Shown: positions 1-34,589 of the stretch, piece by piece | How positions within the stretch are numbered: the first letter of the stretch is position 1 | Layout of the letters: each line of letters begins with the position of its first letter | NCBI GenBank assembly: GCA_022705405.1 | Contig: JAKJEN010000008.1 | Location: 1 to 34,589, forward strand | Direction: 5' to 3' | DNA: 34,589 bases | Source: Planctomycetota bacterium | GTDB taxonomy: Bacteria > Planctomycetota > Phycisphaerae > Sedimentisphaerales > Anaerohalosphaeraceae | Position numbers and translations under genes: made by a program | The notes under the pieces: generated by a model | The model's database searches: none | What the model was told of the DNA's origin: nothing | The model's input: only the letters and a program-made list of their open reading frames with translations

Positions 1-435
1 TTTTGCGGCCGTCCCGCGTTTTTGTTCCGCTGGAACAGGGGGGGCCTGAGGGATTGAAATTCGCACATCCGGACGCTCTACAATCGCATCGGCCAGCGAG
101 ATATTCCCCGCCAGAAGTCCCAGCAGTTTGGGGCGTACCGCAATGGAATCTACCCGAATGTGTGTCTGGCCTGACGAGTCGGCAAATGATAGATTTTTAA
201 TCTTGACTCCGCTTAGCCAGCCGAAGGACAGATCCTCCATCTCCAGCGTGCCGTCCAGCGAACGGTTGACCCGACTGAGCAGAAAGGTCCTTCCGGCAGA
301 AGAAGACGCCACAAACGGCAGAACCACAGCAGTCAGTACAATCAGCCCGAGTGCAATGGCCAAAAACCACAGCAGTTTACGCGGTTTTTTTTGTTTTTGG
401 GCCGGATCCTGCTTTTTTATATTTTGCGCATGCAT
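1..435 (-). CDS. AsmA/TamB-like envelope protein, N-terminal part (runs off window)
   Basis: The frame has no stop before the window edge, so only the first 145 residues are visible. It starts with a Lys/Gln-rich cytoplasmic tail (residues 1-20), then one membrane helix (about 21-43), then a sequence that enters the periplasm. Residues 60-125 (SLDGTLEMEDLSFGWLSG, then VDSIAVRPKLLGLLAG) have the N-terminal repeat pattern of the AsmA/DUF748/TamB group, long inner-membrane-anchored proteins linked to lipid and outer-membrane traffic. The ATG at 435 has GGGAG nine bases upstream; the ATG at 431 is out of frame and stops after four codons. It lies 58 bases after frr on the same strand and is probably the last gene of that operon. 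Exact subfamily cannot be set without the rest. Confidence 0.7.
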   Translation of the reverse strand, partial: MHAQNIKKQDPAQKQKKPRKLLWFLAIALGLIVLTAVVLPFVASSSAGRTFLLSRVNRSLDGTLEMEDLSFGWLSGVKIKNLSFADSSGQTHIRVDSIAVRPKLLGLLAGNISLADAIVERPDVRISIPQAPPVPAEQKRGTAAK

Positions 436-493
436 GGCCGAACTCCCTAAAAAGATTGAATTTGAAATGAACTGCCGGGGCCGGGCAGGCGGA

Positions 494-1054
494 TCAGTCC
501 GACATGATTTCGCCGGATTTACCGGTCATAATTTCGTCGATCTGACCGGTATATTTTCGGGTCAGTTCATCGACTTCTTTTTTGCCGCGGTCCCGATCAT
601 CTTCGGTAATGGATTTGCTTTTCTCGGCGTCTTCCAGAGTCTTGATCCCGTCCCTGCGCACGTTGCGTATCGTGACTTTCACTTTTTCGCACATCTGGCG
701 AACCTGCTGCACCAATTGCTTGCGTCGTTCTTCACTCAGCGGCGGGATATTCAGCCGGATCATCTTTCCGTCCGGCAGCGGGGCCAAGCTCAGCTCGCTG
801 TTTTTAATCGCCTTTTCAATCTCTTTCAGGCAGGATACATCAAACGGTTTGATAATCAGCGAACCGGGATCCGGACAGACAACCGTGGCCAGTTGTTTGA
901 GCGGGGTCATCGTCCCGTAGTATTCCACATGCAGATTTTCCACCAGTCCCGGCGAGGCCCGGCCGGTCCGCACCGACCGAAGTTCGTTTTTCAGATACTC
1001 GACGGTTTTCTGCATATTCTTTTCGAGTTCGGAAATAATCTGTCTAATCGGCAT
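494..1054 (-). CDS. frr: ribosome recycling factor
   Basis: Ribosome recycling factor, 186 residues, the usual family length. With EF-G it splits post-termination ribosomes in the cytoplasm. The conserved signature RSVRTGRASPGLVENLHVEY (residues 26-45) and the C-terminal helix with KVTIRNVRRD (about 125-134) and DELTRKY are intact, and the protein aligns end to end with the family without gaps in my reading. The ATG at 1054 lies six bases after the pyrH stop, with an AAGGG ribosome-binding site overlapping the pyrH 3' end, so the two are translated from one message. The order rpsB-tsf-pyrH-frr is the classic bacterial arrangement. Confidence 0.97.
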   Translation of the reverse strand: MPIRQIISELEKNMQKTVEYLKNELRSVRTGRASPGLVENLHVEYYGTMTPLKQLATVVCPDPGSLIIKPFDVSCLKEIEKAIKNSELSLAPLPDGKMIRLNIPPLSEERRKQLVQQVRQMCEKVKVTIRNVRRDGIKTLEDAEKSKSITEDDRDRGKKEVDELTRKYTGQIDEIMTGKSGEIMSD

Positions 1055-1060
1055 CGCTGC

Positions 1061-1798
1061 TTACCCTTTCCTTTGGTCTTGATCGCTGATCAGAGTGCCC
1101 ACCGGCTGTCCCTTCAGGGCCCGGATGATATTCCCTTCCTGGAAAATATTCAGCACCACAATGGGGATCCGGTTTTCCCGGCACAAACTGACTGCCGCCG
1201 GATCCATCACCTTCAGATTTCGCTGCAAAACCTCCTGATAGGTCAATTGATCAAATAGCTGTGCATTGGGATTGGTCTTCGGATCGTCGGTATATACCCC
1301 GTCCACCTTGGTCGCTTTAATCATCAGGTCGGCCTCCAGTTCTGAGGCCCGAAGAGCCGCGCAGGTGTCCGTTGAGAAAAACGGATTGCCGGTGCCGCCG
1401 GCCAAAATCACCACGCGCCCCTGCTCCATATGACGCAGAGCTCGGCGCCGGATAAACGGCTCACAGATGGCCGCCACTTCGATGGCGCTGAGCACCCGTG
1501 TGGGCTGGCCGAGCTTTTCCAGCGTTTCCTGGAGCGTGCAGGCATTGATTATCGTTGACAGCATCCCCAAGTAATCGGCCGTCGTTCGCGAAATGCGGCT
1601 CTTGTCGGAAAAGGCGGCCCCGCGCAGAAAATTTCCGCCGCCTACGACAATGGCCGTCTGCGGGCCTTGCCGACAGATATGGACGATCTGCTGGGCCACC
1701 GAGCCAATCGAATCGCCGTCAATTCCAAATCCGTTGGGACGGCAGAAACTTTCGCCGGATAATTTCAGCAAAACCCGTTTATACTTTATCTGCGTCAT
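1061..1798 (-). CDS. pyrH: UMP kinase
   Basis: Bacterial-type UMP kinase of the amino-acid-kinase fold, 245 residues; it phosphorylates UMP to UDP in pyrimidine nucleotide synthesis. KRVLLKLSGESF near the N-terminus and VVGGGNFLRG are the phosphate-binding segments; LAGGTGNPFFSTDTCAALRA and DLMIKATKVDGVYTDDP are the UMP/ATP-binding signatures. An ATG six bases further upstream (1804) is also in frame, but GAGGG touches it directly, while the ATG at 1798 has that site six bases away, so I chose 1798. A strong terminator-like hairpin lies 24-58 bases upstream, leaving no room for a separate promoter between hairpin and gene; pyrH probably depends on read-through from rpsB-tsf. Confidence 0.96.
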   Translation of the reverse strand: MTQIKYKRVLLKLSGESFCRPNGFGIDGDSIGSVAQQIVHICRQGPQTAIVVGGGNFLRGAAFSDKSRISRTTADYLGMLSTIINACTLQETLEKLGQPTRVLSAIEVAAICEPFIRRRALRHMEQGRVVILAGGTGNPFFSTDTCAALRASELEADLMIKATKVDGVYTDDPKTNPNAQLFDQLTYQEVLQRNLKVMDPAAVSLCRENRIPIVVLNIFQEGNIIRALKGQPVGTLISDQDQRKG

Positions 1799-1822
1799 AA
1801 ACATCCCTCTTTACAGGGCTGC

Positions 1823-1856
1823 AAAAAAGGCATCGAAAATTAAACTCTTCGATGCC
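1823..1856 (-). terminator. intrinsic terminator between tsf and pyrH
   Basis: On the minus strand a perfect 9-bp stem (GGCATCGAA at 1829-1837 pairing with TTCGATGCC at 1848-1856) with a 10-base loop is followed at once by six T residues. It sits 16 bases after the tsf stop and 24 bases before the pyrH start. This is the standard shape of a Rho-independent terminator. Its position inside the operon suggests partial termination or attenuation that lowers pyrH-frr expression relative to rpsB-tsf. Confidence 0.8.
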
Positions 1857-1872
1857 TGATTATACTGCAAAG

Positions 1873-2733
1873 TTAACCGATTTCAAAACGGACAAACCGT
1901 TTTATTTTAGCCCGGCCTCCGGCGGCGCGGGCCGCTTCGCTGAGAACCTGGCTGACCGTCTTGCTGTCGTCTTTGACAAACGGCTGATCAAGCAGACAGT
2001 TTTCCTTAAGAAACTTGGCGATTTTTCCGTCCACAATTTTTTCAACCATATCGGCCGGCTTGTTTTTCACCTGATCGGCGGCAATCTGCCGTTCATGGGC
2101 CAGGACCTTGGGATCAAAAGAATCCTTATCCAGCGCCATCGGTTTGATCGCCGTGATATGCATCGCCACTTCATTGGCGATCTGTGTCAGGGCTTCGGCG
2201 GTTTTGTCGCTGTCGGTCTCGATCTCAACCATCGCGCCGGTTTTGTCGTTAAAATGCACATACCGCCCGATCAGGCCGCTTCCGGACAGCGTAAAGCGGG
2301 CAAAATCGCCCACTTCGATCTTCTCGCCGGTCTTGCTGACCGTATCGGTCAGGATCTCGGAAAACTTTTTTCCGTCCGTCTGGGTATTCAGCAGACACTC
2401 GGCGCCGCTGTCGGATGAGGCGTTCAGGGCACAGTCGGCCAGTTTCTCGCAGGCCGCAATAAAATCATCGTTTTTAGCCACAAAATCCGTTTCGCAACAC
2501 AACGATACCAGAGCCACCGTTTTGCCGTCCGAACCGGCTCGACAAAGCAGTCGGCCCTGAGTCGTGTCCCGATCCGCCCGTTTTTCCAGTGTAGCCAGGC
2601 CTTTTTTCCGAAGCAGCTCCATGGCCGCTTGGGGGTCTCCGTTGCATTCTTCCAATGCCTTTTTGCAGTCCATCATTCCTTGTCCGCTGAGTTTGCGGAG
2701 TTTCATGACGGCCGCTGCGGTAATCTCTGCCAT
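1873..2733 (-). CDS. tsf: elongation factor Ts
   Basis: EF-Ts, the guanine nucleotide exchange factor for EF-Tu, 286 residues, a common family length. The N-terminal UBA-like domain (MAEITAAAVMKLRKLSGQGM, then DCKKALEE) and the EF-Tu-contact motif ETDFVAKNDDF are both present, followed by the two core dimerisation subdomains. An in-frame TTG nine bases upstream (2742) is possible, but GGGAG lies only a base or two from it and ten bases from the ATG at 2733, and MAEIT is the normal family N-terminus, so the ATG is preferred. It follows rpsB by 108 bases that hold an 11-bp hairpin. Confidence 0.97.
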   Translation of the reverse strand: MAEITAAAVMKLRKLSGQGMMDCKKALEECNGDPQAAMELLRKKGLATLEKRADRDTTQGRLLCRAGSDGKTVALVSLCCETDFVAKNDDFIAACEKLADCALNASSDSGAECLLNTQTDGKKFSEILTDTVSKTGEKIEVGDFARFTLSGSGLIGRYVHFNDKTGAMVEIETDSDKTAEALTQIANEVAMHITAIKPMALDKDSFDPKVLAHERQIAADQVKNKPADMVEKIVDGKIAKFLKENCLLDQPFVKDDSKTVSQVLSEAARAAGGRAKIKRFVRFEIG

Positions 2734-2779
2734 GCGTTCCAAACTCCCGTTTGCTGATTGGTTAATCTGTATTTATCGA

Positions 2780-2809
2780 AAGAAGACGGAACAGACGCTC
2801 CGTCTTCTT
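2780..2809 (-). terminator. terminator-like hairpin between rpsB and tsf
   Basis: A perfect 11-bp inverted repeat (AAGAAGACGGA at 2780-2790, TCCGTCTTCTT at 2799-2809) with an 8-base loop fills the rpsB-tsf gap. On the minus strand the stem ends in CTTCTTT and then runs into TCGATAAA, so the T-tract is short. It may be a weak terminator or attenuator, or an mRNA-processing or stability hairpin. Confidence 0.5.
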
Positions 2810-2841
2810 GTTTTGATCTTCAAGAGACCGCCTAAAAACAG

Positions 2842-3684
2842 TTATTGCGAATTTTCTGCCGCGGCCGGCTCAGAATAAAGCGGCTCCACTGCAGATCCGC
2901 CTTCGGCAGGTTCCTCTTCGCCTTCGGAGGCGCTGGCCAGAACCCTACGCCGGGACCGACGCCGCGGTGCAGAGGCCGCCTCGAACGTCTCGGTCTGACG
3001 CACCATCGTCTTGCCCTCGGCTACAGCGGCGGCCAGTTCGGCCATAATAATCTCAATGGCTTTAATCGAATCATCGTTGCCCGGAATCGCCACATCCAGC
3101 GTGTCCGGATCGGAATCTGTATCTATGATGCCCACTGTCACGATCCCCAGCTTTCGCGCTTCGCGAAGAGGGATATATTCTTTCCGGACATCGACCACTA
3201 CAACGGCCCCCGGCAAACGATTCATCCGCCGAATGCCATCCAGGTTAGTCCGGATTTTGCGCAGTTCGCGCTTGAGCCGGGCGCCCTGTTTTTTGCTTTC
3301 TTCTTCCAACCGCCCGGAGGCCTCCATTTCCTCCAGTTGCTCCAACCGCTGCAAGCGAGAACGGATCGTGCGGAAATTGGTCAGCGTGCCTCCCAGCCAT
3401 CGTTCGCTGACATAATGCATCCCGCATTGTTCTGCGGCCTTCTGGACCGCCTTTTGCGCCTGGCGCTTGGTGCCTACAAAGACGACATCTTTCCCCTCGG
3501 AAACCACCCTGGCAAGAAGCTTTTTGGCAATCAGCAGCCCCTTTAGCGTTTCCTTGACATTGATAATGTGGATCATCCCCCGTTTGCCGAAGATATACGG
3601 ATCCATCTTCGGGTTGCGTCGGCTGACCCCGTGTCCAAAATGTACGCCCGCGCTGATTAATTCGCGAGCCAGTTCCTTATTCAC
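2842..3684 (-). CDS. rpsB: 30S ribosomal protein S2
   Basis: Small-subunit ribosomal protein S2, 280 residues. Signatures include ELISAGVHFGHGVSRRNPKM, FVGTKRQAQ, VSERWLGGTLTNFRTIRSR and PGAVVVVDVRKE. The C-terminus carries an extra tail of about 45 residues, first Arg-rich (APRRRSRRR) then Glu/Ala/Pro-rich, longer than the E. coli protein (241 residues). The GTG at 3684 is chosen because TTGGAGG lies nine bases upstream and the next residues NKELARELI are the normal S2 start; eight in-frame codons further upstream overlap that ribosome-binding site. It is first in the operon, behind a sigma-70-like promoter at 3764-3793. Confidence 0.97.
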   Translation of the reverse strand: MNKELARELISAGVHFGHGVSRRNPKMDPYIFGKRGMIHIINVKETLKGLLIAKKLLARVVSEGKDVVFVGTKRQAQKAVQKAAEQCGMHYVSERWLGGTLTNFRTIRSRLQRLEQLEEMEASGRLEEESKKQGARLKRELRKIRTNLDGIRRMNRLPGAVVVVDVRKEYIPLREARKLGIVTVGIIDTDSDPDTLDVAIPGNDDSIKAIEIIMAELAAAVAEGKTMVRQTETFEAASAPRRRSRRRVLASASEGEEEPAEGGSAVEPLYSEPAAAENSQ

Positions 3685-3736
3685 AGAAACTAACCTCCAA
3701 TAAACCAAAACATTTTTAAAGACAGACTCTCTCTGT

Positions 3737-3754
3737 CCAGTCTACGCCGACTGG
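3737..3754 (-). promoter_or_regulatory. hairpin in the rpsB 5' leader
   Basis: A perfect inverted repeat, CCAGTC - TACGCC - GACTGG, lies between the predicted rpsB promoter and the GTG start, about 50 bases from the start. S2 leaders in other phyla bind S2 for autoregulation; whether this one does is not shown by sequence alone. Confidence 0.4.
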
Positions 3755-3763
3755 AAGTATCGT

Positions 3764-3793
3764 AAACTACAGGATATACCCCATCGCTGTCAA
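3764..3793 (-). promoter_or_regulatory. predicted sigma-70 promoter of the rpsB operon
   Basis: On the minus strand a consensus TTGACA (3788-3793) is followed after 18 bases by TAGTTT (3764-3769; matches at the key positions 1, 2 and 6). This would start a leader of about 70 bases before the rpsB GTG. Confidence 0.55.
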
Positions 3794-4016
3794 GAAATAT
3801 CGAGATTTTCCTGAAAAAATAACGAACCTTCTTGATTTGCATGCACTTTTTTCTCCAGATAAAAAGTATATAAAGAGCATATATGTCTTGATACACCTCA
3901 TATTTTCAATTATCTATATGTTTTATGTCTTCTTTCGTCATATTAAGGGTCAAAGATTCTTCTGATTATTTTGCTATTTTCAGCAATTTAGAGGGCGGAA
4001 AAGAATTTGGCTTGAT

Positions 4017-4046
4017 TTGACAATAGACCGGAGGTGTAATTGAAAT
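4017..4046 (+). promoter_or_regulatory. possible promoter before the methyltransferase gene
   Basis: TTGACA at 4017-4022 is followed after 18 bases by TGAAAT at 4041-4046. The -10 is weak and overlaps the ATG of the putative leader ORF at 4045, so this promoter and that leader cannot both be used. The A/T-rich stretch 3840-4000 upstream offers only weaker alternatives, such as TTGATA-17-TATCTA. The rest of the 3794-4016 interval shows nothing else. Confidence 0.3.
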
Positions 4047-4101
4047 GTTTTTCAGGAAGAATCATTTGGCAAGATTAAGGATAAAAAGGTTCCGGATATG
4101 A
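4045..4101 (+). CDS. putative 18-residue basic leader peptide
   Basis: A tiny ORF of 18 codons begins with ATG at 4045, eight bases after a strong GGAGGTG ribosome-binding site (4030-4036), and encodes a very basic peptide starting MFFRKNHLARLRIKR. Its TGA stop overlaps the ATG of the following methyltransferase gene in an ATGA arrangement, typical of translational coupling. The methyltransferase's own ribosome-binding site (AAGG, eight bases away) is weaker. It may be a leader that delivers ribosomes to the next gene. It is too short to judge by homology. Confidence 0.4.
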   Translation: MFFRKNHLARLRIKRFRI

Positions 4102-4730
4102 TAAATACCGTCACTGATGCGGAAATAACTCTCGAGAGTGCACGAGGATATGAACAACGAAGATTCGCCGGCAAAAGAAGAGGCAGACGCCTTGATCGGC
4201 TTGAAAAAGACTTTGCCGCACATCTTTTTCAGAGAATTGGTCCGGGGGCTTGTGTTCTGGATATACCCTGCGGAAACGGTCGTTTTTTTCCGATTTTTTC
4301 AAACGCAAAGCAGTTGACCATGGCAGATTACTCGCCCCATATGCTGCAGGCCTGTCAGGAACGCTTCGGCAAACCCGAGCAGGTGACCTATATTCAGGCG
4401 GATATTTCCTCCATTCCGCTGTCCGACCGCTGTGTGGACTTGTGCTTTTGCATGAGGTTATTTCACCACATGAAGAATGATGAGGTTCGATCATCGGCAT
4501 TACGGGAACTGACCCGTGTGTCAAAAAAATATGTGGCCCTGAGCTTTTACAACAAAAACCGATTTCGATATTATAAAAAAGTGATTCGCGGCAAAAAGCC
4601 AAGAGGGAACTATATCACGCTGACTCATTTGAAGAACCTCGCACAACAGGCAGGCCTCCGCTATATTGAACATACCCCCAAGTTCAACTGGATTGAGCAG
4701 CAGTGCATGGCGCTTTTTGAGAAAGTATAA
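4098..4730 (+). CDS. class I SAM-dependent methyltransferase
   Basis: A 210-residue class I (Rossmann-fold) methyltransferase of the Methyltransf_11/25 type. Motif I is VLDIPCGNG (residues 53-61), the acidic residue that binds the SAM ribose is D77 in ADYSP, motif II/III is QADISSIPLSD (100-110), and FHHM (122-125) lies in the post-motif loop. The substrate cannot be read from the sequence. An LPS-kinase-like gene follows after 11 bases on the same strand, which suggests modification of a lipopolysaccharide-type glycan or a related small molecule. There is no signal peptide, so it acts in the cytoplasm. The gene is more AT-rich than the surrounding housekeeping genes. Confidence 0.8.
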   Translation: MINTVTDAEITLESARGYEQRRFAGKRRGRRLDRLEKDFAAHLFQRIGPGACVLDIPCGNGRFFPIFSNAKQLTMADYSPHMLQACQERFGKPEQVTYIQADISSIPLSDRCVDLCFCMRLFHHMKNDEVRSSALRELTRVSKKYVALSFYNKNRFRYYKKVIRGKKPRGNYITLTHLKNLAQQAGLRYIEHTPKFNWIEQQCMALFEKV

Positions 4731-4741
4731 AAACCCTGGAT

Positions 4742-5617
4742 ATGTTTTATTTTGATAAACAGAGGGCTTTGCAAAAAAATCTGCCGATTCGCCATCGCTC
4801 ACCTGAAGGGTATCAATGGCGGCTGCGCCAGAAAGATATGATTTCCACAGCCGATCGTGTTTCTTCAATTCTGAAAGAAGAAGCCGATATTTATCAAAAA
4901 AAAGATGTACAAGTCCTGAAAGACATTGAGCGCAGAATCCTGTTCCGTCTGAGTTTGAACGAACCCCCAAAAAGTGTGATTCTTAAAGTCTTTCGCTTTT
5001 ACCGTTTCAAGAAAAAGGTGAAGCACCTCTGGAAAAAATATACCTACAGTAATTATGGATTCGGAGAAACGTGCAATCTAATTCTCGCAGCGGAAAGAGG
5101 GATTTATGTGCCCAAAGTTTACGGCTTTGGAAAACTGCCGGATCGATTCGGCTGGACATCCCGCGAAGCTGTCATCCTTGAAGATTTATCCGGTCATCTT
5201 TCCCTCAACTACCTGCTGCAATCGACAACAATTGATAACCGGCAAGCTGAGCAGATTTTTGAAAACACTATCCCGATTTTGGCCAGTTTGTACAGAGCCG
5301 GCTGCAACCACATTGATTTGAATTTGGGCTCGCTTTTATTTAATCCAAAGAATCTGGCGGAAAAGCCATATCTTTTGGATTTTGAATATGCCCAGTTCCA
5401 TAAGAAGCCCAGCCAGGAAGTGCTGATGTTTGAAGCAGCCAGTATGGCAAAGTCGCTGGGAAAATGGCTGGGGAAAGAAGACTTGAAACCATGGCTGGAT
5501 AAACTGCTGGATTCGGTGGAAATTCAGCAAAATCTGCGTAAAGATCTTGTAAAGCGTTTTGATTATTATTTTAACACAAATCAACTGTCTCCCAAAAAAC
5601 GAATGAGAATCTCATAA
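4742..5617 (+). CDS. lipopolysaccharide kinase-like protein (protein-kinase fold)
   Basis: 291 residues with the outline of the Kdo/LPS kinase (InaA/WaaP/KdkA-like) branch of the protein-kinase fold. VILKVFR has the ATP-binding lysine (K82), AVILEDLSG (143-151) is the hinge, HIDLNLGSLLF (190-200) is the catalytic loop with D192, and LDFEYAQ (212-218) supplies the second metal-binding Asp (D213). In this family it would phosphorylate a heptose or Kdo sugar of the LPS core at the inner membrane. One oddity is Ser197 where most family members have the metal-binding Asn (HxDLxxxN). No good ribosome-binding site precedes the ATG at 4742, so it may be coupled to the methyltransferase. The first 30 residues are the least certain part. 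Confidence 0.7.
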   Translation: MFYFDKQRALQKNLPIRHRSPEGYQWRLRQKDMISTADRVSSILKEEADIYQKKDVQVLKDIERRILFRLSLNEPPKSVILKVFRFYRFKKKVKHLWKKYTYSNYGFGETCNLILAAERGIYVPKVYGFGKLPDRFGWTSREAVILEDLSGHLSLNYLLQSTTIDNRQAEQIFENTIPILASLYRAGCNHIDLNLGSLLFNPKNLAEKPYLLDFEYAQFHKKPSQEVLMFEAASMAKSLGKWLGKEDLKPWLDKLLDSVEIQQNLRKDLVKRFDYYFNTNQLSPKKRMRIS

Positions 5618-5677
5618 CACATTCGTGATTTTATGTTCTAAAGGCAAACTCTGATAAAACCTGATGTATTCGCAGGA

Positions 5678-6376
5678 TCAGTCTCTTTTTAGTACGGTCC
5701 AGTATGTATGAGCGTACCGATTCCAGTATTTTTCTCGGTTCGGATAGCGGAGCCGGCGGATCAGTCGCAATATCATCAGCCGCGGCTTTTCTGTGATGAA
5801 TTCCTCCGCAAGATGCCACTCAGGATGCTTTTGAAGAGAAGAATATAAGAAACATCGCGCATCGGATATATTAAAAAACCATTTATGCCTGGTGAATGGA
5901 TTTTCAGACGGCAGTCCATAGTGTTCAAAGGTTCCTGCGCCTCTTTCTAAGGGCCGACGCGCATTGACCCAGTTATTCGGCCAGGAAATGATGATCGTGC
6001 GATCCGCAACCCGAAGCAGTTCAAAAAAAATCGCATGCAGATTGTCAAGATGCTCAAGTACATCGGTACATAAAACACACTCATACGACCTGTCTGTAAA
6101 GGGAAGACGCTCAATTCTCTCCAGATTGATCTGCATATCCGCCGCGTCTGCGATATCGATCCCCGTATAGGGCGTTCCATTGAGATAACGCTTCAAATGC
6201 CCTTCGTCGCAACCCACATCCAGAATCTTCGTATGAAGATACGGTTTAAACTGATTAAAAACATAAAGAATGCGATCTTGGCGAGTGTGAAATTTTACAT
6301 AGTGAACTTTTATCTTCGACAGCGGCACGAATCCTTGCCGGCAATCGCTCTGTGCGTGTTTTTTTCTTTGGTCCAT
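5678..6376 (-). CDS. class I SAM-dependent methyltransferase
   Basis: A 232-residue class I methyltransferase, convergent with the kinase gene. Motif I is ILDVGCDEG (residues 51-59), ribose-binding D74 is in GIDIAD, LPFTDRSYE (91-99) is motif II, and TDVLEHLDN (104-112) is typical of the Methyltransf_11/UbiE-like set. TIIISWPNNW and a Trp/Tyr/Arg-rich C-terminus follow. SWPN and HYGLPSENPFTRHKW resemble methyltransferases found in O-antigen and lipid-sugar clusters, which fits the neighbours. The ATG at 6376 has GGAG twelve bases upstream, a little far. A promoter-like TTGAAA-16-TAGAAT lies upstream at 6431-6458. The substrate is unknown. Confidence 0.75.
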   Translation of the reverse strand: MDQRKKHAQSDCRQGFVPLSKIKVHYVKFHTRQDRILYVFNQFKPYLHTKILDVGCDEGHLKRYLNGTPYTGIDIADAADMQINLERIERLPFTDRSYECVLCTDVLEHLDNLHAIFFELLRVADRTIIISWPNNWVNARRPLERGAGTFEHYGLPSENPFTRHKWFFNISDARCFLYSSLQKHPEWHLAEEFITEKPRLMILRLIRRLRYPNREKYWNRYAHTYWTVLKRD

Positions 6377-6430
6377 TTATTTAGCAATCTCCATCTGACA
6401 GCATTCTCGCCATCGGCCAATTTTTCCTTA

Positions 6431-6458
6431 ATTCTACCGCGCCATTCAGATATTTCAA
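6431..6458 (-). promoter_or_regulatory. predicted promoter of the second methyltransferase gene
   Basis: On the minus strand TTGAAA (6453-6458) and TAGAAT (6431-6436) are separated by 16 bases. The -10 matches five of six consensus positions. The start site would leave a leader of about 50 bases before the ATG at 6376. Confidence 0.45.
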
Positions 6459-6521
6459 AGCCCCAAAAGCGATGATCTGAATCCTTTCTTTTGTACCCGT
6501 TATCATAAGAGCATAACCGTC

Positions 6522-7160
6522 GCATATGGGCAAACAAGTTCATTCGGCGGCGGCATAGGTCTGCCCACGGCATCTATGCAAAATCCGGAGGTTTATCTTC
6601 GCGCCTTCTGGGATTTTAAGGGAGAGATAATGAACGGGACAGAAGACATCTGGACAATGCCCAGCGACGGCGGCTATCCGATATTGACCTGGCAGACCCA
6701 GCCATCGCCGTGAATCAATGACCAGATGAGCGGGGCGATAGCGATTTCCGCCGGACAGACCATCAGTTCAACCAGCGCCGGGGCCGCCGGACTGGACCTG
6801 ACTGTCAATGGATACAACGACAGCAAAGACGTCTGGTATGTGTTTACTCCGGCCGTAAGCGGCAAGTTTACAATTCGGGTTTTTGACAGCAATTTTGACA
6901 CAACGCTGGGAGTCTTTGACGCGGCCGGCAGGGAGACCCTCTTTAATGACGATTTCTTCGGCAATCAGTCGGCGGTAATCCTAAAGGCCAGACAGGGCAA
7001 ACCTTATTATCTTCGGATAGCCGGATATGACGGCCAGACGGGTACTTTTAAACTGTCGGTTACAGCCGGGGCAATCCAGGCCGCGCAGGGCGATCTGAAT
7101 TATGACGGCAACATAGATCTGACGGATTTGGCGATCTTTTCTGCAAACTGGCTGTTGTAG
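6522..7160 (+). pseudogene. decayed 3' end of a GLUG-PPC-dockerin surface protein
   Basis: One reading frame holds the C-terminal part of a planctomycete surface protein, split by a TGA at 6711-6713. Before the stop, 59 readable codons from 6534 encode a GLUG-type terminal repeat (GGGIGLPTASMQ, AFWDF, NGTEDIW, GGYPILTW). After the stop, in the same frame, comes a PPC-like beta domain that begins at INDQMSGAIAISAGQT and continues through VWYVFTP, FDTTLGVFD and YYLRIAGYDGQTGTF. The frame ends in a dockerin-like module (GDLNYDGNIDLTDLAIFSANWLL). The first ATG after the stop (6726) falls inside the PPC domain, has no signal peptide and no good ribosome-binding site, so the downstream piece is unlikely to be a real gene by itself. 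Upstream of about 6522 the GLUG sequence ends abruptly. Best read as a 5'-truncated pseudogene. Confidence 0.7.
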
Positions 7161-7211
7161 CAGCGGCCTGTTTACAAGTCGTACAAAGATCCCAGAATGA
7201 GCGATCTTTTC

Positions 7212-8651
7212 CTACGCCTCTTGAATATCGAGCAGATCGGGACGGTTCGGATGCTGGAGCGGTTCTTTGTGTGCCAATCTCCGAAGGGCGCCGGATGCAA
7301 GGGGGATCGCCAAAAGAAAACTGAGGATATCCGCCACGGACTGGCTGATCTGTACCCCAAAGAGTCCGAACAGTATCGACAGAATAAAGACTGCCGGAAT
7401 AAACATAAATCCCTGTCGGGATGCGGCCAGGATCAGGGCCTTTCCCGGCTGGCCGATATACTGGAACATCATGTTGGTTATCACCGTGATGGCCGTCAGA
7501 GGCAGGGTAGCGCACTGGAACCGAAGCGCCAGGATTCCCACCTTGAGCACCTCCGGGTCATCGCGAAACAGCCGGACAAGTTCCTGCGCAAAGACGCTTG
7601 CTCCAACCGTATAGATGAACAGCCCCCAAAACCCCACTTTTATGGAGAACCAGAACGCCTGATGGACTCGATTATAAAGGCCGGCGGTATAGTTAAAGGC
7701 CGCCACCGGCTGAAAGCCCTGCCCAAAGCCGATCATGGCGGATCCTATAAAAATGGTGATGCGGTTGACGATGGTCATGCCGGCGATTGCGGCATCGCCA
7801 TAAATACCGGAAACCGAGTTTAGGATGGCCGCCGAAAGGGTCACCAGCGACAGACGAAAAAAAGTGGGCAGCCCGGACCAGAAGATTTGCAGGTGCATCG
7901 ATCTGTCAGTGCGGATATTTTTGAAGTTGATTCGCAGGGCGCTTTGCCGCCTGATATAGTAAGACAAAAGGATGAGGAAGGAGACCAGTTGGCTTAGCAC
8001 AGTGGCCGCGGCGGCGCCGGCGATGCCCATGCGAAAAGCAAAGATAAACAGCGGATCAATCGCGATATTGATAATCGCCCCGCTTACCAGGCCGATCATG
8101 GCCAGCACGGCGCTGCCTTCGGAACGAAGATTGACATTCATCACAAAAGAGGCGGCCACAAAAGGCGCTCCCAGCAGGATGTAGGCGGCATATTCTTTGG
8201 CATAGGGCAGGATGGTCTCGGTAGAGCCAAGAAGCCGCATCAGAGGGCTTGAGAAGATCTCGCCAAAGAGAGTCATCAGACCGCCGCAGGCCAGAGCCGT
8301 AAAAAAGGCGGTGGAGACAACCTGATTGGCACGGCTTACATCTTTGCGTCCCAGCAGTCGGGCGACGCAACTGCCCGATCCCACGCCCAGGGTCATGCCC
8401 ACCACCTGGATGGCCGTCATCAGAGGAAAGACCACCCCAACGGCACCAGTGGCGGCGGTGCTGAGCTTGCCCACGAAATATGTATCCGCCATATTATACA
8501 GGGCCGTCACCAGCATACTGATAATCGTCGGCACTGCCAGATTTACCACCAGACGAGAAACCGGCTCGGTGGTCATGCGGACAAAACGTGCGTTCGGGTC
8601 GCCCCTGGACACCTCAACAGGCGCCCGTAATTGAGATGTAGATAACTGCAT
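7212..8651 (-). CDS. MATE family multidrug/solute efflux transporter
   Basis: 479 residues with about 12 hydrophobic helices and the two-lobe repeat of the MATE family (MepA/DinF-like). Lobe one has TEPVSRLVVNLAVPTIISML and YNMADTYFVG; lobe two has GFGQGFQPVAAFNYTAG, a strongly conserved MATE loop. These are Na+- or H+-driven exporters in the inner membrane; the substrate is not predictable. About 25 polar residues precede the first helix. No ribosome-binding site precedes the ATG at 8651, and TATGAT lies eight bases upstream of it, so the message may be almost leaderless, or translation may start at M26 (8576). The gene is convergent with the pseudogene. Confidence 0.9.
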   Translation of the reverse strand: MQLSTSQLRAPVEVSRGDPNARFVRMTTEPVSRLVVNLAVPTIISMLVTALYNMADTYFVGKLSTAATGAVGVVFPLMTAIQVVGMTLGVGSGSCVARLLGRKDVSRANQVVSTAFFTALACGGLMTLFGEIFSSPLMRLLGSTETILPYAKEYAAYILLGAPFVAASFVMNVNLRSEGSAVLAMIGLVSGAIINIAIDPLFIFAFRMGIAGAAAATVLSQLVSFLILLSYYIRRQSALRINFKNIRTDRSMHLQIFWSGLPTFFRLSLVTLSAAILNSVSGIYGDAAIAGMTIVNRITIFIGSAMIGFGQGFQPVAAFNYTAGLYNRVHQAFWFSIKVGFWGLFIYTVGASVFAQELVRLFRDDPEVLKVGILALRFQCATLPLTAITVITNMMFQYIGQPGKALILAASRQGFMFIPAVFILSILFGLFGVQISQSVADILSFLLAIPLASGALRRLAHKEPLQHPNRPDLLDIQEA

Positions 8652-9101
8652 ACGCGACTATCATACGAAATCCGACTGACTTTTAATAAGAGATTTTGGA
8701 TGATAAAGATGGATTTACAACAAAAAATAAGCGATCTTCGAAGAAATTTACAATTTTTTTTTATACCGCTAAAATCTCATAAAAATCATCTTCAACACCC
8801 AATTTTATTGTAAAAAAGGCAATCGAGATAAGCCATTCTTTTAAAATCACTTGCAGAAGGATTCTTGCAGCAGATATCTTCTTTTTAGAAAACCGTTTCT
8901 TTTTTAACTTGACATTTTTCAGGATGCGCGGTAGAAAAGATAGCAACTCGGAGGCAATCTTTTGATGAATAAGGGGAGACATAGCATTTCTTACTTTTCG
9001 GTGAATCACGTCTTCCTTGACCTTTCCTTGCAGGAGACATTGCGGACCGTTTTTGTATAATAAAGAGAAAGAAAAGCAATTTAAGTTTAGGAGGTCTTAA
9101 A
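8652..9101. other. A/T-rich intergenic region
   Basis: About 450 bases with no gene I can support. It is the divergent control region between the MATE gene and the secreted-protein gene, with homopolymer runs (T9 near 8753). Short open frames exist on both strands (plus 8700-8813, minus 8761-8982) but lack ribosome-binding sites and recognisable sequence. The plus strand has TTGACA-17-TAGAAA (8909-8937) and TATAAT at 9056-9061. Confidence 0.6.
8909..8937 (+). promoter_or_regulatory. possible distal promoter of the secreted-protein gene
   Basis: TTGACA (8909-8914), 17-base spacer, TAGAAA (8932-8937). It would give a leader of about 160 bases. A perfect TATAAT at 9056-9061 is closer to the gene but has no good -35 at 16-18 bases, so the true start is uncertain. 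Confidence 0.4.
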
Positions 9102-11048
9102 ATGAGAAAATTTGTTTTTATCGAGGGGATAGTCTGCGCGCTGATCCTGTGCACCGGGTCAATAGCCCTGGGCGACTGGGACCCTGGCGACCCCTGCAAA
9201 ATGCATTCTCCCCAGTTGCCGGACTCAATTGGCTGGGACGTTTGCCTGAATTGCCAGTATATCGCAGACGATTTTCAATGTAGTGAAACCGGCCCTATCA
9301 CAGATATACACTTCTGGATTTCCTGGAAGAACGACCGGGATGGGGATTTGCTTCCCAGTATGCTGGACGTTACGATTCGCAGCGATATAGGGGGGAAGCC
9401 GGGAATGATTCTGTGGACTTTTAACGGCGGAACGATGAAAGTCCGCTTTTATGGGCAAGGCCAACAGGGTTGGGTCTGCCCCAGTCCGCCGCCGCTGATT
9501 GTCAGACCTGACCATACTTCTTTCTACCAGGTCAATCTGACAAATCTTGAAGATCCGTTTATACAGCAGGCCGGGCAGATTTACTGGCTGGTGATTAAAA
9601 TCAATCTGCCGACACCCCCCTGGCCGGAGGGTCCGGCTGTCGGCTGGAAGACCTCGACGACAAGGTTTCTATCGCCCGCTGTGTGGTCCAGCGGCGCAAC
9701 GACGTGGACACCGATCCATACAGTTGTACAGGGACTCTATGATCAGGCCTTCGTAATTACAGGCGAACCGGGCCAGCCGCAGATGGACTTCGGAGACGCC
9801 CCGGACGGACCTTATCCAACGCTTCTGATTAATGACGGCGCTCGGCACAAAATTGATTCGAGCGGCCCGTGGCTGGGGCCTCTTTCCGATTTTCCGGATT
9901 TTGAACCGGACGGCCAGCCGGATCCCACAGCAACCGGAGACAATAACAACGGAAATGACGATGAAAACGGCGTTCAGTTTTCGCCTTTGATTCAGGGGCA
10001 GCCGGCTACGATTTCCATTGTGGTCTCCAGCGGAGACGGCAACGGCGGGTTTGTCACCGGCTGGATCGATTTTGATGGAAGCGGAAGTTGGGACCCAGGC
10101 GAGCAAATCGTGGCGAACAGTTTTCCCGACGGCACCCATAGCGTTTCGTTTTCTGTTCCGCCCACAAGCATCCTCGGACCGACCTTTGCAAGATTTCGCA
10201 TCTGCCGACAAGGCGCATTCAATCCTACCGGCGCCGCATCGGATGGGGAAGTCGAGGATTACATGGTGATTATTGAGGAGAATCCGCCGCAACATGATCT
10301 GGGCGATGCGCCTGACAGCGCCAACAACTGGTCTGCCGTGATGACCGCGTATCCGACAGGTGTGACGGCCAATTTCCCGACGGTTTTTTCCGATCCGACC
10401 GGTAGTTCGCCCGGACCGCTCCACCGTAATCCACTGGGCGGGGCATGGCTGGGGCCGGTTGTATCGCTCGAGAATGAAGCGGATATCGGCCCGGACGCAG
10501 ATGGAGTCAATAACATTGATCCGGTCAAAAACATCCCCGATCTGGACAGCGCCGACGACGGGCTGTTATTGCCTGTTCATATGCCGCGGTGTAAATGGAC
10601 AAATGTACGATATATGGTTAATACTGTCACGCCCGGGGTCTATTACTTTAACCTGTGGGCCGATTGGAATCGGGACGGCGACTGGGACGACCAGGTCAGC
10701 GGATGTTCGCTGGGAGATGTTCCGGAGTGGGCCGTACGCAACCAGCTGCTGAAGCTTAACGCTGGACCATCACTGATTACCTCGCTCCCGTTTGTCTCCT
10801 GGCACGATCCCAATGAACTTCCGGAACAGTTGTGGGTCCGAATCACTTTGTCCGATCAGCCGTGGGAAGAGATCTGGGGCGCCGGCGGATGCGGGCCAAC
10901 AGCCGGCTACTATTATGGGGAAACAGAGGATTATTACCTGACGCCCAATACCAGTTGTACTGAATGCGCGGATCTAAACTGCGACGGCTTTATAAATCTG
11001 GAGGATCTGGCAGAATTGTCCAGGCAATGGCTGGGCAGTTGTCCGTAA
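9102..11048 (+). CDS. secreted GEVED-domain protein with dockerin-like C-terminus
   Basis: 648 residues. A signal peptide (residues 1-24, cleavage likely after SIALG) is followed by a planctomycete-type N-terminal beta domain of about 200 residues (ADDFQC, GPITDIHFWISWK, WLVIKI). Two GEVED-type modules follow, each starting FGDAPDG or LGDAPDS and ending GEVEDY (about residues 383-388) or GETEDY (about 607-612). DENG, DWNRDGDWDD and GWIDFDGSGSWDPGEQI are acidic, probably Ca2+-binding loops. The end, CTECADLNCDGFINLEDLAE then QWLGSC, is a one-repeat dockerin-like motif. It is probably a cell-surface or exoprotein; no catalytic domain is seen. AGGAGGT lies seven bases before the ATG, the strongest ribosome-binding site here, and a strong terminator follows. 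Confidence 0.85.
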   Translation: MRKFVFIEGIVCALILCTGSIALGDWDPGDPCKMHSPQLPDSIGWDVCLNCQYIADDFQCSETGPITDIHFWISWKNDRDGDLLPSMLDVTIRSDIGGKPGMILWTFNGGTMKVRFYGQGQQGWVCPSPPPLIVRPDHTSFYQVNLTNLEDPFIQQAGQIYWLVIKINLPTPPWPEGPAVGWKTSTTRFLSPAVWSSGATTWTPIHTVVQGLYDQAFVITGEPGQPQMDFGDAPDGPYPTLLINDGARHKIDSSGPWLGPLSDFPDFEPDGQPDPTATGDNNNGNDDENGVQFSPLIQGQPATISIVVSSGDGNGGFVTGWIDFDGSGSWDPGEQIVANSFPDGTHSVSFSVPPTSILGPTFARFRICRQGAFNPTGAASDGEVEDYMVIIEENPPQHDLGDAPDSANNWSAVMTAYPTGVTANFPTVFSDPTGSSPGPLHRNPLGGAWLGPVVSLENEADIGPDADGVNNIDPVKNIPDLDSADDGLLLPVHMPRCKWTNVRYMVNTVTPGVYYFNLWADWNRDGDWDDQVSGCSLGDVPEWAVRNQLLKLNAGPSLITSLPFVSWHDPNELPEQLWVRITLSDQPWEEIWGAGGCGPTAGYYYGETEDYYLTPNTSCTECADLNCDGFINLEDLAELSRQWLGSCP

Positions 11049-11069
11049 AGAAAAGGGTTTGCAGAATAA

Positions 11070-11103
11070 GGCGGCGGGAGCAGAATCCCGCCGCCTGTTG
11101 TTT
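11070..11103 (+). terminator. intrinsic terminator after the secreted-protein gene
   Basis: A perfect 10-bp GC-rich stem (GGCGGCGGGA at 11070-11079, TCCCGCCGCC at 11086-11095) with a 6-base loop, followed by TGTTGTTT. It lies 21 bases after the stop codon of the secreted-protein gene. Confidence 0.8.
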
Positions 11104-11144
11104 GACTGATCACATCGAACAGGGCATAGAAAGCAAAAAAATAT

Positions 11145-11173
11145 TTGAACAATCGCAAGATTGTACTTATATT
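11145..11173 (+). promoter_or_regulatory. predicted sigma-70 promoter of the mgtC-like gene
   Basis: TTGAAC (11145-11150), a 17-base spacer and TATATT (11168-11173) are close to consensus. The start near 11180 would give a leader of about 140 bases before the GTG at 11320, unusually long for this window. Confidence 0.65.
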
Positions 11174-11256
11174 TTGCAGATTAGTATGCTTTTCGACGCT
11201 TCGTGATAAGCTTTTTCTATGCTGTTCTTTTGCAATCACAGAATAACCTTGGGCTG

Positions 11257-11274
11257 TTGCCGACGAAACGGCAA
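11257..11274 (+). promoter_or_regulatory. hairpin in the mgtC-like leader
   Basis: A perfect inverted repeat TTGCCG - ACGAAA - CGGCAA sits 45 bases before the GTG start and is followed by TTCAATT. It could be a weak terminator or regulatory stem. No known Mg2+ riboswitch consensus was recognised in the leader. Confidence 0.35.
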
Positions 11275-11319
11275 TTCAATTAAAACACAAACTGAATACG
11301 TCTGGAAAGAGGATCTGCT

Positions 11320-11991
11320 GTGTTAACTCCTTTTGAGATTGTGATGCGTTTGCTGCTGGCGGCATTGCTGGGAAGCATCGTCGGCCTCGAACGACAAAAA
11401 CTTTACAAGGCGGCCGGGCTGCGGACTCATATGCTGGTCTGCGTTGGCGCTGCGCTGATTATGATAGTTTCGGCCTATGGCTTTAATGAAGTGCTGGGAA
11501 GAGAGGCCACCGTCCTGGATCCTTCGCGTGTGGCGGCCCAGGTCGTAAGCGGCATCGGATTTCTCGGCGCCGGGATCATAATTTTTCGCAGGGATGTTGT
11601 CACCGGCCTTACAACCGCCGCAGGAATCTGGGCGATTGCCGCCGTGGGTCTGGCTGTCGGCGGCGGCCTTTATCTGGCGTCGATCTGCACGACCCTTATC
11701 ATTCTATTTGTCGTTGTGTTGCTGCGGCCGCTCGAAGCCAAACTTCGCAGAGGACGCAGGCATCTTTCGGTATCTGTGCTCGCAGACCGGAGCACTCCAA
11801 TGTCCGCAATCGAAAATGCGGTACGAACGGCAAATACCACAGTCAGCCGCATCTACCTCGAAAAGGTCGAACAGTCCGCCCATTACAACATCAGCATTAT
11901 GCTGGATTCGGCATCTGCCGACAGGTCCTTTGTCGTCATCGAACAGATTAAAAATATCCCGGGCGTGCTGCGCGTTGAGATCGAGGAATAA
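11320..11991 (+). CDS. MgtC/SapB family membrane protein
   Basis: 223 residues. The N-terminal 130 residues form the MgtC/SapB membrane domain: FEIVMRLLLAALLGSIVGLE, then the hallmark GLRTHMLVCVGAALIMI, QVVSGIGFLGAGIIIF and GLTTAAGIWAIAAVGLAVG, four to five helices in all. The rest (about 135-223) is a small cytoplasmic ferredoxin-like domain ending PGVLRVEIEE, as in ACT-type MgtC C-termini. Family members are linked to growth in low Mg2+ and, in pathogens, to inhibition of F-type ATP synthase; the role here is unproven. The GTG start is supported by GAGG seven bases upstream. It stands alone, with its own promoter. Confidence 0.9.
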   Translation: MLTPFEIVMRLLLAALLGSIVGLERQKLYKAAGLRTHMLVCVGAALIMIVSAYGFNEVLGREATVLDPSRVAAQVVSGIGFLGAGIIIFRRDVVTGLTTAAGIWAIAAVGLAVGGGLYLASICTTLIILFVVVLLRPLEAKLRRGRRHLSVSVLADRSTPMSAIENAVRTANTTVSRIYLEKVEQSAHYNISIMLDSASADRSFVVIEQIKNIPGVLRVEIEE

Positions 11992-12042
11992 AACTTCCAC
12001 TCAATGCTGTTTGCAGGCCGACCCGCGACATTTTGCCAAGCG

Positions 12043-12072
12043 CTGGGGATAATTGCCGCCCCGGATTTTGTT
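12043..12072 (+). terminator. possible terminator after the mgtC-like gene
   Basis: CTGGGG (12043-12048) can pair with CCCCGG (12059-12064), six pairs including one G-U, with a 10-base loop and then ATTTTGTT. It is weak and short, but sits in the convergent gap between the mgtC-like and mlaD-like genes, where a terminator is expected. Confidence 0.35.
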
Positions 12073-12105
12073 AAATGAGATGGGCAGGCGGAGCGGGAAA
12101 ATCCT

Positions 12106-13020
12106 TTACCATTTTATTCGGACCCCCCGATCTCTTGCCTCAGCGGCCCAAATTTTGATCTGCTCAAGGGCCAGCTGCAATTCGAGCGCGCTGTCCACAA
12201 GGTTTTCATAGAGACGGTCATCCTGAATAAGTCGGCCAACTGTCCCCTGTCCCTGGTTAATCTGGGCCGTAAGATAGTTAAATTCTGTCAGCGCAATATC
12301 CAGTTGGTCTGCCACTCGGACTATTTGCTCCTTGCCGACATCCGTAAAGTTTTGAATCGATAAAAGCGTATCCTTTGCCTGGGCTGTGGCTTGACTGATG
12401 TAGGCCAGCGTTTTCCGGATGTTGGCCTGATTGTCCTCATTTCCGATGATCTGGTTGGCGTTGGCCGACAATTCCGAGATCGAATCGACCAGATTCTCCA
12501 GTTTTTTCTGCACATCCGGCGGGAAAAACTCGCTGCTCATCCCCGTTGTGCCCGCCAGTTCCATCTGATCCATCAGAAATATTGAGCGCGGATTCGACGG
12601 ATCTTTGGGTTCCAGCGGGATATTTGGATTCCAGACAAACTCGATATAACTGCTGCCCAGTCCCCGCCGCATCAATTTCACTTCCACATTGGAAGGGATA
12701 TCCACAAATTTTTCTTCGATCAGACACGCCACCTTGACCCGATGCGAAATCGGCGTGCCGTCTTTATCCTTGACCAGCATCGGCGGAGACACATTTAACA
12801 CTCGCCCGATCTGGTAACCGCAATACTGCACGGGCGTATCCCGACCCACGCCGGAGGCGCTGGGAAAACTAATCAGCACCTCGAACGAACGAATCTTGCT
12901 GACGGCTATCGGCAGATCTCCGAACATCATCAGCATCCAGAACAGGGCGCAGATGGCCACCAGAACAAACCCCCCCACAACCATATTTCGGCGGCGTTGC
13001 TGGGCTGCATAATCGCTCAT
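12106..13020 (-). CDS. MlaD/MCE family lipid-transport protein
   Basis: 304 residues. One N-terminal membrane helix (about 13-33) anchors the protein in the inner membrane, followed by a single MCE/MlaD domain (about 42-130: FEVLISFPSASGVGRDTPVQ, YCGYQIGRVLNV, then GLGSSYIEFV) and a periplasmic helical tail (about 170-300) rich in Gln/Leu/Ala, with TAQINQGQGTVGRLI, a recurrent MCE tail motif. MlaD-like proteins form rings that carry phospholipids between the membranes with an MlaE/MlaF ABC transporter; those partners are not in this window. Its ATG overlaps the merR-like stop (ATGA), with AAGGA eight bases upstream, so the two are translationally coupled. Confidence 0.85.
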   Translation of the reverse strand: MSDYAAQQRRRNMVVGGFVLVAICALFWMLMMFGDLPIAVSKIRSFEVLISFPSASGVGRDTPVQYCGYQIGRVLNVSPPMLVKDKDGTPISHRVKVACLIEEKFVDIPSNVEVKLMRRGLGSSYIEFVWNPNIPLEPKDPSNPRSIFLMDQMELAGTTGMSSEFFPPDVQKKLENLVDSISELSANANQIIGNEDNQANIRKTLAYISQATAQAKDTLLSIQNFTDVGKEQIVRVADQLDIALTEFNYLTAQINQGQGTVGRLIQDDRLYENLVDSALELQLALEQIKIWAAEARDRGVRIKW

Positions 13021-13277
13021 CGGCTCTGTCCTTTGGCTTCCTTACTTTGCTGCATAAACAAATCCCGTATGGCACGCAGAGGATATCCGCTTTGGTTTAA
13101 TTTTCGGATCAGTCGGATCTTATCGACTGCGTCTGCATCAAATAACCGCCTTCCCGTAGCGGTAATCTGCGTCGGCTCCAGCAGACCCACCATCAGATAA
13201 TACTGTAAACTCTGCCGTGAAACGCCGGCTTTCTGGGCCGCTTTTCCCACCGGATACATTAGTTTTTTTTCGGTCAT
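13017..13277 (-). CDS. MerR-type helix-turn-helix regulator (short)
   Basis: 86 residues: a MerR-type DNA-binding domain with almost nothing after it. YPVGKAAQKAGVSRQSLQYY is the HTH, GLLEPTQITATGRRLFDADAV the wing, and KIRLIRKLNQSGYPLRAIRDLF the following helices. Full MerR proteins add a dimerisation coiled coil and an effector domain, both missing here, so it may work as a minimal DNA-binding protein or with a partner. The ATG at 13277 lies seven bases after the rnpA stop, without a clear ribosome-binding site. Its TGA overlaps the mlaD-like start. Targets are unknown. Confidence 0.8.
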   Translation of the reverse strand: MTEKKLMYPVGKAAQKAGVSRQSLQYYLMVGLLEPTQITATGRRLFDADAVDKIRLIRKLNQSGYPLRAIRDLFMQQSKEAKGQSR

Positions 13278-13284
13278 CGATCGA

Positions 13285-13674
13285 TCAGGGCTTCTGTCCG
13301 GCTGCCAACAGGTGGATCATCTCTAAAAAGCGATCCCGAATCTCTTGAAAAGTTACTTTTTTCAGGTCGCGATCCGACTCTGCCTTTGTTTTCGACATTT
13401 TAGGGGTAAAAATTAAAACATAGTCAAAATCGGCCGGAATTTCATGCTGACAGAGCCGAAATGCCTCCCGGCCCAGCCGCTTGAGGCGGTTGCGGATATG
13501 GGCTTTGCCGCAGGTTCGCCCAATGGATATGCCGAATCGAGGTCGTCCGGCTGTATTAGGGGCCATGTAAAGGCGCATAAACCCTTTACTAACCGATCGT
13601 TTATGCTTCATTACACGCTGAAAATCCGCTTCGCTTCGGATTCGCTGTTCTTTTCGAAAAATAAAACGGGCCAA
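13285..13674 (-). CDS. rnpA: ribonuclease P protein component
   Basis: 129 residues, the protein subunit that helps RNase P RNA cleave the 5' leader from pre-tRNAs. The N-terminus FRKEQRIRSEADFQRVMKHK and the signature KAHIRNRLKRLGREAFR (with RNRLKR at 61-66) are diagnostic; FDYVLIFTPK is a late strand of the fold. A TTG start at 13674 is chosen because AAAGGA lies six bases upstream and no ATG is available near the family N-terminus. Unusually, rpmH (ribosomal protein L34), almost always directly upstream, is absent; a solo GspF gene is there, with only 99 bases between. Confidence 0.9.
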   Translation of the reverse strand: MARFIFRKEQRIRSEADFQRVMKHKRSVSKGFMRLYMAPNTAGRPRFGISIGRTCGKAHIRNRLKRLGREAFRLCQHEIPADFDYVLIFTPKMSKTKAESDRDLKKVTFQEIRDRFLEMIHLLAAGQKP

Positions 13675-13773
13675 TCCCTGTCCTTTTCACTTAACTGATT
13701 GCCAGATAAGGATATCGGCTATATGAAATGGTTTTATGCAACCAAACCTTAGGTCCGAATAACCTCGCCGTAA

Positions 13774-14754
13774 TTATTCGAGCAATCGAAAAACATTACC
13801 ATAGATCTGAGAATAACCCTCAAAAATCTTATAAACCATATAGATACAGATCAGAGCATAGACAATGCGAGGGGTCCACTGGGCAATCATTTGAAATTTA
13901 AACTCAGCGCGCTGAGCATACAGTTTGCCAAGCCGCTCGGCGCTGCGATCCAACTCGCCGGATTCTTCGCCAACTTTCCATGTCTCCCGAAACTCGTAAT
14001 CAAGCGATCGGGCAAAGCCCTCGCTCATATTTTCTCCTGCCTGTGCTTTTTGGGTCGCCCCGCTAAACCGTTTATACATAAGCCAGTTTCCGCAGGCATT
14101 GGCGGCTTGTCGGCTGGCCCTGACGATTGGAATTCCAGCGCCGTAGGTCATGGCAAAGACCTTGCTGTACCGGCTGATTGAAAGATTGGCAACCGCACTG
14201 CCGATCACAGGAATCCCCATAACCAGAACATCCAGAACCCGGCGAAGCGGACCACGCCGGGGAGTTAAAAAAAGAATCCCAAGAATCGCCGCCGTCGGTA
14301 TATAAAAAAACAGCAGCACGCCGACTACGCCGAGAAGATAAGCCATAAGTTCCCGCCCTCCCTGCCAGAACCGGGGATGCGATACGACGGGAATAGCAAG
14401 AGCCGCTGTGTGCAGGATGAAAATCGGCAGATTCATGCCGGCTCCGATCGTCCGTCGATTTTGCCGACGAAACTCATGCCAACGACTCAATTCCGCCAGC
14501 ATCTCAGGAAGTTGTCCGGTCTCCTCGCCGGTGCGAATCATCTCAATATCGAACGGATCAAAACATTTTCCATGCCGCTCCATGCTGTCTGAGAGCATTT
14601 GTCCCTGTCGAACCTCTTCGGCCATTTGACTTGCGACCCGTCGATACTTTCCGCGCAGGCCCTGGGCGGCTGCTGAAATCGCCCTCAGAATCGGCGCCCC
14701 GGAATTCAAAAGCATGGACAGGTTATAATAGAATTGAATTTTCGCATCAGCCAT
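13774..14754 (-). CDS. solo GspF/PilC-type inner-membrane platform protein
   Basis: 326 residues with two type II secretion F domains (about 1-110 and 200-310), each with the LLNSGAPILRAI / MTYGAGIPIVRAS opening typical of GspF/PilC platform proteins, and three membrane segments (about 105-125, 137-165 and near 300). QMLSDSMERH and MIRTGEETGQLPEML are the conserved EE-containing helix. Such proteins contact the assembly ATPase and the growing (pseudo)pilus. A longer frame runs upstream to 14868, but the ATG at 14754 has AGGGAG nine bases away and the first 38 residues of the long form are not family-like. It has no ATPase beside it; the main pilus operon, with its own pilC, starts 4 kb away. 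Confidence 0.85.
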   Translation of the reverse strand: MADAKIQFYYNLSMLLNSGAPILRAISAAAQGLRGKYRRVASQMAEEVRQGQMLSDSMERHGKCFDPFDIEMIRTGEETGQLPEMLAELSRWHEFRRQNRRTIGAGMNLPIFILHTAALAIPVVSHPRFWQGGRELMAYLLGVVGVLLFFYIPTAAILGILFLTPRRGPLRRVLDVLVMGIPVIGSAVANLSISRYSKVFAMTYGAGIPIVRASRQAANACGNWLMYKRFSGATQKAQAGENMSEGFARSLDYEFRETWKVGEESGELDRSAERLGKLYAQRAEFKFQMIAQWTPRIVYALICIYMVYKIFEGYSQIYGNVFRLLE

Positions 14755-14804
14755 GCCGGCACGCTCCCTGCATTTTCTGGTTTTCGCGCTGCCTTTGACT
14801 GGAC

Positions 14805-15617
14805 TTACGGTTCCAGCGAACCAGCCGTGTAGGATAACGGCTGGATCGTCGCCATCACTCCGCTGCATTTTTGCAGCGGGCCGGTAATCCCTTCAATACG
14901 CCGGATAATCTCATTGTCCAGACGGTGCTCGGCAATCACAACGAGCACACGACAGACCGAAGAGATCCCATTTTTGGCAAACTCGGCATACAGCGGCATT
15001 TTCGTCAGCGTCTCCTGGACGTTTTCCGCAGAGAGTATCGCCATCGACAGCGTTTCCAGTCCCGACAGCGCGGACAAAATTTTTTCAAAAATATTTACAT
15101 CCTGCACAAATACATGCAGCATGCTTTTCTGGCTGGGCGTTTCCAGCGGGATCTCCGGCCCGGCTGCTTGAGACAATATCTCAATCAGCGAACCAGGACT
15201 TTTAGCCCTGACCATCTTGTCAACCATCCCGACATTCTGCAAGGCCCTTGAAATAGACGACAACAGGCGAATATGGGCGTTGGGCTGATCGGCCGGCGCC
15301 AGGATAAAAACCATCAGCCGTACCTTCTTCCTGTCGGCCGACTCAAAATCCACCCCGCCCGGCACTGTCAGAATTCCTACGACAAAATCGTTCAGCGCCT
15401 TCAGTCGGCAGTGCGGAATAGCCACCCCCCCGCCGAATGCGGTTGAACCGAGCGTTTCTCGCTCCTGCAGGCCTTCGAGAATGTCCTCCTCCGAAATATG
15501 GCGGCAAAGCGGATTCTTTTTAGCCAGCGACGCGACTTCACACAGCGCAAGGGCCTTATCGTCAATAACCAGACCCGTGCGAACACACTCGGGTCTTAAA
15601 ACCTCCGTTAACTTCAT
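14805..15617 (-). CDS. PTS EIIA-like domain fused to an ACT/PII-like domain
   Basis: 270 residues. Residues 1-150 are a PTS EIIA type-2 (mannitol/fructose/PtsN-like) domain; the phospho-accepting His is H69 in GGGVAIPHCR, and ETLGSTAFG and VRLMVFILAP are flanking family motifs. Residues about 170-270 (MLHVFVQD, LSMAILSAEN, CRVLVVIAEH, YTAGSLEP) look like a ferredoxin-fold, ACT- or PII-like domain. A frame extending upstream to 15713 is rejected because the ATG at 15617 has a strong GGAGGA eight bases away and matches the PtsN start (MKLTEVLRPE). No PTS permease is nearby, so it is more likely a regulator in the manner of PtsN than a sugar transporter. It overlaps nothing and lies 25 bases after the lipoprotein gene. 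Confidence 0.8.
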   Translation of the reverse strand: MKLTEVLRPECVRTGLVIDDKALALCEVASLAKKNPLCRHISEEDILEGLQERETLGSTAFGGGVAIPHCRLKALNDFVVGILTVPGGVDFESADRKKVRLMVFILAPADQPNAHIRLLSSISRALQNVGMVDKMVRAKSPGSLIEILSQAAGPEIPLETPSQKSMLHVFVQDVNIFEKILSALSGLETLSMAILSAENVQETLTKMPLYAEFAKNGISSVCRVLVVIAEHRLDNEIIRRIEGITGPLQKCSGVMATIQPLSYTAGSLEP

Positions 15618-15642
15618 TGTCCGACTCCTCCGGCGCTGTGGA

Positions 15643-17391
15643 TTAAAACCGATTGGGATCGCCTCCGGTCGGGGACGACAGGGGCATTGTTTCTTCCGTA
15701 AAACCTCGTTCAAGGGCCGCTTGCAGGGCTTGTTTTTCCGGCTGCAGCATCAGCATCAGTTTTTCATCGGCATGGGCCTCATGCTGTCCAATCAGAGCCA
15801 GCGCATGCCGGGCCGCTGCCTCGCGTTCCTGCGGAGTCCCCTGAATATGTCTCCACTCTGAAATCTCCGCTCGGATTTCCTCAAAATACAACTCGCTGTC
15901 AAAGGGCATTTCCGGGATATAATTGAGTCCCTTTTCCAGCAATCGAGCCGTTTCCGAATGGGTAAAATCCGGCCCCAGTTCTGCGGCCTTTTGGATTTGT
16001 TCATCCAGGGCCGCCTGGACTTTTTCCGCCAGTTCATATCGGTCCAGCGAATCGGCCAGTTTCATTTTGGCCCGCAGATTTAAAAGCCGACTTTTGGTCG
16101 CATTGAGAACAAACTGTTTGCCCTCGGCGCTCCCCAAGCCCCGACCTGCCGCAATCGCCTGATCTATGATCTGGTCGGCCTGGTCAAAATATTCTATCGC
16201 CGCAGTCAGCAGCTGATCCTCCGCCACCGTCAAATACCCTTCCTGAAGGATCCCTTTAATCGCCTCATCCTTACCGGCCGCCTGTATCATGCTTTCCATC
16301 GACAGACTGATGCTGGTTTCAAATAAAAGGCGGGAACTTATCACGGAGCCGGCCAAAGACTGGATTTGCGCCTTTTTATACAGTACCATCGGCTGTGCGT
16401 CGCGAGACTGTATCCCCTCGTAGCGCTCGAGGGCAGTCCGCAGCAACTGCACCAACTGTTCCGCCGTCAGGCGATACTGCGCCAGATCCTGTTTGAACCG
16501 GTTAAGCTGGTCCCGAAGAAATCCCTGCTCTTTGCCCAACTGCCCGGCCAGTTCATTGCGCTGCGTCCGCAACTGCGCCAACTCTGTCGAATTCTTCAGA
16601 TCTCGGATCTTCTGTTCGGTCTGAACGATTGACGCTTCCAGATGATCTTTTCTGAGACGGATCAGTTCAAACCGACTGTCGAGAAGTTCCAATTGATTGA
16701 CCGCCTCCTGCATGTCAAAATAAAAGGGCTTTTTTTCAAGCAATATCTGATAGCCGGCCTGTTCCAAAGAGGCCTGATGACTGCCCGATGACGCCTTTGC
16801 CTGACGGAACTGCTCATCGGCTCTGGCCTGAAGAGCCGTCAACTTACTGTTTGCGGCGGCCTCACGGCTTTCCCATTCCTTTTTTTCTTCTTCCAGCCGG
16901 GCCAATTGATCTTTCGTTTGAGCCAGCTCCTTTTGCAGACCCATCTCAAAAACCCCGCCGCCTTCCAGAACCTGCTGAAGTTCTTGGGCCTCTTGGTCAG
17001 CAGATTCAATCAACTGCACAAGCCGACGTTGCTGCACCTGAAGTTTTTGAATCCGTCGGATTTGCGTTTGAATCTCCGCAAGTTCTTGCTGCATAGGCAC
17101 TTTGGATAGTTCCAATTCATTTGATTGCCGACAGGCCTGCCCCCAGTCCAGATTCCCCAGCGCAAGAGCCGCCGCATCCCGGCTTGAGCGGCTGGCCCGT
17201 TGCGACAGAGCCGCGTTCAGATGAGCCCGCGCCGCCTGGTCGTTCCCTTTATAGAGGTAAAGGTCCATCGCCTCAGATGTCTTTTGCTGTGCCGAACGTT
17301 CCGCCCGATGCGTCGGATCATCTGAGCAACCGGCGACGATCCCCATCGCCGCCAGCACTGCCGTTCCGATCAGTATACTGTAAATTCGCAC
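15643..17391 (-). CDS. large coiled-coil lipoprotein
   Basis: 582 residues. A lipoprotein signal peptide (residues 1-21) ends in the lipobox VAGC with C22 as the lipidated residue, so the protein is anchored to a membrane from the periplasmic side. Residues about 30-75 (AMDLYLYKGNDQAARAHLNAALSQ) are TPR-like, and the region about 95-330 is a long Gln/Glu/Leu-rich coiled coil; further helical repeats follow. No known enzyme domain was recognised. The GTG at 17391 is favoured: GGAG lies seven bases upstream and the signal peptide starts right after it; the longer frame to 17439 puts 16 odd residues before it. A TTGACA promoter lies 32-61 bases upstream. The EIIA-like gene follows after 25 bases. 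Confidence 0.75.
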   Translation of the reverse strand: MRIYSILIGTAVLAAMGIVAGCSDDPTHRAERSAQQKTSEAMDLYLYKGNDQAARAHLNAALSQRASRSSRDAAALALGNLDWGQACRQSNELELSKVPMQQELAEIQTQIRRIQKLQVQQRRLVQLIESADQEAQELQQVLEGGGVFEMGLQKELAQTKDQLARLEEEKKEWESREAAANSKLTALQARADEQFRQAKASSGSHQASLEQAGYQILLEKKPFYFDMQEAVNQLELLDSRFELIRLRKDHLEASIVQTEQKIRDLKNSTELAQLRTQRNELAGQLGKEQGFLRDQLNRFKQDLAQYRLTAEQLVQLLRTALERYEGIQSRDAQPMVLYKKAQIQSLAGSVISSRLLFETSISLSMESMIQAAGKDEAIKGILQEGYLTVAEDQLLTAAIEYFDQADQIIDQAIAAGRGLGSAEGKQFVLNATKSRLLNLRAKMKLADSLDRYELAEKVQAALDEQIQKAAELGPDFTHSETARLLEKGLNYIPEMPFDSELYFEEIRAEISEWRHIQGTPQEREAAARHALALIGQHEAHADEKLMLMLQPEKQALQAALERGFTEETMPLSSPTGGDPNRF

Positions 17392-17422
17392 TCCATATCT
17401 CCAGTTAAGTGTTGAAGGTCGT

Positions 17423-17452
17423 ATCCTACAGGCCTGCACAGGCAGCTGTCAA
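17423..17452 (-). promoter_or_regulatory. predicted promoter of the lipoprotein-EIIA-gspF operon
   Basis: On the minus strand a consensus TTGACA (17447-17452) is followed after 18 bases by TAGGAT (17423-17428). The spacer holds a perfect inverted repeat, GCCTG-TG-CAGGC, a possible operator. About 160 bases of otherwise empty sequence lie between here and the ferritin-like gene. Confidence 0.6.
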
Positions 17453-17605
17453 GGGGATTTGCCGGAATTTAGGGAGGTTATGGAGTTTGCGGATCTCAAA
17501 ATAAAATCTTTGGGTGATTTTCAAACTGGGCAGATAAGTCAGGAATCTATGGCAAAGGGCCTAAACAAACCATCAGCTGTTGGTCGGACAAATACCCCGA
17601 TGTTC

Positions 17606-18058
17606 TCAATTTTCACCCAAACGAATCGCCTCATATTCTTTCTGAAAGAAACGGGCATGCTCGGCCTCCTGAAATGCCAGGTGCCGGAACAACTGTTCCA
17701 GTTCCTCCCGATCCGCAAGATCCGCCAGAATCGTATATAACTGCTGTGCGGACCGTTCTTTATTCAAGGCCAGCTGAATCGCTTCTTTGAAGGAAATATC
17801 CGGCGGAATCGGCATGGCGTCCAGATACCCGCTTTGGGCCAGATCTCTAAGATCCGGTTCCCGCAGGGAATACGAATATCGCTTCAATTCTCTCAGCCGC
17901 AACTCGTGGGTATGTTCATCGGCCGCCAGCGACCGGTAAAAACTTTGCACCGACGGATCGGAAACCTCCTCTGACAGTTTGGTGTAAAACTTTTGTGATG
18001 CCTGCTCTTGCAGGATCGCAAAATCCAGCACATCCTCAAACGTTCGAAATTGCAGCAT
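17606..18058 (-). CDS. ferritin-like diiron protein (rubrerythrin type, no rubredoxin domain)
   Basis: 150 residues forming a four-helix bundle. The six expected diiron ligands are in place: E18, E48 and H51 (EHTH), E101 (NKERS), E131 and H134 (EAEH). There is no C-terminal rubredoxin domain (no CxxC pairs), so this is the erythrin-only form seen in many anaerobes. Family members usually act in peroxide reduction or iron storage; which applies here is not decided by sequence. GGAG lies seven bases before the ATG, and TTGCCG-17-TATAAA lies 50-80 bases upstream, so it has its own promoter. Confidence 0.85.
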   Translation of the reverse strand: MLQFRTFEDVLDFAILQEQASQKFYTKLSEEVSDPSVQSFYRSLAADEHTHELRLRELKRYSYSLREPDLRDLAQSGYLDAMPIPPDISFKEAIQLALNKERSAQQLYTILADLADREELEQLFRHLAFQEAEHARFFQKEYEAIRLGEN

Positions 18059-18108
18059 ATCATCTCTCCTGCAATACAGTTTCGGCCGATGTCCGATTAA
18101 TATACCTC

Positions 18109-18137
18109 TTTATACCACAAAACCCAAGTTTCGGCAA
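18109..18137 (-). promoter_or_regulatory. predicted promoter of the ferritin-like gene
   Basis: TTGCCG (18132-18137), 17-base spacer, TATAAA (18109-18114), read on the minus strand. Confidence 0.55.
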
Positions 18138-18459
18138 GGAAATTATATCTCTTTTTTATCAAAGGATTTATGCCTCTAAAACGGTTGTTTTAAAAAATTG
18201 CGTACCAGTCGATATAAAAGAATTGGAGAAAGGGGAGCATTTCTCAGGTATGGGGGCTACCTGTCTGAGCTTAAGGCATCTTAGCCCATACAGGATCTGC
18301 TGATATTTAGGTGTTAAATTTCATCGTACTGACCATTAAGAATAGAGTTTATTCCTGATATGTAAAGGCATAATCTTATATGCCTTTCTGCCTTATCAGC
18401 ATAAAAATGCCACGAAAGGGTCTGGAGATTGGGGCTTTTCGAATTGGGCGACCAGTCAA
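18138..18459. other. intergenic region with several stem-forming sequences
   Basis: No gene is supported in these 322 bases, but they can fold. CAGGTA-tgggggc-TACCTG lies at 18245-18263, TATGGGGGCTA (18249-18259) can pair with TAGCCCATA (18291-18299), and AAAGGCATA-atctta-TATGCCTTT lies at 18364-18387. The last, a 9-bp stem, follows the pilus operon on the minus strand and may be its terminator, though its T-tract (CTTTACAT) is poor. The first two, mutually exclusive stems could belong to a small RNA or a leader; no known RNA family was recognised. Confidence 0.4.
18364..18387 (-). terminator. possible terminator of the pilus operon
   Basis: Perfect 9-bp stem AAAGGCATA/TATGCCTTT with a 6-base loop, 73 bases after the gspJ-like stop. 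The run after the stem (minus strand) is ACATATC, not a clean T-tract, so efficiency is doubtful. Confidence 0.4.
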
Positions 18460-18999
18460 CTACAGATTTCGGCGGATAACGGCCGCGGTAGCCAACTTGG
18501 TAGGCAACTGGCCCTTATCATCCGTAACAGTCATAGTAATTCGTACATTGCGTATCATTCCGGGCGAGCCGGGTACTTCAGCCCGATTAAAGGTCATACT
18601 GGTCACATTTTCGCATAAAACATAAGATTTCCAGGTTCCGGAACTAAAGTCACGCTGGTCCAGGAAAAGTTTACCCGTAGGGACGCCGGCTTCAAAACGA
18701 TACCGAATGTCCACCATACGAGCTGCATCTCCATTGACATCGATTCCACACTGGGTTGAAGGATCATCTTCATCGTCAGCGCTTGCGATTCCATAGGCCG
18801 TGCGTATATCGTTGGTAATTCGCATCAGGGCGGCCCGGGCCGTATTGATATTTTTGGAGAGGGCCAGGTTGTCATGATAATTCTTGATCGAGGCATTGAA
18901 GGCCACCGCCACGGCCGTCATCAGGGCGGCCAGAAGAACCATTGACACGATCAGTTCGATCAAGGTAAAGCCGCCTGGTATTTTGCGTATTTTTTTCAT
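18460..18999 (-). CDS. GspJ-like minor pseudopilin
   Basis: 179 residues. A prepilin leader (MKKIRKIPG) is followed by the prepilin peptidase site GFTLIELIVSMVLLAALM, with the glycine before F and the glutamate at +5 that mark type IV pilins and pseudopilins. The rest is a soluble domain with SKNINTARAALMRITNDIRT, a GspJ-like helix, and a beta-rich part with paired cysteines (CGIDVNGD, LCENVTS). It probably sits at the pseudopilus tip. GGAG lies seven bases before the ATG at 18999. It is the last gene of the nine-gene operon. Confidence 0.8.
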   Translation of the reverse strand: MKKIRKIPGGFTLIELIVSMVLLAALMTAVAVAFNASIKNYHDNLALSKNINTARAALMRITNDIRTAYGIASADDEDDPSTQCGIDVNGDAARMVDIRYRFEAGVPTGKLFLDQRDFSSGTWKSYVLCENVTSMTFNRAEVPGSPGMIRNVRITMTVTDDKGQLPTKLATAAVIRRNL

Positions 19000-19017
19000 A
19001 GGGTCACTCCCTAATTT

Positions 19018-19452
19018 TTAATCCAATTTGGCCCGAATCCAGCTTGCCGTGCTGATCGGATGGCCGTTTTTGAGAATCGTTACGGTAACTTTGACAAAAT
19101 TTATAGTGGCCTGTGTCGCCGGACTGCTGAGGTCGTCATTGAGTTTAGTCACGCTAACCTGCTGTGCAAAAGCGGCAAAATCGTTCAGCGGCTCGCCATT
19201 TAGATCCTTAGGCGGCGGATTGGGCGAGGGATTAAAAGACTCCAGGGCAGAAAAAGGCATCTGTACAGTCCTTTCCCGCACTTCCTCAATGAGGAATTCA
19301 GCGGTGGACAGATCCAGACCGGCGGCATTTTTCATTGTAAAGGCCCCGCTGGTTCCGACCAGAGCGGCAATCGCCACCCCGATCAGGATTGCCGCAAACA
19401 GTACCTCCAGAAGAGTAAATCCGTCGGAGCGTTTGGATTTTCTGTTCTTCAT
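19018..19452 (-). CDS. GspI-like minor pseudopilin
   Basis: 144 residues: prepilin leader MKNRKSKRSDG, then the cleavage and assembly motif GFTLLEVLFAAILIGVAIAA. The soluble part is short and ends FVKVTVTILKNGHPISTASWI, similar to the GspI C-terminal domain. It is likely a minor pseudopilin acting with the GspJ-like protein. A GTG at 19467 is in frame, but the ATG at 19452 has GTGGAG nine bases upstream and gives a normal leader. It lies 17 bases after pilC and 18 bases before gspJ. Confidence 0.75.
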   Translation of the reverse strand: MKNRKSKRSDGFTLLEVLFAAILIGVAIAALVGTSGAFTMKNAAGLDLSTAEFLIEEVRERTVQMPFSALESFNPSPNPPPKDLNGEPLNDFAAFAQQVSVTKLNDDLSSPATQATINFVKVTVTILKNGHPISTASWIRAKLD

Positions 19453-19469
19453 AGGTCCATTCTCCACGA

Positions 19470-20618
19470 TTAACTGGTTACCACGCTGGACATCTTGAAG
19501 ATCGGCAGAATAATACTCATTGCAATAAAGCCGACCAGCACACCCATCACGACGATCATGATCGGTTCGATCATGCTGGTGACTGTCTTTATCACTGTCC
19601 GCAGTTCACGGGCGTAAAATTCGGATATGTCATTGAGTACATCCCCGATCGTTCCGGATTCCTCGCCGGACTGGATCATCTGCACGACGTTGCCGGGCAT
19701 GAGATTATACTGGCCCAAACTGGCGGCAATCTTTTTGCCCTGGCGGACTTCTTCATAGACGCCCTTCCACATATTTTCATAGAGCGTGTTGCCGGTGATC
19801 TGCGAAGTGATCGAAAGCGTATCGAGAATAGGCACTCCCGCATTGGTCAATACGCCCATAGTGTGCATGCTGCGGGTAATATACAGACTGCGGCAGAGGG
19901 TTTTCAGCAATGGGATTTGCAGTTTTCCTCGATCCCACCAGGCCTTTCCGGCGCGGGTTTTTCGGGTCAGATACCAAAATGCCATAATTGCCGCGCCGAT
20001 GGCGGGAAAGACGATAAACCAGTATTCCCGCAATCCGCCGCTGAGCATCATGATGATTTTGGTCGGGGTCGGAAGCAGATGCTCTTTGCCTGCAAATACC
20101 GTCAGGAAGCGCGGCAGCACAAAAGTCAGCAGAAATGTAACGCAGGTGACGGCCATAACGGCGATGATGATCGGATAGACCATGGCGCTGACCACCTGGC
20201 TTCGGGTATCGGCCTCCTGATCCAGGTATTCGGACAACTGCTGGAGCATAGAGCTCATCGAGCCGGAGATTTCAGCCGCAGCGACCATGTTGATATACAG
20301 GTTATTAAAGACCTCAGGGTGCTCGCTGAGGGCCTGGGAAAAACTCTTGCCGGCCTCGATCTGGAGCTTGAGATCCATGACAATGACGCGGAATTTATGC
20401 TTTTGGATCTGGGAACCGATGGATTCGAGGGCATCCTGCAAGCTGATGCCCGCACGAAGCATTACGGCCAGCTGGTTGGTGAAGTTGAGAATATCTTTTC
20501 GGCTGGGGCCGAATTCTACCCGGAACCCTTCCTTACGTTTTGGCGCAGCGGATATGGCGTTTTGCTCCGCTCGCTGAGGGCGGGATTTTTGGGTTCCGAT
20601 TTTTTCAAGGATACTCAT
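19470..20618 (-). CDS. pilC: PilC/GspF platform protein
   Basis: 382 residues, two F domains (about 45-165 and 240-370) and three membrane segments, the core platform protein of type IV pili and type II secretion. Signatures are FTNQLAVMLRAGISLQDALE, MVYPIIIAVMAVTCVTFLLTF, MHTMGVLTNAGVPILDTL, MIQSGEESGTIGDVLNDISE and a final IEPIMIVVMGVLVGFI. It has an N-terminal cytoplasmic tail of about 40 residues. GGAG lies five bases before the ATG at 20618, nine bases after the pilT stop. Its partner ATPases are the next two genes upstream. Confidence 0.95.
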   Translation of the reverse strand: MSILEKIGTQKSRPQRAEQNAISAAPKRKEGFRVEFGPSRKDILNFTNQLAVMLRAGISLQDALESIGSQIQKHKFRVIVMDLKLQIEAGKSFSQALSEHPEVFNNLYINMVAAAEISGSMSSMLQQLSEYLDQEADTRSQVVSAMVYPIIIAVMAVTCVTFLLTFVLPRFLTVFAGKEHLLPTPTKIIMMLSGGLREYWFIVFPAIGAAIMAFWYLTRKTRAGKAWWDRGKLQIPLLKTLCRSLYITRSMHTMGVLTNAGVPILDTLSITSQITGNTLYENMWKGVYEEVRQGKKIAASLGQYNLMPGNVVQMIQSGEESGTIGDVLNDISEFYARELRTVIKTVTSMIEPIMIVVMGVLVGFIAMSIILPIFKMSSVVTS

Positions 20619-20627
20619 AAAATCTCC

Positions 20628-21737
20628 TTAGGCAATTACTTTGGCCTTCTCTTTGGAGCCGGCGGTCCTGGACAAATCCTTGTGCGCCAGCAATTTATCC
20701 ATCTTCCCGGGGTTGCTGGAACGTGTGACGGCCTCTTCTCTGTCAATATAGTCCGCTTCGTACTGCTGCTGGATGCTGAAGTCCATGCTCTGCATACCCA
20801 GCCGACGGGATGTTTCGATAATGTTGGGAATTTCATAAATTCGATTTTCACGGATGCAGTTTCGAACCGCCGAGGTGCACAGAAGGATTTCGGTGCAGGG
20901 AACCATGCCCGGCTTATCCACCCGACGGAACAGGGTCTGGGAGATGACTGCCTGAAGCGTATTGGCCAGCATGGCGCGAATCTGGTTCTGCTGGCTGGCC
21001 GGATAGATATCGATGATACGCTCGATCGTCTGGGGAGCGTTGACGGTGTGCAGTGTGGACAGCACCAGGTGTCCGGTTTCGGCGGCGGTGATGGTCGAAC
21101 TGGTGGTTTCCAGGTCTCGCATTTCGCCGACCAGGATGATGTCTGGGTCCTGACGCAGGGCATGCCGCAGGCCCGAGGCGAATGTGGGGCAATCCGATCC
21201 GATTTCCCGCTGTTCGATCATGCAGGATTTATTTTCGAGCAGATATTCGATGGGGTCTTCCAGCGTGATGATGCGTTTTTTGTATTTTTTGTTTATCACC
21301 CCGATCATCGAGGCCAGGGTGGTGCTTTTGCCCGATCCGGTATGGCCGGTCACAATCACCATGCCCCGGGGCAGATCCGTCAATTCCTTGACAATCGGAG
21401 GCAAGTGCAGATTTTCCAGATCCGGAACCTTATTGGAAATGGCGCGGAAGGAAATAGCGATGCTGTCTTTTTGATAATGGGCATTGACACGGAATCGGCT
21501 TCCGTCGTCGATCATGGTCGAAAAATCCAGATCTCGCTTTTCTTCAAATTTTTTGAATTTGGCCTCTCCAACCATATCGACAACCATCGCGGCGGCATCT
21601 TCATTGGATACTTCGGGCAGATCCATAATGATCAGTTCAGTATTGATGCGCATTACCGGAGGCAGAGAGGTATTGATATGTACGTCCGAAGCGCCGGCCT
21701 GAATGGCCATTGCCAGCATATCTTTGACACGAATCAT
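20628..21737 (-). CDS. pilT: PilT-type retraction ATPase
   Basis: 369 residues, a hexameric ATPase that depolymerises type IV pili in the cytoplasm. ASDVHINTSLPPVMR is the N-terminal PAS-like domain start; GHTGSGKST (131-139) is Walker A, ITLEDPIEY the Asp box, DPDIILVGEMRDLET Walker B, and GHLVLSTLHT the His box. The late helix AVRNCIRENR is the PilT-specific AIRNLIRE motif needed for retraction, which argues for PilT rather than GspE. The ATG overlaps the pilB stop (ATGA). Presence of PilT suggests true retractable pili rather than pure type II secretion. Confidence 0.93.
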   Translation of the reverse strand: MIRVKDMLAMAIQAGASDVHINTSLPPVMRINTELIIMDLPEVSNEDAAAMVVDMVGEAKFKKFEEKRDLDFSTMIDDGSRFRVNAHYQKDSIAISFRAISNKVPDLENLHLPPIVKELTDLPRGMVIVTGHTGSGKSTTLASMIGVINKKYKKRIITLEDPIEYLLENKSCMIEQREIGSDCPTFASGLRHALRQDPDIILVGEMRDLETTSSTITAAETGHLVLSTLHTVNAPQTIERIIDIYPASQQNQIRAMLANTLQAVISQTLFRRVDKPGMVPCTEILLCTSAVRNCIRENRIYEIPNIIETSRRLGMQSMDFSIQQQYEADYIDREEAVTRSSNPGKMDKLLAHKDLSRTAGSKEKAKVIA

Positions 21738-23662
21738 GCTTTTCTCCTGGTTTTTTCTGATTTTTTCTTTTCCACGACGGGTTTCTGGGCTTCCTGAGCG
21801 AATTCAGAAGCGTCAGAGGGCTGAGCGGAAGGCAGGCAAACGGGTTCTTCGCCGGACGAGGCCTCCGTCACTCGCAGCACCTCTTCGATCGTGGTAATTC
21901 CTTTTTTTACTTTTTGCAGTCCATCGTCAAACAGGCAGGGCCAGCCGCTTTTGACAAAGGCCTTTCGCATACTGGACACGGAGGAATCCTCGTTGATGAT
22001 CCGGCGGAATTCCTCATCCACAACCAGCAGTTCAAAGATTCCGGCTCGGCCGGCATATCCGCTGTTTCGGCATTTGTCGCAACCCTTTCCGCGAACCAGT
22101 TCGGGTATCTGAATGGAGGCCCGATCCAGAAATTTCTTGACGCTATCGGTGACTTTGCAGGTTTCCTTGCAGTGCGAACAGATCCGGCGAACCAGCCGCT
22201 GAGCCAGAATACCGTTCAGCGAAGCCGCAATCAAATAGGGTTCGATTCCGATATTAACAAGACGCGAAACGCTGCTGGGCGCATCGTTGGTATGCAGGGT
22301 TGATAGCACCAAGTGCCCAGTGAGGGCCGCCTGCACGGCGATCCGGGCGGTCTCCTGGTCGCGAATTTCTCCGATCATGATGATGTCAGGGTCCTGTCGA
22401 AGCATACTTCGCAGGGCTGCGGAAAAGGTCATTCCGGCCCGCTCGTTCACCTGCACCTGATTGCAATACTCAAGATTGTATTCGACCGGATCCTCCACCG
22501 TTGAGACATTGAGCCGCTCGCTGTCCATCTGGGCCAGCGCCGAATAAAGGGTGGTGCTCTTGCCGCTTCCGGTCGGACCGGTGACCAGCAGGATTCCGTG
22601 CGGCAGAGCGATCTGCTCCTGAAAGGCCTCCAGTACGCGCGGTTCCATGCCGGATTTATCCAGCCCGAGCATGATGCTCTTGCTGTCCAAAAGCCGAATG
22701 ACCACTTTTTCGCCGTGGCTGGTGGGCAGGACCGAAACGCGAAGATCAATGCCGCGGCCGCCCATAATGACGGCAATTTTTCCATCCTGCGGCACGCGCC
22801 GTTCCGAGATGTCCAGGTTGGACATGATTTTAACGCGGGATACAATCGCCGCGTGCATCTTGGCCGGGGCCTGGCGGGTTTCAAACAGAACCCCATCAAT
22901 GCGATAGCGGATCTTGGTGTATTTCTCTTTGGGCTCGATATGGATATCGCTGGCTCCTTCGTGCAGAGCGTTGCTGAGGATATAATTGACAAATTTGATG
23001 ACCGGCGATTCGCCGGCGCTTCGTTCGAGATCTTCAATATCCTCTTCGGTTTCATGGACCAGTTCGATCTCATCCATGTCGCTCATGATTTCATCGACAT
23101 TGTAATCGAACTTGCTGTCATCAAGGGCATCGCAGATTTCTTCTATATTCTGCTGCGTGCAAACGGCGATCTTAACCTGCATTCCGGTGTGCCGCTTGAC
23201 ATCGTCAATCCCAAAGACATTGGCCGGATCGCTGGTGGCCACTGTCAGAACTCCATCCTGAATGGCCAGCGGCAAGATATGATTGGCCCGCACATAGTTC
23301 AATCCGAGTTTGCTGAACGCTTCGCGGTCCACCTCCTCAGGACGAAGGGCGCAAAACTCATATCCATGAAGCCGGGCCTTGGCCTGTAGAATAACCTCCG
23401 GCTGAAGTCCGGCTTTTTTGCAGAGTTTTTCGACCTCTTCGCCGCGTATTTGTTCTGCGCGGATGTGACCGGCCTGTTCGGCGGTCAGCGCTTCCATCTC
23501 CACCAGCACATCCACCAAACTGCGGACATGAATTCTCGCCTTGGGTTCGGGACAATAGAGATTGCGAAGACCCGGAGCCAGCTCCAGCTGACCGCCGTCT
23601 TCTTCCAGATCTTTCAGCGCCACTACTTCCGCGGCTTTTTGTTTTCCGAAGAGTCTCTTCAT
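21734..23662 (-). CDS. pilB: PilB/GspE-type assembly ATPase
   Basis: 642 residues, the extension/secretion ATPase. The N-terminal MshEN/T2SSE_N domain covers about 80-190, then an acidic linker (190-215). SPVIKFVNYILSNALHEGASDIHIEP opens the core; Walker A is GPTGSGKST (362-370), the Asp box VSTVEDPVEY, Walker B DPDIIMIGEIRDQETARIAV and the His box LVLSTLHTNDAPS. The two CxxC pairs of the zinc clip are C495/C498 and C528/C531. The final 45 residues are an extra Ser/Glu/Lys-rich tail. It overlaps the gspB/pilP-like gene by four bases (ATGA). Confidence 0.94.
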   Translation of the reverse strand: MKRLFGKQKAAEVVALKDLEEDGGQLELAPGLRNLYCPEPKARIHVRSLVDVLVEMEALTAEQAGHIRAEQIRGEEVEKLCKKAGLQPEVILQAKARLHGYEFCALRPEEVDREAFSKLGLNYVRANHILPLAIQDGVLTVATSDPANVFGIDDVKRHTGMQVKIAVCTQQNIEEICDALDDSKFDYNVDEIMSDMDEIELVHETEEDIEDLERSAGESPVIKFVNYILSNALHEGASDIHIEPKEKYTKIRYRIDGVLFETRQAPAKMHAAIVSRVKIMSNLDISERRVPQDGKIAVIMGGRGIDLRVSVLPTSHGEKVVIRLLDSKSIMLGLDKSGMEPRVLEAFQEQIALPHGILLVTGPTGSGKSTTLYSALAQMDSERLNVSTVEDPVEYNLEYCNQVQVNERAGMTFSAALRSMLRQDPDIIMIGEIRDQETARIAVQAALTGHLVLSTLHTNDAPSSVSRLVNIGIEPYLIAASLNGILAQRLVRRICSHCKETCKVTDSVKKFLDRASIQIPELVRGKGCDKCRNSGYAGRAGIFELLVVDEEFRRIINEDSSVSSMRKAFVKSGWPCLFDDGLQKVKKGITTIEEVLRVTEASSGEEPVCLPSAQPSDASEFAQEAQKPVVEKKKSEKTRRKA

Positions 23663-24315
23663 TCTTCTGTTTTTAACTCAATGACAATATCTTCATAGGC
23701 AATCCGAACTCGATCCGACAGAATCTCTTTGACGATAAAGCCCTGAATGGCGTCGCCGATATAGAGGACTTTATCATTGATCATACAGCAGGAATTACTC
23801 TGTCGGGCGGTGATGCTCCACAGTTTAAGCAGCCCGGCCCGCCGCTGCATTTCCTCCTTTCGCATCAGGGACTGGGTCAAGGAAAGATCCTGACCGGATG
23901 TATCGAGCGTGTTTTCCTGTCGAAAGGGATTTTTCTTCAGATCCGCTACGGTAATCTGTCCCAGTTCCGAGGCCTGAGAAAATCGGCTGGATACCGAATC
24001 CATCTGGCTGTTAATCTCCGTCTGAAAAGAAGTCAGCTGGGCCAGGGCCTTATCAATCTGCGAGGCCTCCTCGCCCGAGGCGCCGTGGGCCTGGGAAAGA
24101 CCCGATTTTTTTATCATCCACCAGACGCCCGCTGCGCCTGCGGCAAACAGGATCACCAGAACAATCGTTCCCTGCCGGACGTTCCGGGCGTGAACAGCCG
24201 GCCTGAAATATTCGCCGGCCCCCAAAGCGCCGGACTGGCCGCCTGTCTCAGCGGTCTGCTGCTGCATCTGCTCGGCCGCAGGGGGTTGATTGGCATCTCG
24301 CAAATAAGCTAACAT
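23659..24315 (-). CDS. GspB/PilP-like inner-membrane linker protein
   Basis: 218 residues: a cytoplasmic Gln/Gly-rich region (1-48), one membrane helix (about 49-68), a helical periplasmic stretch and a small C-terminal domain (about 160-218; LKLWSITARQ, CMINDKVLYIGDAIQGF, RVRIAYEDIVIEL). The end resembles the GspB/PilP/GspC HR-type fold that joins the inner-membrane complex to the secretin. Residues C181-C182 are adjacent and their role is unclear. The in-frame ATG at 24315 is favoured over 24378 by GGAG seven bases upstream. The stop overlaps the pilB ATG. Confidence 0.7.
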   Translation of the reverse strand: MLAYLRDANQPPAAEQMQQQTAETGGQSGALGAGEYFRPAVHARNVRQGTIVLVILFAAGAAGVWWMIKKSGLSQAHGASGEEASQIDKALAQLTSFQTEINSQMDSVSSRFSQASELGQITVADLKKNPFRQENTLDTSGQDLSLTQSLMRKEEMQRRAGLLKLWSITARQSNSCCMINDKVLYIGDAIQGFIVKEILSDRVRIAYEDIVIELKTEE

Positions 24316-24364
24316 AGACAGACTCCTAACATTCTGTATTTCTTTTGTTTGTTTGCCGGACGGA

Positions 24365-24901
24365 TCAGGCCTTTGCATTCTGGAAGAAAATGCTCATGAT
24401 AAATTTGGCCTCTGTCTGGCCTTCGAACTTGGATTTCTTTTTCAGTTCCAGTTGGCGGATTTTTGTAATTCGATCCATCCGCTCCAGTTCCAGCAGAAAG
24501 GCATAGTACGAGTTAAAATCCCCATGCAATTCCATTTCAAGCGGCTGCTCAATGTATCCCTGATTGCTGGCGGTTTTAAGAGTACGGATCATTTTGGGAA
24601 CCAGCCCGTGCCGCTGTGCGATGAGGGTCACGTTCTCCAGCACGGTATAGATTTCACTGCTGGGCGGCAGTTTGCTTTCAAACTCGTGAATCACTTTTTC
24701 CATCTGTTCCAAGTGAACGGTCAGATCTTCGGAAGCCGTTTTTGCCTTGGCCAGCTCGGTCAATTTGGCCCGGCTGGATTCCATTTGCACCCGCTGACGG
24801 ACCAGATGTTCATTGGCCGGTTTGATCATGTACGCATAGGACACATAGACCATCGCGATAATCAGCACAAAGAAAATAAGATGACGCAGTCCGCTGTTCA
24901 T
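24365..24901 (-). CDS. pilO: PilO-like inner-membrane protein
   Basis: 178 residues: a very short cytoplasmic end, one membrane helix (about 7-26), a coiled coil (about 35-80: QMESSRAKLTELAKAKT) and a ferredoxin-like domain (about 95-178: YIEQPLEMELHGDFNSYYAF, FLLELERMDRITKI), which is the PilO/GspM layout. It pairs with PilN in the alignment complex. The ATG at 24901 has AAGGA six bases upstream; the longer frame to 24958 overlaps the pilN end and is not family-like. Confidence 0.85.
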   Translation of the reverse strand: MNSGLRHLIFFVLIIAMVYVSYAYMIKPANEHLVRQRVQMESSRAKLTELAKAKTASEDLTVHLEQMEKVIHEFESKLPPSSEIYTVLENVTLIAQRHGLVPKMIRTLKTASNQGYIEQPLEMELHGDFNSYYAFLLELERMDRITKIRQLELKKKSKFEGQTEAKFIMSIFFQNAKA

Positions 24902-24920
24902 GGGACTTCCTTTCTTTGGA

Positions 24921-25646
24921 TCAGATCGTCTCGTTTCGTTTATTCCGAATTGACTCAATGTCTTTTCGTGTGAGTTTCAAATTGGGCTTGAGCCGCGCGG
25001 CCAGACGAAACTCGCGGTATTTGATTCCGTCAATCTCGCGTTCTTCGCTCTGGACCAGTTGGACCTGATCGAGCAGGATGGAAGCGCTGAGATTGGCGAT
25101 GTAGCTGGCCACTTCAATATCGCTGGGCGCAAGACCTTTGATTTCAAGATTTGTTTCCGGTTCCTGAGGCGCAGGAACCGGTTCGACGGCCGATTTTTCA
25201 GCCGATTTTTGATACCCTGTTTTTTTCCCGCCGGCGGCCGATTTGCCCTGAGCCGGGGATGCGGCCGGCGCCCGGGGCTTTTCTTTTTCCTTCATATCCA
25301 GGGCCGTCAGGGAAACCCCGCCGGGCAGATTGTTGGTCAGACACGCCAGCAGAATGCTCCTGGGAACCGGCTCAATCAGCGTGGCAGTCATCATCATAAC
25401 CTTCATCCGCGTATTGTTTTTGCTTTTGAGTTCCTCCAGCATGGCGATCTGCTCTTTGGCCTGATTGAGCTGCCCGGTCAAAACGCTCAGTTCGGCCTGG
25501 ACGGACCGCTGTCGCATCTTCAGCACCGAAAAGGTCATTCCGATACCCGCCAGAACCGCCACCAGCAGAATCAGATACAAAGAGTTGGCCCGATTCGACT
25601 GGCGCTGCTGAATATAATCGTTGGGAACAAAATTAATCGTTGCCAT
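24921..25646 (-). CDS. pilN: PilN-like inner-membrane protein
   Basis: 241 residues. The N-terminus MATINFVPNDYIQQRQSNRA is the PilN tail that binds PilM (family consensus INLLP), followed by one membrane helix (about 23-43), a coiled coil and a ferredoxin-like domain (about 90-235; NLPGGVSLTALDM, NLEIKGLAPSDIEVASYIANL). It contains a Lys/Ala/Pro-rich insert (about 122-160) not usual in PilN. The start is set by the INFVP motif; the ribosome-binding site is weak. It lies 38 bases after pilM. Confidence 0.85.
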   Translation of the reverse strand: MATINFVPNDYIQQRQSNRANSLYLILLVAVLAGIGMTFSVLKMRQRSVQAELSVLTGQLNQAKEQIAMLEELKSKNNTRMKVMMMTATLIEPVPRSILLACLTNNLPGGVSLTALDMKEKEKPRAPAASPAQGKSAAGGKKTGYQKSAEKSAVEPVPAPQEPETNLEIKGLAPSDIEVASYIANLSASILLDQVQLVQSEEREIDGIKYREFRLAARLKPNLKLTRKDIESIRNKRNETI

Positions 25647-25684
25647 ATTTGTTATTCGCTTTCTGATAAAAGTCCATCTGTCTT

Positions 25685-26653
25685 CTACTCTGCCAGACCT
25701 TCCAGACTTAATCCAAAGGCCATGGCCCAGTCCACCTTCGAATTTCGCCGATCGATCATACATTTTTGCTCGAGAGGATCCACCCGAACCGCCGAGAGGA
25801 CATCTCCAATCTGTGCGGCAATCTGCATCCGCTGGGCCATTTCTGCCACCTGGTCACAGACGCCCCGGTTTACATTGCTGCCGGAGAGAAAGACCAGCCG
25901 TTCAATCGGCTTGCTGGCGGGCATGGTTTCATAATACCGGGCGCAGGCGTCTACTTCTGCAATCATCCGGGGGAGGTTTTCGGGCTGCTCCATCTGATCA
26001 AATCCGATCGGAATGACCCGAGCAAACAGCAGCTGAGTTCCGCGACAGACAACCACATTGCAGTGATTGCTTCCAATTCCCATCAAAATCGATACTCGAT
26101 CGCGCTCATTTTTACGACGGCAGAAAAACCGGATGTAGCTGTTAATCATGGCATAGGGCCAGGTGTTGATGGAGTGTATTTCCAGTCCTGCCTTTTCATA
26201 AATCGCCAGATGCAGATCCACCTTTTCCCGATGAGCCGCCATAACCAGAACCTCTGTCTCCGAACTTTTGCAGTCGGGATGCTCGGCGGCGATATATTTG
26301 AGAATGCCTTCCTCCGGCCTGAACGGCAGTTTATTCTGAACGCGGGCAAACGCCGATTGTTCGATCTGGGCTCCCGCTGATTTGGAAATCCTCACCTGAT
26401 CGATAAATAAATCATCCGAAGGAAGCGCGGTGACTATTTTTTTTCCTTTAAAGGCCTTTTGTCTGCTAATCTGCTTCATGGCGCCAAGCGCCCATCGCTG
26501 CCATTCGGGGCTGCCGGGCTGAATAGAATCGGGTCTGGCCTCAAGACCGGCGGCCTGAAGGAACAGACCCTGACCGTTTATTCCCAACTGCGCCAGGCGC
26601 AGATACCTGCTTCCCAGGTCTACGCCAATCGGACAATATTTTTTACTCAACAT
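25685..26653 (-). CDS. pilM: PilM-like actin-fold protein
   Basis: 322 residues. IGVDLGSRYLRLAQL (9-23) is the phosphate-1 loop of the PilM/FtsA actin-like fold; YEKAGLEIHSINTWPYAMIN, GIGSNHCNVVVCRG and LVFLSGSNVNRGV are later nucleotide-fold motifs. PilM is cytoplasmic and binds the PilN N-terminus. It is the first clear gene of the operon. The ATG at 26653 has AAGGA nine bases upstream; upstream in-frame codons to 26686 overlap that site. A possible 61-codon ORF ends over its start (ATGTTGA). Confidence 0.87.
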   Translation of the reverse strand: MLSKKYCPIGVDLGSRYLRLAQLGINGQGLFLQAAGLEARPDSIQPGSPEWQRWALGAMKQISRQKAFKGKKIVTALPSDDLFIDQVRISKSAGAQIEQSAFARVQNKLPFRPEEGILKYIAAEHPDCKSSETEVLVMAAHREKVDLHLAIYEKAGLEIHSINTWPYAMINSYIRFFCRRKNERDRVSILMGIGSNHCNVVVCRGTQLLFARVIPIGFDQMEQPENLPRMIAEVDACARYYETMPASKPIERLVFLSGSNVNRGVCDQVAEMAQRMQIAAQIGDVLSAVRVDPLEQKCMIDRRNSKVDWAMAFGLSLEGLAE

Positions 26654-26832
26654 AGAAAATATTCCTTGTCGTATTGCCTTGTGCACTTTTCCCGGATCCT
26701 AAATCCGACAGAAAGGGAAATACGATCCATCCATTCGTCGTCCGGATTTCCCTCCGACATTAGCACGTGTTTGAAGCAGCGGGTCCGCGAAAAGTCTGTA
26801 CGACATTTAAAGTGTACATAATAATTGCCCAT
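26647..26832 (-). CDS. possible small ORF overlapping the pilM start
   Basis: A 61-codon frame starts with ATG at 26832 (MGNYYVHFKCRTDFSRTRC...) and its TGA overlaps the pilM ATG in ATGTTGA, as coupled genes do. The peptide is rich in Arg, Lys, Cys and aromatic residues. Against it, there is no clear ribosome-binding site and no family was recognised. A minus-strand promoter for the pilus operon, not clearly seen, should lie in or upstream of this stretch. Confidence 0.22.
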   Translation of the reverse strand: MGNYYVHFKCRTDFSRTRCFKHVLMSEGNPDDEWMDRISLSVGFRIREKCTRQYDKEYFLC

Positions 26833-27063
26833 CTCGGACCGGCAGCAGAGATTGAGGCCTATTTTCAAAAAAGAGTCCGATAAAAAAGCGATTGAAGAAC
26901 TGATACGCAAAGGAAAAGAAAGCAAATAATTCGCCTGCCGTTTTGACCGGGCAAAAAGAAAAAGAAGAAACCTCATTAAAAGACAGCGGATCTGCAAACA
27001 GGTCCCATAAAAAGTTCTGCATAAAAAGGAATAAGTTGAGGGAGCGTATCAGGATTGTCCGGC
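26833..27063. other. intergenic region between gpsA and the pilus operon
   Basis: No confident gene. On the plus strand a 34-codon frame from TTG at 26825 ends at 26929 with a charged sequence (FKKESDKKAIEELIRKG) that looks protein-like but has no ribosome-binding site; it may be a remnant or chance. No consensus promoter or strong terminator was found on either strand. Confidence 0.35.
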
Positions 27064-28059
27064 TTATTCGGCTTTGAGAGAACGGCTCATCAATCCGACA
27101 ATGGCTTCCTTTACATGAAGCTTGCCGCTGACCACTGCAAAGACCGCCTCGGTAATGGGCATTTCCACATGATATCTGGCCGCCAACTGGACGACCGATT
27201 GGCAGGTGGTCACCCCTTCAATTACGCTGTGGGTACTCTGGATGGCTTCTTGCGCGGTCATTCCCCGGCCGATCTGCTCGCCAAATGATCGGTTGCGTCC
27301 TTTGGGAGAAATACAGGTGGTGACCAAATCGCCCAGCCCGCTGAGGCCGGCAAAGGTACTCTCGTGCGCCCCCATGGCCTGCCCGAGCCGACTGATTTCG
27401 GCAAGTCCCCGCGCAATGAGGGCGGCCTTGGCGTTATCGCCGGCTCCGATTCCATCGATGCATCCGGCGGCAATCGCGATAACATTTTTCATCGCCCCTG
27501 CCAGTTCCACCCCCGCAAGATCCATATTGGTATAAACCCGAAACATGGGAGTGGTAAAGGTCTCCTGAATCCGCTCCGCCAGCGATTGATCCCTGCAGGC
27601 GGCCGTGGCTGTGGCCGGCAGACCCCGCATTAGTTCATCGGCAATGGTCGGGCCGGAAAGAGCGGCATAATCACGGTTTGTGCCCAGCGCTTCCTGAAGG
27701 ATCTCGGTCGGGCGAAGCAGAGTTTTGTTCTCGATTCCCTTGGTAACGCTGACGATCGGAACCCCTGGGGGCACGTTCGGTTTCAGCCGCTGCCAAACCG
27801 AGCGAACAAACTGACAGGGCACCGCAGAAACCAGCAATTGGGCTTCCTTGAGAGCTTTGGCATCGTCGGCCTCAAAACGCAATGCCGCCGGAAGCGGATA
27901 GCCCGGAAGAAACTTTGTGTTCTCGCCTGCGGCGGCAAACCGGGCCAGCTGCGCCGCATCATAACCCCACAGCGTAGTCGTAACCCCATTGCTGCACAGG
28001 AGCATTCCGCAGACAGAGCCCATCGCCCCGTCGCCGATTATGGTCGCCCGTTTGAACAT
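27064..28059 (-). CDS. gpsA: glycerol-3-phosphate dehydrogenase [NAD(P)+]
   Basis: 331 residues, cytoplasmic GpsA, which makes sn-glycerol 3-phosphate from dihydroxyacetone phosphate for phospholipid synthesis. IIGDGAMGSVCGMLL (7-21) is the Rossmann fold; KFLPGYPLP, VSVTKGIE and LSGPTIADEL are family motifs; the catalytic lysine is K191 in GAMKNVIAIAAG; GLGDLVTTC and SPKGRNRSFGEQIGRG complete the active site. There is no ribosome-binding site before the ATG at 28059, and a promoter-like TTGAAA-17-TTTACT ends only six bases before it, so the mRNA from that promoter could be leaderless. It lies 67 bases after hflX. Confidence 0.95.
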   Translation of the reverse strand: MFKRATIIGDGAMGSVCGMLLCSNGVTTTLWGYDAAQLARFAAAGENTKFLPGYPLPAALRFEADDAKALKEAQLLVSAVPCQFVRSVWQRLKPNVPPGVPIVSVTKGIENKTLLRPTEILQEALGTNRDYAALSGPTIADELMRGLPATATAACRDQSLAERIQETFTTPMFRVYTNMDLAGVELAGAMKNVIAIAAGCIDGIGAGDNAKAALIARGLAEISRLGQAMGAHESTFAGLSGLGDLVTTCISPKGRNRSFGEQIGRGMTAQEAIQSTHSVIEGVTTCQSVVQLAARYHVEMPITEAVFAVVSGKLHVKEAIVGLMSRSLKAE

Positions 28060-28065
28060 AACGAG

Positions 28066-28094
28066 AGTAAAACATAAACAAACGGAATTTTCAA
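28066..28094 (-). promoter_or_regulatory. possible promoter giving a leaderless gpsA mRNA
   Basis: TTGAAA (28089-28094), 17-base spacer, TTTACT (28066-28071), read on the minus strand. The ATG begins six bases after the -10, so transcription should begin on or very near it. Confidence 0.4.
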
Positions 28095-28126
28095 GAACTG
28101 TAAGGAGTCAAAACAGGAAATCGATT

Positions 28127-29368
28127 TTACAGGATCTCAACCTGCTCTGCCCCGAGGTGGCGAAGGTGAGGCGTCTGGTTTTTGCCCAGCCAGGCCTCCA
28201 TTGTCACCTGCGACCCGTCGTATTCTTCCCTCAGATCGATGGCGTGGGCTCGCAGAAAACTGATCAGCCGCCCATCCGAGATCGGGCTTTTAAGGCGGAT
28301 ATGCAGTTCCTTTCCGCGGACGATTTCCTGCACCCGCTCGCCCAGTTGATCCAGGTTCAGACCTGATCGCGCGGAGATCGCTACCGCCTCCGGATAAACC
28401 GTCTGGAGCGATTCAAACAAGCCGCCGCCAGAAATGATATCGCATTTATTCAGCAGCATAAGGATCGGTTTTTGTCCGCAGCCGATCTGGCCGAGCACAG
28501 TCTTGACGCTGTCGATCTGTTCAAATACCTCAGGGCTGGATGCGTCAATTACGTGCAGCAGCAGATCAGCGTGAACGGCCTCTTCGAGAGTTGCCTTGAA
28601 CGACGCGACCAGATGATGCGGCAGTTTGCTGACGAATCCGACCGTATCGCTGAGCAGGACTTCCTCGGTCAGAGCATTCATCAGCGTGCTTTTTCCTGCA
28701 TTGGTATAGCCAACCAGGCAGATTTTAAAAAAATCACGCCGGCCGTCAATCTCTCTCAAAATCCGCCCGTCGATCTCCTCCAGTTCGCGTTTGAGGGCGG
28801 TAATTCGTTTGCTGACAAGGCGCCGGTCGATTTCCAACTGTTTTTCACCGGTTCCGCGTGTGCCGATACCGCCGACAGCTCCGGCTGAGGTGCCCCCGCC
28901 GGCTCCTGCCACGCTGTCCAGGTGCGACCACATCCGCGTCAAGCGCGGATAGGTATATTCAAGTTGAGCCAGTTCGACCTGGAGTTTGGCCTGCCTGGTC
29001 TGAGCGCGAGCGGCGAAAATATCGAGGATCAGTTCGCTGCGGTCGATCACCTTGACCTTGACGATATTTTCCAATTCGCGGATCTGGCCAGGGGTCAGAT
29101 CATTGTCGAAGATCACAAGATCGGCGCGGCTTTTCTGCACCTTCTCCAGAAGATGTTCGGCCTTGCCTTTGCCGATATAAGTAGCCGGATGGATGCGAGG
29201 GATCTTCTGCTGGAGCCGGTCAACGATGATGGCGCCGGCGCTTTCAGCCAAGGCGGTCAATTCCGCCAGATTGTCGATTCTATTATTTGAGTCCCGGGCG
29301 CGAAGGTAAGCGCCCACAAGAACCGCCCGTTCCCTGATGACCTTAATCTGGTCTTTAATTTTTTCCAA
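28127..29368 (-). CDS. hflX: HflX-type GTPase with switch I segment missing
   Basis: 413 residues. The N-terminal HflX domain (about 15-150: DNDLTPGQIRELE, VIDRSELILDIFA, QTRQAKLQVELAQLEY) and the hallmark GIGTRGTGEKQLEIDRR (about 168-183) are normal. G1 is GYTNAGKS (220-227), G3 DTVGF (241-245), G4 NKCD (307-310). Between G1 and G3 only about 13 residues remain; usual HflX has about 40, including switch I/G2 (LFATLDPTTR-like), so about 27 residues are gone in frame near 28661-28667. G3 and KLPHHLVASFKATLEEAVHAD pick up normally. HflX splits stalled ribosomes, and GTP hydrolysis needs the missing Thr. A Gly-rich insert (153-167) is also present. The start is a TTG with GAGGGG twelve bases upstream; a strong promoter precedes it. 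Confidence 0.9.
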   Translation of the reverse strand: MEKIKDQIKVIRERAVLVGAYLRARDSNNRIDNLAELTALAESAGAIIVDRLQQKIPRIHPATYIGKGKAEHLLEKVQKSRADLVIFDNDLTPGQIRELENIVKVKVIDRSELILDIFAARAQTRQAKLQVELAQLEYTYPRLTRMWSHLDSVAGAGGGTSAGAVGGIGTRGTGEKQLEIDRRLVSKRITALKRELEEIDGRILREIDGRRDFFKICLVGYTNAGKSTLMNALTEEVLLSDTVGFVSKLPHHLVASFKATLEEAVHADLLLHVIDASSPEVFEQIDSVKTVLGQIGCGQKPILMLLNKCDIISGGGLFESLQTVYPEAVAISARSGLNLDQLGERVQEIVRGKELHIRLKSPISDGRLISFLRAHAIDLREEYDGSQVTMEAWLGKNQTPHLRHLGAEQVEIL

Positions 29369-29412
29369 TTTTGGTTAATTCCCCTCCAGGAATAGATTTA
29401 TCTTTTCTTCCT

Positions 29413-29442
29413 ATTATAACAAACCACTTGTCTGATTTTCAA
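29413..29442 (-). promoter_or_regulatory. predicted strong promoter of hflX-gpsA
   Basis: TTGAAA (29437-29442), 18-base spacer, perfect TATAAT (29413-29418) preceded by an extended -10 TG (TGTTATAAT), read on the minus strand. The best promoter match in the window. The rest of the 29369-29589 gap shows no other feature. Confidence 0.75.
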
Positions 29443-29589
29443 GTTTTCCATAACAAATGAGTTACTTGACTAAAAAGTCCAATGCCGATAGCCAAAAGCC
29501 GAAAACAAGAAATGGCAGAACAGAAAAAGGATGTAAGTCTTTTTATTTATTGTCTTTTGGTTTAAAACATGAGGAGAGTTCGACACAAT

Positions 29590-30339
29590 CTACTTTTTTC
29601 GATTGACCCATGCCTCATATCGCTGACGATAGCCATAACCGAAATAATCAATGGAGAACTCGTTGCGGATTTTATATTTCTTAAAGATTCTGACGATGTG
29701 TTTCTCTGTCCATGCCGCCAGAGAATCTACCCGAGCCTGTTCGAGACGTTCCCGAATGATCCTCTTTTCCTGATCCTTCATCTCCGGAACCATTTCTACA
29801 TAGGCGTTATAGGTGCGTTCTACGCCCGGCGAGCGAGTTATCAGATCCAGCAAGACTATAATCTGCTCTTCACTTAGTTCTTGTCGCAGCGCCTTGAGCA
29901 ATCCATGGATCTGGGGAACAAACTGGGCATAAATCGGATCGATCTGTTCGACCATAATAGTCAGGGCCTTCAATTCATCTTTTTGGCCATGCTGCGGATT
30001 GCGCGCATCCTCCCAGTCGGACCAGGCGGCTTCGAGTTTTTCGCCCGTCTGCTGATGCCATGCCCAAACCCGTCCATAGTGCTCCGCCAGCAGAGCCGCC
30101 ACCCTGATTTCTTTCGATTCATTGCCTAACTTCAGGTATTGCGTCAGTTGTTGACTCTTTTTCTGGACCCTGTTTTGAATGTCTTCCGGCAATTGAGGCG
30201 ACATCCATACAGGTCCAGATCCGGAATCAATCTCGGCCTGTGTCCTTGCCGCGATCTCCATAGCAGATTCAGCATACAGAGCGGATACAGCCAAAACGAC
30301 GATACAACTTACGGCGGCTTTTTTAATTTGTCCGGCCAT
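29590..30339 (-). CDS. secreted DUF3826-like protein
   Basis: 249 residues with a signal peptide (about 1-23, cleavage after ALYA). The mature part is helical and rich in Gln/Glu/Lys (ALLAEHYGRVWAWHQQTGEKL, LSEEQIIVLLDLIT). Its C-terminus, with AAWTEKHIVRIFKKYKIRNEF, resembles DUF3826, secreted proteins of Bacteroidota and Planctomycetota often found near polysaccharide-degradation genes; function unknown. This assignment is from memory of the motif and needs a profile search. GGAG lies seven bases before the ATG. A weak TTGAAA-16-AATAAA at 30408-30435 may be its promoter. It is divergent from dapF. Confidence 0.6.
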   Translation of the reverse strand: MAGQIKKAAVSCIVVLAVSALYAESAMEIAARTQAEIDSGSGPVWMSPQLPEDIQNRVQKKSQQLTQYLKLGNESKEIRVAALLAEHYGRVWAWHQQTGEKLEAAWSDWEDARNPQHGQKDELKALTIMVEQIDPIYAQFVPQIHGLLKALRQELSEEQIIVLLDLITRSPGVERTYNAYVEMVPEMKDQEKRIIRERLEQARVDSLAAWTEKHIVRIFKKYKIRNEFSIDYFGYGYRQRYEAWVNRKK

Positions 30340-30485
30340 AGACCATCTCCCTTAAAACGACCGCTTCCAACCCATTTGCTTTGCGAAATTACCCGCCAAG
30401 CATCCATTTTATTCTATCCCCAAAAGAAGTTTCAAGCATTTCCTATAAAAAGAACAGGCCATCCGATAGATCCGAATAGAAATGG

Positions 30486-30514
30486 TTGTCAATCCATCCG
30501 TTGTAATGTACACT
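30486..30514 (+). promoter_or_regulatory. predicted promoter of dapF
   Basis: TTGTCA (30486-30491), 17-base spacer, TACACT (30509-30514). The leader would be about 26 bases, with GAGG five bases before the ATG. Confidence 0.5.
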
Positions 30515-30546
30515 GATAAAATTATGTCTATTTTGTCGAGGACTTC

Positions 30547-31431
30547 ATGATTGAGTTTGTGAAAATGCACGGATTGGGCAACGACTATGTATATATCGAT
30601 TGCTTCCATCAGCAAGTCGTTGATCCAGAGGAACTTGCGGTTCAGATCAGCGACCGGCATTTTGGCGTTGGTTCGGACGGGCTGATTTTGGTATGCCCCT
30701 CGGAGGTTGCGGATGTAAAAATGCGGATGTTCAATGCCGACGGTTCCGAGGCCCAGATGTGCGGCAATGGAATCCGCTGCCTTGCCAAGTATTTTTATGA
30801 AAATCATCCGATCTCGGCCAGCAGTCACGAGATGTCGGTACCCGGACAGGGATTGTTTCCGGCCTCGATCCAGGTCCAGACCGGCCGCGGGATCCTGACT
30901 GTGGGTCTGGAACTGGACGAGGGCAACAAGGTATCCCGTGTTTGCGTAAATATGGGGCAGCCCATTTTAGAAGCGTCCCAGATCCCTGTCGCAATTGCCG
31001 CCGAGCGGGTGGTAGATCTTGCCTTGCCGATCAATGACCAGTCTCTGTCGATGACGTGTGTTTCGATGGGCAATCCGCACGCGGTATTTTTCTGCGAAGA
31101 TCTGGATGCCATCGACCTGTCCTGCATCGGACCGCGACTGGAGCATCACGAACTGTTTCCTGAGCGGATCAACGTGCATTTTGTCAAATCCGACAACCCG
31201 CAGGAGTTTACGATGCAAACCTGGGAACGAGGCAGCGGGATTACGCTGGCCTGCGGAACCGGGGCCTGCGCCTGTGCTGTAGCAGGGGTGCTGACGGGGC
31301 GATGCCAGCGGCTTGTTTGTGCCCATTTGCCCGGCGGAGATCTGGACCTGAACTGGTCTGAAGCGGACAACTGCGTCTATATGACCGGCCCGGCAGTAGA
31401 AGTCTTTCGAGGGATCTGGCCGGGTCAGTAA
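30547..31431 (+). CDS. dapF: diaminopimelate epimerase
   Basis: 294 residues; it interconverts LL- and meso-diaminopimelate in lysine and peptidoglycan synthesis. The two catalytic cysteines are C72 in NADGSEAQMCGNGIRC and C236 in LACGTGACA, one in each half of the pseudo-symmetric fold; KMHGLGNDYVYID and SMGNPHAV are further signatures. A loop insert of about 15-20 residues (HPISASSHEMSVPGQG) follows the first half. Active DapF in a planctomycete fits the presence of peptidoglycan in that phylum. It is a single gene with its own promoter, convergent with the GH94 gene. Confidence 0.95.
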   Translation: MIEFVKMHGLGNDYVYIDCFHQQVVDPEELAVQISDRHFGVGSDGLILVCPSEVADVKMRMFNADGSEAQMCGNGIRCLAKYFYENHPISASSHEMSVPGQGLFPASIQVQTGRGILTVGLELDEGNKVSRVCVNMGQPILEASQIPVAIAAERVVDLALPINDQSLSMTCVSMGNPHAVFFCEDLDAIDLSCIGPRLEHHELFPERINVHFVKSDNPQEFTMQTWERGSGITLACGTGACACAVAGVLTGRCQRLVCAHLPGGDLDLNWSEADNCVYMTGPAVEVFRGIWPGQ

Positions 31432-31528
31432 ATACCAATGACCACTTCTGAGCCGACAGACCGGCGGACTGCGTTCAACCCTGATAAAATCCAGACCTGC
31501 GCCTTTGTGGGAATAACAAGCAAATTAT

Positions 31529-33922
31529 TTACCCCATGACGACCTGGACCTGATTGGCATTGTTTAGGATGTTCAGAGGGATCAGGTTGCCGCTTATTTT
31601 ACGGTCATTGACAATGATTTGTCTGACGCCTTTTTGAACAGCGGCGTCATTGTTAATTTCTATATCAATCTGTTTGCCTCTGAACCGGCGGGTAAGTTTG
31701 ATATGCTTCCAATCGGCGGGGATACACGGATCAATCCGCAGTCCGTCATAATCGGGCTGGACACCGAGGATATACTGGGTCGCCGCATAATAGGACCAAG
31801 CGGCCGCTCCGGTCAGCCACGGCAGTCGGGAGGCGCCGAAACGCGGACTGTATTTACTGTGGGTAAACTGGCAATTGACATACGGCTCAATCTGGCGAAT
31901 TTCGGCGCGGGTATTATAAGCAGCGGGCATAAAGGCCCGGTAGTACCGGAAGGCCTGATTGCCGCCGCCGAGCATCGCTTCGGCAATGACCGCCCAGCCC
32001 TGCGTATGCGAGAAGATGGAGGCATTTTCCTTCATTCCTTCATTAAACAGAGAGGCCTTGATTATGGTATGGTCGGTCTTTCGATACGGTGGGTCGCAGA
32101 TCATAATCCCGTATTCAGTGCACAGATGATCGGCCACAGCATTCATCACACGGCGGGCCTGCTGCGGCAAGGTATGACCGCTGAGAACCGCCCATGTCTG
32201 CGGATTGAGCCAGATGCGGCCTTCGTCGTTTTCATGGGAACCAAACTTCCTGCCGTCCCGACGCCAGGCGCGCAGAAACCATTGGCCGTCCCAGGCATAT
32301 TGCTTAATATTTCTATCGAGGACTTCCAGATGCCGGCGGCCCCATGAGGATTCCTCGGCGCGGCAGAGCCGATCGCAGATTTCAACATAGGTTTTAAGGG
32401 CAAAGCGCAGCTGAAAGGCGACAAAGACCGTCTCGCCGTCGTGGCCGAGGGCCAGGCAGTCGTTCCAGTCAGCCGACAGGCCGCAGGGAAGACCGTGGGA
32501 ACCGCTTCGGCGGATGGTGAACTCAATAGCCCGTTTCATGTGCCCAAGGACAGTCGCCTGACCCTGATCGGCAAAGGGCAGGCTTTTGTCGTAAAAGCCC
32601 AGGTCGCCGGTCTCTTTAACATAGGCGGGAATGGTATTAAACAGCCACAGGCAGTCATCGGAGCGATACTCTTCTTCCTTCGGCGGCGTTTCTTTGCCGG
32701 GTTGATGCTCAAAAGGCCTGACTACCGGCATTGCCCCGCCGGTGGAGACTTGGCCGGTTATCATCAGTTCCAGCCGGCGGCCGGCATCTTCAGGGATCAG
32801 ATGCATCACGCCCAGCAGATCCTGCACGGTATCGCGATACCCCAGTCCATCCCGTTCGCCGCTGTAAACCAAGCTGGCGGCCCGCGACCAGGCGTAGGTT
32901 ATCAGACAGTTGAAAGGGCTCCACATATTGGTCATACTGTTGAATTCCGCGTCGGGAGTCTGGACCGTCATCCCCTGCAGCCGGGTATGCCAGTACTCTT
33001 TGAGCCGGGCGAAATTTTCATGCACTGTTTTTAGATTCTGAAACTCCTGTACGGTCTTTCTGCCCGCATCGGCGGCTTTTCCAATGCCCATCAAGACGGC
33101 CCATTCATGCCAGGCGCCGGGCTCCAGGTCGATATCAATCTGAAGCGCTCCGCAGGCGTTATCGCCGACGGCAATGGAGTTGCTGCAGAAGCCCTGCTGG
33201 ACAGCCAGCGGATTGTGATAAGATCGGTACCGCCCAACAAACGCCTCGCAGTCGGTATCGTAGCCGGTAATGTCAGCACCGACGGCTGCCAGAAACGTAT
33301 GCCGATTGCCGTCATGATGGACGCTGTCGCCGGATTCATCCGGCAAGAGCACATTGAAACCGTGATCTATGATGTTGTCGACAACCTCCATCCGCACAAT
33401 GTACTGGGTGTACTGGAGGTTGATCAAATCCTGCCAGAGATGCCAGTTGTTGGCGTACTCGACAAAGGTGAACAGCCGCAGACGGCGGCGGACCTTGTCG
33501 CGATTGATGATTTTCTGGAGCCAGCACTCCAGATGCCTGCCGAGCGGGACAAAATAGGTCGTTTCCGTACGGATACCGCTGTACTCGGATTCAATGATCG
33601 AATAGGCGGTACCGTGCCGGCAGACGGATTTGTATTGATCGAGGGGCTTTCCGACCGGCTGCCAGGATGCGGACCAGAAGTCGCGGCTGTCGCGGTCATG
33701 CAGATAGATATAGCGGCCGGGCTGATCGGAAGGAATAGCGTTAAATCGCATTCGCATGAAGCGGCCTCGGGCTGCCGAGCGAAAGAAACTGTAGCCGCCG
33801 GCGTTGTTGGTGAGGATGGCCCCGTACTCGGTGGAACCCAGATAATTGCTCCAGGATCGGGGGGTGTCCGGACGCTGAATTACGTATTCCTTGTTGGCAT
33901 CGTCAAAATAACCGTACTGCAT
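31529..33922 (-). CDS. GH94 glycoside phosphorylase (cellobiose phosphorylase-like)
   Basis: 797 residues, close to the length of characterised GH94 cellobiose and chitobiose phosphorylases (about 800-820). The N-terminal beta-sandwich has TEYGAILTNNAGGYSFFRSA; the (alpha/alpha)6 barrel has GYRDTVQDLLGVMH (361-374), a substrate-binding segment, and LSADWNDCLALG (482-493) with the catalytic acid D485. These enzymes cleave beta-linked disaccharides with phosphate in the cytoplasm, giving sugar 1-phosphate plus free sugar. Cellobiose is the simplest substrate guess, but laminaribiose or chitobiose cannot be excluded. A longer frame upstream is rejected: the ATG at 33922 has AAGGGA six bases away, and the extra residues overlap the transporter gene. 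It lies 20 bases after the symporter. Confidence 0.92.
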   Translation of the reverse strand: MQYGYFDDANKEYVIQRPDTPRSWSNYLGSTEYGAILTNNAGGYSFFRSAARGRFMRMRFNAIPSDQPGRYIYLHDRDSRDFWSASWQPVGKPLDQYKSVCRHGTAYSIIESEYSGIRTETTYFVPLGRHLECWLQKIINRDKVRRRLRLFTFVEYANNWHLWQDLINLQYTQYIVRMEVVDNIIDHGFNVLLPDESGDSVHHDGNRHTFLAAVGADITGYDTDCEAFVGRYRSYHNPLAVQQGFCSNSIAVGDNACGALQIDIDLEPGAWHEWAVLMGIGKAADAGRKTVQEFQNLKTVHENFARLKEYWHTRLQGMTVQTPDAEFNSMTNMWSPFNCLITYAWSRAASLVYSGERDGLGYRDTVQDLLGVMHLIPEDAGRRLELMITGQVSTGGAMPVVRPFEHQPGKETPPKEEEYRSDDCLWLFNTIPAYVKETGDLGFYDKSLPFADQGQATVLGHMKRAIEFTIRRSGSHGLPCGLSADWNDCLALGHDGETVFVAFQLRFALKTYVEICDRLCRAEESSWGRRHLEVLDRNIKQYAWDGQWFLRAWRRDGRKFGSHENDEGRIWLNPQTWAVLSGHTLPQQARRVMNAVADHLCTEYGIMICDPPYRKTDHTIIKASLFNEGMKENASIFSHTQGWAVIAEAMLGGGNQAFRYYRAFMPAAYNTRAEIRQIEPYVNCQFTHSKYSPRFGASRLPWLTGAAAWSYYAATQYILGVQPDYDGLRIDPCIPADWKHIKLTRRFRGKQIDIEINNDAAVQKGVRQIIVNDRKISGNLIPLNILNNANQVQVVMG

Positions 33923-33942
33923 AGGCGTTCCCTTAGCAGATC

Positions 33943-34589
33943 TTACACTGTGCCTCTGCGCTGCTCGAGAACTGTTCGGATCTCTCGGCATTTCTGCTTT
34001 GTCAAATTGAATCGAAGGATAAAAAGGATAACCAGAATCAAACCGGCAACCGGGATAGCGGCCAACATCGAACGAAACCAGAAGATGGTTTGAGGGGATT
34101 GTTCCTGCTGACCGTGGATAAAACCGGCCCATTTGATTACCATGCCGGCCAGAAGCCCGCCAAAGGCATTGCCCAGTTTGAGGATATAGGAGCCGCAGGC
34201 GGTAAAGGAACCCTCTCGCCGTTTGCCGGTGTGCAGTTCATCATAATCGATAATATCTGCGCCGATAGAACTGTGCAGCATCCACAGTCCGGCCGAGGAC
34301 AGGCCCATCAGGCCCGAAGCTGTCGTCTGCAGCCAGGGAATAAGCGGCGTATAGAGAAACCAGGAACCGCCGTAGCCGAGAATGCCGATCGAGGCGGCCA
34401 CAATGACGGCTTTTTGTTTATCGAACAGATAGGCAACCCGGTTTAAGATCGGCCCTCCCAGCAGCCCGCCCAGCATAAACGAAAGCCCCATCCAGAAGTT
34501 CCAATTGTCGCCGGATCGATTGTCGCCGCCGCAGACATAGTACACCGTGACATAGTAGCCGAGAGTTCCGACCATGCTGGTTCCGAGGG
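33943..34589 (-). CDS. GPH-family sugar:cation symporter, C-terminal part (runs off window)
   Basis: The frame continues past the window edge; about 215 codons are visible. It has about five hydrophobic helices of the MFS_2/GPH (glycoside-pentoside-hexuronide:cation symporter) type. GTSMVGTLGYYVTVYYVCGG opens it, GLSSAGLWMLHSSIGADIID is the family loop with paired acidic residues, and DYDELHTGKRREGSF (around residue 117) is the most typical GPH motif. The inner-membrane protein probably imports a disaccharide for the GH94 enzyme, whose gene follows after 20 bases; substrate specificity is inferred only from that. Confidence 0.88.
   Translation of the reverse strand, partial: LGTSMVGTLGYYVTVYYVCGGDNRSGDNWNFWMGLSFMLGGLLGGPILNRVAYLFDKQKAVIVAASIGILGYGGSWFLYTPLIPWLQTTASGLMGLSSAGLWMLHSSIGADIIDYDELHTGKRREGSFTACGSYILKLGNAFGGLLAGMVIKWAGFIHGQQEQSPQTIFWFRSMLAAIPVAGLILVILFILRFNLTKQKCREIRTVLEQRRGTV

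Follow-up and report, generated by a model that had tools for sequence, protein, structure and literature searches.

The HflX gene of a draft Planctomycetota genome (GCA_022705405.1; family Anaerohalosphaeraceae) lacks 78 bp in the sequence as assembled, and with them the switch I segment of this GTPase. Judging from sequence comparison, the gap is most likely a local assembly error, to which we assign a probability of roughly three in four. The HflX of the organism itself is most likely ordinary and complete: two pieces lying about 78 bp apart in the real chromosome would have been joined without Ns in the scaffolded metagenome assembly, and this false join would have dropped switch I together with strand beta2. 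Because 78 is a multiple of three, the reading frame would have been kept by a one-in-three coincidence, and raw reads would be expected to lack support for the junction. A preliminary description of this DNA had offered a natural variant, a recent deletion and an assembly error as possible readings. We favor the last because all relatives that were read are intact and because the same assembly contains several other short, N-free losses, some of which break the frame; an evolved natural variant found no support.

The hflX Gene and Its Gap

The window analyzed here is the whole of one contig (34,589 bp; C312). Its hflX open reading frame (28127..29368, minus strand) encodes 413 aa from the TTG start as listed, compared with approximately 440 aa in relatives, and the product is 62–78% identical to that of 29 relatives. 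It scores 368.8 bits against the TIGR03156 (GTP_HflX) profile, above the equivalog cutoff of 216.75, as two separate stretches, and both the N-terminal HflX domain (PF13167) and the middle region (PF16360) are matched. Sequence and alignment place an intact G1 or P-loop motif, GYTNAGKS, at 28711-28688 and an intact G3 motif, DTVGF, at 28648-28634 (both minus strand), and G4 (NKCD, of the NKxD type), the G5-like SAR and the flanks of the gap are also intact. The protein has the same domains, G1, G3, NKCD, SAR and C-terminal part as known HflX (TIGR03156; the E. coli type solved as 5ady; 8vio and others), whereas the assembled sequence is without 26 residues that comprise switch I/G2, with its LFATLD-T segment, and beta2.

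The translation around the gap reads ...FKICLVGYTNAGKSTLMNALTE directly followed by EVLLSDTVGFVSKLPHHLVASFKATLEE..., with the junction at approximately 28664/28663, between the codons ACC GAG and GAA GTC. The two abutting codons, GAG and GAA (28661..28666, minus strand), encode residues 235 and 236, and the sequence spanning the junction is ACCGAGGAAGTC (28655-28675). The spacer from G1 to G3 was described as about 13 residues against a normal length of about 40, and this is borne out: it has exactly 13 residues in the translation (TLMNALTE followed by EVLLS), and 39 or, in one case, 40 in the 29 relatives read at this locus. Counted from the G of GYTNAGKS up to the D of DTVGF, the distance is 21 residues here; it is 47 in 28 of the relatives and 48 in the remaining one. 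Compared with congeners, the loss amounts to 26 residues, or 78 bp, in frame and between normal flanks as the preliminary description had stated, though one residue fewer than its estimate of about 27. The segment removed consists of switch I (LFATLDTRTRKW) and beta2, the latter placed within the missing part by the predicted structure of an intact congener. The LFATLDPT-type segment reported as absent is indeed gone: the missing part holds LFATLDTRTR-W, which is invariant in 26 of 26 relatives in the alignment (A3). The gap covers very nearly the interval that separates helix alpha1 from strand beta3.

The residues bordering the gap are nearly identical to those of the congener (13/15 before it and 15/15 after it), which indicates that the gap is not a chance reading. 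The assembly has a single hflX copy, with no second full-length gene and no stray switch I motif or fragment anywhere else in it, and the whole window is free of N, so that none occurs at the gap. Congener DNA at the two gap ends suggests that they have just 1–2 bp in common, and thus there is no evident sign of a simple overlap-merge error, of a repeat-mediated deletion or of a long false overlap.

Downstream of hflX lies a gpsA-type glycerol-3-phosphate dehydrogenase gene (27064..28059, minus strand) that is full length compared with the congener. These two genes adjoin a cluster resembling those for type IV pili or type II secretion (20628-26686, minus strand), in which PilM/PilN/PilO-like genes are followed by two tandem T2SSE-type ATPase genes (642 and 369 aa). 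Directly upstream of hflX lies a DUF3826-domain gene (29590-30339, minus strand).

The remainder of the gene resembles that of intact congeners. The part before G1 is 83–84% identical to congeners, and the intact congener locus L002 is 82–84% identical to the congener loci L003–L006 in the same part; from G3 on, the identities to L003–L006 are 68–70% for the gapped HflX (68–72% across congeners) and 67–70% for L002. The dN values of 0.10–0.12 before G1 and 0.20–0.27 from G3 are likewise comparable with those of intact congeners, with dS near saturation. Relaxed selection on the remaining hflX was not seen, as the gapped gene is as distant from L003–L006 as the intact L002. With the rest of the gene unrelaxed, the loss is either very young or absent from the organism.

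Distribution of the Gap among Related and Other Genomes

The same gap, which the preliminary description proposed to look for in related genomes, is absent from them: the five congeneric genomes all have a complete switch I, as do the other members of the family and order that were read. In an indirect test across 161 genomes of the order, in which the match to an intact relative is split in two at the missing segment, the unbroken match expected of a deleted HflX (E ≤ 1e-118) was found only in this assembly. We also scanned for a P-loop separated from DTVGF by 7–27 residues, each pattern covering one Gly codon. Across 392 genomes of the phylum (codon GGA), a gapped HflX was found only in this assembly, and across 397 genomes of the class (codon GGT), there was none; the single class hit (genome G092) was set aside as unrelated. 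A lineage-specific variant would be expected to recur in one or more related genomes, and no other genome with it was found among the 161 of the order or in the partial phylum and class scans. A trait common to the genus, family, order or phylum was rejected on the basis of the intact relatives and these scans.

A wider scan of approximately 85,000 species genomes, using the P-loop codon GGC only, one of the four Gly codons, yielded 85 stretches, of which 80 were translated (L151–L230). Five of these are HflX shortened between G1 and G3; most hits of the scan proved to be different proteins or chance matches out of frame and were not considered further. All five shortened HflX come from metagenome-assembled genomes (MAGs) and none from an isolate, and their breakpoints are all different. 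The frame is kept in two, which have lost part of beta2 (L193) or part of alpha1 (L201), and broken in the other three, namely L199 and L220, where the remaining HflX is intact in another frame, and L204, which contains Ns. At the sequence level, such scattered shortened HflX in MAGs form a pattern of sporadic errors and not a recurring natural form.

Comparable Losses Elsewhere in the Assembly

The assembly (2.86 Mb in 323 contigs, 89% complete) was compared with that of a congener (G004), with 855 kb, or approximately 30% of the former, set against 1.59 Mb, or 53% of the latter. The forward comparison covered 240 ortholog-like genes (87,905 aligned residues) and the reverse comparison 245 genes (93,716 residues). 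There are 39 runs of N in the 855 kb, some of them within conserved genes such as pgk (phosphoglycerate kinase), where the gap size is misjudged. In addition, conserved genes have short losses without N that resemble the one in hflX and do not always preserve the frame, as expected of assembly errors. RarA (L236; contig C284, ORF 1-963) has lost 27 bp in frame, so that nine residues of the congener, GGEDPRFIA, are missing between flanks in which 14 of 15 residues on each side are identical. ClpB (L249; contig C271, at ~8,090, about 8060-8130) has a 17-bp loss that breaks the frame after approximately 121 codons and leads to an early stop, while the remainder lies in another frame with 88% identity to G004. 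In the RnfD/RnfG locus (L243; contig C277, 4275-5981), a loss of 14 bp fuses into one ORF two genes that are separate in G004; this fusion could be natural. A 17-bp frame-breaking loss early in clpB does not evolve as an adaptive variant.

The gap in hflX belongs with this small group of N-free lesions, which amount to roughly one per hundred genes. In the reverse comparison of 245 genes, conserved sites on the G004 side showed no loss of this kind; one large split against G004 (a 1121-aa ORF, L069 versus L132) was noted. On this comparison, the assembly is not fully trustworthy at this scale. Local assembly errors in MAGs are documented to yield wrong protein genes in public databases, and they are suspected of featuring prominently in the output of some assemblers (Genome Res. 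2020, PMC7111523). The present case resembles those in having clean but probably wrong sequence within conserved genes, beside N-gaps, in a scaffolded metagenome assembly; it differs in that the error was demonstrated there by read mapping and is deduced here from comparison.

Alternative Explanations

What speaks against an assembly error is that the frame is preserved, that no N is present and that the ends of the gap match the interval between alpha1 and beta3 so closely. Moreover, an assembler of the de Bruijn type normally needs reads across a junction. A real 78-bp deletion that arose recently in the sequenced population, as a strain polymorphism or a young loss-of-function allele, would explain the clean junction with neither N nor long repeat, and the dN of the remaining gene, similar to that of intact congeners, is as expected of a loss so young that the gene shows no sign of it. 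The resulting protein would be without the loop that senses Mg2+ and the gamma-phosphate and would not hydrolyze GTP, with no special selection involved; laboratory bacteria can grow without HflX. We nevertheless regard such a deletion as unlikely, since a common assembly cause for the N-free lesions in hflX, RarA, ClpB and RnfD/G is simpler than several independent recent mutations, although these other lesions could in principle be real too, and every shortened HflX found in other genomes belonged to a MAG.

A natural, functional HflX without switch I would bind nucleotide and the ribosome through its N-terminal domain and P-loop, would not hydrolyze GTP, and would serve as a factor that binds ribosomes but has no GTP off-switch. 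Switch I and the edge strand beta2, which make up the excised part, form one structural unit, alpha1 could join beta3 directly, and G4 and G5 are intact. Studies of Era and of HflX with GDPNP offer analogies. The Thr of the G2 loop coordinates Mg2+ and the gamma-phosphate, and S. aureus Era minus 10 switch I residues (delta-G2, without A38-G47) kept nucleotide and 30S binding, while GTP hydrolysis was abolished (PMC8579695). GTP-state E. coli HflX splits 70S ribosomes; with GDPNP, the reaction was slow in one study (PMC4770234) but was reported as efficient in another cited there. By analogy, the behavior expected of HflX lacking switch I is binding without hydrolysis. Like Era delta-G2, it would be a ribosome-associated GTPase with switch I removed; unlike that engineered protein, which lacks 10 residues, it has lost 26 including beta2 and is probably not a real protein. 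Its gap occurs in no relative of any rank examined, neither compensating nor relaxed change is seen elsewhere in the protein, and it occurs just once, in a draft MAG that has further lesions. The predicted structure is of low confidence at the junction (block means of 40–48 over residues 231–260, from shallow alignments), and its pTM of 0.51, compared with 0.66 for the intact congener, likewise comes from shallow alignments and is weak evidence. A functional HflX of this kind is very improbable, and we give hardly any credence to a naturally occurring, ribosome-binding and non-hydrolyzing HflX without switch I and beta2 that would serve as a non-switching ribosome-splitting or hibernation-like factor.

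Implications

The gapped HflX is most likely not a new kind of HflX; it is better explained by faulty assembly or, at the very most, by a lesion of recent origin. It is worth noting that when a draft MAG loses an invariant motif cleanly, in frame and without any N, the result can mimic a striking natural variant, and that such artefacts can be exposed cheaply by checking other conserved genes of the assembly against a congener. If the gap were real, it would mean that a conserved ribosome GTPase is able to do without its G2 switch.
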